Assembly (NCBI RefSeq): GCF_008974325.1
Contig: NZ_BKCG01000001.1
Span: 558,001-622,000 of the forward strand
DNA from: Patiriisocius marinus
Lineage (GTDB): Bacteria > Bacteroidota > Bacteroidia > Flavobacteriales > Flavobacteriaceae
DNA: 64,000 bases
Direction of reading: 5' to 3'
The position numbers were made by a program, and so were the translations under genes. Each line of letters begins with the position of its first letter. Positions within the stretch are counted from its first letter, which is position 1. Below are positions 1 to 64,000 of this stretch, in pieces. The notes below the pieces were generated by a model. It had not been told where the DNA came from. It saw only the letters and a program-made list of their open reading frames with translations, and ran no database searches.

Positions 1-140
1 GCCAAGCACAAACACAATTATACACAGCACAACAACAGTATTTTCAAAGTATGCTAGATTTAATTAATGCCAAAGCAGAAATTGAAACAGTACTAAATAC
101 ACCTCAACTAAGAGTTTCTTCTGAAACTTTAAAAAACTAA
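1..140 (+). CDS. TolC-type outer membrane efflux protein, C-terminal end (partial)
   Basis: An open frame enters from the left edge (codons in phase with position 3) and stops with TAA at 138-140, giving about 45 residues. The piece is helical and rich in Gln, Leu and Ala (it includes QSMLDLINAKAEIETVLNT), as expected for the last helix of an outer membrane factor. The assignment rests mainly on context: 32 bases downstream begins an RND adaptor lipoprotein, then an RND pump, and in Bacteroidota the TolC-like gene commonly leads this operon. The fragment alone is too short for certainty. Confidence 0.6.
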   Translation, partial: QAQTQLYTAQQQYFQSMLDLINAKAEIETVLNTPQLRVSSETLKN

Positions 141-172
141 ACCACCTAACCGACATACTAAAACCGAACACA

Positions 173-1342
173 ATGAAAAAAATAATCACATTAATAGTAC
201 TATCATCGCTACTTATCGCTTGCGGAAAGCAAGAAGATAAAATCTCCGTAGCTACATTAATAGAAAATGGAGATGTTGCTGCAATGCAAAAAAGGCGTGA
301 TGCACTCGCTACAGAACAGCTGGTAATTAATAACGAAATTAAAGAACTAAATAATAAATTAAAAGAGTTGAGCCCTGAAGGGAAACTTCCTTTAATTACT
401 GCTATAACAGCCAAAGAAGAATCTTTTAATCATTTTATCGAATTACAAGGTAGTGTTGAAACAGATCAAAATATTGTAATAACTCCTGAAATGGGAGGTG
501 TACTTCAGCGTGTTTATGTAAAAGAAGGTCAAAAGGTTTCTAAAGGTCAAATACTTGCAGCAATTGATGATGGTGGTATGAGTCAACAACTAGCACAAAT
601 GCAAGTACAAGCTGACTTAGCAAAAACTACTTTTGAAAGACAAGAACGCCTGTGGAATCAAAAAATAGGTAGTGAAATCCAATACTTACAAGCTAAATCT
701 GGATACGAAGGCCAACTTAAAGCTATCAATTCAATGAAGCAACAAATAGGAAAAGCAACTGTTCGCGCTCCATTTTCAGGTACAATCGACGATATAATTA
801 CAGAACAAGGAAGTGTAGTGGCACCAGGACAATCGCAACTAATGCGTATAGTAAGTCTTAATAACATGTATGTTAAAACTGATGTTCCAGAAACGTACAT
901 TACTGATGTAGTTAAAGGTAAAGATGTTGAATTATTCTTTCCTGTTTTAGGTAAAACTATTAATGCTAAAGTAGGACAAACAGGAAATTACATCAACCCA
1001 AATAACAGAACTTATAATATTGAAATCACAATTCCAAATAAGGATAAGACAATAAAGCCTAACTTAACTGCACGACTTAAAATTAATGATTATACAAATG
1101 AAAAAGCAATTATGATACCACAGAGTATTATTTCTGAAAATTCAGATGGAGAACAATTTGTTTACAAACTTTCATCAACAACTGACGAAAAAGCAACTGC
1201 ACACAGAGTTATCATTAAAACCGGAAAAACACAAGGTGATGTTATTGAAGTACTAGAAGGATTAACTGACGGAGATCAATTAATTGAAGAAGGTGCAAGA
1301 AGCGTAAAAGATGGACAAGAGGTGAAAATTATCACCTACTAA
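173..1342 (+). CDS. RND efflux periplasmic adaptor (membrane fusion) lipoprotein
   Basis: This is the adaptor that would link the inner-membrane RND pump to the TolC-like channel. The N-terminus is a lipoprotein signal ending in LLIAC (Cys17). A helical, charged stretch follows at about 35-70, and a lipoyl/barrel-sandwich half-motif (VYVKEGQKVSKGQIL) at about 112-126. A coiled-coil hairpin lies at about 140-185, the second lipoyl half (ATVRAPFSGTIDDI) near 195-208, then beta-barrel and membrane-proximal domains to residue 389. At 389 aa it has normal family length. It sits between the TolC-like end and the pump in the same orientation, so one operon is expected. Substrate cannot be told from sequence. 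The assignment to the HlyD/RND adaptor family is firm. Confidence 0.93.
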   Translation: MKKIITLIVLSSLLIACGKQEDKISVATLIENGDVAAMQKRRDALATEQLVINNEIKELNNKLKELSPEGKLPLITAITAKEESFNHFIELQGSVETDQNIVITPEMGGVLQRVYVKEGQKVSKGQILAAIDDGGMSQQLAQMQVQADLAKTTFERQERLWNQKIGSEIQYLQAKSGYEGQLKAINSMKQQIGKATVRAPFSGTIDDIITEQGSVVAPGQSQLMRIVSLNNMYVKTDVPETYITDVVKGKDVELFFPVLGKTINAKVGQTGNYINPNNRTYNIEITIPNKDKTIKPNLTARLKINDYTNEKAIMIPQSIISENSDGEQFVYKLSSTTDEKATAHRVIIKTGKTQGDVIEVLEGLTDGDQLIEEGARSVKDGQEVKIITY

Positions 1343-1415
1343 AAAGACAAGTAACTTACTTTAAAAGTTTCAAAACGCTATTAAAAATAAGGCACCCCCC
1401 TTTGTGGGCATTACT

Positions 1416-4400
1416 ATGGCAAAACAGAAAAAAAATACAGAAAAAGAGTTTCAACTCTCAACTTGGGCTATAAACAACAAGACAACCATTTACATGATGA
1501 TGGCTCTTGTATTGTATCTAGGCTTTACAGCTTATATGACAATGGCTCGTGAAAACTTTCCAGAGATTAAAGAAACTAAAATATATGTTAGTTCAATCTA
1601 TCCAGGAAACACTGCAGAAGATATTGAAAAGCTAATTACAGATCCGCTAGAGGATAAATTAAAATCAATTAGTAATAAAGTAGAATTAACCTCAACTTCT
1701 CAAGAGGACTATTCAATGATTGTGATTGAATTTGACGAAGATATTACTGTTGAGTTAGCTAAACAAAGAGTAAAAGACGAAATAGACACCGAAACATCTG
1801 GTGAAGACTGGCCAACTTTTAATGGAGCAAAAGTAGAACCCAATGTGTTTGAGCTTAGTATGAGTGAAGAAATACCTATTCTAAATATAAATATTTCTGG
1901 AGATTATCCAGTTACTAAACTGAAAGAATACGGTGAATATCTTCAAGATGAGATTGAAAATCTTGAAGAAATTAAAAAGGTTGATATTCGTGGTGCGCAA
2001 GAACTAGAAGTGGAAGTTGCTGTTGATATCTATAAAATGATGGCTTCGGCTATTAGCTTTAGTGATGTCACAAACGCTATCAATAGTGGCAATATGACGA
2101 TGTCTGCAGGGAATTTAATATCTAGCGGTCAGCGTAGAACTATTCGTATTATCGGCGAAATTGATACCCCATCAGAACTTGAAAATTTCGTAGTTAAATC
2201 TCAAGATGGTGATATTGTATACCTTAAGGATATAGCTACTGTTACCTTTAAAGAAAAAGACAGAACTACATATGCTCGTGATTTTGGAAATCGTGTGGTA
2301 ATGCTTGACGTTAAAAAACGAGGTGGTAAAAATATGGTTGCTGCCGCAGAACAAGTAGAAGTTATAGTAGCTGATGCAATAGAAAACTACTTTCCACCAG
2401 ACTTATCTGTAACCATTACCAATGATCAATCTTCTAAAACTATTGGTCAAGTTGATGATTTGGTAAACAATATCATCTTTGGTATTATCCTAGTAGTAAC
2501 AGTATTAATGTTCTTTTTAGGATTTAAAAACGCCCTTTTTGTTGGGTTTGCCATTCCTATGTCTATGTTTATGTCACTTATGATTTTAGGTTGGCTAGGA
2601 TACACATTAAATACTATGATTCTTTTCGGATTAATTATGGGATTAGGGATGTTAGTTGACAACGGTATTGTGGTGGTAGAAAATGTTTACCGATTAATGG
2701 AAGAAGAAGGACTAAGTCGTGTTGAAGCTGCGAAGAAAGGTATTGGTGAAATTGCATTCCCAATTATTATTTCAACAGCAACTACGGTTGCAGCTTTTGT
2801 ACCTTTAGGTTTATGGCCTGGAGTAATGGGGCAGTTTATGATCTACTTCCCTATAACTCTTTCAGTGGTATTAGGTTCTTCATTATTTGTAGCAATTTTC
2901 TTTAATTCTGTATTAGTATCTCAGTTTATGACTACAGAAGATAAAGACATGCCTATTAAAAACCTTATTAAAATTTCAGCAATCGTAGGAGGAATAGGTC
3001 TTGTTATTGCAATAATAGGTGGTGACTTCAGCGGTCTTGGAGTGCTGATGATATTTGTTGCAATCATGTTATGGGTGTATCGATTGATACTTAGAAAAGC
3101 AGCAAATAGTTTTCAAAACAAAGCACTTGTTAGTCTTGAAAACTGGTACCAACGAAATTTGACAACAGCTTTTAAAGGGGCTCGTCCATATATTTTAGTA
3201 GTAGGAACATTCCTATTATTATTTGTTGTGTTTGGATTATTCGGTGCTTCGATGGCTTCAGGAAATACCAAGTTTGAGTTTTTCCCAGACAACAAACCAA
3301 ACCAGATTATTGTTTATGCAGAATACCCTGAAGGTACTGATATTGAAAAAACAAATGCCATTACTAAGGAAATTGAAGAAAGAGTATATAATACTTTAAA
3401 CGACCCAAAATACATGGATGGGGACTATAACTTTCTAGTAGAAAGTGCAGTTTCTCAAGTGGGTGAAGGTGCTGGAAACCCTCAAACAGATGGAGGATCT
3501 TCTGCTGAAATGCCACACAAAGGAAAAATTACAGTTTCCATGCGTGAGTATAAGTATAGACGCGGTGCAGATAGTGAAGAGCTACGCCAAAAAATAGTGG
3601 AAGCTTTAGCTAATGTGTATCCTGGAATATTAATTTCTGTAGAAAAAGATGCAAACGGACCTCCAGTAGGACCTCCTGTAAATATTGAACTTCGTGGAGA
3701 TGATTATAATGAGCTTATTTCGACAGCTGAAAATATGCGAAAGTTTTTAAATGATAAAAATATTCCTGGTATTGAAGAGCTTAAAATTGATGTAAATAAA
3801 GATAAACCAGGTATGCAGGTCAAAGTTGATCGCGAAAAAGCTGGAGAACTTGGTGTGAGTGCAGGACAAGTAGGACAACAATTACGTAATGCAATCTTTG
3901 GAACAAAAGCAGGAGTCTTCAAAGAAGATGGGGAAGACTATGATATATATGTTCGCTTCAATGAGAATAGTCGTTATAATAAAAGTGCATTGTTTAACCA
4001 AACAATGACCTTTAGAACAAATACAGGTCAACTTAGAGAAATACCAGTATCTGCTGTTGCAACACAAAATAACACCTCTGGATTTAGTGCAATTAAGCAT
4101 AAAGAAGCTAGTAGAGTTGTTACAATTTACTCGGCATTAAAACCTGGATATACTGATGCAAACGCAGCTGTAAAACAGATACAGAATGAAATGAAGAGTT
4201 TTAAGGATATGCCTGAAAAGATAAAACCTAACTACACAGGTCAACTTGAAGAGCAAGCCAAAGAACAAGCCTTTTTAGTAGGAGCATTCTTTAGTGGACT
4301 GGGGCTAATTTTCTTGATATTGATATTTCAGTTTAATTCTTTCTCAAAACCACTTATAATAATGATTGCCATTTTCTTGAGCTTCATTGGTGTATTTGGA

Positions 4401-4928
4401 GGAATTTTAATTACTGGTGCTCCCTTTGTATTATTAATGACAATGATGGGTATTATTTCACTAGCCGGAATTGTTGTGAATAATGGTGTTGTACTACTCG
4501 ATTATGCTCAGTTATTAATTGACCGAAAGAAAAACGAACTTGATATTGACGAAAACAATTATCTTCCAAAAGATGCATTATTAGCTAGTATTATTACAGC
4601 AGGTAAAGCTCGTTTACGTCCAGTATTACTTACAGCTATTACAACGATATTAGGTTTAATACCCTTAGCGATTGGATTAAATATTGATTTCTTCTCTCTA
4701 TTTAGCGAGTTTGACCCTAAAATTTATATGGGTGGAGATAATGTGATATTTTGGGGACCATTGGCTTGGACAGTAATTTACGGATTATTTATTGCTACGT
4801 TCCTTACACTAATCGTTGTGCCTATTTTATTCTTCTTTGCTATGCGTCTAAAAATGCGCATTCACAACTGGAGAAACTCAAACGGTATTGAAACAAACGA
4901 AGATTTAAGCATAGAAGCAGCGGAATAG
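1416..4928 (+). CDS. RND family efflux transporter permease
   Basis: Inner-membrane proton-driven pump of the hydrophobe/amphiphile type, about 1170 aa. It shows the duplicated RND plan: TM1 near residue 30, a large periplasmic loop, TM2-6 (about 345-510), a second periplasmic loop and TM8-12 near the C-terminus. TM4 carries LVDNGIVVVEN, where AcrB has LVDDAIVVVEN. TM10 carries IVVNNGVVLLD, where AcrB has a Lys at the relay position. A GTG at 1404 is in frame, but I chose the ATG at 1416 because its Met-Ala-Lys start is natural and GTG is rarer. The gap to the adaptor is 73 bases, so the two are probably cotranscribed. Substrate unknown. Confidence 0.92.
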   Translation: MAKQKKNTEKEFQLSTWAINNKTTIYMMMALVLYLGFTAYMTMARENFPEIKETKIYVSSIYPGNTAEDIEKLITDPLEDKLKSISNKVELTSTSQEDYSMIVIEFDEDITVELAKQRVKDEIDTETSGEDWPTFNGAKVEPNVFELSMSEEIPILNINISGDYPVTKLKEYGEYLQDEIENLEEIKKVDIRGAQELEVEVAVDIYKMMASAISFSDVTNAINSGNMTMSAGNLISSGQRRTIRIIGEIDTPSELENFVVKSQDGDIVYLKDIATVTFKEKDRTTYARDFGNRVVMLDVKKRGGKNMVAAAEQVEVIVADAIENYFPPDLSVTITNDQSSKTIGQVDDLVNNIIFGIILVVTVLMFFLGFKNALFVGFAIPMSMFMSLMILGWLGYTLNTMILFGLIMGLGMLVDNGIVVVENVYRLMEEEGLSRVEAAKKGIGEIAFPIIISTATTVAAFVPLGLWPGVMGQFMIYFPITLSVVLGSSLFVAIFFNSVLVSQFMTTEDKDMPIKNLIKISAIVGGIGLVIAIIGGDFSGLGVLMIFVAIMLWVYRLILRKAANSFQNKALVSLENWYQRNLTTAFKGARPYILVVGTFLLLFVVFGLFGASMASGNTKFEFFPDNKPNQIIVYAEYPEGTDIEKTNAITKEIEERVYNTLNDPKYMDGDYNFLVESAVSQVGEGAGNPQTDGGSSAEMPHKGKITVSMREYKYRRGADSEELRQKIVEALANVYPGILISVEKDANGPPVGPPVNIELRGDDYNELISTAENMRKFLNDKNIPGIEELKIDVNKDKPGMQVKVDREKAGELGVSAGQVGQQLRNAIFGTKAGVFKEDGEDYDIYVRFNENSRYNKSALFNQTMTFRTNTGQLREIPVSAVATQNNTSGFSAIKHKEASRVVTIYSALKPGYTDANAAVKQIQNEMKSFKDMPEKIKPNYTGQLEEQAKEQAFLVGAFFSGLGLIFLILIFQFNSFSKPLIIMIAIFLSFIGVFGGILITGAPFVLLMTMMGIISLAGIVVNNGVVLLDYAQLLIDRKKNELDIDENNYLPKDALLASIITAGKARLRPVLLTAITTILGLIPLAIGLNIDFFSLFSEFDPKIYMGGDNVIFWGPLAWTVIYGLFIATFLTLIVVPILFFFAMRLKMRIHNWRNSNGIETNEDLSIEAAE

Positions 4929-4965
4929 TTGCTTTGTTTTCTTCGGAAATTTTAAAATGAAAATA

Positions 4966-5001
4966 AATGCCCCTAGCGATAATTATATTGCTAGGGGCAT
5001 T
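4966..5001. terminator. Intergenic hairpin between convergent genes
   Basis: A perfect 12-bp inverted repeat (AATGCCCCTAGC / GCTAGGGGCATT) with a 12-base loop lies between the ends of the RND pump and the converging TonB receptor. The flanks are A/T-rich but have no clean T-run on either side, so it may stop both transcripts only partly. Confidence 0.6.
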
Positions 5002-5057
5002 AATAATTTAAGAAGTATTTTTTCGTAAAGAATTAATACATCTGAATTAATGAAATA

Positions 5058-7772
5058 TTAGAATCTGAATTGTAATCCTGCACTTATCATTGTACCATTA
5101 AAACCAAATTGGTTTACTTCCCAAGGATACTTAAACCTACCACCTAAGTCAGTTACAAAATCTCCTTGCGTTTCAATTTCATCTGGATAAACATTTAATA
5201 AATTGTTTACAGATACTGTAGCACTAATTGCTTCAGAGAAACCATACTTGAATACTATGTCAGTAATGATTTTACCACCAAACGTTTGATCGTATGCTGA
5301 ATCTTCTATTGGAAGATTAGCTCCGTCTGGTCCAAGTGGCGCACCATTAAGTCCGTTATTTGAATGCTTCCAAGTAACTTCACCAAAATAAGTGTTATTC
5401 AACCCAATGTTAAGATCTCCAATGTTATAATCTAGACCAAGAAGAATTTTACTTTGTGGTCTTGAAGACTCAATACGAGATTGTTCTTTACGATTAAAAA
5501 TATCATATCCATTAGCCCCTATAAGTCCTGGTGCCTCTAATTGCAACCCTTCAGTGTTAGGGTCTACATCATCATTAGTGATTTCAGTATTATTAAAGTT
5601 AGCAGCAAGAGTGATGTCTAATGAACCACCTGCAAGCTCAACATTTCGGTAGTTAGCAACAATATCTACACCTTGAGTTCTAGTATCTACTGCATTAGTA
5701 AACAGCTTTAAACTAGTAATAGAATTATCTAATAAAATTTGCTCAACAGGGTTTGTAGTGTCATCATCTCCATCAAATCCAATTTCTCCTGAAAATAAAA
5801 CACGATCTTCAACTTCAATTTGATATCCATCAACAGCTACAGAAAATTGTGGTGTAATTTTATAGGTAATACCAGCAGAGATGTTTGTAGAAGTTTCAGC
5901 AGTTAATTGAGGAACTCCTAAACCTTCTCTAATAATTGGGTCCACATTATTAAAAGTCCCTTGGTTTGAAATTGTCCCACCAGAAACGAGTGTTTGTACA
6001 TTACTTAAATATATTTGGTGTAAAGATGGTGCTCTAAAACCCGTCCCGTATGATGCACGAATAGCTCCTCTATTATCTCCTAAAATATAACGACCACCAA
6101 CTTTCCAAGATGTGTTGTCTCCAAAATCACTAAAGTCTTCATAACGAGCAGCAGCTGTGAATAACAATTTTTCAGTCGCATCTACATCTACACTAGCATA
6201 AGCCCCAAAATTATTTCTAGATTCATTTACAGCATTTGATGGTTGTAAACCTGGGAAAGATTGAACCCCTCCAGAAATATACGATTCTGGCTGTCCAGCT
6301 TTAGAGATGAAATTTTCATCTTTATATTCAGCACCAAATGAAACACTTAACATTCCTAAATTTCTAGAAACGTCTAAGTTTAAAATACTATTGCTAAATG
6401 CATATCCACCAACATTAAAATTTGTTGGACTCGCTGCTCCTAAAGCAGGATTTAAACTATTGTTTACCATATAATCTACAGCATTTCTACCGTAAGTTCC
6501 ACTTACATCAAGATCAAAACCTAAAAGACCAAACTCAACTCCTACTGTGTGGTTATTATCAATAATTTCAGTTTCGAATGTAGGTTGAAAACCTGTGTAT
6601 TCAGTTCCTTCCTCATGTAATAAATTAAAAGGATCCTGTACCCAGTAAGGTGTTCTGTTTAATGCAAAACTTTTTCCTTCTCTATAAGTCATACCCCCAA
6701 AAGTGTAAAATTTACCATTCCCATTTTTAAACGGCAGACCAAAATTGTAGAACAAATCGTATTTATCTATAGCAGGTTGACCAACAGTCATCCCCAAATC
6801 TGGATTAGCAGCAAGGTAATCTCCAAAATCTGGATCGTTTGCCTCAACTCCAAATAGCTTATCATCACCTGGCTCACCTGCTCTGTTTGTAATTTCTTGC
6901 TTGTAATAACCTGCTGTGAAATTTAAAAAACCTCCGCTTTCACCAACTTTAATACCTGTATTAATGTTAGCCCCTAAATTAAAACCATCACCTTCAGTAG
7001 TAATACCACTATCAATATTTAAAGTAGTGTACTCATATCCTTCTTTTAGAACCATATTAATCACACCTGCTATAGCATCAGATCCGTATTGAGCAGATGC
7101 TCCATCACGTAAAACCTCTACACGCTCAATAGCAGCTGCAGGAATACTTTTTAAATCTACACCAACTTCTCCTTTACCAGGTGTATCATTAATATATACT
7201 AATGCACTTTGATTCTTTCTTTTTCCATTTACTAAAACCAATGTTCTACTTGGACCTAATCCTCTTAAATCTGCAGGATCAAAATGTCCAGTTGCATCTG
7301 AAATCGTTTGAGTAGTTGAATTGAAAGAAGGAACCTTATACGTTAGCATTTTATCTAAAGTAGGTTGCCCTGTAAGAGTAAGTTCACTTGTTTTAATATT
7401 ATCAATTGGCACCACAGAAGTCAAAACTGATCTTGGTTTTGACCTATTACCAACAATTACAACAGCATCAAGCTCATCACCTTCTGCTAGAATAAAAGAA
7501 ACTCCACTTCCAGAGACTTCCATTTCTTTCGTTGAAAAACCAACATAACTTACAACAAGTGTAGTAGGTAAAGACTCAACATCAAGCGAAAAATTACCAT
7601 CGATATCTGCAACAGTACCATTTGTAGTCCCTTGCTCTATAACATTCGCAAATGACACAGGGGTTCCGTCTGCCGTCTTTGCAGTACCTTCAATGGTATT
7701 CTGTGCGAACAACATGCAAGGTAGCAGCATTAATAATAATGCCAATTTTGGCATAAAGTTTTTTTGTTTCAT
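5058..7772 (-). CDS. TonB-dependent outer membrane receptor with carboxypeptidase-like N-domain
   Basis: Outer membrane active importer of 904 aa. A signal peptide ends at about residue 23 (MLFAQ). A CarboxypepD_reg-like beta-sandwich (about 25-100) contains GTVADIDGNFSL and VVSYVGF. The plug (about 115-245) contains the conserved VEVLRDGASAQYGSDAIAGVI. A 22-stranded barrel follows, ending in aromatic FRF, the usual outer membrane targeting end. The plug resembles vitamin B12/siderophore-type receptors rather than SusC. No SusD-like or other partner gene is adjacent; the gene stands alone on the minus strand, convergent with the efflux operon and divergent from aspS. Substrate unknown; iron complexes or cobalamin are only guesses. 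Confidence 0.9.
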   Translation of the reverse strand: MKQKNFMPKLALLLMLLPCMLFAQNTIEGTAKTADGTPVSFANVIEQGTTNGTVADIDGNFSLDVESLPTTLVVSYVGFSTKEMEVSGSGVSFILAEGDELDAVVIVGNRSKPRSVLTSVVPIDNIKTSELTLTGQPTLDKMLTYKVPSFNSTTQTISDATGHFDPADLRGLGPSRTLVLVNGKRKNQSALVYINDTPGKGEVGVDLKSIPAAAIERVEVLRDGASAQYGSDAIAGVINMVLKEGYEYTTLNIDSGITTEGDGFNLGANINTGIKVGESGGFLNFTAGYYKQEITNRAGEPGDDKLFGVEANDPDFGDYLAANPDLGMTVGQPAIDKYDLFYNFGLPFKNGNGKFYTFGGMTYREGKSFALNRTPYWVQDPFNLLHEEGTEYTGFQPTFETEIIDNNHTVGVEFGLLGFDLDVSGTYGRNAVDYMVNNSLNPALGAASPTNFNVGGYAFSNSILNLDVSRNLGMLSVSFGAEYKDENFISKAGQPESYISGGVQSFPGLQPSNAVNESRNNFGAYASVDVDATEKLLFTAAARYEDFSDFGDNTSWKVGGRYILGDNRGAIRASYGTGFRAPSLHQIYLSNVQTLVSGGTISNQGTFNNVDPIIREGLGVPQLTAETSTNISAGITYKITPQFSVAVDGYQIEVEDRVLFSGEIGFDGDDDTTNPVEQILLDNSITSLKLFTNAVDTRTQGVDIVANYRNVELAGGSLDITLAANFNNTEITNDDVDPNTEGLQLEAPGLIGANGYDIFNRKEQSRIESSRPQSKILLGLDYNIGDLNIGLNNTYFGEVTWKHSNNGLNGAPLGPDGANLPIEDSAYDQTFGGKIITDIVFKYGFSEAISATVSVNNLLNVYPDEIETQGDFVTDLGGRFKYPWEVNQFGFNGTMISAGLQFRF

Positions 7773-7862
7773 AATGGTGTTTGTTTAAATTATACTCGAA
7801 AATAACGAAGATTTAATAAATATTTATAAAAAAACTTAAGTATTAATTGCTTATTAGGCAAC

Positions 7863-7870
7863 CAAACCTA
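7863..7870 (-). promoter_or_regulatory. Candidate -7 element for the TonB receptor
   Basis: On the minus strand this reads TAGGTTTG, matching the Bacteroidota TAnnTTTG -7 box. It lies about 90 bases before the receptor start. Only a TTG at poor spacing (15 bases) is found upstream, so this is a moderate candidate. Confidence 0.4.
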
Positions 7871-7942
7871 TAATTTATCAATTTACAATATAAGTGCATT
7901 ACTTTAATGTTTATAAATCAAGGTCAATACACAATAACTTAT

Positions 7943-7950
7943 TAAATTTG
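7943..7950 (+). promoter_or_regulatory. Candidate -7 element for aspS
   Basis: TAAATTTG matches TAnnTTTG and lies 38 bases before the aspS ATG. No clear TTTG -33 box is seen at the usual distance. Confidence 0.5.
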
Positions 7951-7988
7951 CAGTCCTTTGAAAAAACAGGAATTAACACACTTTACAC

Positions 7989-9746
7989 ATGTATAGAACG
8001 CATACAAACGGCCAACTTCGTGCCGAACATATAGGGCAAGAAGTAACTTTAGCAGGATGGGTACAAAAATCGAGAGATAAAGGATTTATCGTTTGGGTAG
8101 ATCTTCGTGATCGCTACGGAATAACTCAACTTGTTTTTGATGAGGAACGCACACCTAAAGAAATGATGGATAAAGCATCTAAATTAGGACGCGAGTTTGT
8201 AATTCAAGTTACTGGTGAAGTAATTGAACGTGTTTCTAAAAATCCAAAAATGGAAACGGGTGATATTGAAATTTTAGTAAAGAAAGTGACTGTTTTAAAT
8301 GAATCACTAACACCTCCATTTACTATTGAAGACAACACTGATGGTGGTGAAGATTTACGTATGAAATATCGCTACCTTGATATTCGTCGTAATCCTGTAA
8401 GAGAGAATTTGATTTTCCGTCACAAAGTATCAATGGCAGTTCGTAATTACTTATCCGAAAAAGGATTTGTAGATGTAGAAACTCCTTACTTAATAAAATC
8501 TACTCCTGAAGGAGCACGCGATTTTGTGGTTCCTTCTCGTATGAATGAAGGGCAATTTTATGCACTTCCACAGTCGCCTCAAACCTTTAAGCAATTGCTT
8601 ATGGTAGGTGGACTAGATAAATATTTTCAAATTGTTAAATGTTTCAGAGATGAAGATTTAAGAGCAGACCGTCAACCAGAATTTACTCAAATTGACTGCG
8701 AAATGGCCTTCATCGACCAAGAAGATATTCTAAATATGTTTGAAGGTTTAACACGTCACTTATTAAAAGAAATTAATGGAGTTGAAATAGGCGAATTTCC
8801 AAGAATGCAGTACGATGACGCTATGAAGTTGTATGGAAATGATAAACCGGATATTCGTTTTGACATGAAATTTGGTGAGCTTAACGATGTTGCACAACAT
8901 AAAGACTTTGGTGTTTTTAACAGTGCTGAACTAGTTGTAGGTATTGCTGTTCCTGGCGGAAACAAGTACACACGTAAAGAAATAGACCATTTAATCAAAT
9001 GGGTAAAAAGACCACAAGTGGGAGCACTTGGAATGGTTTATAGCCGTTGTAATGATGATGGTTCGTTTAAATCATCTGTAGATAAATTCTACGATCAAGA
9101 TGATCTTGCAAAATGGGCTGAAGTTACTGGCGCAAAAGCAGGAGATTTAATTTGCATCCTTTCTGGCGAAACAAATAAAGTTAGAGCCCAAATGAGTGCT
9201 TTGCGTATGCACCTTGCTGAAGAACTTGGACTCAGAAAAGCAGATGAGTTTGCTCCATTATGGGTAATCGATTTCCCATTATTAGAGCTAGATGAAGAGA
9301 CAGGTCATTACCACGCAATGCACCACCCTTTTACATCACCTAAACCAGGTCAATTAGAAATGTTAGACGCTAAACCAGGTGAAGTTAAAGCAAACGCATA
9401 CGATTTAGTACTTAACGGAAACGAAATAGGTGGAGGATCTATTCGAATTCACGATAAAGAAACACAAGCAATAATGTTAAAGCATTTAGGCTTTACTGAA
9501 AAAGAAGCACGGGCACAATTTGGATTCCTAATGGATGCATTTGAATATGGAGCACCACCTCACGGTGGATTAGCTTTTGGTCTTGACAGACTTGTTGCAA
9601 TACTTGGAGGACAGGAAACAATACGTGATTTTATTGCATTCCCTAAAAACAATAGCGGTCGCGATGTTATGATTGATGCACCTGCAATACTAGACCAAGA
9701 ACAATTGACCGAATTAAATTTAAAAATTGACCTTCAGGAAAAATAA
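7989..9746 (+). CDS. aspS: Aspartate--tRNA ligase
   Basis: Charges tRNA-Asp with aspartate in the cytoplasm (class II synthetase). It has an N-terminal OB-fold anticodon-binding domain (about 1-105, with [22 protein letters not shown]). Motif 2 is [18 protein letters not shown] (about 219-236) and motif 3 is [13 protein letters not shown] (about 530-542). Between them lies the GAD insertion domain typical of bacterial AspRS (about 285-415). Length 585 aa is normal. The ATG follows an A-rich leader without a Shine-Dalgarno sequence, as usual in this phylum. An intrinsic terminator follows closely. Confidence 0.98.
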
Positions 9747-9774
9747 TTTTTAATCTGAAATATTAAGTACTTTT

Positions 9775-9804
9775 AAAATCCCGCTTTTCTAGTGGGATTT
9801 TTTT
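9775..9804 (+). terminator. Intrinsic terminator after aspS
   Basis: An 8-bp stem AAAATCCC / GGGATTTT is followed by a run of Ts ending at 9804. It ends only 10 bases before the start codon of the next gene, leaving no room for an ordinary promoter between them. Confidence 0.8.
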
Positions 9805-9814
9805 AAACCCAACA

Positions 9815-11611
9815 ATGTCTAAACAAAAAAATACTATATTAACTAGATTTTTAATCTGGAGAATAAAACACATTCCCCAGAAGCAATTTATCTATTTGGC
9901 AAGTATTATTGTGGGTATTCTATCTGGTCTAGCTGCTGTTGTTATTAAAAATGCAACGCACTTTATTCAGTTATTACTAGAAGGGAAATTAGTCAATGAA
10001 TATCACACGGCTTTCTATTTTATCTTTCCAATAATTGGGTTGTTTTTAGTTTTTGCTATAGTAAAATATGTATTAAAATTTCAGCCCACACAAGGTATTC
10101 CTGCCACACTTTTTTCAATAAGTAAGCGCAAAGGATTAATGAAACAAATCCAAATGTATGCAAGTTTAATCCTTGCGCCTATTACAGTAGGTTTTGGTGG
10201 CTCTGTAGGATTAGAAGGACCAACTGTTTCAACAGCAGCTGCATTGAGCTCAAACCTCTCACGATTGCTGCATATGAATCAAGCAACAAGAACTTTATTA
10301 ATAGGTTGTGCTGCCGCAGGGGCAATGTCATCCATTTTTAAAGCTCCAATTGCCGCAATCATTTTTGCTATTGAAGTTTTCAGTCTCGATTTAACATTAG
10401 TTTCATTAATTCCACTATTATTAGCCTCGGTTGCGGCTAATTTAACTTCTTACTTATTTTTTGGAAGCGATGTTTTGTTACCATTTAAAATTTCAGAAAC
10501 ATTTACAATTGGCGATTTACCACTCTATATTTTACTAGGAGTTGTTGCAGGTTTTGTATCTATATATTTCACGGTAGTATATGATAAAATTCAGCAATTT
10601 TTTGATGGGTTTACCTCCCCACTTAAACGACTTTTAATAGGAGCATTTGGAATAGGGTTATTAATTTATTTAATACCACCATTATATGGAGAAGGATTCG
10701 ATTTAATAAACAACCTCGTACAAGGTAATCCTGAAAAAGCATTACAAAATTCTTTTTTCAATATTGACCCAACAAACGTTTGGGCATTAATCGCTTTACT
10801 CTTAGGGTTAGTGATTTTCAAAGTCATCGCAAGTGCCATTACTTTTGGCGCTGGAGGTGTGGGTGGGATATTTGCACCTACTCTTTTTATGGGAAGTATT
10901 TTAGGTTTCTGCTTTGCGAAAATTATTAATACACTTTCATTTTTATCAAATCCAGTTTCCGAAAGTAACTTTACACTTGTAGGAATGACTGGTTTAATGG
11001 CAGGTGTACTACATGCCCCTTTAACGGCTATATTTTTAATTGCAGAAGTAACTGGAGGATATCAATTATTTTTGCCGCTAATGATTACGGCTGCAATTTC
11101 ATTTTCACTCGCTAATTATTTTGTTCCACATTCAGTATATGCAATGGAATTGGGAAGAAAAGGGGATTTAATAACACATAATAAAGATCACGCTGTACTT
11201 ACATTGATGAACGTTAAATCTGTTATTGAAAAGAATTTTGTTACAATCTATACAGAAATGACGCTAGGTGAAATAGTCCACAATGCTATTATTAAGAGTA
11301 ACCGAAATATTTTCCCAGTTTTAGACAGGAAAACAATGCAGTTACAAGGAATAATTTTGCTAGATGATTTACGCCCAATTATGTTTGACCAATCATTATA
11401 TAATAATGTAACCGCACAGGAATTAATGAAAAACCCACCAGCGATTATTAATTTAGAAGATGATAAAATGACAGTAGTAATGAAAAAATTTCAAGAAACA
11501 AGCGCCTGGAATTTACCTGTTATTTCAGAAAACAAGTATATTGGGTTTGTCTCAAAATCAAAATTACTTACTGCGTATCGAAGAAAATTAATTGCTTTTT
11601 CTGGACGTTAA
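9815..11611 (+). CDS. ClC-family chloride channel/antiporter with C-terminal CBS pair
   Basis: Membrane protein of 598 aa moving chloride or similar anions, possibly in exchange for protons. The ClC signature GSVGLEGP (about 129-136) keeps the gating glutamate (E134). A second selectivity stretch, GAGGVGGIFAP, lies near 350. About ten hydrophobic segments span 25-450. The cytoplasmic tail (about 470-598) looks like two CBS domains, which in this family usually bind adenine nucleotides. The ATG begins just after the aspS terminator, so expression may come from read-through. A short membrane protein gene follows after 25 bases and may be cotranscribed. Confidence 0.93.
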   Translation: MSKQKNTILTRFLIWRIKHIPQKQFIYLASIIVGILSGLAAVVIKNATHFIQLLLEGKLVNEYHTAFYFIFPIIGLFLVFAIVKYVLKFQPTQGIPATLFSISKRKGLMKQIQMYASLILAPITVGFGGSVGLEGPTVSTAAALSSNLSRLLHMNQATRTLLIGCAAAGAMSSIFKAPIAAIIFAIEVFSLDLTLVSLIPLLLASVAANLTSYLFFGSDVLLPFKISETFTIGDLPLYILLGVVAGFVSIYFTVVYDKIQQFFDGFTSPLKRLLIGAFGIGLLIYLIPPLYGEGFDLINNLVQGNPEKALQNSFFNIDPTNVWALIALLLGLVIFKVIASAITFGAGGVGGIFAPTLFMGSILGFCFAKIINTLSFLSNPVSESNFTLVGMTGLMAGVLHAPLTAIFLIAEVTGGYQLFLPLMITAAISFSLANYFVPHSVYAMELGRKGDLITHNKDHAVLTLMNVKSVIEKNFVTIYTEMTLGEIVHNAIIKSNRNIFPVLDRKTMQLQGIILLDDLRPIMFDQSLYNNVTAQELMKNPPAIINLEDDKMTVVMKKFQETSAWNLPVISENKYIGFVSKSKLLTAYRRKLIAFSGR

Positions 11612-11636
11612 ATATTATTTTTAATCAAACACAATT

Positions 11637-11882
11637 ATGAGAATTATACTAATCATATTATTTATTGCAGCAGTTGGCTTAGCAGTTTTTGGGTTCTATA
11701 CTCAAAGTACAAATGAAGCTCAAGGACACCTTTTTATTGGCTTAGGCGTAGCTACTTTATTCTTTTTATGGATGCCCACATTTGTATATCATAGATGGAA
11801 AAACAAAAAAGTAGAAGACTATATGTTGAACAAGGAAAACATATATAAAATGCGCAACTATACGAATAACAAGAAGTTATAA
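11637..11882 (+). CDS. Small two-helix membrane protein, unknown function
   Basis: An 81-aa protein with two predicted transmembrane helices (about 3-22 and 30-51), followed by a basic, Asn/Lys-rich cytoplasmic tail. I do not recognise a family. It begins 25 bases after the ClC channel in the same direction, so it may share its transcript. The hydrophobic pattern and tight spacing make it a credible gene. The tail could face the cytoplasm by the positive-inside rule. Confidence 0.65.
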   Translation: MRIILIILFIAAVGLAVFGFYTQSTNEAQGHLFIGLGVATLFFLWMPTFVYHRWKNKKVEDYMLNKENIYKMRNYTNNKKL

Positions 11883-11902
11883 TAACCTAGAAAACTACAA
11901 AT

Positions 11903-11946
11903 TTCACATTTAGGTAACATAACGCATCATTTTTTAGCTACATTTG
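11903..11946 (+). promoter_or_regulatory. Promoter of the cold-shock gene with a Pho-box-like repeat pair
   Basis: TACATTTG at 11939-11946 is a perfect TAnnTTTG -7 box, 28 bases before the start codon. Upstream are two 11-base units, TTCACATTTAG (11903-11913) and GTAACATAACG (11914-11924). They resemble the repeats in front of the phosphate genes at 18760-25729. The second unit starts 29 bases before the TTTG, against exactly 30 in those promoters. The -7 box is good; the regulatory reading is tentative. Confidence 0.5.
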
Positions 11947-11974
11947 TGTTATTATTAATTCATATTATATTACA

Positions 11975-12166
11975 ATGGAAGGAACAGTAAAGTTTTTCAA
12001 CGAATCAAAAGGTTTCGGTTTTATCACTAATGATGAGACTGGAAAAGACATTTTTGTACACATCACAGGTCTCAATGGAGAGCAACTTAACGAAGGTGAT
12101 AAAGTAGAATATGTTGAAGAAGAAGGAAGAAAAGGAATGGTAGCAGGTCAAGTACGTGTTATCTAA
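11975..12166 (+). CDS. Cold-shock domain protein
   Basis: A 63-aa single cold-shock domain that binds single-stranded RNA/DNA and may melt RNA structure. It has the RNP1 motif KGFGFI (about 12-17) and RNP2 DIFVHI (about 25-30). The length is typical for Bacteroidota Csp proteins. It is a monocistronic unit with its own -7 box upstream and a strong terminator downstream. Family membership is certain; whether it responds to cold, growth phase or another signal cannot be read from the sequence. Confidence 0.95.
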   Translation: MEGTVKFFNESKGFGFITNDETGKDIFVHITGLNGEQLNEGDKVEYVEEEGRKGMVAGQVRVI

Positions 12167-12194
12167 GAACAAGATATATCTTTACATTTGATTA

Positions 12195-12227
12195 AAAATC
12201 CTGCTCAATCGAGCGGGATTTTTTTTT
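12195..12227 (+). terminator. Intrinsic terminator after the cold-shock gene
   Basis: A 12-bp stem AAAATCCTGCTC / GAGCGGGATTTT (one G-T pair) with a four-base loop is followed by a long T-run. It points towards the converging tadA gene. Confidence 0.9.
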
Positions 12228-12278
12228 ATTAGCTCACTTTGACAAAAGCGTTCACATCACTTTTCAAAAGTCTGTATT

Positions 12279-12728
12279 CTAATTGAGATTTCTTTTTTCT
12301 ACAAAAAACTTTTTCAATAATTGAGAACATTCCTCTGCTAAAACTCCACCTTTCATACCTGTTTTTGGATGCAATTTTGTTCCCATTTCAATACAACCTC
12401 GCTGTTCATCTCTAGCGCCATAAACTATATTTGATATCTGACTCCAATACAAAGCACCCGCACACATTTGGCACGGCTCAATAGTCACATACAAGGTACA
12501 TTTTTGCAAATATTTACCTCCTAGAAAGCTAGCAGCAGATGTTATTGCTTGCATTTCGGCGTGAGCTGTAACATCGTTTAACGTTTCGGTTAAATTATGT
12601 GCTCTTGCTATTATTTGATTATTCGCAACAATCACAGCACCTATTGGTATTTCCCCCTGCTCGTAAGCTTCCTCAGCTTCTTGTAAAGCACGTTTCATAA
12701 AATAAGTATCGTCGTATGGTTCTATCAT
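12279..12728 (-). CDS. tadA: tRNA-specific adenosine deaminase
   Basis: Converts A34 of tRNA-Arg(ACG) to inosine; a zinc-dependent deaminase of 149 aa. The catalytic HAE is at residues 56-58 (TAHAEMQAI) and the zinc-binding PCQMC has cysteines at 86 and 89. The motif IEPCQMCAGAL and overall length separate TadA from guanine and dCMP deaminases. It is convergent with the cold-shock gene and divergent from dxs. Confidence 0.93.
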   Translation of the reverse strand: MIEPYDDTYFMKRALQEAEEAYEQGEIPIGAVIVANNQIIARAHNLTETLNDVTAHAEMQAITSAASFLGGKYLQKCTLYVTIEPCQMCAGALYWSQISNIVYGARDEQRGCIEMGTKLHPKTGMKGGVLAEECSQLLKKFFVEKRNLN

Positions 12729-12796
12729 GAGTGTGAGTTATGATTTGTAAAATTACAAAATATGCTGCGAACGAATTAACACATCAACAATACTAG

Positions 12797-12804
12797 TATC
12801 TTTG
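12797..12804 (+). promoter_or_regulatory. Candidate -7 element directly before dxs
   Basis: TATCTTTG fits TAnnTTTG exactly but ends only four bases before the GTG start of dxs. Transcription would then begin at or next to the start codon, giving a leaderless message. No TTTG -33 box is evident. Confidence 0.45.
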
Positions 12805-12808
12805 TTTT

Positions 12809-14590
12809 GTGGACAAAACGCTTTTACATACTATCAATTCTCCAGCAGACCTCAAGGAGCTATCACTGGACAAATTATTACAACTCACACAAGAACTACG
12901 CAATTTCATTATAAATGCCGTAGCAACTAAAGAAGGACATTTAGGAGCTAGTTTAGGAGTTGCTGAACTTACAATTGCTTTACATCACGTTTTTGACACC
13001 CCAAATGATTTGCTTGTTTGGGATGTGGGTCATCAAGCTTACGGGCATAAAATTTTAACTGGTAGACGCGATGTTTTTGATACAAACCGAATACTAGGGG
13101 GCATAAGTGGTTTTCCTAAAATGGAAGAAAGTATTTACGACGCTTTTGGCACGGGCCATAGTAGTACAGCAATTTCTGCAGTATTAGGTATGGCGATGGC
13201 TTCTCGACTTAAAGGCAACCTCAACAAACAACATATTGCTGTGGTGGGCGATGCTAGTATTGCAAGCGGAATGGCTTTTGAAGCCCTTAACCACGCAGGG
13301 GTTTCAAACACTAATCTACTCGTAATTTTAAACGACAATGCTATAGGTATTGACCCTAGTGTTGGGGCCTTAAAAAACTATTTTACTAAAGTAAGTCTTG
13401 ATGGTGCACCAGATTCAGATAATATCTTTGAAGCTTTAAATTTTAAATATACGGGACCAGTCGATGGTCATAATTTAGCCGAAATTATCTCCACTTTAAA
13501 AAGTTTGAAGTCCATAGAAGGACCTAAACTTTTACATTTAATAACAAAAAAAGGCAAAGGGCTCAAACAAGCCGAAGAAAATCAAGTAAAGTATCATGCT
13601 CCTGGAAAATTCAATGCAATTACAGGAGAGCTTCATCCAAAATCTGAAACAAAACTACCTCCTAAATTTCAAGATGTTTTTGGGCTTACACTTGTTGAAT
13701 TAGCTAATAAAAACAATGATATTATTGGTATTACTCCAGCTATGCCTACTGGAAGTTCATTAAAATACATGATGGAAGCCTTTCCCGAACGAGCTTTTGA
13801 CGTAGGAATTGCAGAACAACACGCAGTAACTTTAGCTGCTGGTATGGCGACACAAGGTTTAGCAGTTTTCTGTAACATCTATTCTACATTTTTACAACGA
13901 GCATATGACCAAGTTATTCACGATGTTTGCTTACAAAAATTACCTGTAATTTTCTGTATAGACAGAGCTGGTGTTGTTGGTGAAGATGGCGCAACACATC
14001 ACGGTATTTTTGATATTGCATTTTTACGATGTATCCCCAATATTATTATTCTAGCACCTAGAAACGAGGAGGAACTTCGCAATATGTTATTCACCGCACA
14101 ATTAGCATTGGACACTCCACTTGCTATACGTTATCCACGCGGAAGAGGTAGGGAATTAAATTGGGAAAAACCATTTAAAAAGATACCATTTTATGAAGGT
14201 GAATTATTAAAACAAGGTTCTAAAATTGCTATTTTATCAGTTGGAACGATGGCTTATCAAGTTGGAGATGCTATCAAATTACTCGATACAGAATCTCAAA
14301 ACTTAATTGCTCATTACGATATAAGAGTTATTAAGCCGTTAGACAACAAAGCACTTTTAGCTATATTCCAAAAATTCAATACTATTATCACAATTGAAGA
14401 CGGAATTAAAGCAGGAGGTTTTGGCAGTTATCTTCTAGAGTTTGCATCAGAATATCACTTAAAAAATGAGATAACTATTCTTGGTTTTTCAGATATTTTC
14501 CCTCAACAAGGAAGTATTGATGAGCTTTATGAAATAGCAGGATTATCCCCCATTAAAATTTCCGAAGTTATACTTGAAAAATTGGTATAA
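12809..14590 (+). CDS. dxs: 1-deoxy-D-xylulose-5-phosphate synthase
   Basis: First enzyme of the MEP isoprenoid pathway: joins pyruvate and glyceraldehyde 3-phosphate using thiamine diphosphate. The 593-aa protein shows the N-terminal TPP domain with GHQAYGHKILTGR, the metal/TPP motif GDASIASGMAFEAL ending in ILNDN, and HAPGKF. The central transketolase pyrimidine domain contains DVGIAEQHAVTLAAGMA, followed by the C-terminal transketolase domain. The start is GTG (Met-Asp-Lys-Thr). The homologous region INSPADLKELS begins within ten residues of it, so no later start is credible. Slightly shorter than the E. coli enzyme. A perfect hairpin follows. Confidence 0.97.
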   Translation: MDKTLLHTINSPADLKELSLDKLLQLTQELRNFIINAVATKEGHLGASLGVAELTIALHHVFDTPNDLLVWDVGHQAYGHKILTGRRDVFDTNRILGGISGFPKMEESIYDAFGTGHSSTAISAVLGMAMASRLKGNLNKQHIAVVGDASIASGMAFEALNHAGVSNTNLLVILNDNAIGIDPSVGALKNYFTKVSLDGAPDSDNIFEALNFKYTGPVDGHNLAEIISTLKSLKSIEGPKLLHLITKKGKGLKQAEENQVKYHAPGKFNAITGELHPKSETKLPPKFQDVFGLTLVELANKNNDIIGITPAMPTGSSLKYMMEAFPERAFDVGIAEQHAVTLAAGMATQGLAVFCNIYSTFLQRAYDQVIHDVCLQKLPVIFCIDRAGVVGEDGATHHGIFDIAFLRCIPNIIILAPRNEEELRNMLFTAQLALDTPLAIRYPRGRGRELNWEKPFKKIPFYEGELLKQGSKIAILSVGTMAYQVGDAIKLLDTESQNLIAHYDIRVIKPLDNKALLAIFQKFNTIITIEDGIKAGGFGSYLLEFASEYHLKNEITILGFSDIFPQQGSIDELYEIAGLSPIKISEVILEKLV

Positions 14591-14591
14591 A

Positions 14592-14619
14592 AAAAAGGAG
14601 ATCATTAGATCTCCTTTTT
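14592..14619. terminator. Bidirectional intrinsic terminator
   Basis: A perfect 12-bp stem AAAAAGGAGATC / GATCTCCTTTTT with a four-base loop lies between the converging dxs and protease genes. A-runs and T-runs on the two arms suit termination in both directions. Confidence 0.88.
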
Positions 14620-14637
14620 ACTTCTTAAAACTACACT

Positions 14638-17250
14638 TTATTCAATAATAAGCTTAGCAGTATGTGTGTAATTATCACCTTCTATGGTAATAATATATAT
14701 TCCAGTAATTAAACTTTGCGCATTAATACTTACTGTATTTTGCAGTGTTGCTTCTTGAGAAATTACCACTCTACCATTTACATCGTAAATAGTTATTTGA
14801 GCATCACCAGATTGTTGGATTGCTCTAATATTTACTATTCCATTAGATGGATTAGGGAAAATCACAAAATTACTATCGATTGTTGAATTTTCTCCTGAAG
14901 CTAATAAACAGTTTGCAGAAGTAGGAACATCATAGCCTTCAGTTTGATCTCCTAAATTAAAAGCTGATCCACCATCTGCACTCAACCCTAATCCTCTACG
15001 AGCAAAAGCAGCCCATATTAAACATTGATTCTCTCCATTATTTGCAAGCATATCTGCCTCTAAAATAGCATCACGTCCTGCAATAAATCCTGGGTTACAA
15101 CCTTGTAATTTTAAACCATCAATCACTAATTGCATAGCGATATTATTACCCCCTGTACCATTATAAATATCTGAATCAAATCCATATAAATCAACTAAAT
15201 CCCAAGTCATTTCCCATAACATAGTAGCCCAAACAAAACCTACACCGTGTGGTACAGATACATTTCCATCAATATCATCAAAAGTAAAATCATTAATTGC
15301 AAAGTCTGTGCTGTATGGAGCTTCTCTAATCCCTCCACCATCAGTAGGCTGTCCTGTAGCATATGTTCCAATTCCATTTATGTCATTACGAGTATCCGTA
15401 TCCTGCATTGTTAGCATTAGACCAAAATAATCACTCCACCCTTCACCCATTTGCTCATCACTAGATAAACAGTTTGAATTAAAACGACCACCTGTTAATC
15501 TGTTTGAAATTCCGTGTCCATATTCGTGAGCTATAATTCCATTATCAAGGTCACCATCTAGCATATAAGGACCATCGTTAATCAATGAACCGTTTAATGG
15601 ATCTCCATTCTGTAATGCAGCGATTATTGCTTCACCATCAATATTATTTACCATAATGGAAGGAATCGTTACTTGATCTCCTACATCTCCAGGTGCCATA
15701 GCAAATGATGCTTCTGCAACATTATTTACAACAATAACAGCAATTGCTCCTTCAGTTTCAGCAGCTAATACTTTAAAACCAAATTGACACTCACCTCTTC
15801 TAATTACTGCAATATTTCCTGTTAATGCTGCTCCGTTTGTAATAACATCACAAGCATCATTTTCATCATCTGATGCGCCAGCATTATTGTCTATTGCTAA
15901 AGCTAAATCTCCTACTAAAGCCATATCCTCAGGAAGTGGGGACCCAAATCCAGCAGGAACTCCATTATATCCTCCCATTAGTGGACCAGAAGTATTAATT
16001 GTTAAAGGCTCACCAGCAGGTCCTGATGCATTCCATAAAAACATTTGCATTCTTGGGTTGTTACCATCTGGTGGAGTAGAAAAGTTTGCGTTGTTTGTTC
16101 CTCCACCATCTTGTGCTTGGGCGTCTACAAAGTCGTTTTCAGTTCCACCATTTCCATAGTTGTTAGCTTGAAAGTTTCCGCTTTCTTCATCAAACCCATA
16201 TTGATACCATACATCGTGCATAATATTATTCCAATAAAACAAGTTAGTTGTAGCTGCATCTAACATATTTACAGGATTTGTATCAAACTGATAAGGGAAA
16301 TCAAAGGTTAATGTTGACCCTCCGTCAGGTGATTCACCTCCAGCATTATCTGCATTAATATCATCGCGCGCAAGTACATTGTTACCTCTTGTAATAGTAA
16401 ACTCTGCTCCTGCTACTCCATCAGTATCGTGCCACCCAAAAGGAGAAGCAACTGTATTAGCCGGATTTATTACTAACTCATCATTACCATGATTAGGACT
16501 CTCAATAGGAAGTGGAAACACTCTGTAAGCATCACCCCCTAAAGCTAAAACTTCTAAATTTTTACTTAAAGTCCTTTTTTCTAATACACTAGAGGTATTT
16601 GATGCGTGTGAAGAGTGATCGTGATCTCCTGAGCCAAAATTACAGTTAACAACCCAATCATTTTGTGATAATAGCGCACCTGTAACAGCATCTACTCTTA
16701 CGCTGTAATAATGGCTTCCGTCTGTTTGGTAAATACTTAAATCCCAAGCAAGACGCAATCCGTTTTCTGTGGATTCAAAGACTAAAGCTACTGGGATATT
16801 ATTAATAGAAATTCCTGCTTTGTTAAAAACAAAAGCATTCCCTTCAACTTTAACACGCTCTAAGCCTTGAGGATTTCCTATATTTAATCTACTTGCTGCA
16901 TTTACAATGGCTGCTTGAGGAGTTATTGAAGGTGTTGTTGTATTAATTAACTGAGTAAGATTTGATTTGAAATCGAAAGCAGCATAAACTACAGTTCCGT
17001 TTTTGATAGCTACTGGAGATGTAGTTCCTAAAACTGGTATTCCCTGTAAACGTTGATCTACGTAAAGATTTTCAACCTTCATACTCTTAGAATAGCTCTG
17101 AGAATTTATTACAATATCAGAAATATCTGCAGGTTGTAATCCGTTTTCTGAACGGTTAGCGTTTAAGTAATTTTGAATTAAAGACGTGTAGTCTTGCGAG
17201 AATCCAATACTACTGATTAGCAGTATCAAAAGGAAAGTAATCTTTTTCAT
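14638..17250 (-). CDS. Secreted M36 (fungalysin-type) metalloprotease with PA domain and T9SS sorting tail
   Basis: Extracellular zinc protease of 870 aa. A signal peptide ends near residue 18 (SIGFSQ) and a propeptide with FTP/PepSY-like features covers about 20-200. The catalytic domain has the zinc motif HEYGH at about 573-577 and a downstream GEGWSDY with the third-ligand glutamate near 600. A protease-associated (PA) domain (NIAVIRRGECQFGFKVL, about 460-530) is inserted before the zinc motif. The C-terminus (about 795-870) is a type A T9SS domain, with FPNPSNGIVNI and a final GIYIITI...KLIIE pattern. The protein should leave the cell by type IX secretion and probably feeds on proteins. 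Confidence 0.93.
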   Translation of the reverse strand: MKKITFLLILLISSIGFSQDYTSLIQNYLNANRSENGLQPADISDIVINSQSYSKSMKVENLYVDQRLQGIPVLGTTSPVAIKNGTVVYAAFDFKSNLTQLINTTTPSITPQAAIVNAASRLNIGNPQGLERVKVEGNAFVFNKAGISINNIPVALVFESTENGLRLAWDLSIYQTDGSHYYSVRVDAVTGALLSQNDWVVNCNFGSGDHDHSSHASNTSSVLEKRTLSKNLEVLALGGDAYRVFPLPIESPNHGNDELVINPANTVASPFGWHDTDGVAGAEFTITRGNNVLARDDINADNAGGESPDGGSTLTFDFPYQFDTNPVNMLDAATTNLFYWNNIMHDVWYQYGFDEESGNFQANNYGNGGTENDFVDAQAQDGGGTNNANFSTPPDGNNPRMQMFLWNASGPAGEPLTINTSGPLMGGYNGVPAGFGSPLPEDMALVGDLALAIDNNAGASDDENDACDVITNGAALTGNIAVIRRGECQFGFKVLAAETEGAIAVIVVNNVAEASFAMAPGDVGDQVTIPSIMVNNIDGEAIIAALQNGDPLNGSLINDGPYMLDGDLDNGIIAHEYGHGISNRLTGGRFNSNCLSSDEQMGEGWSDYFGLMLTMQDTDTRNDINGIGTYATGQPTDGGGIREAPYSTDFAINDFTFDDIDGNVSVPHGVGFVWATMLWEMTWDLVDLYGFDSDIYNGTGGNNIAMQLVIDGLKLQGCNPGFIAGRDAILEADMLANNGENQCLIWAAFARRGLGLSADGGSAFNLGDQTEGYDVPTSANCLLASGENSTIDSNFVIFPNPSNGIVNIRAIQQSGDAQITIYDVNGRVVISQEATLQNTVSINAQSLITGIYIITIEGDNYTHTAKLIIE

Positions 17251-17341
17251 ATTATTAAAGTGTATATTTTTTTTGCAAAATACTAAGAATGTTAGCTCAA
17301 CATAGTTAAATGTTTAATTTTAACGTACAAATATTGAACAT

Positions 17342-18685
17342 TTATTGAATTCCATTGATTTTCTGAAAACTTTGTAAGGCATTTCCGTCAGTTAATCTGG
17401 AAACATAACTACAGCATTCCATTAAATATTGGTAAACAGAAGCGCTTTCACTCAACGAGTCATCAAATTCACTAAGTATCAGTCGGTCATAATGACGAAC
17501 CTTACGTTCGCTGTAATGATTTTCAAAAGCTGTCGTAAATGTATCGAGTAATGTGGCTAAGATATGGTAGCCTGATATTTCCTTTTCTATCACTTCTTTA
17601 CTCTTATATATTTTTTCAACACTAATCTTAATAATATCGTCAATTTGAGCTTTGTACTCACACTTATCTAAAAGAGAACGAGAGAATGTTCCATTGAGAA
17701 TTTCTTCTTCATTTTCAATAAATTGTTTTGTCGCTTCTTTAATAAGTGTACTTATTGCCAGTGATCTTAAATAAGCTAGCCTATCTGTAGATTGTATTAG
17801 AGAGTTGTACTTTTCAGTATTAATTGTGTTTTTAACTAGCTTTATTAAATACTCTAGCGCAAACTCTTCATCGATAAGTCCTAAATTAATTCCATCTTCA
17901 AAATCTATTATTGTGTAGCAAATATCATCTGCTGCTTCTACAAGAAATGTTAATGGATGACGAACATAACTCATATCATTAGTATCTGATCTAGACTTTA
18001 AACCAAGTTCCTCTGCTACTTCTTTAAAAAAAGATTTGTCTGCTTGAAACAGCCCGTATTTTTTATCACCTATATAAGGTGTTGGTTGTTTAGGAAGTGA
18101 TTCCTTAGGATATTTCATAAAAGCCCCAAGGGTTGCAAAGGTTAATCGCAAACCACCGTCTACTCCATTTTTAGATTCAGTTAAAATTTTGAATCCATTG
18201 GCATTTCCTTCAAAATCAATGAGGTCTTGATATTCTTTATCTGAAAGGTCCTTTTTAAATCGTTTCCCATTTCCATTAGAAAAATAGTCCCCTATTGCTT
18301 TTTCACCACTATGCCCAAATGGTGGATTACCAATATCATGTGCTAATGCTGCTGCTGCGACAATTGCTCCAAAATCGTTAAAATGGTATCCGTGAGTTGA
18401 CTTTAAATGTGGATGTTTTTCTAGAATTGCTTTGCCTGCAGCCCTACCTAATGATCGTCCTACAACCGAAACTTCTAAACTGTGAGTTAACCTTGTATGA
18501 ACAAATGATGTTTTAGAAAATGGAATTACCTGAGTTTTATCTTGCAAACTCCTAAAAGCAGCAGAAAATATAATACGATCATAATCAACTTCAAAACCCA
18601 ATCGAGTTTCATCTTCTTCTATTCGTAATCGTTTATTCGTTACTCCCTGTTTTTTAAGTGAGAGCAGCTTTTCCCATTGCATCAT
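17342..18685 (-). CDS. dgt: dGTPase / dNTP triphosphohydrolase (HD domain)
   Basis: Hydrolyses dNTPs to nucleoside and triphosphate, balancing DNA precursors. The 447-aa protein has AFRSLQDKTQV (about 43-53) and HTRLTHSLEV (63-72). The HD pair is in AHDIGNPPFGHSGEKA (H116, D117). All are hallmarks of the Dgt branch of HD hydrolases, and the length fits the family. It is upstream of, and codirectional with, the M36 protease with a 91-base gap. It is divergent from the receptor gene at 18860. Substrate preference (dGTP or several dNTPs) cannot be decided here. Confidence 0.92.
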   Translation of the reverse strand: MMQWEKLLSLKKQGVTNKRLRIEEDETRLGFEVDYDRIIFSAAFRSLQDKTQVIPFSKTSFVHTRLTHSLEVSVVGRSLGRAAGKAILEKHPHLKSTHGYHFNDFGAIVAAAALAHDIGNPPFGHSGEKAIGDYFSNGNGKRFKKDLSDKEYQDLIDFEGNANGFKILTESKNGVDGGLRLTFATLGAFMKYPKESLPKQPTPYIGDKKYGLFQADKSFFKEVAEELGLKSRSDTNDMSYVRHPLTFLVEAADDICYTIIDFEDGINLGLIDEEFALEYLIKLVKNTINTEKYNSLIQSTDRLAYLRSLAISTLIKEATKQFIENEEEILNGTFSRSLLDKCEYKAQIDDIIKISVEKIYKSKEVIEKEISGYHILATLLDTFTTAFENHYSERKVRHYDRLILSEFDDSLSESASVYQYLMECCSYVSRLTDGNALQSFQKINGIQ

Positions 18686-18759
18686 TTTTAGCTTTTTTTA
18701 AGTGATGACAAGATACCTATTTGATGGCAATTTTTCAATGGAGAAAATTTCCGAAGCTG

Positions 18760-18837
18760 TTAACATTAAGATAACCTTTCTATAAACAAAGCATAACAGC
18801 TAGGTAACACGAACTTTACGTTGCTGTGGTTTCTTTG
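18760..18837 (+). promoter_or_regulatory. Five-unit Pho-box-like array and promoter of the receptor/lipoprotein operon
   Basis: Five consecutive 11-base units start at 18760, 18771, 18782, 18793 and 18804: TTAACATTAAG, ATAACCTTTCT, ATAAACAAAGC, ATAACAGCTAG, GTAACACGAAC. All begin with a variant of NTAACA. TTTG of the degenerate -7 box TTTCTTTG (18830-18837) begins 30 bases after the start of the last unit. OmpR/PhoB-family activators bind 11-base direct repeats just upstream of a weak promoter, which fits this layout. The regulator itself is not in the window. Confidence 0.75.
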
Positions 18838-18859
18838 CATTATAATAAAATACCCATAA

Positions 18860-21643
18860 ATGAAAAATTATATTACCCTTGCCATTACCTTTTTATCTAT
18901 TGCTATGTATGCTCAAGATGCTGGGTCTATTGTAGGTAAGTTAACTGATAAAGATGCAAATGATGAACCTTTGCCATTTGCTAACGTAATTATTAAAGGT
19001 ACATCGACAGGAACAACATCAGACTTTGATGGATTATACGCAATTGAAAATTTAGTAGCTGGAGATTATGTTATTGAAGTAAGCTTTGTAGGTTATGAAA
19101 CTATTGAAGTTCCTGCTACAGTTATTGCAGACAAAGTTACAACAGTAAATATCCCAATGGGAGCTAGTGCAGCTGCGCTTGACGAGGTTGTAATTACAAC
19201 TTCAATTAGAAGAGAAAGCCAAGTTGCTTTGCTTCTTGAACAGAAAAAAGCTACTACTATTAAAGAAAGTATAGGTAGTGAGCAATTAGCTAAACTAGGT
19301 GTTAGCGATGCTGCTGCTGCGACTACTAAAATTTCTGGTATATCTAAAACAGACGGAACGGGTGATGTATTTGTTCGTGGTCTTGGAGATCGATATTTAT
19401 ACACTACACTTAACGGTTTACCTATTCCATCTGACGATATTGAGCGTAAAAACATTGATCTTGGCTTATTTACTACTAGATTAATTGAAAGTATTGATGT
19501 TAGCAAAACAACATCTGCACGTTTATCTGCAGATCAAGCTTCTGGAAATATTGATATTAGTTCTAAATCTCTTAGCGGAAGTAAACTACTTTCGATAGGC
19601 GTTAGTGGTGGTACAAATACTAATGTGATTAGTAATGGTGTCTTCGGAAATTTTAAAGTGTCACCTAATAATGATAATGTGACCGCTGGTTTTTATTCTA
19701 AAGACCTAGGCACAAGGGAAGCATTAACAAATGAATCTTGGAACCCTAATACTATAAGCGCTCCAATTAACAGATCGGTTTCAATAAGTGCTGGAACTAA
19801 AATAGGAGAGAAATTAAAAGTATTAGCAACAATTGGCCAATCTTCAAAATTCGATTATAGAGAAGGCGTTTTTAGAGAATTTAGAGGAAACTTTATTGAT
19901 GATAGTATTCCTGATGCAATTACTTGGAAGAAAACTGTTGCAACATCTGGATTATTAAATGGAAAATTTAGAGCTAATGATAATCACTCTTTTGAATTTA
20001 CAACCTTGTTAATTAATAAGGTTGAAGATCAAGTTTTTGAAGGAGGCCGTGCAGGAACTGCAACAATTTTTGAAGAAACAAATGAAGGAGAAGCTTTTCA
20101 ATTTATTAGAGACCAAAACGTAAAAAATACACTTACTTCAATCACTCAATTAATTGGGAAAAACAAATTTACAGAACGCAATACTTTAGACTGGGGTATT
20201 GGGTACAACTACCTTTCTGCAGACGAGCCTAATCGTATTAGAAATGAAGTTAACTTTAATTTTGCTGAAGATCCAGACTTAGTACAACTAGGAAGAAATG
20301 GTGGTTTTCAACAACGCAAGAGTATTCAAAAAATTGAAGATATTGAATACAACGGTCGTATTAACGATGAGTTTTATATTGTTGAAGGAGATAATAGTTT
20401 CAAGATTGATTTTGGTGGAACTTATAGAAACAAAGAGCGTAATTTTGGATCACAGTTTTTTGGAATTGAAGAAACAGTACTAAATGCTGTTAACCCTACT
20501 TCAATAGATCATATATCAGAAATATTTACTGAACAAAATATAGCTAACGGATTACTAAAAGTAAATACATTACCCGCAGATAGATACAGAGGAAACCTCG
20601 AATCTATAGGTGGTTATTTTGAAGCTACCGGAGTTACTGGGAAATTTACAGTACAAGGAGGACTGCGTTACCAAGATGATCAAATTGATGTTACCTATGA
20701 TGTAGGTAATATTCCTGGTAGACTAGGTGAGGTTAATAAATCTTACCGAAGAGTATACCCTTCTGTCAATTTAAAATATGCTGCTTCAAATAAATTTAAT
20801 GTTCGTTTTGCAAATAGCTATACTACTACGCTACCAGAATTTAAAGAAATAGCTCCTTTCGAATATGTATCGCAAGTTGGTCAAGTAACTAGAGGTAACA
20901 CCTCAGTTGAAGCTTCTTTAAATGCTAATTACGATTTAAAGTTTGAATACTTCCCATCATCTGGACAACTACTTTCAATAACAGGTTTCTATAAGGATAT
21001 TGAGGACCCAATTAACAAGGTTCAAGATAGAGGGGCTTCTGGAGCTTTTTCATATTTCAACACCTCAGACAATGCTAGAATTTATGGTATCGAAATAGAA
21101 GGACGTGTAAAACTTATTGATGGTAGCGAAAGCGAAACTGTAAATGTAGATTTAAATGTAAACGCTTCCAGAATGTGGCACAAGCAAGATCTTCGCGAAA
21201 TATATGATGCAGAAGGAAACTTTGTAAACACCTTTAGATACAAAGGAATTACTGAAGTAGGATTACAAGGTGCGTCTGATTGGATTGTAAATACTTCGAT
21301 TAGCTATGACACTAATACAGAAAAGCCACTTGTAGCAACTATTGCTGGAAACTATGCTTCAGATAGAATTTTTGCCTTAGGAAATGCTACCATTAGAGAT
21401 TCTGGAGATATTAATTATAACGATGCGATTATAGAAAACGGCTTTGTTATGCTTGACCTAACAGTAACTAAAGAATTATCAGAAAAACTAACGGTTGGTT
21501 TCGTAGGGAAAAACTTATTTAACCCTGAAATTAAGAGAACTCAATTAGTAAGAAATCCTAACTCAGGTATTGAAACTAATGAAACAGTATTATCCTATTC
21601 TAGAGGTAGTCAACTAGGATTAAACTTAAAATATACATTTTAA
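18860..21643 (+). CDS. TonB-dependent receptor, probably phosphate-starvation regulated
   Basis: Outer membrane receptor of 927 aa. A signal peptide ends at MYAQ (residue 18). A CarboxypepD_reg-like domain (about 24-110) contains TGTTSDFDGLYAI. A plug (about 115-235) contains GTGDVFVRGLGDRYLYTTLNGLPIPS. It has a large barrel, and the C-terminus ends in YTF, the outer membrane end signature. The region after the plug (IDISSKSLSG) and overall pattern resemble receptors paired with surface lipoproteins rather than siderophore receptors. It is followed 37 bases later by a lipoprotein gene, and preceded by an array of 11-base Pho-like repeats. I infer import of a phosphorus-containing substrate; the substrate itself is unknown. 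Confidence 0.85.
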   Translation: MKNYITLAITFLSIAMYAQDAGSIVGKLTDKDANDEPLPFANVIIKGTSTGTTSDFDGLYAIENLVAGDYVIEVSFVGYETIEVPATVIADKVTTVNIPMGASAAALDEVVITTSIRRESQVALLLEQKKATTIKESIGSEQLAKLGVSDAAAATTKISGISKTDGTGDVFVRGLGDRYLYTTLNGLPIPSDDIERKNIDLGLFTTRLIESIDVSKTTSARLSADQASGNIDISSKSLSGSKLLSIGVSGGTNTNVISNGVFGNFKVSPNNDNVTAGFYSKDLGTREALTNESWNPNTISAPINRSVSISAGTKIGEKLKVLATIGQSSKFDYREGVFREFRGNFIDDSIPDAITWKKTVATSGLLNGKFRANDNHSFEFTTLLINKVEDQVFEGGRAGTATIFEETNEGEAFQFIRDQNVKNTLTSITQLIGKNKFTERNTLDWGIGYNYLSADEPNRIRNEVNFNFAEDPDLVQLGRNGGFQQRKSIQKIEDIEYNGRINDEFYIVEGDNSFKIDFGGTYRNKERNFGSQFFGIEETVLNAVNPTSIDHISEIFTEQNIANGLLKVNTLPADRYRGNLESIGGYFEATGVTGKFTVQGGLRYQDDQIDVTYDVGNIPGRLGEVNKSYRRVYPSVNLKYAASNKFNVRFANSYTTTLPEFKEIAPFEYVSQVGQVTRGNTSVEASLNANYDLKFEYFPSSGQLLSITGFYKDIEDPINKVQDRGASGAFSYFNTSDNARIYGIEIEGRVKLIDGSESETVNVDLNVNASRMWHKQDLREIYDAEGNFVNTFRYKGITEVGLQGASDWIVNTSISYDTNTEKPLVATIAGNYASDRIFALGNATIRDSGDINYNDAIIENGFVMLDLTVTKELSEKLTVGFVGKNLFNPEIKRTQLVRNPNSGIETNETVLSYSRGSQLGLNLKYTF

Positions 21644-21680
21644 TTAATTAAACACTAATCTCAAATTAAACATTAAAGAA

Positions 21681-23627
21681 ATGAAAACATTTAAAAATTT
21701 ATCGGCATATGTAGCAGCAGCTGCAATGTTATTTTTATCATCTTGTGGTAATGATGACGATTTCTCACCAGTTGATAGTGGTGAAGATGGAGAAGTTAAT
21801 TTAGAATTAAACGGTATTTTAGATAGCGACAGAATTTTAGATCCAACTCAAACGTATACAGTAACAGGTTCTTACCTAGTAAAATCTGGTGCTAAATTAA
21901 CTATTCCTGCAGGAACTGAAATAGTTTCTCAAGTAGCAACTAACAACTATATTGCTATTGAAAAAGGAGCACAAATTGATGTTCAAGGTACTGCTAGCTT
22001 ACCAGTTATTATGAGAAGTACATCTGGTAACCAAGGTGATTGGGGTGGATTAGTAATTCTTGGAGATGCTGTTACTACTGAAGGAGTAGATGCTATTGCT
22101 GAGGTAGGTGGTTTTATCTATGGAGGTACAAATTCTGCAGATAATTCAGGAAGTATTAATTATTTAATCATTAAAAATGCAGGAGCTCAAATTAACTCTG
22201 AGTCTCAATATAATGGACTTACACTTTACGCTGTAGGGAACGGAACATCAATCAATAACGTAGCCCTTATGGATGGTGCTGATGATGGTGTGGAATTTTT
22301 TGGAGGTTCAGTATCTGTAACAAATCTTTATGCTGAAAACAACCAAGATGATTCTATCGACTGGACTGAAGGATGGAATGGTTCTATCACTAACACTTAC
22401 GTTGTTCATAATAACGATGGTTTCTCAACTGCAATTGAAGCAGATGGAGATAACGGAAATCCTACAATTACAAACTTTACTGCGGTATCTACTGTAGGTG
22501 GAACTGCTTTACAGTTTAAAAAAATGAGTGGTGCTACAATTAATGGGTTGTCATTAACTGGTTATGAAACTTCAATCGACATGAAAGATGACGGACCTTT
22601 AGCAAACGTAATTATCGAAGGAGCATCTGCAGATCCATTTAACGGTTACACAACTTCAAGTTCAGTAGATGTGTCTATTTTTGACTGGGTAAACTCTAAC
22701 CAAACAGGAAACGCATCATTATTACAAGGTGTTGTTAACGGAACTGTAACGCTAGATGCTAACGTTGCTTACACATTAACATCTTCTTACATTGTTCAAG
22801 ATGGTGGGAAACTAATCATTCCTGCAGGAACCAAAATTACTGCTAATGCTTCTGGAACATCTGTGTATATCGCTGTATTAAAAGGTGGTCAAATCGAAAT
22901 TAACGGTACTGCAGACAATCCAGTAATTATGTCATCTGCAACTGCAACTCCTGGAGACTGGGGTGGATTAACTATATGTGGTGATGCTCCTACAACTGAA
23001 GGAACAGACGCAACTGCAGAAATAGGCGGATTTATTTACGGTGGTAATAATGCTGCTGATGATTCTGGATCAATTAACTACTTAGTAATGTTAGGTACAG
23101 GAGCTCAAATTAACTCTGAATCTCAATACAACGGAATTTCATTTTACGCAGTTGGTTCTGAAACTGAAGTAAACAATGTTGCAATTATTAATGGTGCAGA
23201 TGATGGAGTTGAATTTTTTGGAGGTGCAGTTAATGCTACTAATATATACTTAGAAAACAATGAAGATGATGCAGTTGACTGGACAGAAGGATGGAATGGG
23301 GCTTTGACAAATACTTTTGTTACTCATACTAATGGAAATTTCTCAACAGCATTAGAAGCAGATGGAGATAACGGAAACCCTACTCTTAATAATTTCACTG
23401 CAATTACAACAAGTCCTGGTACAGCTTTACAGTTCAAAAAAATGTCTGGAGCTACTATGACAAACGTTTTATTATCAGGTTATGACACGAATGTAGATAT
23501 GAAAGATGATGGTCCAGTATCAAATGTAATTATTGATGGTACTCCATTAACTACTGCTACCGATGATGTATTTAATGGTACTGCTGTAGATATTTCTGGA
23601 TGGGCGTGGATTACTGCACGTTTATAA
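21681..23627 (+). CDS. Duplicated right-handed beta-helix-like surface lipoprotein, partner of the preceding receptor
   Basis: A 648-aa lipoprotein with lipobox LFLSSC (Cys22). The following GNDDD is an acidic run like the surface-export signals of Flavobacteriaceae lipoproteins. The body consists of two homologous halves (about 59-322 and 364-633). Each contains GDWGGL, GGFIYGG, QINSESQYNG, DGVEFFGG, DWTEGWNG, EADGDNGNP, LQFKKMSGAT and DMKDDGP. The spacing of short Asn/Gly-rich strands suggests a parallel beta-helix. The many conserved acidic residues could bind metal. It lies 37 bases after the receptor gene, so one operon is expected. Function unknown; a surface substrate-capturing or hydrolysing role is inference. 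Confidence 0.85.
   Translation: MKTFKNLSAYVAAAAMLFLSSCGNDDDFSPVDSGEDGEVNLELNGILDSDRILDPTQTYTVTGSYLVKSGAKLTIPAGTEIVSQVATNNYIAIEKGAQIDVQGTASLPVIMRSTSGNQGDWGGLVILGDAVTTEGVDAIAEVGGFIYGGTNSADNSGSINYLIIKNAGAQINSESQYNGLTLYAVGNGTSINNVALMDGADDGVEFFGGSVSVTNLYAENNQDDSIDWTEGWNGSITNTYVVHNNDGFSTAIEADGDNGNPTITNFTAVSTVGGTALQFKKMSGATINGLSLTGYETSIDMKDDGPLANVIIEGASADPFNGYTTSSSVDVSIFDWVNSNQTGNASLLQGVVNGTVTLDANVAYTLTSSYIVQDGGKLIIPAGTKITANASGTSVYIAVLKGGQIEINGTADNPVIMSSATATPGDWGGLTICGDAPTTEGTDATAEIGGFIYGGNNAADDSGSINYLVMLGTGAQINSESQYNGISFYAVGSETEVNNVAIINGADDGVEFFGGAVNATNIYLENNEDDAVDWTEGWNGALTNTFVTHTNGNFSTALEADGDNGNPTLNNFTAITTSPGTALQFKKMSGATMTNVLLSGYDTNVDMKDDGPVSNVIIDGTPLTTATDDVFNGTAVDISGWAWITARL
21855..23579 (+). 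repeat. Internal tandem duplication within the lipoprotein gene
   Basis: About 790-810 bases are repeated: first copy roughly 21855-22645, second roughly 22770-23579. Matching motifs are 305-306 codons apart; for example GDWGG is encoded near 22035 and again near 22953. The copies differ at many bases but keep the motif order, so the duplication is old. Confidence 0.85.
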
Positions 23628-23649
23628 TATTTTGAATTAGCCCAAAATA

Positions 23650-23680
23650 AAAAGAGTCCCTATTTATTGGGACTCTTTTC
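23650..23680. terminator. Bidirectional intrinsic terminator
   Basis: An 11-bp stem AAAAGAGTCCC / GGGACTCTTTT with an eight-base loop lies between the lipoprotein gene and the converging MORN-type gene. Confidence 0.88.
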
Positions 23681-23698
23681 TATTATATAAAGTTCGAA

Positions 23699-24082
23699 TT
23701 ATGGTCTATTCGACACAACTCTAGTATCACTAATTTTCCAAGTATTAACTTCTGAAATTCTCGAATCGGTATATCTTACTTCTTTCATATTATCACCTTG
23801 GTAAAACAACCAAGTTCCTGTTTTCTCACCATTTTCATACTGAGCAACAGCAGTTTTATTCCCTTCTTCATCAAAGCTTGTCCACTCTCCTTGTAACTTG
23901 TTATCCTGAGTATAAAAACCTTTTTGAGCAACAACTCCATTATCGTGATACAAAGTAGCATTTATTAATCCGTTCTCAAGTACAAATTTGTCTTGCTTAC
24001 CTTCACAAGTCTTTTTACAATCTTGAGCATACATAGATGATGCTGATAAAATAACTGCTAGTATTAATATATATTTTTTCAT
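23699..24082 (-). CDS. Small secreted MORN-repeat protein
   Basis: A 127-aa protein with a signal peptide ending at MYAQ (about residue 19). Two or three MORN-type repeats follow, with patterns such as YHDNGVVAQKGFYTQDNKLQGEWTSF shortened and repeated as YENGEKTGTWLFY. Such proteins are often labelled YwqK-family antitoxin, but nothing here suggests a toxin partner. Two cysteines (in DCKKTCEG) follow the signal peptide. On the minus strand, TAAATTTG (24120-24113) is a good -7 box 30 bases before the start. A Pho-like repeat array lies just beyond it, suggesting induction by phosphate shortage. Role unknown. Confidence 0.8.
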   Translation of the reverse strand: MKKYILILAVILSASSMYAQDCKKTCEGKQDKFVLENGLINATLYHDNGVVAQKGFYTQDNKLQGEWTSFDEEGNKTAVAQYENGEKTGTWLFYQGDNMKEVRYTDSRISEVNTWKISDTRVVSNRP

Positions 24083-24112
24083 AACATTTTCTTTTTTTTA
24101 TTACTACAGTAC

Positions 24113-24172
24113 CAAATTTACACATTTAGTAACAATTAGAAAAGGTTTAGTTAACATTAAATTTACATTAAG
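24113..24172. promoter_or_regulatory. Pho-like repeat array beside the MORN gene promoter
   Basis: Read on the plus strand, the units GTAACAATTAG (24129), AAAAGGTTTAG (24140), TTAACATTAAA (24151) and TTTACATTAAG (24162) follow at 11-base steps; the second is weak. TTAACATTAA is identical to the start of the first unit before the receptor gene at 18760. A minus-strand -7 box (CAAATTTA at 24113-24120) adjoins it. The units point away from the minus-strand gene, unlike the other arrays, so which transcript they control is uncertain. Confidence 0.6.
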
Positions 24173-24374
24173 CTTGTAAAATTCTTATTATCAATTAATT
24201 ATATGTATCAAAATTACTATAATACCAATTATAACATAGTCTTTTATTAATGATTTCGTAATCTTTAGTTTACAATAGAAAAGCCTTTTGTAGCGTACTT
24301 TGTGAAGTCAAATGACAATTGTACTACATTTATAAATCACTTTAGTTTTTGTCGACTAGATTTAATAGTACAAT
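24173..24374. other. Non-coding stretch before an orphan terminator
   Basis: No convincing reading frame on either strand. It lies between the repeat array at 24129-24172 and a strong plus-strand terminator, so it could carry a small RNA. No perfect TAnnTTTG box was found; GTACTTTG near 24295-24302 is one base off in spacing. Confidence 0.3.
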
Positions 24375-24404
24375 AAGCCGCCTATAAAAAGGCGGCTTTT
24401 TTTT
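24375..24404 (+). terminator. Orphan intrinsic terminator
   Basis: A perfect 8-bp GC-rich stem AAGCCGCC / GGCGGCTT with an eight-base loop and a run of eight Ts. No plus-strand gene precedes it within 740 bases. It sits just before the Pho-like promoter of the porin gene, so it either ends an unannotated RNA or insulates that promoter. Confidence 0.88.
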
Positions 24405-24422
24405 GTGTTTTAATCCCAAAAG

Positions 24423-24467
24423 TTAACCATTTGGAAACATTACATCACTTTTTATTTTAGTCCTTTG
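24423..24467 (+). promoter_or_regulatory. Pho-like repeat pair and promoter of the porin gene
   Basis: Units TTAACCATTTG (24423-24433) and GAAACATTACA (24434-24444) follow directly. TTTG at 24464-24467 begins 30 bases after the start of the second unit, and the start codon lies 27 bases further. The -7 box (GTCCTTTG) lacks TA, as expected for an activator-dependent promoter. Confidence 0.7.
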
Positions 24468-24493
24468 CAGCGACAAAAACTAAAACTTGATTT

Positions 24494-25696
24494 ATGAAAA
24501 CTAGAATTATTCTAGGACTTGTAACGATATTATATTGTTACACAATGACTTCGCAAGAAATAAGTGACACCTCTTTTGGTAAAGGACTTATAAATTACAC
24601 AGCTAAAGACAGTACTTTTAGTGTAAAATTTGCTCCACGTATCCAAGCAAGATTCAATTCAAATTGGGATTACAACGGAGAAGACTATGACGATGCCGAA
24701 TTGAACTTTCTAATTAGAAGAGCTCGTTTAAAATTTAGTGGATTTGCATATTCACCAAAATTGAAGTACAAAATCGAACTTGGATTATCAAATAGAGACG
24801 TTTCTGGAGCAAACGATTTCAATCGAAATACACCACGATACATTCTAGATGCTGTTATCATGTGGAATTTTTATGAAAATTTCGAATTATGGGCAGGGCA
24901 AACAAAACTTCCTGGAAACGTTGAGCGTGTTGTTTCTTCAGCTAACTTACAGTTAATAGATCGATCACTATTAAACAGTAGTTTTAATATTGATAGAGAT
25001 GTGGGTGTTCAACTTCGACATTTCACACATTTAGGTGGCGATTTTATTATGAAAGAGAAATTAGCCATTTCGCAAGGTGAAGGTAGAAACGTAACTGAGG
25101 GAAATGAAGGAGGACTTCAATATACAGGACGATTAGAATTTTTACCCTTCGGAAACTTTAAATCTAAAGGAGATTATTCTCAAGGAGATTTAAAAAGAGA
25201 AGACACACCTAAACTAATGGTAGGATTAACATATGATTACAATCAAGATGCTGTTAAAACTAGAAGTAATCTAGGCTCATATATGGAACTTGAAGATGGT
25301 TCACTTTATGAAACTAACATAACAACATTTTTTGCAGATGCAATGTTTAAATATAAAGGTTTCGCTTTTATGGGAGAATATGCAAATAGAGATGCAGATG
25401 CTCCAGTAGCAATTAATGCTGACGGTACAGAAACAGGTGATATTGTAAGAGTTGGTGATGCTTTCAATACACAAATTAGTTACCTTTTTCAAAGTAATTA
25501 TGAACTCACAACAAGATATACATCCCTAAAGTTTGATAATATTACAGGAAGAGAAGCACAAAATCAATATACCTTAGGTGCCTCTAGATACATTGTTGGA
25601 CATAAATTAAAAATACAAGCTGATGTTAGCTACAGTACTTTAGGTGGTGAAGCTGATAATATTATGCTTAGAACAGGTTTTGATCTACACTTTTAG
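24494..25696 (+). CDS. Phosphate-selective porin O/P-like outer membrane protein
   Basis: A 400-aa outer membrane beta-barrel with a signal peptide ending near residue 21 (TMTSQ). The sequence APRIQARFNSNWDYN, then LNFLIRRARLKFSGFAYSP and KIELGLSNRD, matches the OprO/OprP porin family in order and spacing. Strands continue to the end, finishing GFDLHF with a C-terminal Phe. In Pseudomonas, OprP is a phosphate-selective channel made in phosphate shortage. The Pho-like repeats before this gene and the PiT transporter directly after it support the same role here. Selectivity for phosphate over pyrophosphate or other anions is not decided by the sequence. Confidence 0.85.
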   Translation: MKTRIILGLVTILYCYTMTSQEISDTSFGKGLINYTAKDSTFSVKFAPRIQARFNSNWDYNGEDYDDAELNFLIRRARLKFSGFAYSPKLKYKIELGLSNRDVSGANDFNRNTPRYILDAVIMWNFYENFELWAGQTKLPGNVERVVSSANLQLIDRSLLNSSFNIDRDVGVQLRHFTHLGGDFIMKEKLAISQGEGRNVTEGNEGGLQYTGRLEFLPFGNFKSKGDYSQGDLKREDTPKLMVGLTYDYNQDAVKTRSNLGSYMELEDGSLYETNITTFFADAMFKYKGFAFMGEYANRDADAPVAINADGTETGDIVRVGDAFNTQISYLFQSNYELTTRYTSLKFDNITGREAQNQYTLGASRYIVGHKLKIQADVSYSTLGGEADNIMLRTGFDLHF

Positions 25697-25707
25697 ATAA
25701 TTAATTA

Positions 25708-25752
25708 ATAACAATTTGGTAACAAATGCGCTTTAAAAAAACAAGACATTTG
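25708..25752 (+). promoter_or_regulatory. Pho-like repeat pair and promoter of the phosphate transporter gene
   Basis: Units ATAACAATTTG (25708-25718) and GTAACAAATGC (25719-25729) are adjacent. TTTG at 25749-25752 begins 30 bases after the start of the second unit. Transcription should begin near 25757, which makes the ATG at 25775 a better start than the one at 25757. Confidence 0.72.
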
Positions 25753-25774
25753 CACCATGATAATACAGAATATA

Positions 25775-28021
25775 ATGGATAATATTTATTTATTAATGTT
25801 GGTAGCATTGACAATTCTAGCGATAGCAGATATTGTTGTTGGAGTAAGTAATGATGCTATTAATTTTTTAAACTCAGCGATTGGCTCTAAAGCAATCTCG
25901 CTTAGAACAATAATGATTGTTGCTAGTTTAGGTATCTTTATTGGTGCTGTTTACTCTAGCGGAATGATGGAAGTTGCACGTAAAGGTATTTTTGTACCCG
26001 CCATGTTCACCTTCGATGAAATAATGATGATATTTATGGCTGTAATGATTACAGATATATTATTACTTGATTTCTTCAACACCCTAGGTTTACCAACATC
26101 TACAACGGTGTCTATTGTATTTAATCTATTAGGTGCTGCCATTGTAATTTCACTTATTAAAATAGGTGCTACAGATGGTAAGTCAATTGCAGATATAGGA
26201 GAGTATATAAACACAGCTAAAGCTATTGAAATTATTAGTGGTATACTAATGTCAGTAGTTATAGCATTCAGTGTTGGAGCTCTAGTACAGTGGGTTTCAC
26301 GTAGAATTTTCACATTTCATTTTGATAAAAAAATGAAACATTTCGGAGCAATATTTGGTGGTATCGCTCTTTCAGCTATTTTATATTTCATTTTTATGAA
26401 GGGGCTTAAAGGATCTCCTTTTTACAAAGACTTAAAAGGATACCTTGACGGTAACGAATACCTTGTTATTGCTATCAGCTTAGTAGTTTTCACACTTTTC
26501 TCTTACGCATTTCAAAAAATAACTAAGAAAAGTATTCTTCTAGTGGTAATTGCTGTTGGAACATTTGGTTTAGCATTAGCATTCTCTGGAAATGATTTAG
26601 TAAACTTTATTGGTGTACCAATGGCAGCCTTCCACTCTTACGAAGCGTGGTCTGTATCAGGTGTTCCTGCTACAGAATTTACGATGGAAATTTTAGATAA
26701 GAAAATGCCTGCAGAACCTTTCTTATTATTTATTGCTGGTGGTATAATGGTAGCTACCCTTTGGTTTTCTAAAAAAGCCAAAACAGTTGCTGAGACCGAA
26801 TTGAGCTTATCACGTCAAAATGATACTCACGAAAAGTTTGAGCCTAATATGCTTTCGAGAGGAATTGTAAAAGGAACAACGTGGTTATCTAACGCAATTA
26901 GCTCTGTAATACCAACAGCTACACAAAACAGAATTAACGCTAGTTTTACAAAACCAGACACAAAACATCTTACTAAAGATCAAAGTATAGATGCTCCTGC
27001 ATTTGATATGATTAGAGCTTCTGTCAACTTAATGGTTGCAGGTGTCCTTATTTCTATTGCAACTTCCATGAAATTACCATTATCAACTACATATGTAACA
27101 TTTATGGTTGCAATGGGTACTTCACTTGCTGATAGAGCTTGGGGGAGAGAAAGCGCTGTTTACCGTGTTGCTGGTGTTTTAAATGTAATTGGAGGTTGGT
27201 TCTTCACAGCTTTTGGAGCATTGATAGCTGCGGGTACTGTTGTATTCCTAATTAGCTGGAATAAAACTGTAATGATCCCTATCCTACTACTTATAACTAT
27301 CATATTATTGGTAAGAAATTATCTTTCTCACAAGAAAAAAAGCAACACAAATGTAGACCCTAAAAGCTTAAAAAAATCTGAAAGCAGTACGGTTCAAGGT
27401 ATTATTACTGAAAGTGCAGATAATATCTCTAACGTAGTATCTAGAACAAACAAGATATACACAGATGTACTTAAAGGTCTTGCAAAAGAAGATTCTAAGA
27501 AACTTAAAAAGACAAGAAAAGGAGTTGAAAAGCTAGATGAGGAAGTAGAAGACCTTAGAGATAATATTTTCTACTTAATTAAAAATCTAGACGAAACAAG
27601 TGTACGTGGAAGCAGTTTCTACATTACAATTTTAGCTTACTTGACTGATATGACACAGTCCCTAGAGTTTATTTCTAAGAAAAGTTACAAGCACATAAAC
27701 AACAATCACAGAAAGTTAAAATTCAATCAAATCAAAGATCTTCAGGAAATCGATGATTCATTAGAAGCACTTTTAAACGAAATTGAAGAAGTTTTCAATA
27801 GTCGTAAATTTGAAAGAATAAGCTATGTTCTATCTAGAAAAGAAGAAATAATTACGCTTATTACTAATAAAATTACTAAACAAATTGAAAGAACAAGAAC
27901 TGAAGAAGAGAGTCCTAAAAACACTTCTTTATACTTCAACATCTTGTTAGAAACAAAAGATTTAGTAACGAGTATTATGAATTTAATGGATGAATATTAT
28001 ACAAGTTATAAAAAAGAATAA
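25775..28021 (+). CDS. PiT-type inorganic phosphate transporter with C-terminal PhoU-like domain
   Basis: Inner-membrane phosphate transporter, 748 aa from the chosen start (754 from the ATG at 25757). Two inverted PiT signatures are visible: GVSNDAINFLNSAIGSKA near the N-terminus and FSGNDLVNFIGVP about 250 residues later. About ten to twelve membrane helices follow the family pattern, ending near residue 525. The last 200 residues are hydrophilic and helical (for example KGLAKEDSKKLKKTRKGVEKL) and resemble the DUF47/PhoU regulatory fold. This fusion is seen in Bacteroidota. The porin gene ends 61 bases upstream, but the gene has its own Pho-like promoter. Known PiT proteins carry metal-phosphate with protons. 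Confidence 0.92.
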   Translation: MDNIYLLMLVALTILAIADIVVGVSNDAINFLNSAIGSKAISLRTIMIVASLGIFIGAVYSSGMMEVARKGIFVPAMFTFDEIMMIFMAVMITDILLLDFFNTLGLPTSTTVSIVFNLLGAAIVISLIKIGATDGKSIADIGEYINTAKAIEIISGILMSVVIAFSVGALVQWVSRRIFTFHFDKKMKHFGAIFGGIALSAILYFIFMKGLKGSPFYKDLKGYLDGNEYLVIAISLVVFTLFSYAFQKITKKSILLVVIAVGTFGLALAFSGNDLVNFIGVPMAAFHSYEAWSVSGVPATEFTMEILDKKMPAEPFLLFIAGGIMVATLWFSKKAKTVAETELSLSRQNDTHEKFEPNMLSRGIVKGTTWLSNAISSVIPTATQNRINASFTKPDTKHLTKDQSIDAPAFDMIRASVNLMVAGVLISIATSMKLPLSTTYVTFMVAMGTSLADRAWGRESAVYRVAGVLNVIGGWFFTAFGALIAAGTVVFLISWNKTVMIPILLLITIILLVRNYLSHKKKSNTNVDPKSLKKSESSTVQGIITESADNISNVVSRTNKIYTDVLKGLAKEDSKKLKKTRKGVEKLDEEVEDLRDNIFYLIKNLDETSVRGSSFYITILAYLTDMTQSLEFISKKSYKHINNNHRKLKFNQIKDLQEIDDSLEALLNEIEEVFNSRKFERISYVLSRKEEIITLITNKITKQIERTRTEEESPKNTSLYFNILLETKDLVTSIMNLMDEYYTSYKKE

Positions 28022-28043
28022 TCATTGTTAAACATAAAAGTAT

Positions 28044-28077
28044 AACCCCATATCTCAATTGAAATATGGGGTTTTTT
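28044..28077 (+). terminator. Intrinsic terminator after the phosphate transporter
   Basis: A 10-bp stem AACCCCATAT / ATATGGGGTT is followed by Ts. It ends 13 bases before the next start codon, so chrA must rely on read-through or an unusual promoter. Confidence 0.85.
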
Positions 28078-28090
28078 AGTATTTTTAATT

Positions 28091-29230
28091 ATGTCTCAAA
28101 ACCAAAATTTAAAAGAGGTTGCAACTGTTTTTTTTAAGCTTGGCTGCTTTGCATTTGGTGGTCCAGCAGCTCATATTGCTATGATGGAAGATGAAATTGT
28201 AACTAAACGAAAGTGGATGACAAGAGATCACTATTTAGACTTAATAGGTGCAACAAATTTAATTCCTGGACCTAATAGCACCGAAATGACAATGCATTGT
28301 GGTCACGAACGAGCTGGTAAAGCAGGACTGTTCGTTGCTGGAATATCATTTATTTTTCCAGCCATCTTCATTACAGGAATCTTAGCCTATTTTTATGTAA
28401 CCTATGGCACATTACCACAAGTAGCTCCATTTATCAAAGGCATACAACCCGCAGTATTAGTAATTATTACTTCAGCTATATTTAAACTTGGTAAAAAAGC
28501 TCTTAAAACCTGGGAATTAGCAATCATTGGAGGTATTGTATTACTCTCAAGCTTCCTTGGCTTACATGAAGTCATAGCTCTTTTAATGGGAGGTATTATA
28601 GGAGGTTTCTACTTCTATTTTAAGAATAATACAAAAAATAAAACCCTTTCTGTAATCATTCCATTCTTACTACCTAGTTTTATAGTCAACTCATTACCTT
28701 CAATAAGTATCACAAAAATATTTCTTACCTTTTTAAAGGTAGGAAGTATTCTATACGGTAGTGGTTACGTGTTATTTGCATATTTAGATGCAGAATTCGT
28801 CGCAAAAGGATTAATGACTAATGCACATTTACTCGATGCCATAGGTATAGGACAATTTACACCAGGACCAGTTTTATCGACAGCTACCTTTATCGGTTTT
28901 CAATTAGGAGGTTTTTGGGGATCAATTGCAGCAACAACTGGTATGTTTTTACCTTCGTTTTTATTCGTTTTACTATTAAACCCATTTATACCAAAAATGC
29001 GAAAATCTAAAGTTTTAGGTTATTTTTTAGATTCCGTTAATATTGCTGCTGTTGCCGTAATGCTTGCAGTACTTATAACAATGAGTTTTGCAACATTAGT
29101 AAATTGGCAATCTCTTTTTATAATGATTGTAGCAGGTTTAATGATTTTTGGACCTAAAAAGGTTTCGGTTATTTGGGTGATTGTCACAGGTTCAGTTTTA
29201 GGCTATATTCTAAGTTTAATAACGTTTTAG
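28091..29230 (+). CDS. chrA: Chromate transporter family (ChrA) protein
   Basis: Membrane protein of 379 aa built of two homologous halves. Half 1 has FFKLGCFAFGGPAAHIAMM and NLIPGPNSTEMTMHCG; half 2 has FLKVGSILYGSGYVLFAYL and GQFTPGPVLSTATFIG. The FGG and PGP motifs define the CHR superfamily, and this is the long (two-domain) form. Characterised members export chromate, but many in non-exposed bacteria may handle other oxyanions. The position just after the phosphate transporter terminator is compatible with a wider oxyanion role, but that is inference. Confidence 0.88.
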   Translation: MSQNQNLKEVATVFFKLGCFAFGGPAAHIAMMEDEIVTKRKWMTRDHYLDLIGATNLIPGPNSTEMTMHCGHERAGKAGLFVAGISFIFPAIFITGILAYFYVTYGTLPQVAPFIKGIQPAVLVIITSAIFKLGKKALKTWELAIIGGIVLLSSFLGLHEVIALLMGGIIGGFYFYFKNNTKNKTLSVIIPFLLPSFIVNSLPSISITKIFLTFLKVGSILYGSGYVLFAYLDAEFVAKGLMTNAHLLDAIGIGQFTPGPVLSTATFIGFQLGGFWGSIAATTGMFLPSFLFVLLLNPFIPKMRKSKVLGYFLDSVNIAAVAVMLAVLITMSFATLVNWQSLFIMIVAGLMIFGPKKVSVIWVIVTGSVLGYILSLITF

Positions 29231-29300
29231 CCGAAATATTCTTATCATTTTTTTATGCGCTATTTCTTTTATAATTTAGGCTTTCAAAAAAAATCTAATT

Positions 29301-29996
29301 ATGAAGTCTCTTGTAACAGCTGTGCTATTTTTATTTGTATTAACTAGTAGTAATGCCCAGAATATTTCGGCTTCCGAAGTACTAAACAAAAGTATTGCCT
29401 TTCATGACCCTCAAGGAAATTGGCCAACTTTTAATGGTGAATTACAAGTTACTATGGTTACTCCTAAGAGAAGTCCTCGTTTAAGCGTTGTAAACATTGA
29501 CCTTCCTAGCGAAAAATTTCAATTGAAACAATCTCGCGATAGTGTTGAAACAAGGTATTATTTAGAAAAAGGAGAATGTACGACAACGGTAACCGATAGT
29601 CTTGTAGGTAAAAGGACTCCTTGTGAAATGGCAGTCTTTTTTAAAGATTATTACACATACCTATATGGCTTGCCAATGAAGTTAAAAGATCCAGGAACCA
29701 TAGTAAACCCTATAGCTGAACGTGTTAATTTCAAAGGAAAAGAGTATCTTAAAATAAGTGTTAAATATGATGAAGCGGTAGGTACAGACGTATGGCAGTT
29801 TTATTTTGACCCTAAAACGTATGCAATGGAAGTTTATCAATTTTTCAAAGGTGATCCTGAAGGAAAAGGAAAAAACACAGGAGAATACATATTATTAAAG
29901 GATTTAAAAACCATAAATAATATTCAATTTCCTCAAGCTAGAGAATGGTATTATAACAAAGATAATACGTATTTAGGAACTGATAAATTAGGATAA
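29301..29996 (+). CDS. Secreted protein of unknown function (DUF6503-like)
   Basis: A 231-aa protein with a signal peptide ending at SSNAQ (about residue 20) and no lipobox. It begins ISASEVLNKSIAFHDPQGNW, a start I associate with the DUF6503 family of Bacteroidota, followed by a mostly beta fold rich in aromatic residues. It may form a LolA/outer-membrane-lipoprotein-like sheet, but no active site is evident. It follows chrA after 70 bases in the same direction. The family assignment is from memory and tentative. Confidence 0.7.
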   Translation: MKSLVTAVLFLFVLTSSNAQNISASEVLNKSIAFHDPQGNWPTFNGELQVTMVTPKRSPRLSVVNIDLPSEKFQLKQSRDSVETRYYLEKGECTTTVTDSLVGKRTPCEMAVFFKDYYTYLYGLPMKLKDPGTIVNPIAERVNFKGKEYLKISVKYDEAVGTDVWQFYFDPKTYAMEVYQFFKGDPEGKGKNTGEYILLKDLKTINNIQFPQAREWYYNKDNTYLGTDKLG

Positions 29997-30596
29997 CTTT
30001 CATCCTATTATCTGCAATTTATTTTAATAAACTTAGACGCCTGTCAACAGTTTCAAAGTGGACTAAAAACTACTAGAATTTTTATAAACATACTAAAAAT
30101 GTACTTTTTACAAGGCTGTGTATCAGCCTTTACTAAAAAAGTAAATTTAATTATAAACACTTCAAAAACACTATTCCATTTAAAAAAAACAATTAGCAAA
30201 ATCTTTTATAAACTAGTAAAAAAAGCGGCAGTTATAACTATAAATATTTTAAACCACATATTTATCAATGTATTGATTTTTAGATTTTTATAAAATATTT
30301 TTTCTAATATTTATCTCATTGTATTAATGCAATGTTATATGCTAAAAATAGGCAATATTTTAGGTGAAATATGTATTTTTCATACGAATGATATTTCTTA
30401 GTTATTAGATTTGACACAATACTTCTTAACAAATATGTGTTGATATTTTTCATTTTGGCGCGAACTCCTATCTTTATTGAATCCTTAACGATTTGTTAAT
30501 AACCGTGTTGAGAAACCTATTTTATTTTCTCCATTTTGTGTCAAAATTAGTATGATATTTACCTATCATTATAGAACACATAGCCTCTCATTATTT
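29997..30596. other. 600-base AT-rich intergenic region before nrdB
   Basis: No convincing gene; a 64-codon frame at 30099-30293 has Lys/Ile/Asn-rich composition typical of random AT-rich DNA. Near the nrdB end it contains TTAAC-GATTT-GTTAA (30487-30501) and the perfect inverted repeat ATGATA-TTTACC-TATCAT (30552-30569). The latter overlaps the first in-frame ATG and could be an operator for the reductase genes. No exact TAnnTTTG box was found close to the start. Confidence 0.45.
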
Positions 30597-31871
30597 ATGG
30601 AAATCACACACATTAGAAAAAGAGATTTTACCACAAAATCTTTTCACTTAGATAAAATAACAGCAGCTGTACTCAAAGCAATGAATGTTGTTAATACCGG
30701 ATCTGAAGGTGAAGCACAAAACGTTGCTATATCAGTTTATAAAGCTCTCTTAGAGAGAAAAGAAAGTGACGAAAGTTACATTCCAACAATTGAACAAGTA
30801 CAAGATATTGTTGAAACTAAATTAATGGAATGTGGTTTTCCAGAAGTAGCTAAAGCGTACATTCTATATCGTGATAAAAGAGCACAAGAACGCAAAACAG
30901 ATATTTTCGAGAAACGCATAAGCTTGAAGCCTTATGAGTACCCTCAACTTTACGAATACGTTCCTGCTATACGTCATTCTTATTGGATCCATACTGAGTT
31001 CAATTTTACTAGTGATATTCAAGATTTTAAAACAAGATTGAATTCTGTAGAGCGTTCAGCAATCAAAAATACAATGCTTGCCATTTCACAAATTGAAGTA
31101 GCAGTAAAGTCTTTTTGGGGTGATTTATACCAAAGAATGCCAAAACCAGAAATTGGTGCAGTGGGTTCAACATTCGCAGAAAGTGAAGTTCGTCATGCAG
31201 ATGCTTACTCTCACCTTTTAGAGATTTTAGGTTTAAACAAAGAGTTTAAAGCTCTTAAAAAGAAACCTGTAATTATGAAACGTGTGCAGTATTTAGAAAC
31301 AGCACTTCGGAATTCAAAAAGTGAAGACAATAAAGAATATGCAGAATCAGTCTTACTATTCTCCTTATTTATAGAACACGTATCATTATTCTCTCAGTTC
31401 TTAATCATTATGGCCTTTAATAAGCATAAAAACATGCTAAAAGGTATTTCTAATGTAGTAGAAGCAACATCAAAAGAAGAGCAGATACACGGAGATTTTG
31501 GTATTGAACTTATTCTAATTTTGAAAAATGAACATCCAGAATGGTTTACACCAGAATACCATTCAAACATTCAAGAGCTTTGTAGAGTAGCATTTGAAGC
31601 AGAAGTTGATTTAGTAAACTGGATCTTTGAAGACGGAGAATTAGACTTTTTACCTAAAAATGTAATTAGTGAATTCCTAAAAGATCGTTTTAATAAATCA
31701 TTAGTAAGCATTGGTGTTGAAAAAGTATTTGAAGTTGATGAAGCACTGGTTAGAGAAACCGAATGGTTTGATGACGAAATAATAGGAACAAAACACGGAG
31801 ACTTTTTTGTAAAAAGATCTGTAAACTACAGCAAAAGAACACAAAGTATAACTAGCGACGACCTTTTTTAA
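30597..31871 (+). CDS. nrdB: Ribonucleotide reductase small subunit with N-terminal ATP-cone
   Basis: Radical-generating subunit of class I ribonucleotide reductase, 424 aa from the ATG at 30597. An upstream in-frame ATG at 30552 adds 15 unrelated residues. Residues 1-95 form an ATP-cone (IRKRDFTTKSFHLDKITAAVL), which normally sits on NrdA. The metal-site motifs follow: IEVAVKSFW, then AESEVRHADAY, FIEHVSLFSQF and KEEQIHGDFG. The Lys in IEVAVK and the distal Tyr resemble class Id NrdB, described from Leeuwenhoekiella blandensis, which uses a manganese pair and an ATP-cone on NrdB for dATP inhibition. One base separates it from nrdA. Class Id is an inference from these motifs. Confidence 0.93.
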   Translation: MEITHIRKRDFTTKSFHLDKITAAVLKAMNVVNTGSEGEAQNVAISVYKALLERKESDESYIPTIEQVQDIVETKLMECGFPEVAKAYILYRDKRAQERKTDIFEKRISLKPYEYPQLYEYVPAIRHSYWIHTEFNFTSDIQDFKTRLNSVERSAIKNTMLAISQIEVAVKSFWGDLYQRMPKPEIGAVGSTFAESEVRHADAYSHLLEILGLNKEFKALKKKPVIMKRVQYLETALRNSKSEDNKEYAESVLLFSLFIEHVSLFSQFLIIMAFNKHKNMLKGISNVVEATSKEEQIHGDFGIELILILKNEHPEWFTPEYHSNIQELCRVAFEAEVDLVNWIFEDGELDFLPKNVISEFLKDRFNKSLVSIGVEKVFEVDEALVRETEWFDDEIIGTKHGDFFVKRSVNYSKRTQSITSDDLF

Positions 31872-31872
31872 T

Positions 31873-33663
31873 ATGATCCAACAAGAACAAAATACCTCAA
31901 AAGAAGCTCAAAAAGCTACAAATAACAACAACGATTTACTTGCAGCAAGAAAAGAAGCAATTGCAAAAGCAAGTGAAACTAATAACGAAGGATTTTCATG
32001 GTTAAATGAAAACAGTCGTAATTTTCTAGAAGCTGGATACCTTACTGAAGGTGTAAGCCCTGAGCAACGCATTAGAGAAGTTGCAGAGCGTGCAGAAGAA
32101 ATTTTAAAAATGCCTGGATATGCAGATAAGTTTTATCACTACATGTCTGAAGGTTACTACTCACTAGCATCACCAGTATGGTCTAATTTCGGTAAAAAAA
32201 GAGGTTTGCCTATTAGCTGCTTTGGGTCACATATTGATGATGATATAGGAAATATACTTTATACACAAAGTGAAGTGGGAATGATGTCTAAATTAGGCGG
32301 AGGTACCTCTGGATTTTTTGGAAAAATACGTCCCCGTGGTGCTGCTATTAAAAATAATGGAGAAGCCTCTGGAGCAGTACATATCATGCGTTTATTTGAA
32401 TCTATGGTAGATGTAGTAAGCCAAGGTTCTGTTCGTCGCGGTCGTTTTTCACCGTACTTACCAATAGACCACGCAGACATTAAGGAATTCCTAGAAATAG
32501 GTAGCGAAGGAAACCCAATCCAAGAACTTACACACGGTGTAACTGTGACGAATAAGTGGATGGAAGAAATGATTGCTGGAGATGTAGATAAAAGAACCAC
32601 TTGGGCTAAAGTATTACAAAGCCGTGGAGAGATGGGATACCCTTATATCTTCTTCACAGACAATGCAAACAACAATGCTGCGGATGTGTACCAAGATAAA
32701 GGTCATAAAATTCACGCTAGTAACTTATGTACAGAAATTATGCTTCCATCAGACCATAACTGGTCATTTGTATGTGTACTTTCTAGTATAAACGTATTAC
32801 ACTATGATAAATGGAAAGATACAGATGCAGTAGAAACAATGGTTTATTTCTTGGATGCCGTAATTAGCGAATTCTTAGAGAAATTAGAAACATATAAAAA
32901 TTCTGAAGACAGAGAAGATCGTCAAACGTTCTTATTTATGGAGCGTGCATACAACTTTGCTAAAGAAAACAGAGCACTAGGTCTTGGAGTATTAGGGTGG
33001 CACTCGTTACTACAATCTAAAAGATACGCGTTTAACAGTCAAGAAGCTTTCAATTTAAACAGTGAAATCTTTAGAGAAATTAAAGAACGTTCGTACAAAG
33101 CATCTGGAGAACTTGCAGAGGTATTTGGTGAACCTGAAGTACTAAAAGGATACGGTAGAAGAAACGCAACACTTAATGCTGTTGCACCTACTACATCTTC
33201 TGCATTTATTTTAGGACAAGTTTCTCAAGGAATTGAACCTATCTGGTCTAACATTTATGTAAAAGATATTGCAAAAATAAAAACTACTATCAAAAACCCA
33301 TATTTAGTAGAATTACTACAAGAAAAAGGTATGGATACAAGAGAAGTTTGGTTAGACATACGTGATAGAGATGGATCTGTACAACACCTTGATTTCTTAA
33401 CTGAAAATGAAAAAGATGTGTTTAAAACATATTCTGAGATTGATCAAATGGATATTATTTACCAAGCGGCTAATCGTCAAAACCATATAGACCAAGGCCA
33501 GTCAGTAAATATTATTGTACATCCAGAAACACCAACAAAAGAAATAAACAAAATTCACATTACAGCTTGGGAATTAGGATTAAAATCTTTGTATTACCAG
33601 CATAGTATGAATGCAGCGCAAAAATTCAAACAAAAGAAAGACTGCGCAGCTTGTGAAGCATAA
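31873..33663 (+). CDS. nrdA: Ribonucleotide reductase large subunit
   Basis: Catalytic subunit that reduces NDPs to dNDPs, 596 aa. It lacks the N-terminal ATP-cone found in most NrdA proteins, matching its presence on NrdB. Key motifs: LPISCFGSH with the first redox Cys, SNLCTEIML with the thiyl Cys and flanking Asn/Glu, FVCVLSSIN with the second redox Cys, SLYYQHS with the tyrosine pair of the radical path, and the C-terminal CAACEA for thioredoxin/glutaredoxin exchange. All catalytic residues are present. It begins one base after nrdB. Confidence 0.96.
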   Translation: MIQQEQNTSKEAQKATNNNNDLLAARKEAIAKASETNNEGFSWLNENSRNFLEAGYLTEGVSPEQRIREVAERAEEILKMPGYADKFYHYMSEGYYSLASPVWSNFGKKRGLPISCFGSHIDDDIGNILYTQSEVGMMSKLGGGTSGFFGKIRPRGAAIKNNGEASGAVHIMRLFESMVDVVSQGSVRRGRFSPYLPIDHADIKEFLEIGSEGNPIQELTHGVTVTNKWMEEMIAGDVDKRTTWAKVLQSRGEMGYPYIFFTDNANNNAADVYQDKGHKIHASNLCTEIMLPSDHNWSFVCVLSSINVLHYDKWKDTDAVETMVYFLDAVISEFLEKLETYKNSEDREDRQTFLFMERAYNFAKENRALGLGVLGWHSLLQSKRYAFNSQEAFNLNSEIFREIKERSYKASGELAEVFGEPEVLKGYGRRNATLNAVAPTTSSAFILGQVSQGIEPIWSNIYVKDIAKIKTTIKNPYLVELLQEKGMDTREVWLDIRDRDGSVQHLDFLTENEKDVFKTYSEIDQMDIIYQAANRQNHIDQGQSVNIIVHPETPTKEINKIHITAWELGLKSLYYQHSMNAAQKFKQKKDCAACEA

Positions 33664-33684
33664 TTAAGCAATAAGAATAATTAA

Positions 33685-33720
33685 CAATCCCTATTAACAA
33701 TTAAATGTTAGTAGGGATTG
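33685..33720 (+). terminator. Hairpin after nrdA
   Basis: A 15-bp stem (CAATCCCTATTAACA pairing with TGTTAGTAGGGATTG, one wobble) has a six-base loop. It is not followed by a T-run, so it may protect the 3' end or terminate weakly rather than act as a classical terminator. Confidence 0.55.
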
Positions 33721-33860
33721 GTATTTGCTGAAATATTATTAAATAAAAATATTCTCCTTCAATTATACAGGGAGTCCATTTAAAAAAATAAATTAAGGAA
33801 TATTTGAGAATTAGATATTGCTGAATTTACTAAAAGCAACATCTCAAAAACGAAATAATA

Positions 33861-34430
33861 TTATTTGTTTAGATTTTCTGCTACTTTTTCAAGCTCAGCG
33901 TACCAATGTTCGCCAAACTTACGTATTAAAGCTTCTTTTACAAATTTATAAACAGGAACTTTAAGTTCTTGCCCCAATGTACAAGCATCATCACAAATAG
34001 GCCATTTGTGATAGTTAACCGCAGCAAACTCTGCATAATCCTGAACACGCACTGGATACAAGTGACAAGAGATAGGTTTTTTCCAAGATATTTCACCAGC
34101 ATTGTAAGCATCTTCAATACCACAACTAGCTATTCCTTGGTCAGTAAATGTAACATAAACACACTCCGCTCCATTTACTAAAGGAGTTTCTAATTCATCT
34201 AGATCACTAACCACGTGAGTTCCTTGTGCTTCAATACCAGCAATACCTTCAGGACGTAGAAAAGGTTTAACCTTTGGATAAATTTCTTTTAAAATTTCTA
34301 CCTCTTCAGCAGTAACAGGTGCTCCGGCTTCTCCAGCAATACAGCATTCTCCTTTACAAGCACCTAGATTACAAACGAACTCTTTTTCGATTATATTTTC
34401 AGATACAATGGTTTTTCCTAGTTGAAACAT
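33861..34430 (-). CDS. DUF3109-family cysteine-rich protein
   Basis: A 189-aa cytoplasmic protein with the N-terminal cysteine cluster CNLGACKGECC (about 20-30). Further cysteines follow in GAECVYV, IASCGIE, ISCHLYP and ICDDACTLG. The spacing resembles the YkgJ/DUF3109 group, which probably binds zinc or an Fe-S cluster. The function is unknown in the family. It is divergent from the marC-type gene with its own intergenic region. The conserved length and motif order make the family call strong. Confidence 0.85.
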   Translation of the reverse strand: MFQLGKTIVSENIIEKEFVCNLGACKGECCIAGEAGAPVTAEEVEILKEIYPKVKPFLRPEGIAGIEAQGTHVVSDLDELETPLVNGAECVYVTFTDQGIASCGIEDAYNAGEISWKKPISCHLYPVRVQDYAEFAAVNYHKWPICDDACTLGQELKVPVYKFVKEALIRKFGEHWYAELEKVAENLNK

Positions 34431-34519
34431 ATCGCGAATTTACACTTTTTGATATCTAAATTGAAATTTGGATGATAATTAGTGTTTTCTACCACAAGTC
34501 TATTTTACCCATTATAAAC

Positions 34520-34550
34520 TTTAGGCTATTAAACAAATAGCGTAGTTTTG
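34520..34550 (+). promoter_or_regulatory. Promoter of the MarC-family gene
   Basis: TAGTTTTG (34543-34550) matches the -7 box. TTTA (34520-34523), 19 bases upstream, approximates the TTTG -33 box. The start codon is 24 bases downstream. Confidence 0.6.
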
Positions 34551-34573
34551 CAGTCTATAAAACAATCTTTACC

Positions 34574-35158
34574 ATGAACTTCAACTTTAAAGAAATAGCT
34601 ACAGCTACAATGGTCCTTTTTGCTGTTATCGATATAATAGGCAGTATCCCTATTATTATTTCGCTTAAAGAAAAGTCTGGAACGATTAAAAGTGGTAGAG
34701 CTTCAATTATTGCAGCAGTAGTTTTAATTGTCTTCCTATTTATTGGAGAAAAAATTCTAGGCTTAATTGGGATTAATGTTTATGAGTTTGCAGTGGCAGG
34801 TTCGTTTATATTATTCTTTATAGCTTTAGAAATGATTTTAGGAATTAAACTTTTCAAACAAAGTGACGAAAACCTAGAAATGGCAACCGTTTTCCCAATT
34901 GCGTTCCCTATAGTTGCAGGGCCTGGAAGTTTGACTTCACTTCTATCATTAAGAGCAGAATATTCTATTGAAAATATTATTGTCGCAATTTTGATAAATA
35001 CTTTAATTGTGTTTATTGTATTAAAAACATCTGGAAAACTACAACGTTTTTTAGGTAAAAATGGAATTGCTATTATTGAAAAAGTATTTGGTGTTATTTT
35101 ATTAGCAATTGCTGTAAAACTATTCACATCAAATATTCAAGAACTATTTAACAATTAG
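34574..35158 (+). CDS. MarC-family integral membrane protein
   Basis: A 194-aa protein with six predicted membrane helices. The N-terminal LFAVIDIIGSIPIIISL and the central FPIAFPIVAGPGSLTSLL match the MarC (UPF0056) family. These proteins have no firm function; the early link to multiple antibiotic resistance was withdrawn. It has a good promoter and is followed 21 bases later by a small membrane protein gene, so the two may form an operon. Confidence 0.88.
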   Translation: MNFNFKEIATATMVLFAVIDIIGSIPIIISLKEKSGTIKSGRASIIAAVVLIVFLFIGEKILGLIGINVYEFAVAGSFILFFIALEMILGIKLFKQSDENLEMATVFPIAFPIVAGPGSLTSLLSLRAEYSIENIIVAILINTLIVFIVLKTSGKLQRFLGKNGIAIIEKVFGVILLAIAVKLFTSNIQELFNN

Positions 35159-35179
35159 TTGATTACTAAATAATAAATT

Positions 35180-35377
35180 ATGAAATACTTTATTTACATA
35201 CTTATTGCAGCTGCTTTAGGATTACTTGTATTTAACATTACGAATGTCAACTTAGAAGCTCCGTTTCAGGGAGATAGTACTATTGCATTAATCTGTACTG
35301 CAGCCGCAGCGTGCGTTATATTATTATTAATAATACTTTTAGTTTCTCGTAAAATTTCGGGATTAGCAAAACGCTAG
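35180..35377 (+). CDS. Small two-helix membrane protein
   Basis: A 65-aa protein with two hydrophobic helices (about 2-20 and 33-56) and a basic C-terminus (SRKISGLAKR). It follows the MarC gene by 21 bases. Its TAG stop overlaps the stop of the converging S41 protease gene in the palindrome CTAG (35374-35377). I do not recognise a family. The start ATG has a natural A-rich lead-in. Confidence 0.65.
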   Translation: MKYFIYILIAAALGLLVFNITNVNLEAPFQGDSTIALICTAAAACVILLLIILLVSRKISGLAKR

Positions 35378-36981
35378 TCTTTAATTTGAGTTAGGTTAGA
35401 ACGTCCCTCTAACTCTAGCACCTTTTTAAGGACTGGATCTTCTTGGTTTAGAATCATTTCATAAGCATTCATTCCGTAAAGTTGTTGTGCTAAATTTGCT
35501 TTGATTGCCGTTTTCAATGCTTTATCATAGTCTTTAAAGAAAGATCTATTTTTATTAAGCTTAGCATACTCAGAGAACTCATCAACAAGACTATCGTCAA
35601 TGATGTAGTCATAAACAAATTGTGCTTCGGAAACATCATTAAACTCCTCTCTGTGGGCATCTAGATACTCAAAAGCAAAGTAACTCATAAATCCATTTCG
35701 AGAAACATACTCAATAGTCTCACTTTGCATACTAGTATCTTTTGGAACAAACACATCTGGTATTATTCCTCCACCTCCGTAAACTATCTTTCCTTTAGGA
35801 GTAACATATTTTAAAGAATCATCCACAGCAATACTGTCCCTACTTTGTAACTCTCCATTTTTGTAGCGTTTTTCATATTCGTTATAATAATCGTCGTTAT
35901 TATCGCCGTAAGGTTTTTGAATAGAACGACCCGTAGGTGTGTAATAGCGAGCAATTGTTAACCTAACAGCACTTCCATCACCCAATGACATTTCACGCTG
36001 CACAAGTCCTTTACCAAATGATCGGCGACCTACTATTGTCCCCTTGTCATTATCCTGTAAAGCCCCAGCAACTATTTCGCTAGCTGATGCTGAATTTTCA
36101 TTAATTAAAACGTATAATTTACCATCTTCAAAATCTCCTTTAGAAGTTGAAAAGCTTTCCTCTTCTTCGCCGTTTTTATTTTTAGTTACAAGAATTAACT
36201 TGTCATCCTCTAAAAACTCATCCACAATACTCTCAGCCGTTGTAATATAGCCTCCTGGGTTGTCTCTTAAATCTAAAACTAGTTTTGTAGCACCATCTTT
36301 CTTCAACTGTTTCAAAGCATCTTTAAACTCGTCAAAAGTAGTTTCGGCAAAACGATTAATTTTAATATACCCCAAAGTATTATTAAGCTTGTATGAAGCA
36401 TCAACACTTACTAAAGGAACAGTTTTTCGCTCAATAGCAACGTCTAATATTTCAGCTACTCCTCTACGTTGAACTTTCAAATTTACTTTACTGCCGCGAG
36501 TACCTTTTAAATAAGCCGAAATAGAATCACGATCTAATGACTGCCCTGCTAATTCAATTCCATCTGCTGCGATAATTCGGTCTCCAGAAATAATGCCAGC
36601 ACGCTCAGCTGGGCCTCCTGGGATAGTTCGTATAACCGCTAAACTATCTTGATGCACATAGAACGATATTCCAATTCCCGTAAAATTTCCGCGCATATCA
36701 TCCACATTAGCTTGATATTCATCTACAGGAATATAAACTGAATGCGGATCTAAATTTTCTAATATACCATTAACTGTAACATCAACAATACTATCAGTAT
36801 TTACTGAATCAACATACTCATAATCAATGTAATCAATGAGCTTGTTAAGTTTATCTTTTTTTGAATTTGTAGCGAAAAGTGTATCGCTCGTGTGAGCGAA
36901 ATTTAGCTTTGAACCAATAAAAATACCCGCAGCAATAGCTACGCCAACAATTAATGGAATGTATTTATTATTAAAATTCAA
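35374..36981 (-). CDS. S41-family C-terminal processing protease
   Basis: Periplasmic serine protease of 535 aa that cleaves protein C-termini. An N-terminal signal anchor (about 7-25) is followed by a PDZ domain (about 85-170) with GISFYVHQ and PAERAGIISGDRIIA. The S41 core has the catalytic Ser in ENSASASEIVAGAL (near 300) and Lys in RSFGKGLVQ (near 325), forming the Ser-Lys dyad. A C-terminal helical extension of about 120 residues carries VFVPKD and later charged helices, common in Bacteroidota CtpA-like proteins. It lies 50 bases after the dCMP deaminase gene, with a -7 box in the gap. Confidence 0.93.
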   Translation of the reverse strand: MNFNNKYIPLIVGVAIAAGIFIGSKLNFAHTSDTLFATNSKKDKLNKLIDYIDYEYVDSVNTDSIVDVTVNGILENLDPHSVYIPVDEYQANVDDMRGNFTGIGISFYVHQDSLAVIRTIPGGPAERAGIISGDRIIAADGIELAGQSLDRDSISAYLKGTRGSKVNLKVQRRGVAEILDVAIERKTVPLVSVDASYKLNNTLGYIKINRFAETTFDEFKDALKQLKKDGATKLVLDLRDNPGGYITTAESIVDEFLEDDKLILVTKNKNGEEEESFSTSKGDFEDGKLYVLINENSASASEIVAGALQDNDKGTIVGRRSFGKGLVQREMSLGDGSAVRLTIARYYTPTGRSIQKPYGDNNDDYYNEYEKRYKNGELQSRDSIAVDDSLKYVTPKGKIVYGGGGIIPDVFVPKDTSMQSETIEYVSRNGFMSYFAFEYLDAHREEFNDVSEAQFVYDYIIDDSLVDEFSEYAKLNKNRSFFKDYDKALKTAIKANLAQQLYGMNAYEMILNQEDPVLKKVLELEGRSNLTQIKD

Positions 36982-37020
36982 ATTCTTTGTTTTAGAGATT
37001 TTTAAAGCTATTTATTGCTT

Positions 37021-37028
37021 CAAAATTA
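37021..37028 (-). promoter_or_regulatory. Candidate -7 element for the S41 protease
   Basis: On the minus strand this is TAATTTTG (TAnnTTTG), 39 bases before the protease start. It implies transcription independent of the deaminase gene upstream. No clear -33 box. Confidence 0.5.
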
Positions 37029-37031
37029 TTA

Positions 37032-37457
37032 TTAAAGTTCACTAATATGTGTAATACTAACGCCGGCTTTTTCTAAAAATTTTATACCGCTATCATCTTT
37101 ATAGCCTTGAAAATAAACCAATCGCGTAATCCCAGATTGGTGTATTAATTTACTACAATCTTTGCAAGGCGACATTGTAATATATAAGGTAGCTCCTTGA
37201 CAAGATTGTGTGCTTCCCGCTACCTTTAAAATAGCATTTGCCTCTGCATGTAATACATACCATTGAGTATTACCCTCGTCATCTTCACATACATTTTCAA
37301 ATCCTGATGGAGTTCCATTATAGCCATCGCTAATAATCATTTTATCTTTTACAATTAAAGCTCCCACTTGCTTACGATTACAATAGGACAATTTACTCCA
37401 CTCTAATGCCATTCGTAAATATGCAATATCGTACGTTTTTTGCTTGTCTGCTTTCAT
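37032..37457 (-). CDS. dCMP deaminase family protein
   Basis: A 141-aa zinc-dependent deaminase, probably converting dCMP to dUMP for thymidylate synthesis. The catalytic HAE is at 70-72 (VLHAEANAILK) and the zinc cysteines are in SPCKDC (98 and 101). The sequence YNGTPSGFENVCED before the HAE is the substrate-binding stretch of dCMP deaminases, which separates it from TadA-type enzymes. It is divergent from the T9SS cargo gene and upstream of the S41 protease. Confidence 0.88.
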   Translation of the reverse strand: MKADKQKTYDIAYLRMALEWSKLSYCNRKQVGALIVKDKMIISDGYNGTPSGFENVCEDDEGNTQWYVLHAEANAILKVAGSTQSCQGATLYITMSPCKDCSKLIHQSGITRLVYFQGYKDDSGIKFLEKAGVSITHISEL

Positions 37458-37630
37458 AGGTTTTTATAAGACGGTAAAATTAGCATTTCGTTACTGCTTA
37501 ACAATACGATAGTTTATATTTCTATTAAAAATACCGCTTTAGCAGTAGCCAAAACTCATTATTTTCTCAAAAAAGCTTTAGAAATAAACCTTTTACTATA
37601 ACTTTAGTAAAACTAATCAAACTCACCGCT

Positions 37631-38332
37631 ATGAAAAAGATCACCTTTTTTATTATGCTTGCAATTTATTTTAACACAAATGCTCAGGTTGACCAGCTCA
37701 CAGAAAGTCCTTGGAATCTTTTGCGTTTGAGTATTGACTCGCAAAATTATTTTCCGCCAGAAAACAATGAAGTTGACATGATTGTTTTAACAATGCTTGA
37801 TGATGGTGACGCTGCAACCCAAGATTTTAGTACTAGTGTTTGTAATTCACTTACAACAGAAAATGGAACAGTAAATTACATCAATGATTATCAATTTACG
37901 TTACCTCAATTAACACAAACACTTATCTCCTGCGATATGGCTGAAAATTCAGCTTTTGAGCAAGTATATTTCGATTTCTTTTATGATAACCAAACCACGC
38001 CATTTAGCTTTGATATTATTTATTTAAGTGATGCAGGATTACTCACTATCCAAGCTCCCAATGGTGATTTTGCAGAATATGACAATAGCTTTTTTGGATT
38101 AGAAGGTATTTCTGTGAATAGCTTTAAAATCCATCCAAATCCTGTGAGTAATTTACTAACTATCAATACAGACCTCAACATCGAGAATGCAACAATATTA
38201 ACGATGTCTGGACAGATAGTAGCGTCTAATAATACAAACACAATAAATACTTCACAGTTAGCTAAAGGTAGCTACTTTTTAAAAGTTACCGCTAACGGTT
38301 CGCAAAGCATAAAGCAATTCATTAAAGAATAA
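37631..38332 (+). CDS. Small secreted protein with T9SS sorting domain
   Basis: A 233-aa protein with a signal peptide ending at NTNAQ (about residue 19). A central domain of about 130 residues follows that I do not recognise. The last 75 residues form a type A T9SS sorting domain (FKIHPNPVSNLLTINT, then MSGQIV and LAKGSYFLKV). The central part has two cysteines (VCNSL and ISCDM) that could form a disulphide. It stands alone between divergent and distant neighbours. It should be exported across the outer membrane; function unknown. Confidence 0.82.
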   Translation: MKKITFFIMLAIYFNTNAQVDQLTESPWNLLRLSIDSQNYFPPENNEVDMIVLTMLDDGDAATQDFSTSVCNSLTTENGTVNYINDYQFTLPQLTQTLISCDMAENSAFEQVYFDFFYDNQTTPFSFDIIYLSDAGLLTIQAPNGDFAEYDNSFFGLEGISVNSFKIHPNPVSNLLTINTDLNIENATILTMSGQIVASNNTNTINTSQLAKGSYFLKVTANGSQSIKQFIKE

Positions 38333-38574
38333 TATAACTTCATATTCCATTTATGTGATTTTAGTATTAGTGTTTCTGAAATTTTAATAGTTTGATTCCT
38401 GTTATTTTTCATTAACATTTCGGTTTCCGCAAAAATTCGGATACGGTACTTTATTAATTAATTGTATCTTAGTAACTCATTTCTTCCCCACTTTAATTTT
38501 AGTCTATACTAAAATTAAAAAACACATAGCTCTTAACTAACCACACACCATCAATAGTGTAAAAATTAATTATA

Positions 38575-39738
38575 ATGCCTAATCAAAGAAAGTTACCCGT
38601 TATACTTATTCCTGGCATTCAAGGGACTAAATTATATAATGTTAACCTCGATGATTTTAGCACACATTGGTCTGGAATTAAAAAATTCTACACTAATATC
38701 CATAAGCTTAAACTTCAAAAAGACGGCTTAAATGATATTGGTGTAGAAACTATTATTGAACGTGCTGATGTTGAAAACATGGCATATTCCGAAATTATAA
38801 ACTACCTTAAAGCAAAAGGATATCGCGTATTTATTTTTGGATACGACTGGCGAAAATCAAATGCCGAATCTGCTAAAAGTTTACAACTCTACGTTGAACG
38901 CTTACGTGACAAACTCAATATTGGCGAGTTCAATTTTATCACACACAGTATGGGTGGACTTGTACTATCTGCTTATTTAAAAATATTGAGTGATAAGGAG
39001 CGCAACAAGATTGTAAGCAAAGCTATTTTTACCGTACCTCCTTTTCTAGGAAGTATTGAGGCTAGCTTTAATCTTGTTATTGGAAAATCTAGACTTTTTA
39101 ACAGTAGTGACGACTTTAGAAAAATTGCCCGAACATTCCCGGCAGTATATGAGTTATTACCTGTTTACGAAAATGCTTATAAATTTGAAAACCCGATAAC
39201 TTCAGCTAATTATAATCCTTTCGACTTCTACAGTTATTGGCAGCAAGTTGCAAATGCAGATAGAGAAGATACTATCGACAAACACGAATTTATGGCATAT
39301 AGGCTTAGTAAAGTTAAAGAGATTCGAAATCAAAACAACCTCATCTTTGATTTAGGCAATTGTACGGAGGAGTTCAGAAAAAAATGTATTGTAGTTTGTG
39401 GTGGTAATGAAGACACAAAAAGTCACATTGTAGTTCACGATCGTAAAGATCATTTTAAAAACTTTTTTGACTACGAAGCAATCAAAGAAGATGAAGAAGG
39501 GGATGGTACTGTACCACACGCAAGTGCGAGTGTTTTTAAAGATAGCGTGGTAACATTAAAAGTTGGGAAAAAGACATTAGAAAGTTGGGCAGATTCCCGA
39601 ATGACAGGTCCAGATTGGCACGCATTTTTTCTTAACAACGGGCGTGTTCAAAATGTTTTACAACGATTTCTAAAAGGTGATACAGAACGTGATAACTGGT
39701 ATGAAAGTGCTGGCGGTAGGGTTGAACGTGTTAAATAA
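38575..39738 (+). CDS. Lecithin:cholesterol acyltransferase-like alpha/beta hydrolase
   Basis: A 387-aa alpha/beta hydrolase. LIPGIQGTKLYN near the N-terminus provides the oxyanion region. FGYDWRKSNAESAKSLQLYVERL then THSMGGLVLSAYL (Ser near residue 124) carries the nucleophile elbow, followed by a late GDGTVPHAS segment. The order YDWR, HSMGG and GDGTV is that of the LCAT/phospholipid acyltransferase group. No signal peptide is visible, so it may act in the cytoplasm. Substrate likely a lipid ester. It converges with the end of the haem operon. Confidence 0.8.
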   Translation: MPNQRKLPVILIPGIQGTKLYNVNLDDFSTHWSGIKKFYTNIHKLKLQKDGLNDIGVETIIERADVENMAYSEIINYLKAKGYRVFIFGYDWRKSNAESAKSLQLYVERLRDKLNIGEFNFITHSMGGLVLSAYLKILSDKERNKIVSKAIFTVPPFLGSIEASFNLVIGKSRLFNSSDDFRKIARTFPAVYELLPVYENAYKFENPITSANYNPFDFYSYWQQVANADREDTIDKHEFMAYRLSKVKEIRNQNNLIFDLGNCTEEFRKKCIVVCGGNEDTKSHIVVHDRKDHFKNFFDYEAIKEDEEGDGTVPHASASVFKDSVVTLKVGKKTLESWADSRMTGPDWHAFFLNNGRVQNVLQRFLKGDTERDNWYESAGGRVERVK

Positions 39739-39746
39739 AAAAATCC

Positions 39747-40100
39747 CTAATTTAAAAACAAAGTATAATCAATCTCCACTACTGAAAGATTACCATAAGG
39801 CTTTTTTGTAGTTTGTGTAAGCAAGTCGCGAAGAGATGCTAACTCTTGTCTATTGAAAATCATCACTAAATTACTTTGTTGGGTTTGTATTGGGATCTTA
39901 CGTTTCATCGACATACAATTATATTTAGTTTCCCAATAATCAACTTCAATTCCAATTACAAAATTTTTAAACGATAGCATTTCTTCAAAATCAAATTCAA
40001 TATATAAATTATTGAAAGTCAAATGATATACTTTACAATTCTCACAAATGCTAAGTTCCCCATTTGTGTTTTTCGCTATTATTTTAATTTGATGACACAT
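39747..40100 (-). CDS. Small conserved protein, DUF6686-like, at the end of the haem operon
   Basis: A 117-aa protein with an early CENCKVYHLTF (CxxC) motif that might bind a metal, and a C-terminal LRDLLTQTTK. No signal peptide or membrane segment. It starts 12 bases after the membrane reductase gene and is the last gene of the minus-strand operon. I associate it with DUF6686, which in Flavobacteriaceae is found beside similar reductase genes, but the family name is from memory. Confidence 0.7.
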   Translation of the reverse strand: MCHQIKIIAKNTNGELSICENCKVYHLTFNNLYIEFDFEEMLSFKNFVIGIEVDYWETKYNCMSMKRKIPIQTQQSNLVMIFNRQELASLRDLLTQTTKKPYGNLSVVEIDYTLFLN

Positions 40101-40112
40101 TGATAAAAAGAT

Positions 40113-42332
40113 TTAATAGCAATCCATTAATAATTGACCATTGCTTTCGAAATCGCTTAATGGTTGTTGTAATTGGGTTATTGTAATAGTTTCTAAAGTA
40201 TCTAAAACTGATTGTTGCATAGCCATAGAACCACAAATCATAAAAACACATCCATCCTTAAATTTTTTAGCAACCTCAACCTGCTCTTTCAAAAGGATAT
40301 CTTGTACATATGTCTTTTTCCTGTTCTGAGAAAAAGCTAATTGATACGTTTTCAATGCACTATCAGATTTGGCCATTTCATTAATTAAAAGAACATTTCG
40401 TCCTAAAGACTTTTTATACAAATTGAAAGAATCCTTACCACGACCTCCCCAAAGTAAATGAAACGATTGCTGTTGATTTTTAGAAAACATCCCCAAAAAC
40501 GGTGCAATTCCAGTCCCATTAGCTATACAAAAAACAGAATAAGTATTTTCAGGTAAATGAAAGCTTTTATTTTTTTCAATACTCGCTAAAATAGTATCTC
40601 CTGTTTTTAAAGTAGCCAGATATTCTGAACATAGCCCTTTTTCATGTGCCCTAATACTTAACAATAGTTCACCTTTAATTTCTGCGATAGAATAATGTCT
40701 CGCTGTATCACTGTTAGGAGGAACAATTGCAAGTAAATCTCCAGATTGAAATTCTAATGCTTTTTCAGGTTTCAGTTGCAGTAAAAAGGTATTGTCAATA
40801 TTCAAAAAAGTACGCTCGATTACTTCGAAATTGAATTCTTCAGCATGCTTCTTTTCTTTAAAGGGCAATGTTACTTTAAGTCCAAGTCCTGTGATTTCAT
40901 TCCATTTTTTAACCCAATCTTGAAAAGCAACTTCAGATTGATTATTGATTTTAACTAAAGGTAAAAGAGGAAAAAAACACTCATGGGTATGAAGCATTGC
41001 GTCTACTTTAACTGCAAAATGACAATAGTTTGGATACAAAAGCGAACCAAAGCCTACCACCGAAAATTTCAAGTTTTGATTTGGTTTTATAGCATGTATT
41101 AGTGTTTCAAACTTACGTGCATTTGTTGGTGCATCACCATCACCATAAGTCGCAGTAAAAACAATTAAATGTATTGCTTTACGGAATGTGCTATATTCGT
41201 TTATATTACAAACAAAGACACTTAAGTCACGTTGCGATAAAGCTGCTGCAAAAGCATTAGCGAAAATTAAAGTACTTCCTGTTTCTGAACCAACAAGCAC
41301 AATATACTCAGCTTCGTCTTTGGTCCATTTTTGAACAAATTGCGATGCTTTTTTACGTTTTTTAATACTCATATTAAATCCAGATATTATAAAAAACAAC
41401 AAACTTAAACTCGCTAGGAATAAAATAATAGACCACAAAACATTTCCCTGTCCTGTGTGCCATTTTGTGCTCCATCTTGAAGCTAATTGAACAAAGGGAT
41501 AAGTCACTTCGCTCAATACTTTGCCAGTGTATTGGTGTACTATTAATTCATTTTTCCGAAGTTCTAATAGATAGAAATCATCGGGGTCTTCAGAAAAAGG
41601 GAAGGTTATTTTTCTAACTTGGTCTAATGTTATATTCTGAAATAATACATCTTTACCATTTTGTTCTTCCTTTAAAATTTCCGAAGAAATCGATGCCAAT
41701 TTGTGTTCAACTGAAGTGTTAGGTAATAAAGAAAACTTTTCAGCCGAAAGAAAAACTCCAGTTGCCCCAACAATAATTAATGGAAGTAAAAACCACCTTC
41801 CAAAAATGATATGATATCGCTGTCCAAAATTGCTTTCTTTAACTTTTACAAACCAATTTTTAAAACCACCTTGTCTCTGTGCCAATAAAAAAACACCTGT
41901 AACAGCTATAAAACAAAGTAATAGTGAAGCTACCCCAATAAATGCACGCCCTATACTTTTTAAGAATAACGATCTATGCACGTTAGTTATAAAACTAAAA
42001 AATGCAGATTGTGAAGCTGCCTCTCCAAGGCGCTCTGCCGTTAAAGGATTAACATAAATGGTTTGACTCTCACCTTCATTTGTAAAGACAGATACCTTCA
42101 CAAAGTTCTCTGATGTGATTTCCAAGTCTAATACTTCGGTAAAGTTTTCTTTTAGTGCAGCAACCGTTTGAGAAAGTGGCACTTTATCTAATGGCACAAC
42201 ATTATAAGGTTGTATTGTATTAGCAACTGGCTCAACAGCTAATATTGCTCCAGTAACTGCTGCTACCAATAGAAACAACGACGATAATATTGCAAGCAAA
42301 AAATGGCTATATCTCCAGACAGACCCTATCAT
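40113..42332 (-). CDS. PepSY-TM/flavodoxin/FNR-type membrane reductase
   Basis: A 739-aa inner-membrane electron-transfer protein. The N-terminal half (1-325) is a PepSY-associated TM region with about four membrane helices and periplasmic loops. Next is a flavodoxin domain with VGSETGSTLIFANAFAAAL (about 346-364) and TATYGDGDAPTNA. The C-terminal half is a ferredoxin-reductase-like FAD/NADPH module, with RHYSIAEI and ANGTGIAPFLGMF near the flavin and nicotinamide sites. The end FMICGSMAMQQSVLDTL matches cytochrome P450/sulphite reductase-type enzymes. It probably passes electrons from NADPH across the membrane, in this operon most likely to iron or haem. Confidence 0.88.
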   Translation of the reverse strand: MIGSVWRYSHFLLAILSSLFLLVAAVTGAILAVEPVANTIQPYNVVPLDKVPLSQTVAALKENFTEVLDLEITSENFVKVSVFTNEGESQTIYVNPLTAERLGEAASQSAFFSFITNVHRSLFLKSIGRAFIGVASLLLCFIAVTGVFLLAQRQGGFKNWFVKVKESNFGQRYHIIFGRWFLLPLIIVGATGVFLSAEKFSLLPNTSVEHKLASISSEILKEEQNGKDVLFQNITLDQVRKITFPFSEDPDDFYLLELRKNELIVHQYTGKVLSEVTYPFVQLASRWSTKWHTGQGNVLWSIILFLASLSLLFFIISGFNMSIKKRKKASQFVQKWTKDEAEYIVLVGSETGSTLIFANAFAAALSQRDLSVFVCNINEYSTFRKAIHLIVFTATYGDGDAPTNARKFETLIHAIKPNQNLKFSVVGFGSLLYPNYCHFAVKVDAMLHTHECFFPLLPLVKINNQSEVAFQDWVKKWNEITGLGLKVTLPFKEKKHAEEFNFEVIERTFLNIDNTFLLQLKPEKALEFQSGDLLAIVPPNSDTARHYSIAEIKGELLLSIRAHEKGLCSEYLATLKTGDTILASIEKNKSFHLPENTYSVFCIANGTGIAPFLGMFSKNQQQSFHLLWGGRGKDSFNLYKKSLGRNVLLINEMAKSDSALKTYQLAFSQNRKKTYVQDILLKEQVEVAKKFKDGCVFMICGSMAMQQSVLDTLETITITQLQQPLSDFESNGQLLMDCY

Positions 42333-42341
42333 TTCATTTAA

Positions 42342-42830
42342 TTATTGGGGTATCATACGCACGTATCGTATAAAACCTTTGCCTTCTTTTTTACTTTTTA
42401 AGTTGGCAGTTGTTAATTCAAACTGAACATCATCTATAAAATATTCTTTATCCTCAACGGCAGTTTCAAAACGGATACTATATCCTTTATCTATTTTCTC
42501 TGATGGTATTTTAACTACACTAATTGTTCGTTCTCCTCCAGCTATAGTTTCACCAGCAATAGCATCTATATTGGAACGACGTTTCCCATAAAATTTCCAC
42601 CATTCAGATATTTCACTAAACCACTCGCTATCCTTTCCTTGTATATAAAGTGTTTTTTCATATTCCCCTTTGGGGTTAATTAATGATACAACCACGTAAG
42701 CGCCTTCTCCAGCATAGTTTGTCATTTGAATCATACATTTCACATTCGTAGTTTCAATAGGTTTTGAAAAAGCTACTAACATTAAAAAAGCTACAAAAGC
42801 GATAGAACTAATTTTAAAAAATCGTTTCAT
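42342..42830 (-). CDS. DUF2271-family periplasmic protein
   Basis: A 162-aa exported protein. The N-terminal segment SIAFVAFLMLVAFSKP is a signal peptide or anchor. The remaining beta-rich domain (MIQMTNYAGEGAYVVVSLINPKGEY, DSEWFSEISEWWKFYGKRR in shortened form) matches DUF2271. DUF2271 genes are repeatedly next to PepSY-type reductase genes, as here, where it ends nine bases before the reductase start. A role in periplasmic flavin or iron handling is inference. Confidence 0.83.
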   Translation of the reverse strand: MKRFFKISSIAFVAFLMLVAFSKPIETTNVKCMIQMTNYAGEGAYVVVSLINPKGEYEKTLYIQGKDSEWFSEISEWWKFYGKRRSNIDAIAGETIAGGERTISVVKIPSEKIDKGYSIRFETAVEDKEYFIDDVQFELTTANLKSKKEGKGFIRYVRMIPQ

Positions 42831-42831
42831 A

Positions 42832-44328
42832 TTATTTAAGAAAGTTTAATTGAATATGTTGTTTTTTAAGCATTTCGTTTTCACTTGAAAGATCGAAAGC
42901 TGTTTCCTCAAATTCGGTTTTAATAGTGGTGTTTGCTCCTATACTAACTAAGTGTTTAAGCAAAGCATCATCCTGAGATTTCATAGCCGAAATATGCAAG
43001 GCTGTATACCCGTCAATATTTTTTGCATTTACATCAATACCAAAATCCGAAACCCTTTTAAGCAATGTTAAGTCGTTTTGTTGAGCTGCAATATGTAGTA
43101 AGGTGTTTGCTCCACCCTGCGTTTCATTTAATTTTAGTCCTTGTGTTTTTAGCAACTGTAATTTAGCATCAAACACTGTTGGGTTTTTAGCTTCAAACGA
43201 GTTTAACAAATAATACAAAAGGGAATTTCCTTCTGCATCTTTTGTTTGAACATCAGCTCCTTTTGATAGAAGAAAATCAACAACTTCAACTGAATTACCT
43301 AAAACTGAAAGTGCAAGTGCTGATCGTCCTTTCCCATCTTTTTGGTTAACATCATTTACCTTATTAAAAAGAAGTTTAATTACTTTTAAATCATTTGATT
43401 TAACTGCATTCCCGAAAGGAAAATTCCCTTGGTCATCTTTTAAATTTACAGCCACATCTTTCTCTAAAAAATATTTAAAGACGGAAATATCCTTAGTTCT
43501 ATTTGCTATTGTATGTAGTGGGTTTCTACCATTATCACCAACCACATTAACTTTAACCCCTAAGGACTCTAAATACTTATATGTTTCTAAAGAGCTTTGT
43601 CTACTTCGAGTACCTTGACTCGCATATAACATAGCATTTCCGCCGTATTCATTCTCTTTTTTAGGATGCACACCTTTATCCACAAGCAACTGTAAAAACT
43701 CAATATTACCATTTTTAGCTGCGTGATTAAATACTGTATTTCCTATAGGATCAAGCTCAGTTAAACTAGCCCCTTTGTCTAAAAAATAACTAAGTTCTTC
43801 TTCATTATCAAGATAAGGTGCAACAAGAAATAACACTTTTACACCGCTTTTGTTTGCTTCAGCAGATAAAATGGCTCCTTGCTTTTCAAATAAATTATAA
43901 ACTTCCGGATTTTTTTGCCCAGAACTTGCTGCAAAAGTTACAGGTGTATTGCCTTTACTATCTGTAATATTAATTGCTGCACCTTTGTCTAATAAGTGTT
44001 TCATTATTGCTACGTTACCTTTGTAAGCTGCCCAAAAAATATACGTGCGACTATCATGCGTTCGTTTTTTTACATCATTCCCTTCAAGTGATAATAGATA
44101 CTTAATTGCATCATTGTTTACATTTTCTAATAAGGCATATACAACAGCATCAAAAGCATTTTTATTTAATGCCACTGGATCATTTCCCTTATCTATTGCT
44201 GAAATTATCTGGTCAACAGTTGGGTTAGATTTCCAAAATCCTCTTGATAAAAACACATTATCTTGCGCTAGTATTTCCGAAGAAATACATAGCACAAGAA
44301 GGACACTTAAAATTATACTCTTTTTCAT
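42832..44328 (-). CDS. Exported ankyrin-repeat protein of the haem operon
   Basis: A 498-aa protein with a signal peptide ending at EILAQ (about residue 22). Around twelve ankyrin repeats follow, such as GKGRSALALSVLGNSVEVV and IDGYTALHISAM, which fill almost the whole length. Ankyrin arrays bind other proteins, and this one should lie in the periplasm. It is separated by one base from both the DUF6607 gene before it and the DUF2271 gene after it. It may scaffold the periplasmic parts of the uptake system; no partner is shown by the sequence. Confidence 0.85.
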   Translation of the reverse strand: MKKSIILSVLLVLCISSEILAQDNVFLSRGFWKSNPTVDQIISAIDKGNDPVALNKNAFDAVVYALLENVNNDAIKYLLSLEGNDVKKRTHDSRTYIFWAAYKGNVAIMKHLLDKGAAINITDSKGNTPVTFAASSGQKNPEVYNLFEKQGAILSAEANKSGVKVLFLVAPYLDNEEELSYFLDKGASLTELDPIGNTVFNHAAKNGNIEFLQLLVDKGVHPKKENEYGGNAMLYASQGTRSRQSSLETYKYLESLGVKVNVVGDNGRNPLHTIANRTKDISVFKYFLEKDVAVNLKDDQGNFPFGNAVKSNDLKVIKLLFNKVNDVNQKDGKGRSALALSVLGNSVEVVDFLLSKGADVQTKDAEGNSLLYYLLNSFEAKNPTVFDAKLQLLKTQGLKLNETQGGANTLLHIAAQQNDLTLLKRVSDFGIDVNAKNIDGYTALHISAMKSQDDALLKHLVSIGANTTIKTEFEETAFDLSSENEMLKKQHIQLNFLK

Positions 44329-44329
44329 A

Positions 44330-45244
44330 TTATGGCTTTTTCACAAAAGATTCAATCAAAGGATTAATTTGTGATACTTCAGTTACATTATCATCAAATA
44401 AGTGTTTGTAAAGCACTTTATTATCTACTTTTTCCTCAAGGTTTAAATCTTGATTTCTTGCATATACCTCATCCCATTTAGCTCTAACAGCCACCCATTT
44501 ATCATTTTGCTCTTTCCACCAGTTTGCTGCTGCTGTACAACGACTATCATCGACTTTAACATACGTATTATATCCTTTTTCTTTAGCTACAAGAACATCT
44601 ACCATTCCTTTTTCACGTATCAACTTTTCATTGTCTTGATCGTGTATCCAACCAAAATCTGTAATTTCTTGGCGGTTGGTACGCATTGTTAAGTTATAGT
44701 CACTACGCTGTGTGTATTCACGTCTAGGAAGCGGTGCTGGTGTTGTGTTTTCCCAATAACTTCTACCATCCACGTGTACCCATGAAGAAGTACCTTCATA
44801 ACGAGGGCTATCATCCACTTGAAATACTTTTTGTGTCCACTGTCCTTTAACCTCTTTTTTTGATTTTTGAACAAACGACCACTCATTATCTGCATTATAA
44901 GTGTATAAATCTCTGTTTTCAAATAACCAATCTTGACGCCAGTGTTTTATAATCATTGGGTCGGAAGGATTTCCAACTTGCAATAAATGTTGAATCTGAA
45001 TTTTATCTGCATCTGTTTCATCTCCTACCAATTGCGCCCACTCTAAACCAGATGCAATTTTAGTTTTAGAAGGCTGATACAGCGAGTCATTACTATAATT
45101 AAAAGTTTCAGCAAAATTGAAAGTTACTTCGTAACAGCCGCACATTTTCTTGATGGCTTCTGCGTCTTGTTTTTGTTTTTTATTTTGAGCTGTTGCCGTA
45201 AACACGAACCCTAAAGCAAAAATTGTAAGTGCTATGTTTTTCAT
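44330..45244 (-). CDS. DUF6607-like exported protein
   Basis: A 304-aa protein with a signal peptide ending at TATAQ (about residue 20). Distinctive aromatic-rich stretches follow: IKHWRQDWLFENRDLYTY, GTSSWVHVDGRSYWENT and TDFGWIHDQDNEKL. These remind me of DUF6607. Many Trp, Tyr and His residues suggest a ligand or cofactor pocket; the conserved CGCYEV near the N-terminus of the mature protein could form a disulphide or bind metal. Located between the T9SS HmuY-like gene (gap 7) and the ankyrin gene (gap 1). Function unknown; its constant company with HmuY-like genes suggests haem handling. Confidence 0.78.
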   Translation of the reverse strand: MKNIALTIFALGFVFTATAQNKKQKQDAEAIKKMCGCYEVTFNFAETFNYSNDSLYQPSKTKIASGLEWAQLVGDETDADKIQIQHLLQVGNPSDPMIIKHWRQDWLFENRDLYTYNADNEWSFVQKSKKEVKGQWTQKVFQVDDSPRYEGTSSWVHVDGRSYWENTTPAPLPRREYTQRSDYNLTMRTNRQEITDFGWIHDQDNEKLIREKGMVDVLVAKEKGYNTYVKVDDSRCTAAANWWKEQNDKWVAVRAKWDEVYARNQDLNLEEKVDNKVLYKHLFDDNVTEVSQINPLIESFVKKP

Positions 45245-45251
45245 AACTGTA

Positions 45252-46487
45252 TTAATTTAAAATTAGTTTTTTAGAAATTGATGCCGCTCCAGATTTGAAA
45301 GTCACAAGGTAAACGCCACTTTTAAATGCTGAAACATCAATTGTTTTATTAAAAAATCCTGAAGTGCTTTTAACTGCTGAAGTATAAACTTTTGCTCCAG
45401 TAATAGCGTGGATTGTTACAACACTATTTTCTGAAACTAATGCTCCGTTTTCATAAACAATAGTTACTTGTCCATTAGAAGATGGATTAGGATACATTCC
45501 AAAAGAAACAACATTTGTTACAGTTTCAACATCTAAAATACTCGATACATCCTCAACTGTATAGGCGATATTCCCGCTTGATGACCCTTCAAATTCAGTA
45601 AAAACAACTCTATACACAGTGTTGTCATTTCTTTTTACATAAAATGCCATATCACTATTTACGGTATATCCAGATCCATTAAATGATTTCCAGTCGTAAC
45701 CTATCGTATTAATTTCTTCTAAATAATCTAAACCGTTAGGGTTTCCACCACCAGTTGTTTCATCATTTTGAGCAACTGTAACATTTGGATTATGCAAAAC
45801 TCCTGTTACTGTATAATATTCACCTGGAGGATTTAAAAATGTTGTATACTTTCTGAAAACAAAGTCCCAAGCATCAATTGCTGGTTCTGCTATTACTACT
45901 TCATTATTTTTTAATGAGAAATAATTGTATCTAGTTTCAGGATTAGAAGTGTTTTCTACTGTTTGAGTAGTTTCATTAATCCAAGTTGATCCATCCCAAG
46001 TAGCAAATTTAAAAGTGTAAGCTCCCAAATAAGATTCATTAATGAACTTAATGTATGTTCCGTCAGCATATTTCAGAACAAATACAATTGTGCCTTCTAC
46101 CACGTGAGATACCGGATTATATTCCCCCCAGCCATATGTCGCTGAACCTTGCATAAAAGCACCATTATCCCAATTGGTATCGTCGTTGTAAAGCGGTGTC
46201 CATGCTCCTTCATTTGCAACATCAATTGCATCAAAGGCAGCAGCATTATTTGCAGCTTCAAAAACTGTTATACCTACACCGTCATTTACTCTAATACCAA
46301 TGTTTTGAGGATTATCACGTAAAAATGCAACATCCCAACTTTCAGCTGTGTAGCTATTTTCTGTTTGGTCTGAAAGGTCCATGTAAACTTCATTCACATA
46401 CCCAGCTCCCATTGAAACTTGGACCGTTTCTTGAGCATTAATGATTGACGTGGCTACTAGTATAGCCGAAAGTAATATTCTTTTCAT
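45252..46487 (-). CDS. HmuY-like protein with T9SS sorting domain
   Basis: A 411-aa protein with a signal peptide ending at INAQ (about residue 18). The central part has the HmuY-family layout: YMDLSDQ, then AESWDVAFLRD and IDAWDFVFRKYTTFL, as in Porphyromonas HmuY and the lipoprotein encoded just upstream. The last 75 residues are a type A T9SS domain (FGMYPNPSSNGQVTIVYE and GVYLVTFKSG). The HmuY domain is a known haem-binder, so this paralogue should reach the surface or medium by type IX secretion. Which residues ligate haem cannot be said; the histidine pair of HmuY is not evident. Confidence 0.83.
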   Translation of the reverse strand: MKRILLSAILVATSIINAQETVQVSMGAGYVNEVYMDLSDQTENSYTAESWDVAFLRDNPQNIGIRVNDGVGITVFEAANNAAAFDAIDVANEGAWTPLYNDDTNWDNGAFMQGSATYGWGEYNPVSHVVEGTIVFVLKYADGTYIKFINESYLGAYTFKFATWDGSTWINETTQTVENTSNPETRYNYFSLKNNEVVIAEPAIDAWDFVFRKYTTFLNPPGEYYTVTGVLHNPNVTVAQNDETTGGGNPNGLDYLEEINTIGYDWKSFNGSGYTVNSDMAFYVKRNDNTVYRVVFTEFEGSSSGNIAYTVEDVSSILDVETVTNVVSFGMYPNPSSNGQVTIVYENGALVSENSVVTIHAITGAKVYTSAVKSTSGFFNKTIDVSAFKSGVYLVTFKSGAASISKKLILN

Positions 46488-46525
46488 TTTAGTCTTTTTT
46501 ATAGTTTAGTTTGAAAGTTTATTTT

Positions 46526-47929
46526 TTATAAAAGTTTGTATTTAAACTCAGGGAAACCACGTGCACCGCTATCATCAAGCAATGCCGTGAACTTTAGTTT
46601 ATAGTTATTTCCGTTAGGATCTTTAATGATGTAGTATATATTATCTACAAGTACTTTGTCATCATTTATTACATTTCGCCAAGAGCTCCCAATAGTGCGC
46701 TGGTCTTGTTCAAAATTTGAATTTTCTATATTTTCAAGTTGAAAATCATCGTAAGCAATATCCTCTGTATTTACAGAATAAGCAATAACACCGCCTTTAC
46801 GATTATGAAGTACTCCATCTGAAAAACCATACGATCCAGCACCTTCTAAAATATTTGTAAATACCGTGAAATTAATATCCCACTTTTCAGCTTTAGGCTC
46901 TATTAATAATGTTGTTTCCGTGTCAAAACTGAAAAAAGTGAAGTTGTAATTTGCATCCTTTGATATGAATAATTCTTGATGAATTGCATCATCAATATTG
47001 GCATATTGCAATAAATAACCATCATTTTGACGTAATACTCTTATTTTTTTCCAACCTCTGCTTTCACCCGCTACTGCAACACTTCCCGGAGCTGGAGTTT
47101 CAACACCCACTTCATAACCAAGATTAACTAAGTAAACATTATTATCAGATTCAGTTGCATTAATAGTTGAAATAGCTGTTTTACTAATATCGCCATCTGG
47201 ATTGTCTATATAAGCTTCATTCGTGGGATCAAAAGTTCCTACAGCAACTTGATCTTTAATACTAGCAACATCGGCTTCAGTAACGGCATCTATATTTGTG
47301 CTTTCTAGTTGTGCAACTGCCATATAAATGGAGCTATTAATACCCACTTTAAATTCTGACCCACCATAAAAACCTAAATCCCAAGCATCTCTTTGTACAC
47401 TAATTTGTTCTTCAGAACTCAAATCAATATACACTTGGTTTGGTTGATTTGGACCTCCAACTTCAGGTGCAAAACCCCTACCTAATGACGCTGTACTGTT
47501 AAGCGTAAATGTCGAATTACCTTGAATAACCGCATTAGAATAATCTGTTGCAATAATGATAAACTTAATTTCTACTGTTTCATCTAGAGCAGGGTTTAAC
47601 TTTTTGAATTCAATTGTAGTTCCATTTTCTCCAAGAGAAATTGGAACTACTAAATTGTTATTTATAACTGCAGGATTAGTTATAAAATCAGTTCCATAAA
47701 CAGCATTAGTAGCTTCTATTAAAACGGTAATACTTCCTTCTTCAGTGGTCGTTTCAGAATAAACCAATGGAATATTTTCAGAAGTTTCAATTTCGCTCAA
47801 ATTAGTTGACAAATTTTCAAAAGCAACAACAAAAGGATTTGAACTTACCGTTGAACTCTCATCATCACTACACGAAACTAATGCGAGAGTAGCAATTGCG
47901 AAACATAATATTGATTTGTAAAATTTCAT
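46526..47929 (-). CDS. HmuY-like surface lipoprotein
   Basis: A 467-aa lipoprotein with lipobox LALVSC (Cys20) followed by SDDE, an acidic run typical of surface export. Residues about 30-160 form a Calx-beta-like sandwich. The rest is a HmuY-type domain (QVYIDLSSEEQISVQRDAWDLGFY in shortened form; AEKWDINFTVFTNIL). It starts two bases after the receptor gene and precedes the T9SS paralogue. By analogy with HmuY it should take haem from host or environmental proteins and pass it to the receptor. Confidence 0.86.
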   Translation of the reverse strand: MKFYKSILCFAIATLALVSCSDDESSTVSSNPFVVAFENLSTNLSEIETSENIPLVYSETTTEEGSITVLIEATNAVYGTDFITNPAVINNNLVVPISLGENGTTIEFKKLNPALDETVEIKFIIIATDYSNAVIQGNSTFTLNSTASLGRGFAPEVGGPNQPNQVYIDLSSEEQISVQRDAWDLGFYGGSEFKVGINSSIYMAVAQLESTNIDAVTEADVASIKDQVAVGTFDPTNEAYIDNPDGDISKTAISTINATESDNNVYLVNLGYEVGVETPAPGSVAVAGESRGWKKIRVLRQNDGYLLQYANIDDAIHQELFISKDANYNFTFFSFDTETTLLIEPKAEKWDINFTVFTNILEGAGSYGFSDGVLHNRKGGVIAYSVNTEDIAYDDFQLENIENSNFEQDQRTIGSSWRNVINDDKVLVDNIYYIIKDPNGNNYKLKFTALLDDSGARGFPEFKYKLL

Positions 47930-47931
47930 AT

Positions 47932-50058
47932 TTAAAAAGATAAATTATACGTTAGTTTTAAAAAATAAGAGCGGCCATAACCAAGTGGAATTTGGGCTGG
48001 AGGACCATTATGAGTACCTCCTTCAACAGCAGTAGTATTAACTTGCGTTACATCGAAAAGATTTCGACAACCTAGAGTAGTCGTGAAAGCACCATCAAAA
48101 AATGATTTATTTATTGTGGCATCCATCCAGCTATAGGCATCAGTTTTACCTGTAACATATTCTTGATTCCCAGCCTCGTTTGTTTGCTCAACAAATTGCT
48201 GTTGTTCTCCAATAAATTTATAGAATAATGAAAATGTTGTCTGCCATTTTGGAGCAGTATAAGAGAGATTAGAGTTTAACTGAAGATTAAATAAATAATC
48301 GTCGTTACGTTGAGTTCTGCTGTCTAAAACTTTTGAAACCCCTTGAAACGAAGCACCTATTTGACCTTTAAAATTTTCATAATAAATTTCATTTTCAGAA
48401 AATACCCCAATCGCCTTAAAGCTATCGATATTATTATATTGATACGCCAGAGGATTTTGATTAACCACTATTAATTCAATACGATCTTTAAGATTTAAAT
48501 AATTAAAACTCAATTTATTTTTTAACCGAAATACTCCTTCGGAAAATGAACTCTTCTTTTTTAAATGTAGAAAAGCCGAAACTCCCTTTTCAGGATTTAA
48601 ATCTGGATTTCCCTGCACGTTGTGATTTACATCAACAAAAAATGTATAAAGCTCATTATAGTTAGGCGTTCTATTTGCCGAACCTAAAATGGCACGAAGT
48701 TCCCAATCTTCGCCAAGGGTTTGTTTAGCACTTAATGACCCTATAAACTGAGTATCAAATAAGTTGCTAAATGATGCTCTAAATCCTGGACGGAGTGAAA
48801 ATTGTTCCGTTAATTGAATTTCCGAAGCTGCGAAAAAGTCGTAGTTATTTAACTCTTGATTTATCTCATCACTTTCAGGTCCAATTACAATGGCTAATGA
48901 TGAACCTGAACCTTTTTCATTTGTCAACTCATAGCCCAATTGCAAATTAGCAGTGGTTGTATTTATGATATTACTAAAAGTTCCACGTGAGAAAAAAGCG
49001 CTTCTGCTTTGGTATTCGCCTTCTTCTAGATTCACCTTTTCTTGATTGCGAATACGGTAGGTGTATCGCTCTAAATCTTTAGTCTGCTTTTGGTATGAAA
49101 CCGAAACGTTATATCCAATTTTATTGAAAATAGTCCCTGTTCCATTTAAATGATGGTAAAATCTATTGTTTCTATAAATTTCGTCTAAAGCCGAAGGATT
49201 TGTTGTTCCAGTTGCTGGATTTTCGTTTAAATCTACATTCTCAGCATACTTTTCAATACGTTCATTTAAGTAATCGAATCGATAAAATATATTTATATTA
49301 TTCTTTTTATATGAGACAAGTCCTTTTGCATTTTGCTGAAGTTTTGGTAACCATTCGTGACCTCTTAAACCATCATTAGCTTCATAATTTTCTCCTTGCT
49401 TTTCATTATAGAAACCTCCAAAATCATTACGAGTATAAATTACATTACCATATATATTATCATTGAAATTGTGCCCCACCTTCAACGATTGGATATGACG
49501 ACCTTTATCAAACCATTCATATTCATCACCTATAGTCTCTTCTTGAGAATAGGCTGTGATTTCCCAATCGTTGCGGGAGGACTTTTTAGTTATTATGTTG
49601 ATAATTCCAGAAACAGCATTCGATCCGTATTGAACACCCATTGCTCCTTCCACAATTTCGATACGTTCTATATCATCTAAATTAATAAGTGTTAAATCTG
49701 TATTGTTACCAACTCCTTCTTCATTAATAATGGGTACATTATCAATCAATACTTTGAAATACTGACTATCTAATCCAAATAAACTCACACCACTTTTACC
49801 TGTTGAAGTATTAGGTGTTATGTTTAAATTGAGCGTTGTATTTAAAACGTCGGCTAATGTATTTCCTGCTTGCCGCTCAATATCTTTTCTAGAAATTACT
49901 TTAACCTCAACAACAGATTTAGAAACCGATTGTGGGTTTAATTGTCCTGTGATTACAACCTCATCTAACTTTTCAGAAGTAAGACTGTCTCTTTCCTGCT
50001 CAGTTTGTGCTGAAAGATGTAAACAACTTAACAATAATATAGTAAGCAATAAGCGCAT
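47932..50058 (-). CDS. HmuR-like TonB-dependent haem receptor
   Basis: Outer membrane receptor of 708 aa, first gene of the haem operon. The signal peptide ends at LSAQ (about residue 18). A TonB-box-like LDEVVITG lies near 31-38, then a plug domain with RIEIVEGAMGVQYGSNAVSGIINI and a barrel ending in LSF. There is no carboxypeptidase-like domain, unlike the other receptors in the window. Size and company with HmuY-type genes identify it as HmuR-like. Transcription starts at a -7 box at 50081-50088 with repeated candidate operators upstream, probably iron- or haem-controlled. Confidence 0.87.
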   Translation of the reverse strand: MRLLLTILLLSCLHLSAQTEQERDSLTSEKLDEVVITGQLNPQSVSKSVVEVKVISRKDIERQAGNTLADVLNTTLNLNITPNTSTGKSGVSLFGLDSQYFKVLIDNVPIINEEGVGNNTDLTLINLDDIERIEIVEGAMGVQYGSNAVSGIINIITKKSSRNDWEITAYSQEETIGDEYEWFDKGRHIQSLKVGHNFNDNIYGNVIYTRNDFGGFYNEKQGENYEANDGLRGHEWLPKLQQNAKGLVSYKKNNINIFYRFDYLNERIEKYAENVDLNENPATGTTNPSALDEIYRNNRFYHHLNGTGTIFNKIGYNVSVSYQKQTKDLERYTYRIRNQEKVNLEEGEYQSRSAFFSRGTFSNIINTTTANLQLGYELTNEKGSGSSLAIVIGPESDEINQELNNYDFFAASEIQLTEQFSLRPGFRASFSNLFDTQFIGSLSAKQTLGEDWELRAILGSANRTPNYNELYTFFVDVNHNVQGNPDLNPEKGVSAFLHLKKKSSFSEGVFRLKNKLSFNYLNLKDRIELIVVNQNPLAYQYNNIDSFKAIGVFSENEIYYENFKGQIGASFQGVSKVLDSRTQRNDDYLFNLQLNSNLSYTAPKWQTTFSLFYKFIGEQQQFVEQTNEAGNQEYVTGKTDAYSWMDATINKSFFDGAFTTTLGCRNLFDVTQVNTTAVEGGTHNGPPAQIPLGYGRSYFLKLTYNLSF

Positions 50059-50080
50059 AAATTGAATTATTATGAGCGGG

Positions 50081-50157
50081 CAAAATTACTTATTTTTATT
50101 TGTTCTAAATAAGAATAGTGCTGCTAAAATAATATTATTAAGACTTATTCTAAATAA
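50081..50157 (-). promoter_or_regulatory. Promoter and candidate operator of the haem operon
   Basis: The minus strand has TAATTTTG (50088-50081), a proper -7 box. Upstream, TTCTAAATAA occurs twice on the plus strand (50103-50112 and 50148-50157), 45 bases apart. The first copy is part of the symmetrical TTCT-AAATA-AGAA (50103-50115) and of TTATTT-GTTCT-AAATAA (50096-50112), covering the place of the -33 box. This is the layout of a repressor site; an iron regulator is the natural guess. Confidence 0.5.
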
Positions 50158-50273
50158 AAAAACTTATAAAATACTATTAATCAAATATTTACTAAGTTCA
50201 TTATAAATTAAGGTTGCTATGAAAAAAGTGACAAAAATCATCTTTCTGTTGATGATAATTAAAGTAGGGGTAT

Positions 50274-50300
50274 AAAAAAAGCCTTCAAATAATTGAAGGC
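50274..50300 (-). terminator. Terminator of the tRNA-Leu gene
   Basis: An 8-bp stem GCCTTCAA / TTGAAGGC with a four-base loop. On the minus strand it is followed by a run of at least seven Ts. It begins one base after the end of the tRNA. Confidence 0.88.
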
Positions 50301-50301
50301 T

Positions 50302-50386
50302 TGGTACTCGAGGCGGGAATCGAACCCGCACGACCGAAGTCACTGGATTTTGAATCCAGCGCGTCTACCAATTCCGCCACTCGAGC
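50302..50386 (-). tRNA. tRNA-Leu (anticodon CAA)
   Basis: Read on the minus strand, the 5' acceptor GCTCGAG pairs with CTCGAGT near the 3' end (first pair G-U). The anticodon stem-loop is TGGATTCAAAATCCA, with loop TTCAAAA and anticodon CAA. There is a long variable arm (GTGACTTCGGTCGT) as in class II tRNAs, the T-arm contains GGTTCGATTCC, and the CCA end is encoded. It decodes UUG. It stands alone between the haem operon and prs, with its own terminator. Confidence 0.97.
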
Positions 50387-50543
50387 TTTTTATCTTTTAG
50401 ATAATGGTAGTACCGTTGTAAAAAACGGACTGCAAAAATAATCATTTAATTAAAACTACAAGCCGGAACGATTAACTTTCGACAACTAAATATTCAAACT
50501 CCTAAACTTAAAAAAAATGTTAGTAAATCAAAACAACATTTTT

Positions 50544-50573
50544 TTTGAGGCTTTAAGTATTGGGTTACTTTTG
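50544..50573 (+). promoter_or_regulatory. Promoter of prs
   Basis: TTTG (50544-50547), an 18-base spacer and TACTTTTG (50566-50573) make a textbook Bacteroidota promoter. The start codon is 23 bases further on. Confidence 0.8.
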
Positions 50574-50596
50574 TCAAAAATAAACAACACAACACC

Positions 50597-51535
50597 ATGG
50601 CTTTCGAACCAACTCCAAAGATTTTTGCTTGTAAACAATCTCAAGCGCTCGCTAAAGATATTGCTGATAAATACGGCATTCCATTAGGAAATATTATTAC
50701 CTCAACTTATAGCGATGGCGAATTTCAGCCTTCGTTTGAAGAATCTGTTAGAGGTTGTCGTGTATTCCTAATAGGGTCTACTCACCCAAGCAGCGATCAC
50801 TTAATGGAACTATTATTAATGTGCGATGCTGCAAAACGCGCAAGCGCAAGACATATAACTGCCGTTATGCCTTACTTTGGGTGGGCACGTCAGGATCGTA
50901 AAGACAAGCCTCGTGTACCAATTGCAGCTAAACTAATTGCTAAAATGCTTGAAACAGCTGGAGCAACACGTATTATCACTATGGATTTACATGCTGATCA
51001 AATTCAAGGCTTTTTTGAAAAACCAGTAGATCACTTATTTGCTTCAACAATTTTCTTACCCTATTTAAAAAGTTTAAATCTTCCTAACCTTACCATAGCT
51101 TCACCAGATATGGGTGGTTCTAAAAGAGCTTATGCATATTCTAAAGCAATGGAAAGTGATGTTGTAATTTGCTATAAGCAACGTGAAAAAGCTAACATCA
51201 TAAGCCACATGGAACTTATTGGCGATGTTAAAGGTAAAAATGTTGTGCTTGTAGATGATATGGTTGATACTGCTGGGACACTAACAAAAGCTGCAGATTT
51301 AATGATGGAGCGTGGTGCATTGTCAGTTAGAGCTATTTGTACACACCCTATTCTATCTGGTAAAGCTTACGAACGTCTTGAAGCATCTAAACTAGAAGAG
51401 CTTATTGTAACTGACTCTATACCATTGCGTCAAACAAGCCCTAAACTAAGAGTACTTACTTGTGCTGATCTTTTCGCTGATGTTATGAAAAGCGTACACG
51501 TAAACCAAAGTATTAGCTCTAAGTTTCTAATGTAA
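50597..51535 (+). CDS. prs: Ribose-phosphate pyrophosphokinase
   Basis: Makes PRPP from ribose 5-phosphate and ATP for nucleotide, His and Trp synthesis. The 312-aa protein has YFGWARQDRKDKPRVPI, the ATP/Mg site MDLHADQIQGFF, and the PRPP signature VVLVDDMVDTAGTLTKA. The length and motifs match class I PRPP synthase, and the cytoplasmic enzyme works as a hexamer. Strong promoter upstream; an AT-rich hairpin and the rplY promoter follow. Confidence 0.98.
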   Translation: MAFEPTPKIFACKQSQALAKDIADKYGIPLGNIITSTYSDGEFQPSFEESVRGCRVFLIGSTHPSSDHLMELLLMCDAAKRASARHITAVMPYFGWARQDRKDKPRVPIAAKLIAKMLETAGATRIITMDLHADQIQGFFEKPVDHLFASTIFLPYLKSLNLPNLTIASPDMGGSKRAYAYSKAMESDVVICYKQREKANIISHMELIGDVKGKNVVLVDDMVDTAGTLTKAADLMMERGALSVRAICTHPILSGKAYERLEASKLEELIVTDSIPLRQTSPKLRVLTCADLFADVMKSVHVNQSISSKFLM

Positions 51536-51552
51536 TTGACTAAAAAGCAAGC

Positions 51553-51574
51553 TTAAACAAAACCTTTTGTTTAA
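51553..51574. terminator. AT-rich inverted repeat after prs
   Basis: A perfect 10-bp repeat TTAAACAAAA / TTTTGTTTAA has only two bases between the arms. It could be a weak terminator of prs, but there is no GC core and no separate T-run. Confidence 0.35.
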
Positions 51575-51597
51575 TTAGCTAAATAAATATAATACAG

Positions 51598-51605
51598 TAT
51601 CTTTG
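51598..51605 (+). promoter_or_regulatory. -7 element of rplY
   Basis: TATCTTTG is a perfect TAnnTTTG box, 48 bases before the rplY start. The leader contains CCCTT-TAA-AAGGG (51609-51621), a small hairpin. No TTTG at standard -33 distance. Confidence 0.6.
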
Positions 51606-51653
51606 CAGCCCTTTAAAAGGGAAAAGAAAACAATTATAATTTAAAATTTCAAA

Positions 51654-52280
51654 ATGAAATCAATTACAATCGACGGATCAAAAAGAGAAAGCGTAGGTAA
51701 AAAAGCAACTGCTACCTTACGTAATGCTGGTATGGTTCCTTGCGTAGTATACGGAGGAGACGAGCCTATTCACTTTCAGGCACCAGAACTCGCCTTCAAC
51801 AAACTAGTATACACGCCAGATGTGCATACGGTTGTAGTTTCGCTAGAAGACGGAACAAAAGTTAACGCAATTTTACAGGATATCCAATTTCACCCTGTAA
51901 CTGACCGTATTTTACATATTGACTTCTATCAAATTTTTGATGATAAAGAAGTAATGATGGAAATTCCAGTACACATTGTTGGTAACTCTCGTGGAGTTAG
52001 AAATGGTGGTGTTTTACGTATCGTTTCTCGTAAATTAAGAGTAAAAGCTGTTCCAGCTAACTTACCTGATTTTATCGAAGCTGATATCACTGATATGAAA
52101 ATTGGTGCTAAAATGTATGTTACTGCTGTAAAGAACGAAGCATATTCAATCTTACACACTGACAACACTGTAATTTGCCAAATTAGAACATCTCGTACTG
52201 CTGTTGCAGATGCTGATGATGACGATGAAGAAGGTGAAGATGGTGCTGAAGCAGCAACTGAAGAAGCTGCTGCAGAATAA
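51654..52280 (+). CDS. rplY: 50S ribosomal protein L25/general stress protein Ctc
   Basis: A 208-aa two-domain L25 (Ctc/TL5 type) that binds 5S rRNA in the large subunit. The N-terminal domain (about 1-92) has [21 protein letters not shown] and [10 protein letters not shown]; the C-terminal beta domain runs from about 95 to 180. An acidic tail ([14 protein letters not shown]) ends the protein, common in this family. It is placed between prs and pth as in other Flavobacteriaceae, and is followed by a terminator. Confidence 0.96.
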
Positions 52281-52303
52281 TCACTGTCCATTTAATTATA
52301 TAC

Positions 52304-52340
52304 AAAGCATTCCGTTAATTCGGGATGCTTTTTTTATTTT
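52304..52340 (+). terminator. Intrinsic terminator after rplY
   Basis: An 11-bp stem AAAGCATTCCG / CGGGATGCTTT (one wobble) with a six-base loop and a T-rich tail. It ends 18 bases before the pth start chosen here. Confidence 0.87.
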
Positions 52341-52358
52341 TACTATTTAAACAAATGT

Positions 52359-53099
52359 ATGCTAGCATTTCTTCGGAAACTTTTAGGACTGTACACCAAT
52401 CAACCAAATGAAAGCTTGGTTAATGAAAAGGTACGTACCTCACAGAGTAATATTTCCGATGAAAAAGTAAAAAAAGAGAACATAGAATCTTCTCAAAAAG
52501 AAAACAACTCCAACAATGATGGAGCGCCCATTATGAAAAAATTTTTAATTGTAGGATTAGGAAATATAGGACCAAAATACGAAAATACACGCCACAACAT
52601 TGGCTTTAAAGTATTAGATTATATCGCTAAAGAAGAGAACTTAGACTGGGAAACCGCTAAACTTGGCGATATTACTACATACAAATTTAAAGGTCGTAGT
52701 TTTATATTGCTTAAACCTAACACATATATGAATCTAAGTGGAAAGGCCGTTAAGTACTGGATGGAAAAAGAAAAGGTTGATAAAGAAAATATTCTTATTG
52801 TAACGGATGATCTTAACCTACCTTTTGGAACATTTAGAATTAAACCTAAAGGATCTAGCGGAGGCCATAATGGTCTACAAAATATTCAAGACACTTTTAG
52901 TAGTGGAGCATTTCCTCGTTTTAGATTTGGTATTAGTGATGCCTTTTCTAAAGGACGTCAAGTTGATTATGTTCTAGGCGAATGGACAGCTGAAGAAGAA
53001 AGCGTAATGATTGAAAGAGTTCCTAAAGCAATGGAAGCAATAAAATCGTTTGGGATGGCAGGTATAAACAACACAATGAACACTTTTAACGGAAACTAA
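52359..53099 (+). CDS. pth: Peptidyl-tRNA hydrolase with N-terminal extension
   Basis: Frees tRNA from stalled peptidyl-tRNAs. The catalytic domain begins at Met59 (ATG at 52533): VGLGNIGPKYENTRHNIGF, with the catalytic His in TRHNIGF, then PNTYMNLSG and TDDLNLPFG. The first 58 residues are unrelated: a short amphipathic basic start (MLAFLRKLLGLY), then a hydrophilic, disordered-looking linker. The open frame is intact throughout, so both starts are possible; similar extensions occur, to my memory, in other Flavobacteriaceae. The long form begins 18 bases after the rplY terminator. ribF follows after one base. Confidence 0.93.
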   Translation: MLAFLRKLLGLYTNQPNESLVNEKVRTSQSNISDEKVKKENIESSQKENNSNNDGAPIMKKFLIVGLGNIGPKYENTRHNIGFKVLDYIAKEENLDWETAKLGDITTYKFKGRSFILLKPNTYMNLSGKAVKYWMEKEKVDKENILIVTDDLNLPFGTFRIKPKGSSGGHNGLQNIQDTFSSGAFPRFRFGISDAFSKGRQVDYVLGEWTAEEESVMIERVPKAMEAIKSFGMAGINNTMNTFNGN

Positions 53100-53100
53100 T

Positions 53101-54033
53101 ATGGAGGAATACCTAAACGCCTCGCAGTTTACATCAACCAAAGGAAGTGTAATTACCATTGGAACTTTTGATGGTGTTCACCTTGGACATAAGGAAATAA
53201 TTAAAAGGCTTACCCAAGCTGCAGCTATTGAAAACTTAAGTTCAGTGGTGCTTACTTTTTTCCCACACCCACGTATGGTACTACAAAAAAATAGTGACAT
53301 TAAACTTATCAATACCATAGGAGAAAAAAAACAATTACTTGACAATGCGGGTGTTGATCACTTTGTTGTTGAACCTTTTACTTATGAGTTTTCCCGAATG
53401 ACCGCAGAAGAATATGTTCGTGATTTGTTAGTTGGTAAACTAAAAGCTAAAAAGATTATTATAGGTTATGACCATCGGTTTGGACGTAATAGAAATGCAG
53501 ATATCAACGATTTAATTGCCTTTGGGAAAGAGTACAATTTTACTGTAGAACAAATTAGCGCACAAGAATTAGATCACGTAGCAATTAGCTCTACAAAAAT
53601 TAGAAATGCACTTTTAGACGGTGATATAGCAACAGCAAATCAATATTTAGGATACAACTTTAATATTACAGGAACTGTTGTAACAGGTAAAGCTTTAGGT
53701 AGAACTATCAACTACCCTACTGCTAACTTACAGATAAAACAATCCTTCAAACTTGTACCAAAAAATGGTGTTTACGTTACAAGTGCTACTATTAATGGCA
53801 CATTGCAATATGGCATAACTAGTATAGGAACAAACCCAACTGTAGGAGGAACTGAAAAAACTATTGAAACCTATTTCTTAGATTTTGATGGAAATTTATA
53901 CAATACAGAATTAACCATTATATTCTTGTCTCACATTAGAAACGAAGAAACGTTTAGCACTATTGAAATATTAAAACAAGCAATTCAGCAAGACGAGATA
54001 GCTGCTCGTAAATTCATCGAAAACATTGAATAA
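53101..54033 (+). CDS. ribF: Bifunctional riboflavin kinase/FAD synthetase
   Basis: Turns riboflavin into FMN and then FAD. The N-terminal adenylyltransferase domain (about 15-165) has GTFDGVHLGHKEII, VVLTFFPHPRMVL and GYDHRFGRNR, and ends with ISSTKIRNALLDG. The C-terminal flavokinase domain (about 185-308) has GKALGRTINYPTANL, GVYVTSATING and SIGTNPTVGG. The 310-aa length is standard. It starts one base after pth and overlaps the next gene by eight bases, so the three are translationally close. Confidence 0.97.
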   Translation: MEEYLNASQFTSTKGSVITIGTFDGVHLGHKEIIKRLTQAAAIENLSSVVLTFFPHPRMVLQKNSDIKLINTIGEKKQLLDNAGVDHFVVEPFTYEFSRMTAEEYVRDLLVGKLKAKKIIIGYDHRFGRNRNADINDLIAFGKEYNFTVEQISAQELDHVAISSTKIRNALLDGDIATANQYLGYNFNITGTVVTGKALGRTINYPTANLQIKQSFKLVPKNGVYVTSATINGTLQYGITSIGTNPTVGGTEKTIETYFLDFDGNLYNTELTIIFLSHIRNEETFSTIEILKQAIQQDEIAARKFIENIE

Positions 54034-55411
54034 GTTTTTATTTAAACATATAGACAACACTGGTTTAGTACTCTGGAGGGTAGTATTTGGGCTATTGATT
54101 ACAATTCAAGCTTTTGGCGAAATACTATTAGGTTCTGTTAAACGAAATTTTATCGACCCAGAATTCACCTTTAATTTTATAGGTTTTGACTTTCTACAAC
54201 CGTTGCCAGGCAATTGGATGTATGTATATTTTGCTATTATGGGAATTTTTGGGATTGGGGTAATGCTCGGTTACAAATATCGCTGGAGCATGTTTTTTTA
54301 TGCATTGATGTGGACTTGTGTATATTTAATGCAAAAATCTAGCTACAACAATCATTACTATTTAATGATGTTGTTATGTTGGTTAATGGTGTTTTTACCA
54401 GCAAATAAATGGCTCTCATTAGACGCCAAACAAAATCCTCTACTCAAATCACCCTCTATGCCCAGGTGGGTAATATTGGTTTTAATATTACAAGTTTGGA
54501 TAGTTTACACCTATGCTTCAGTTGCAAAATTATACCCAGATTGGTTAGATGGAACTACCACCAAGTTATTAATGGCAGGTAAAAAAGACTATTGGTTAGT
54601 GGGTGATATTCTACAACAAGAATGGGTACATTACACAATTGCATATGTAGGAATTTTATTCGATTTGCTTATCGTCCCCCTACTTTTATGGCGAAAAACT
54701 CGAGTTATTGGGTTTGCAGTATCCGTGTTTTTTCACCTATTCAATTCCATTGTGTTTCAAATAGGCATCTTTCCATATATGTCAATTGCTTTTGCTTTTT
54801 TCTTTTTTTCTTCGGAAACTTTACAGCGATTATTTCTTCCTAATAAAGAATTATACAACGCTAGCGAAGTCATTGTGCCAAAACAAAAAACACTTTTAAT
54901 TAGTTGTTTTACCATCTATTTTATTTTTCAAATAGGATTGCCACTACGCCATTGGGCTATACCTGACGATGTATTATGGAATGAAGAAGGCCACCGCTTA
55001 AGCTGGAGAATGATGCTGCGTTCTAAAGGAGGCATCTTAAACGTTTACACAGTAGACAAGGCAACAGGGAAACGTGTTAAATACGATTACCTGAGTATGC
55101 TCTCTAAAAAACAACGTCGAAACGTGAAGTCTAAACCAGATATAATCTGGCAATTAGCACAACGAATTAAAGCGGTTGAGGCTAAAAAAGGAAACGATGT
55201 TGAAGTGTATATGGATGTAAAAATTAAAATTAACGGTAGTCCATATCACCGTTTAATTGACCAAGAAGTAGATCTTGCAAGCGTACCGTGGAAAATATTT
55301 ACTCACAACCCTTGGATTTTACCCTCACCTGTTGATTATCATAAAAAAGAGGAACGCCCAACAAGAGAGAACATACTCAAGAATCCTAACTTGGAGTTGA
55401 ATAACAATTAA
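54026..55411 (+). CDS. HTTM-domain membrane protein (vitamin K-dependent gamma-carboxylase-like)
   Basis: A 461-aa integral membrane protein. About six to eight helices (15-40, 65-85, 88-105, 112-130, 150-170, 200-225, 230-255, 290-310) match the HTTM family. Conserved stretches are DNTGLVLWRVVFGLLI, SYNNHYYLMMLLCW, ASVAKLYPDWLDG and GLPLRHWAIPDDVLW. The start is TTG at 54026, inside the end of ribF; the next ATG would remove the first conserved helix. The C-terminal 120 residues are soluble. Bacterial HTTM proteins have no settled function; glutamate carboxylation has been shown only for some. Confidence 0.83.
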   Translation: MNKFLFKHIDNTGLVLWRVVFGLLITIQAFGEILLGSVKRNFIDPEFTFNFIGFDFLQPLPGNWMYVYFAIMGIFGIGVMLGYKYRWSMFFYALMWTCVYLMQKSSYNNHYYLMMLLCWLMVFLPANKWLSLDAKQNPLLKSPSMPRWVILVLILQVWIVYTYASVAKLYPDWLDGTTTKLLMAGKKDYWLVGDILQQEWVHYTIAYVGILFDLLIVPLLLWRKTRVIGFAVSVFFHLFNSIVFQIGIFPYMSIAFAFFFFSSETLQRLFLPNKELYNASEVIVPKQKTLLISCFTIYFIFQIGLPLRHWAIPDDVLWNEEGHRLSWRMMLRSKGGILNVYTVDKATGKRVKYDYLSMLSKKQRRNVKSKPDIIWQLAQRIKAVEAKKGNDVEVYMDVKIKINGSPYHRLIDQEVDLASVPWKIFTHNPWILPSPVDYHKKEERPTRENILKNPNLELNNN

Positions 55412-55445
55412 AATTAGTATCTTTTCATACTTATTCCATTTAAAA

Positions 55446-55559
55446 ATGCTTAGTAGAAAAACCAAAAGAGAAAAACAACGAGAAGTACAATCTATTATCA
55501 TTTTCTTGATCTTAGCAATTGTAATCATTTCTGTTTTAAGAAATAAATTTGGCTTATAA
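55446..55559 (+). CDS. Small 37-aa single-helix membrane protein
   Basis: ATG at 55446 to TAA at 55557-55559. The peptide begins with a strongly basic stretch (MLSRKTKREKQREVQ), followed by one hydrophobic helix (SIIIFLILAIVIISVL) and the tail RNKFGL. Charge and hydrophobic layout are those of real small membrane proteins. It lies between the HTTM gene (gap 34) and the following lipoprotein gene (7 bases to the chosen ATG). No known family recognised. Confidence 0.5.
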   Translation: MLSRKTKREKQREVQSIIIFLILAIVIISVLRNKFGL

Positions 55560-55566
55560 AATCAAA

Positions 55567-56277
55567 ATGTTACTCCTAAAAAAGCTACTCCTAGTACTTG
55601 TAATCAGCCTTGTATCTTGTAAACAATCTTCGGAAAGTTTCCACAGTAAAACAAGCCCTTTTTTACCGCTAGACAAAGCTGAAATTCTAAACGATTCAAT
55701 CCCTTGGGGAGCGTTTAATACTACATATGATATCGCAATAGGATTTCCTTTTACCTTTTTTGACAAAACATTTGACAGTCTTCATTTAGAAACTACAGGC
55801 AGAATAGTATTCGACGTGGAACATCAATATTTTGCCGATGCGTTTTCCGAAATCTCCATGCAAGATGCTGGATTTAATAATGATATATCTATGTCGCCAA
55901 TTCGGTATAAAAATCAAATTTCAGAAAACAATAATGTTCTAATTATAGAATTTGAGAATGCCTCTTTTGCTTCCGACACCTTGTCTAGAGTTACATTTCA
56001 AATTAAATTACACGAAAAAAATGGTGTTTTTGAACTACATATGGGTCCAAATACCATTTCAAACTTTTCTAAAGCATTTCAAAATGGACCTCATTCAGGT
56101 GTTAGCAAAGTAATTAGTTATGGCCCTACCGTATATGAAAAACGAGTTATAGCCTACGGTAACGCTAAGAATCCTAGAGTAATTAGTAATCCAAAGCAAG
56201 AAAATGACCCTAAAATGTTAACTATTGAACACATGCCTGTTGAAGGCTCCATTTATAGTTTTTCAACTAAAAACTAA
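55567..56277 (+). CDS. Lipoprotein of unknown function
   Basis: A 236-aa protein from the ATG at 55567; an upstream TTG at 55549 is in frame but spoils the signal sequence. The lipobox is SLVSC (Cys18 by this start). The body is beta-rich, with repeated aromatic residues (GFPFTFFDKTFDSLHLETTGRIVF, RVTFQIKLHEKNG in parts). It has no recognisable catalytic motif. In the same direction as ribF-HTTM. I do not recognise a family. Confidence 0.75.
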   Translation: MLLLKKLLLVLVISLVSCKQSSESFHSKTSPFLPLDKAEILNDSIPWGAFNTTYDIAIGFPFTFFDKTFDSLHLETTGRIVFDVEHQYFADAFSEISMQDAGFNNDISMSPIRYKNQISENNNVLIIEFENASFASDTLSRVTFQIKLHEKNGVFELHMGPNTISNFSKAFQNGPHSGVSKVISYGPTVYEKRVIAYGNAKNPRVISNPKQENDPKMLTIEHMPVEGSIYSFSTKN

Positions 56278-56348
56278 TTTGATTAGCTATTTAATTTGAA
56301 CATCACTTTTCTACCCTTAGATTACTCCTAAATAAAATCAATTAACTT

Positions 56349-56379
56349 TTTGCAAACGCTACTTGACTATGTAACTTTG
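56349..56379 (+). promoter_or_regulatory. Promoter of serS
   Basis: TTTG (56349-56352), a 19-base spacer and TAACTTTG (56372-56379) form a complete consensus promoter. The serS ATG is 23 bases downstream. This is the cleanest promoter in the window. Confidence 0.82.
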
Positions 56380-56402
56380 CGCCTTGTTAAAATCAACACA
56401 TT

Positions 56403-57674
56403 ATGCTACAAGTACAAGACATTCGTGATAATAAAGACCGCTACATTAAAGCACTCACTAAAAGAGGAATTGATGCTGCTGAAGTATTCAAAAAAGTTTT
56501 AGATGCAGACGAAAACAGAAAAGCTACACAGACAAAACTTGACGAAACCCTAGCCGAATCTAATAGCGTTTCTAAAGAAATTGGAGATCTTTATAAATCT
56601 GGAAATGCGAAAGAAGCGAATGTACTAAAGGAAAAAACAGTTGCACTAAAGGAATCATCAAAAGAACTAAGTAGTCAACTTGATAGCATTTCAGAAGAAC
56701 TTCAAAAACTTCTGTGGACGATTCCTAACATTCCTAATGATTTGGTTCCTGCGGGCCTGACAGAAGATGATAATGAGGAAACTTTTAGAGAAGGTGATAT
56801 TCCTGTGCTTGCAGAGGGTTCTATGCCTCACTGGGAATTAGCAAAAAAATACGATTTAATAGATTTTGAACTTGGAGTAAAAATCACGGGTGCAGGTTTT
56901 CCAGTGTATAAAGGAAAAGGTGCAAGACTACAACGCGCACTTATCTCATACTTTTTAGATAAAAATACTGATGCTGGTTATACTGAATACCAAGTGCCGC
57001 TTTTAGTGAATGAAGCATCTGGTTTTGGAACTGGACAACTTCCAGATAAAGAAGGACAAATGTACCATGTAGGTGTAGATGATCTTTATTTAATACCAAC
57101 GGCTGAAGTTCCTGTAACTAATATGTTTAGAAACGATTTAGTTCAAGAAGCAGATTTACCAATTACCTGTACAGGATTCACTCCTTGTTTTAGGAGAGAA
57201 GCAGGAAGTTATGGAGCACACGTAAGAGGTTTAAATAGATTACACCAGTTTGACAAGGTTGAAATAGTACGTATTGAACATCCGGATAATAGTTATAAAG
57301 CTTTAGACGGTATGGTAGATCACGTAACCGAAATTTTAAGAGAATTAAAACTTCCGTTTAGAATATTAAGATTATGCGGTGGGGATTTAGGTTTTACTTC
57401 TGCATTAACATATGACTTTGAAGTATTTTCAACAGCCCAAGATAGATGGCTGGAAATTTCTTCAGTCTCAAACTTTGAAGCTTTTCAAGCTAATAGGTTA
57501 AAGTTACGTTTTAAAAATGCCGATGGTAAAAACTCATTTGCACATACTCTTAATGGTAGCTCATTAGCATTACCAAGGGTTTTAGCAGGTATTTTAGAAA
57601 ATTATCAAACACCAGAAGGAATTAAAATTCCTGATGTACTTGTTCCATACTGTGGTTTTGATATCATTTCGTAA
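56403..57674 (+). CDS. serS: Serine--tRNA ligase
   Basis: Charges tRNA-Ser (and tRNA-Sec) with serine. The 423-aa protein has the N-terminal antiparallel coiled-coil arm that touches the tRNA (about 30-105), then the class II core. Motif 2 is CFRREAGSYGAHVRGLNRLHQF and motif 3 is NGSSLALPRVLAGILEN. Substrate-binding stretches LIPTAEVPVTN and EISSVSNFEAFQANR are intact. Its own consensus promoter lies upstream and a strong terminator downstream. Confidence 0.98.
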   Translation: MLQVQDIRDNKDRYIKALTKRGIDAAEVFKKVLDADENRKATQTKLDETLAESNSVSKEIGDLYKSGNAKEANVLKEKTVALKESSKELSSQLDSISEELQKLLWTIPNIPNDLVPAGLTEDDNEETFREGDIPVLAEGSMPHWELAKKYDLIDFELGVKITGAGFPVYKGKGARLQRALISYFLDKNTDAGYTEYQVPLLVNEASGFGTGQLPDKEGQMYHVGVDDLYLIPTAEVPVTNMFRNDLVQEADLPITCTGFTPCFRREAGSYGAHVRGLNRLHQFDKVEIVRIEHPDNSYKALDGMVDHVTEILRELKLPFRILRLCGGDLGFTSALTYDFEVFSTAQDRWLEISSVSNFEAFQANRLKLRFKNADGKNSFAHTLNGSSLALPRVLAGILENYQTPEGIKIPDVLVPYCGFDIIS

Positions 57675-57723
57675 TAAAAATTAAATACCCGTATTACAAG
57701 TTTAGTTATACTGAGAATTAGTA

Positions 57724-57757
57724 TAAAATATCCATCTTTAAAACGATGGATATTTTA
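57724..57757 (+). terminator. Intrinsic terminator after serS
   Basis: A 13-bp stem (TAAAATATCCATC / GATGGATATTTTA) with an eight-base loop, followed by a T-rich stretch. Confidence 0.8.
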
Positions 57758-57844
57758 GTTTTACACACTTGCCATAGTTAGTAAATCCATACCCTAGGCA
57801 CGATTTTTGTTTTTACACAATCTATAAAACACTATCTTTACGTT

Positions 57845-59626
57845 ATGCGCAATTTCATTCTTTTACTATTGCTGTTTGTAGGAACTACAAGCGTTGCTCA
57901 AAGCGAACTTTTAGCGAAAAACTATTTCGATAAAGGTGCGTATGAAAAAGCCATTTCACTGTACGAAAAACTTTATAAGGAATCTCCACACAAAACAGCA
58001 TTCTTAGACAACTTAGTTGAATCGTACCAACAACTTGAACAGTTTGACAAAGCTGAAAAAGCACTAATTGAAAAGCTTGAAGGTAGAAGGTTCCAACCAC
58101 AATACTATATTAATCTAGGTTACAACTACGCATTACAAAATCAAGATTCACTTGCGCAAATTAATTACAAACAAGCCTTAGAAGAAATTAATATTAAACC
58201 AAACTACGCTACTATAATTGCAAAACGATTTGAAGATTATAGCTTACTAGACGAAGCAATCCTAGCTTTCGAAAAAGGAATGGAACTAAACCCCAACCTT
58301 AATGCAAATATGCAATTAGCACGTATTTATGGAGAGCAAGGGAAGATAGAGCTTATGTTTACTAAATATATAGACTTAATAGAAACAAGACCCAACTATA
58401 AAAGTATTGCTCAACGCAATTTTAGTCTGTACGTAACAGAAGACCCACAAAACGAGGCGAACGGAATCTTAAGAAGAATTCTTCTAAAAAAACTGCAAGA
58501 GAATCCAGATGTGCTTTATAACGAACTATTAAGCTGGTTGTTTATACAGCAAAAAGATTTCAAAAAAGCATTCACACAAGAGAAAGCTATTTATAAGCGA
58601 ACAGAAGAAGATTTAGGTGGAATTTCAGACTTAGCACTTATTGCTCTTGCGGATAGAGACTATGAAAACGCTGCAGCAATAATTAATTTTGTTATAGAAA
58701 ATAGCGCTACTCCCGAAGCACAATTACAAGGCTATCAATACCTAATGAAGATAAAACTTGCAACTGCAAAAGAAGAAGACTATCCAGAAATAGAATCGCA
58801 ATTTCAACAGTTATTAACCCAATACGGAAGTGGCTCTAAAACGTATTTATTACAAATTGATTACAATCATTTTTTAGCGTTTCAAGCAAAGAAATCTGAA
58901 ACTGCAATTGAAAACCTAAAAGCACTTGCTAATGAAAAATTAAGTGCATATCAAGAAGCAAGGGTGAAAATGGAGCTTGCCGATATTCTTGTTTTTGAAG
59001 AAAAATTTAATCGTGCTTTAATTTATTACACACAAATACAAAAGAAAATACAAAGTGATGTTCTTGCACAAGAAGCACGTTTCAAAGTAGCTAGAACAAG
59101 CTATTTTAAAGGCGATTTTGTTTGGGCGAAAACACAACTTGATGTACTTAGAAAATCTGCTTCTCAACTTATCGCAAATGACGCCATCGAGTTATCTTTG
59201 ATGATACACGATAATACTCAAGAAGACTCACTGCACACAGCGTTAAAAAAATACGCAACTGCAGATCTGCTTGCTCTACAAAATAAAGACAAACAAGCTA
59301 TTGATGTTCTATCCGAAATTTTAACCAACCATAAAGGTGAAAAAATTGAAGATGAAGCCCTTTTAAAACAAGGAGGTTTATATGAAAAAATAGGTGATAC
59401 AAAAAAAGCAGAAGCTAATTACTTAAAACTAATAGATCTTTTTAAAGAAGATATTTTAGCAGATGACGCTTATTTTAGACTTGCTAATTTATATGAGTAT
59501 GAATTACAGGACCCTATAAAAGCTAAAGAATACTACGAACAAATTATTTTTAATTTTGAAGACAGTATTTACTTTATCGAAGCACGAAAAAAGTATAGAA
59601 TGCTACGAGGAGATGCTATCGAATAG
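57845..59626 (+). CDS. Tetratricopeptide repeat protein, exported
   Basis: A 593-aa protein with a signal peptide ending at TSVAQ (about residue 19). Many TPR-like helix pairs follow from about 25 to 590, for example AKNYFDKGAYEKAISLYEKL and GDTKKAEANYLKLIDLFKED. The pattern suggests a periplasmic or outer-membrane-associated scaffold, in the manner of BamD/YbgF proteins. A gap of 41 bases leads to the DUF4286 gene. The imperfect -7 box TATCTTTA lies just before the start. Partner proteins unknown. Confidence 0.88.
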   Translation: MRNFILLLLLFVGTTSVAQSELLAKNYFDKGAYEKAISLYEKLYKESPHKTAFLDNLVESYQQLEQFDKAEKALIEKLEGRRFQPQYYINLGYNYALQNQDSLAQINYKQALEEINIKPNYATIIAKRFEDYSLLDEAILAFEKGMELNPNLNANMQLARIYGEQGKIELMFTKYIDLIETRPNYKSIAQRNFSLYVTEDPQNEANGILRRILLKKLQENPDVLYNELLSWLFIQQKDFKKAFTQEKAIYKRTEEDLGGISDLALIALADRDYENAAAIINFVIENSATPEAQLQGYQYLMKIKLATAKEEDYPEIESQFQQLLTQYGSGSKTYLLQIDYNHFLAFQAKKSETAIENLKALANEKLSAYQEARVKMELADILVFEEKFNRALIYYTQIQKKIQSDVLAQEARFKVARTSYFKGDFVWAKTQLDVLRKSASQLIANDAIELSLMIHDNTQEDSLHTALKKYATADLLALQNKDKQAIDVLSEILTNHKGEKIEDEALLKQGGLYEKIGDTKKAEANYLKLIDLFKEDILADDAYFRLANLYEYELQDPIKAKEYYEQIIFNFEDSIYFIEARKKYRMLRGDAIE

Positions 59627-59667
59627 ACATCAAACCATTTTAATACCAGCAAAAATTAAATTTACCC

Positions 59668-59976
59668 ATGTACATATACAACGTAACTATAAATATAGAA
59701 AACAGTGCACACGACAATTGGTTAGAGTGGATGAAAAACACTCATATTCCTGCTATGTTAGACACTCGAAAATTTTCTAAAGCGTTAATGACTAAAGTAC
59801 AAATTGAAGAAGAAATGGGAGGTACAACCTATTCCGTTCAATACCACACAGACAGCAAAGAGACCTTAGAAAAATACTATGAGGAAGATGCTCCTAAGTT
59901 AAGATCACAAGGCAAACAATTTGAAGGAAAGTTTGTTGCCTTTAGAACTGAACTTGAAATTATCTGTGAGCAATAA
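59668..59976 (+). CDS. DUF4286-family protein
   Basis: A 102-aa soluble protein beginning MYIYNVTINIE, with WLEWMKNTHIPAML and a central YSVQYHTDSKETLEKYYEEDAP. This pattern is that of DUF4286, a small alpha/beta fold found next to rsmA in Bacteroidota. Probably a dimeric alpha-beta barrel related to antibiotic-monooxygenase-like domains, but no function is known. It lies between the TPR gene and rsmA (54-base gap). Confidence 0.85.
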   Translation: MYIYNVTINIENSAHDNWLEWMKNTHIPAMLDTRKFSKALMTKVQIEEEMGGTTYSVQYHTDSKETLEKYYEEDAPKLRSQGKQFEGKFVAFRTELEIICEQ

Positions 59977-60029
59977 TCTCACAATAAACAATATTTTACA
60001 TTTACAGCAATCGTCAATAAAGACCTCAA

Positions 60030-60869
60030 ATGGCTAAAAATAAAAAGAAGAAATACAGTTCTAATTTTTCTCGTGACTCAAACGAAGTTAGAGCAAAAAA
60101 GCATTTAGGTCAACATTTTTTGACAGACGAAACTGTAGCTAAAAACATTGCTGAAACACTAACACATAAAGGTTATAAAAATGTATTAGAAATAGGTCCA
60201 GGAACTGGAGTTCTAACAAAATATCTTGTTGAAAAGGACATCAATCTAGTAGCAATGGATCTTGACAAAGAATCTATTATTTACTTAGAAAACCACTACC
60301 CAAACGAAAATTTACAAATATTAGAAGCAGATTTTCTAAGAGAGGATATGCAGGATTATTTTGGCACAGAACAATATGCTGTAACGGGTAATTTCCCTTA
60401 TAATATTTCTACTCAAATTGTTTTTAAAACTTTAGAAAATAAAGAGCAAGTTCCAGAATTTACTGGAATGTTTCAAAAGGAAGTGGCTATGCGCATTTGT
60501 GCAGATCACGGTTCTAAAACGTATGGTATTATGTCAGTTTTAACACAGGCATTTTATGATGCTGAATATCTTTTTACCGTTCCTCCCACTGTATTTAACC
60601 CGCCACCTAAAGTGGATAGCGGAGTGTTGAGACTTACTAGAAAACCCTCGCTTGAACTTACTTGTTCAGAGCCATTTTTATACAAAGTTGTGAAAACTGC
60701 ATTTCAGCAGCGAAGAAAAACATTGCGTAACAGTTTAAAAACGTTTGATATTTCGGATAAACTTAAAGAAGATGTTATATTTGGCCAGCGACCAGAACAG
60801 CTATCAGTAGCACAGTTTATCGCACTCACCACAAAATTGGAAGCAGATGCAGTTTCAACTAACGACTGA
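60030..60869 (+). CDS. rsmA: 16S rRNA dimethyladenosine transferase
   Basis: Dimethylates two adjacent adenosines in the 3' hairpin of 16S rRNA during ribosome assembly. The 279-aa protein has [12 protein letters not shown], the SAM motif [14 protein letters not shown], the catalytic NFPYNIST, and the C-terminal [11 protein letters not shown] and [13 protein letters not shown] basic N-terminal tail precedes the core. It overlaps mgtE by 23 bases, so translation of the two may be coupled. Confidence 0.97.
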
Positions 60870-62196
60870 TTTTATAGCCACAATTGAGCAGCTTATCGCT
60901 AATAAAGATGGGCATGCACTTCGTGAGCTTTTAAAAGAATATCACTTTGCTGATGTAGCAGAATTACTGGAAGAACTTAACAGTGATGAAGCAACCTACT
61001 TAATTAAGCTACTTAAAAGTAAAATTACTTCTGAAGCTCTAATGGAGCTTGATGAGGATTTAAGAGAACGTATTCTTGAAAATCTAACTCCTACTGAAAT
61101 TGCACAGGAATTAGAAGAACTAGACACCGATGATGCTGCAGATATAATTGCTGAATTAGATGACAAAACTCAGAAAGAGGTAATTGATAAAATTATTGAT
61201 GAAGAGCACGCTGCAGATATTGTTGAACTGTTAAATTATGACGAAGATACAGCTGGAGCCTTAATGGCAAAGGAATTAGTACAAGTAAAAGAAACTTGGA
61301 CAGTTGCAGGATGTGTTAGAGAAATGCGCAGACAAGCAGAAAATGTTACCCGCGTTCATTCTATTTATGTAACTAACAGAGAAGGAAAACTTACAGGTAG
61401 ACTTTCATTAAAAGATCTACTTACAGCTAGTGAAAAAACGAAAATTAGCGAAATATTTATTCCAAAAGTTGACTACGTTACAGTACATACAGATAATGAA
61501 GAAGTCGCTAGAATCATGCAAAAATATGATTTAGAAGCTATTCCTGTGGTGGACGAAAACGGCGTTCTAGTGGGACGCATTACTATTGATGATATAGTAG
61601 ATTTCATTAAAGAAGAAGCGGAAAAAGATTACCAAATGGCCGCTGGTATTTCGCAGGATGTAGAGGCAGATGATAGTATAATTGCCCTTACTCGTGCAAG
61701 ACTCCCATGGTTATTTTTAGGCCTTTTAGGAGGTGTGGGTGCAGCAGCAATTATGGGTGGTTTTGAAGAGGTTTTAAACAACCACGCAATACTATTATTA
61801 TTCACACCGCTTATCGCAGCAATGGCAGGAAATGTTGGTGTGCAATCTAGCGCTATTATCGTGCAAGGTCTCGCTAATGATGATGTTAAAGGAAGTATTG
61901 GAAACAGATTAATTAAAGAAATGTTGCTTGCAGCACTTAACGGTGCAGCACTTGCCACAGTATTATTTTTCTTTATTTGGGGTTGGAAAGGAACTATTGA
62001 TTATGGTCTTTCAATATCGGTTTCATTATTTGTTGTTATAATTGTGGCAGGAATCATTGGAACATTTATTCCTTTATTTTTACACAAACGAGGTATTGAT
62101 CCAGCTATAGCAACAGGCCCCTTTATTACTACAAGTAATGATATTTTCGGTATTTTAATTTATCTATATATTGCTAAATTAATACTTGGAATATAA
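60847..62196 (+). CDS. mgtE: Magnesium transporter MgtE
   Basis: Magnesium channel of 449 aa. An N-terminal superhelical domain (about 5-130) is followed by a CBS pair (about 135-260, with [28 protein letters not shown]) that senses Mg. The membrane part has about five helices (from about residue 285), with [16 protein letters not shown] and the pore-lining [16 protein letters not shown]. All parts of an MgtE subunit are present. The ATG lies inside rsmA; the homologous start is close to it, so the overlap is real. Confidence 0.95.
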
Positions 62197-62236
62197 CTAT
62201 TGCTTTAGTTCTAAGCTAAATAACCTTTTTAATAGT

Positions 62237-62839
62237 ATGGAAGAATTAAGGCAAACTAAAAACTTTACAAAACGTGATTATCGATTAAGTGAAAATAAAC
62301 TTTTTTACAACCACTCTAAGTTCGGAAATAGTAATGAAATAGATATTCCCTTTGAAAACATAGAAGGAGAAAAAGTAAGTCACAAAATATCGAATAACAA
62401 TACATTGTTTTTCTCTGTGTTAGTTTATATAGTTGCAATAGCCCTTTTTATTAGTAAAATTAATAATGGAGGAGATGATCAGTCTGTGTCTTTATTTTGG
62501 GCCGTTATTGCTACGATAATCCTTGCCTTTTATTGGTTCAATAGAGACGACTTTTGGAAAATAAAACTTACAGACAACAATTACCTATACATTCATAAAA
62601 ATATCCCTAATAAAGAAATACCTGAAAATTTTATTAATAGTTTAATATCTAAAAGAAATGAATATTTAAAAGAAAACTATTTAATTATTGATGAGAATCT
62701 TGACTACCAAAGTCAATTATCAAATTTTAAATGGTTAAAATCAATAGGAGCTATATCAAAAATAGAATTTGAAGAAAAATATTTAGAACTGAAAGCTACG
62801 GTAAATCCTAGAAAAACTGATATTGGCTTCGGTAAATAA
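62237..62839 (+). CDS. Two-helix membrane protein with SHOCT-like C-terminus
   Basis: A 200-aa protein from the ATG at 62237; an earlier in-frame ATG at 62186 overlaps mgtE and adds 17 unlike residues. An N-terminal soluble part is followed by two membrane helices (about residues 55-73 and 84-102 by this start). The C-terminal SNFKWLKSIGAISKIEFEEKYLELK resembles a SHOCT domain (short C-terminal domain of unknown role). It ends one base before the stop of the converging monooxygenase gene. Function unknown. Confidence 0.72.
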   Translation: MEELRQTKNFTKRDYRLSENKLFYNHSKFGNSNEIDIPFENIEGEKVSHKISNNNTLFFSVLVYIVAIALFISKINNGGDDQSVSLFWAVIATIILAFYWFNRDDFWKIKLTDNNYLYIHKNIPNKEIPENFINSLISKRNEYLKENYLIIDENLDYQSQLSNFKWLKSIGAISKIEFEEKYLELKATVNPRKTDIGFGK

Positions 62840-62840
62840 G

Positions 62841-64000
62841 CTACAAATCCCTACTTTTTAAACAGCGCCCTCTAGGCTCATCTGCTTCAAAGAGTACAGC
62901 TTCAGAATGCAGAAACCTTGCGGCAGCAGCTGAATCCTTTACCTTGGGCGTACTTCGCTTTAACATTTCAGCTTCAAAATCGTTTAACACATATTTTCTA
63001 ATACCAACTTCTCTCCATTGAGATGAAGGCTTGCATCCGCTTGTAATGCCGCGAGCCAAGGCTAATGCATCTAATAACGCTTGGTTTGCTCCCTGACCTT
63101 TAAAAGGGCTCATAGGGTGGGCCGCATCACCTATTAGTGTTATTTGCTCTTCGTTTTGTAATAAAGCTGGTGTTAAAATTTCACGATCATAAACGGGGTA
63201 TCCCGAAATTTGACTTTCTAAAGTTGCTGCTATTATTTGTGGAATAGGACTATGCCATTGAGTTCTTTGAGTTGCTTCCTCCTTAATTGATTTAACTCCT
63301 TTTTTATTTAAAGAAATCGCTTCATCTTCAGAAAAAGGAAAGCTAAGTTGCCACATAATAGCATCATTTGTAAAAGGCATCATATAAATTCGCTCATGAC
63401 CATTTGCTGTTTGAAATACTGTAGCCGAATCTAACAGAGAATCATCATTATCATCAATATCAGCTAAAGGGCAAATCCCTAAAATTACCATACACCCTAA
63501 GTAATGTAAAGGGCTTATATTTTCGCCAATGACCAATTTTCGTAGTGTACTTCTAATTCCATCTGCTCCAACTACAAGATCTGCTTTTTCTATCATTAGC
63601 TCGCCATTTACTTCAAAATCTAAGCTAATTTTACCGTTTTCAGATTTCTTATAACTTAATAGTTGATGTCCCCACTGTACTTTTTCAATTCCTCCTAGCT
63701 GCTCTAATAAAGCCAATCTAAGGGATTGTCGAGCAATGTGCACATTTGTGTTTTTAGGTGATTTTTCAGCATCAGATGCCATCCACTTTCTCATTCCCCA
63801 TTCGCCAATTACTTTTCCTTCAGTAGTATGAACTATATGTCGTGTTGAAACTACACCTTCTTTCAATGAAAAAATACCGAAACCATCAATTGCCTTACTT
63901 GCTTGTTGCAAGGTTAGTCCGTATCCTTGAGAGCGAGCATCAAAGGTAGTATCACGTTCATAAAGTGTAAATGGTATTCCACGATGCAAACACGCAACTG
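62841..64000 (-). CDS. FAD-dependent monooxygenase, N-terminus beyond the window (partial)
   Basis: About 386 residues of a group A flavoprotein monooxygenase. The frame stays open through the window edge: the codons before the possible TTG at 63989 read Val-Ala-Cys-Leu, continuing into HRGIPFTLYERD, so the GxGxxG strand lies outside. Visible motifs are the DG motif LVVGADGIRSTL and the FAD/active-site GDAAHPMSPFKGQGANQALLDAL. It resembles PHBH/UbiH/kynurenine-hydroxylase-type enzymes, including resistance hydroxylases, but substrate cannot be read. Confidence 0.9.
   Translation of the reverse strand, partial: VACLHRGIPFTLYERDTTFDARSQGYGLTLQQASKAIDGFGIFSLKEGVVSTRHIVHTTEGKVIGEWGMRKWMASDAEKSPKNTNVHIARQSLRLALLEQLGGIEKVQWGHQLLSYKKSENGKISLDFEVNGELMIEKADLVVGADGIRSTLRKLVIGENISPLHYLGCMVILGICPLADIDDNDDSLLDSATVFQTANGHERIYMMPFTNDAIMWQLSFPFSEDEAISLNKKGVKSIKEEATQRTQWHSPIPQIIAATLESQISGYPVYDREILTPALLQNEEQITLIGDAAHPMSPFKGQGANQALLDALALARGITSGCKPSSQWREVGIRKYVLNDFEAEMLKRSTPKVKDSAAAARFLHSEAVLFEADEPRGRCLKSRDL

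Follow-up and report, generated by a model that had tools for sequence, protein, structure and literature searches.

Phase-locked 11-base repeats before three phosphate-uptake genes of Patiriisocius marinus as very probable PhoB-type Pho boxes

Pho boxes are already well described in several phyla. In Bacillus subtilis, the PhoP box is built from TTAACA-like repeats, a likeness to the units considered below. More generally, the effector domains of PhoB are described as binding 11-nucleotide repeats head to tail (PMC4415409). Within the Bacteroidota, PhoB of Bacteroides fragilis is known genetically, and the corresponding study mentions the Pho box once, with no sequence given in that passage (PMC3547664). 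For Flavobacterium johnsoniae in low phosphate, the values reported are fold changes, evidently log2, of 8.02 for Fjoh_0545 and 9.91 for Fjoh_0546, together with induction of phoB and a value of −1.3, that is no induction, for OprP (PMC8115612). The nearest published site that we have seen comes from Riemerella anatipestifer, where PhoPR is reported to rise in phosphate starvation and PhoP was found by DAP-seq and EMSA to bind a motif with the core TTTAACA (PMC9603813). A transcription-start study of Flavobacterium psychrophilum puts the −7 box at positions −12 to −5, and its main text does not mention PhoB or PhoP (PMC9723704). The literature searched, which lacked most subscription papers, yielded no promoter-level Pho box for Flavobacteriaceae.

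Here we describe three promoters of Patiriisocius marinus at which 11-base direct repeats stand in a fixed register to the −7 box. With a probability of about 0.88, we regard these three sites as PhoB-type Pho boxes of Bacteroidota, phase-locked to the promoter and extended to six units in front of a TonB-dependent receptor gene. Because related bacteria show this layout ahead of the same genes, it is very probably a switch that turns three phosphate-uptake genes on when phosphate is short.

Repeat units and −7 boxes at the three promoters

The window, that is the whole stretch of 64,000 nucleotides that was analysed, carries on its plus strand a gene for a TonB-dependent receptor of 927 residues (18860..21643; CarbopepD_reg_2 and Plug domains by Pfam), followed by one for a lipoprotein of 648 residues (21681..23627), which we call FII-like by likeness and which drew no match in Pfam and NCBIfam searches. 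Further along the same strand are genes for a Porin_O_P family porin of 400 residues (24494..25696; Pfam PF07396) and a PiT phosphate transporter (25775..28021; PHO4 by Pfam). The PiT start was taken from an alignment of relatives, and most of these alignments open at residue 7 or close to it, with ATGGATAA or ATGGAAAA, which backs the start at 25775 given in an earlier sequence-only reading of this DNA. A whole-genome search found one PHO4 locus, that of the window, and no PstS match above the family cut-off; the window PiT is therefore probably the main phosphate importer of the genome. A single PstS match below the cut-off, located inside a gene that is LysR-type by eye, was rejected.

Direct repeats with a period of 11 bases precede the receptor, porin and PiT genes, and each unit was confirmed letter by letter. 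At the receptor, the array occupies 18760..18825 of the plus strand and comprises the six units TTAACATTAAG ATAACCTTTCT ATAAACAAAGC ATAACAGCTAG GTAACACGAAC TTTACGTTGCT, the first five with cores TTAACA (18760), ATAACC (18771), ATAAAC (18782), ATAACA (18793) and GTAACA (18804). The sixth and promoter-proximal unit has the core TTTACG (18815), in register with the other five, and relatives have TTTACA at this place. Two plus-strand units precede the porin at 24423..24444, TTAACCATTTG GAAACATTACA (cores TTAACC at 24423 and GAAACA at 24434), and two precede PiT at 25708..25729 within the porin–PiT gap, ATAACAATTTG GTAACAAATGC (cores ATAACA at 25708 and GTAACA at 25719). The third-unit place is degenerate at both, reading TCACTT at 24445 and GCTTTA at 25730. 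The sequence-only reading had described 11-base repeats before these three plus-strand genes, and on checking, every letter and coordinate proved to be present; its count of five receptor units holds for the five that it named, but the array has six, TTTACG at 18815 having been overlooked.

The −7 boxes, likewise on the plus strand, read TTTCTTTG at the receptor (18830..18837, with TTTG at 18834), GTCCTTTG at the porin (24460..24467, with TTTG at 24464) and GACATTTG at PiT (25745..25752, with TTTG at 25749). Set against TAnnTTTG, all three lack the TA, in line with the degeneracy ascribed to them earlier. The distance to TTTG from the start of GTAACA at 18804, GAAACA at 24434 and GTAACA at 25719 is exactly 30 bases at all three promoters, just as had been claimed for the last unit named at each. 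By the position rule of the F. psychrophilum study (PMC9723704), transcription would start at about 18842, 24472 and 25757. The receptor array would then span −82 to −17, with units starting at −82, −71, −60, −49, −38 and −27, and the units of the porin and PiT would start at −49 and −38. An ATG at 25757 is an unlikely start codon for PiT, since transcription is itself predicted to begin at about that position. The TA missing from the −7 box, for its part, suggests that these promoters probably depend on an activator.

On the window alone, the claim that these repeats are not chance is weak. The pattern of two TAACA words spaced by 11 bases and a TTTG at the fixed distance is matched, with at most two mismatches, at 4 places, against a mean of 1.25 over 168 spacings (the tested spacing included), and the maximum, 6 matches, falls at another spacing. 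In the whole genome, the two-unit motif with at most two mismatches occurs at 142 places versus 138 for the reversed pattern, and a three-unit pattern in the genome of Flavobacterium pectinovorum at 36 versus 38, so that neither genome is enriched. This lack of genome-wide enrichment counts against the Pho-box reading, and as the bare motif is unenriched, the case rests on relatives. The spacing that outscores the tested one in the window and the want of an excess in the genome are what would be expected of chance AT-rich repeats. The comparative counts given below oppose such an origin for the set as a whole, through both conservation and gene specificity, and we assign it next to no probability.

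At a tolerance of one mismatch, the genome contains 13 sites, among them those of the receptor, of PiT and of a PF00245 alkaline phosphatase gene (C1:30606), which has its one-mismatch site upstream. Among the best 29 alkaline phosphatase loci of family genomes, 6 have the geometry at distance 30; five of these six belong to a group of 7 relatives with the same gene immediately upstream, and one perhaps lies within coding sequence. We keep the alkaline phosphatase gene as a probable member of the regulon.

Conservation and gene specificity in related bacteria

We fetched 80 Bacteroidota loci with a receptor alignment, classed the genes in them by BLAST, and counted as a match a period of 11 and a distance of 30 with at most two mismatches. 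This exact geometry precedes 66 of 87 receptor genes, 23 of 25 PiT genes and 15 of 17 porin genes, as well as 9/15 shorter receptor-like genes, 20/81 lipoprotein genes and 6/264 other genes. It was found before none of the genes for phoB (0/35), phoR (0/29), glycosyltransferase (0/16), MORN (0/5) and chromate transporter (0/3) in these loci, and eight control spacings gave means of 0 to 2.0 per gene class. Upstream of the receptors of the 80 loci, period 11 is matched in 60/80 at distance 19, in 60/80 at distance 30 and in 28/80 at distance 41, with at most 15 at other spacings.

Further family genomes, represented by the best 24–29 loci per gene set, behave in the same manner. At period 11, the best 29 receptor loci give 25/29, 22/29 and 5/29 at distances 19, 30 and 41, and the best 29 porin loci give 22/29, 19/29 and 10/29, other cells holding at most 4 in either case; among the best 24 PiT loci, 18 match at distance 30 and the largest other cell is 8. 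The extra unit 19 bases before TTTG is accordingly usual at the receptors and porins of relatives, and it is degenerate at the porin and PiT of P. marinus. With related sequences included, the geometry is far beyond chance.

A consensus was drawn from the 60 clear arrays, the remaining 20 of the 80 loci being excluded for an unclear array. With capitals for at least 70% and small letters for at least 45%, it reads.TAACAtTta..TAACatTaa. ataAca.A... tTAAcat.t...TAACAc.... TTTACA.t... ....TTTC TTTGCacc, and TA stands at −12/−11 of the −7 box in 0/60 arrays. As the units are predicted to cover the −33 region, one could suppose that the element represses or serves as a dual site; in Riemerella, moreover, the direct targets reported for a phoP deletion comprise 34 that rise and 16 that fall, so that repression appears to be common there (PMC9603813). 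The TA missing from 60/60 arrays instead suggests a need for an activator, and the Flavobacterium counterparts rise in low phosphate (PMC8115612). We therefore hold repression or a dual role to be very improbable. The three sites and those of relatives thus display the tandem 11-nucleotide direct repeats of a Pho box, and do so at a set distance over the −35/−33 region, which in relatives is 19, 30 or 41 bases to TTTG with positions deduced from the −7 rule. They also precede phosphate-uptake and phosphatase genes in preference to others, although the alkaline phosphatase has them in only 6/29.

We trained a sequence-only model, R1, on the receptor arrays of 55 relatives, 5 atypical-looking arrays having been removed by hand from the 60 clear ones and the window site having been excluded from training. 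In the P. marinus genome, R1 ranks the receptor site of the window first (18761-18839, 55 bits, E 2.8e-14), ahead of a runner-up at 17.9 bits (E 0.01), and it finds partial matches at the porin (5.6 bits) and PiT (15.4 bits) sites. Its other matches in this genome (at most 17.9 bits, 38 with E up to 10) were set aside, the 30 inspected being background-like. A scan of the genome, as proposed in the sequence-only reading, therefore gives a divided answer: the bare two-unit motif shows no excess, and the trained model makes the receptor site significant and no other. That the receptor site alone is significant also counts against the Pho-box reading.

Across 120 family genomes, which also served for the receptor and porin searches, R1 lists 140 matches in 90 genomes at E up to 0.001. 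Of these listed matches, 59 lie within 200 bases of a receptor match and 41 lie 0.6–2.6 kb upstream of one on the same strand, so that 100/140 are upstream of a receptor in sum; 18 precede a porin and 22 are elsewhere, in a classification from which the 11 weakest rows for the porin and 3 secondary matches to the receptor were excluded. In the four that were inspected of the 41 distant cases, the gap is filled by a lipoprotein gene (L152-L154) or a small CarboxypepD_reg gene (L314). The receptor match spans just the first 250–340 residues in part of the genomes, so that the receptors there belong to other subfamilies. Nineteen of the 22 matches elsewhere were inspected, and 16 of the 19 stand before phosphate-type genes and 3 do not. 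These 16 include 4 before PiT or at some distance ahead of its operon, and 8 before a porin or its operon (one of them a weak BLAST assignment, another with a PF12849 PstS after it). The others precede a choice-of-anchor I lipoprotein (1), an ECF sigma/FecR pair (1) and PlcP-like metallophosphoesterases (2, one by Pfam scan and one by eye).

At E up to 1e-4, 18 of 198 class genomes have a match, 5 from the same family and 13 from other families. Among these 13, the gene that follows the match encodes a receptor of this kind in 7 cases, a Porin_O_P porin in 2 (with a PstS-like gene, judged by eye, after one of them) and an FII-like lipoprotein in 2; for the remaining 2 the next gene was not identified. 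At the thresholds used, 30/120 family genomes and 180/198 class genomes have no R1 match, and these figures weigh against the Pho-box reading. In the 180 class genomes the site may be absent, or its sequence may have drifted beyond the reach of a model whose training set was largely Flavobacteriaceae.

The candidate regulator and the proposed switch

The P. marinus genome holds six OmpR-type DNA-binding domains. The phoB candidate among its regulators is encoded on contig C7, with receiver and Trans_reg_C domains, an adjoining HisKA kinase gene and then a glycosyltransferase gene, an order like that of the phoBR operon reported for F. johnsoniae (PMC8115612). Of the NCBIfam models, TIGR02154 PhoB fits this regulator best (E 3.8e-64), although its 216.1 bits fall short of the 296.2-bit cut-off. 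In P. marinus, phoB (C7) is away from the receptor (C1), whereas the two are close together in part of the family genomes, and phoB falls inside the fetched stretch in 35/80 relatives' loci. Among 20 neighbourhoods selected for closeness, 17 have phoB immediately back to back with the receptor gene and the other 3 have it so placed with the lipoprotein gene; the gap beside phoB carries an array (at most three mismatches) in 18/20. In genome G002, one of the two exceptions, the genes for PiT, porin, lipoprotein and receptor adjoin phoB, yet the gap has no array in register. All 13 Flavobacterium loci have phoB, receptor and lipoprotein ordered as Fjoh_0544-0546 and the receptor geometry with at most two mismatches; the order of receptor and lipoprotein beside phoB is thus common to relatives and to Fjoh_0545-0546 (PMC8115612, Table 1). 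The separation of phoB and receptor in P. marinus, like the gap in G002, was counted against the Pho-box reading.

With respect to phoB itself, the geometry was found upstream in 0 of the best 29 family loci, and autoregulation through it was rejected on these grounds; a two-mismatch match at the P. marinus phoB was taken as probable chance. That 29/29 relatives lack the geometry at phoB, though the gene is induced in F. johnsoniae as reported (PMC8115612), is a further point against the Pho-box reading.

A different OmpR-type regulator might read the repeats, the genes being phosphate-linked just in part. The six such domains in the genome would leave room for it, as would the placing of phoB apart from the sites in P. 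marinus, and the motif of Riemerella PhoP is reported to be highly similar to that of E. coli ArcA (PMC9603813). The array in the gap adjoining phoB in 18 of the 20 neighbourhoods, chosen as they were for closeness, argues otherwise, as do the R1 matches elsewhere that precede PiT, porin, PstS-linked and PlcP-like genes. We consider another reader improbable, and we infer PhoB to be the reader, activation to be its effect and low phosphate to be the signal in P. marinus. The sequence-only reading had proposed a Pho-box-like element with a PhoB/OmpR-type activator. The recurrence of the geometry in the family before the same phosphate genes speaks for that proposal, together with the back-to-back arrangement of phoB and receptor in many relatives and the low-phosphate induction described for the Flavobacterium counterpart (PMC8115612).

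In the mechanism that we propose, scarce phosphate would cause the kinase PhoR (C7) to phosphorylate PhoB, which would bind the direct repeats head to tail, covering roughly −82 to −17 at the receptor and −49 to −28 at the porin and PiT. Bound over the −33 region, PhoB would recruit RNA polymerase. The strong six-unit site would switch on the receptor–lipoprotein operon, and the two-unit sites would do so for the porin and the PiT transporter; the alkaline phosphatase elsewhere (C1:30606) would probably be turned on as well. A more tentative idea is that the number of units in an ancestral, promoter-locked Bacteroidia Pho box sets the strength or the order of the response. Should this hold, PhoB would line the six units of the scavenging receptor as a filament between −82 and −17, the porins of relatives would work with about three units and PiT with two, and falling phosphate would bring the genes on one after another. 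Flavobacteriaceae take part in recycling organic phosphorus, and a model of a known geometry could single out, among receptors and lipoproteins with no assigned function, those that join the phosphate response. The sites would also offer apparently activator-dependent promoters for study in a phylum whose −7 box is unusual.

Comparison with described Pho systems

The low-phosphate response of F. johnsoniae resembles the present system in that a receptor and an FII lipoprotein beside phoBR are strongly induced, and its low-phosphate list shares gene types with the R1 matches, namely PlcP, ECF sigma, FecR and a lipoprotein with beta-propeller entries (PMC8115612). It differs in that OprP is uninduced and that the terms 'Pho box', 'motif' and 'promoter' are absent from the main text of the study (PMC8115612). 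Similarly, Riemerella PhoP is tied to a phosphate-starvation response, has TTTAACA as its most conserved nucleotides and binds in EMSA, but it is presented as controlling pathogenicity and redox genes, the targets listed are mostly non-phosphate genes, and the main text does not use 'direct repeat' (PMC9603813). The uninduced OprP and the largely non-phosphate targets listed for Riemerella were both counted against the Pho-box reading.

The PHO boxes described for E. coli and Streptomyces share with these sites the 11-nucleotide tandem direct repeats before phosphate genes, and PhoB sites overlap the −35 region at E. coli phoA (PMC4415409, PMC3348028). The core differs, being TTAACA/TTTACA here, CTGTCAT in E. 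coli and GTTCACC in S. coelicolor (PMC4415409). Multi-unit operators are known from S. coelicolor as well (PMC4415409). What sets the present sites apart from the PHO boxes of E. coli and Streptomyces is the run of six units at the receptor and a register fixed to the TA-less −7 box of Bacteroidota.

Phosphate import and further sites in the P. marinus genome

Across the whole P. marinus genome (G000), no PstS-type protein was found above the cut-off and a single PHO4 locus is present, so phosphate import in this organism probably depends on the PiT transporter of the window. A whole-genome pattern scan placed a further site, with one mismatch to the exact geometry (two units 11 bases apart, with TTTG 30 bases after the start of the last unit), at the PF00245 alkaline phosphatase gene (contig C1, G000:C1:30606-30649), and a two-mismatch match in the gap preceding the next gene (G000:C1:31789-31832). 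Another one-mismatch site (G000:C1:510352-510395, minus strand), which ends in TATCTTTG, lies immediately 5′ of the gene for a 415-aa membrane protein that, as judged by eye, may be a metallophosphoesterase.

Surroundings of the window's arrays

An HD-domain gene (17342-18685, minus strand) is divergent to the receptor gene, and the 174-base gap separating the two (18686-18859) also holds the array. The model built from relatives' receptor promoters gave a weak match of 11.4 bits in the stretch that separates the porin from the MORN-type gene (24125-24172); within this match GTTAACATTAAATTTACATTAAG stands in 11-base register.

Arrangements in relatives

Two arrays spaced about 0.6-0.8 kb apart are found upstream of the receptor at locus L314 (1611-2095), and likewise in the family genomes G006, G036, G049, G061, G070, G071, G084, G115 and others. 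L314 is the one double-array locus read, and its two arrays flank a small CarboxypepD_reg gene; an array followed by a similar small gene also occurs ahead of the porin or PiT gene in L296, L297, L299-L302 and L305. With respect to G076, a genome of the same genus as P. marinus, the porins share 83% identity, whereas the best receptor match near the porin reaches only 31%; a model match is located 1.4 kb upstream of this receptor. The receptor may thus have been swapped for another, with the array type retained.
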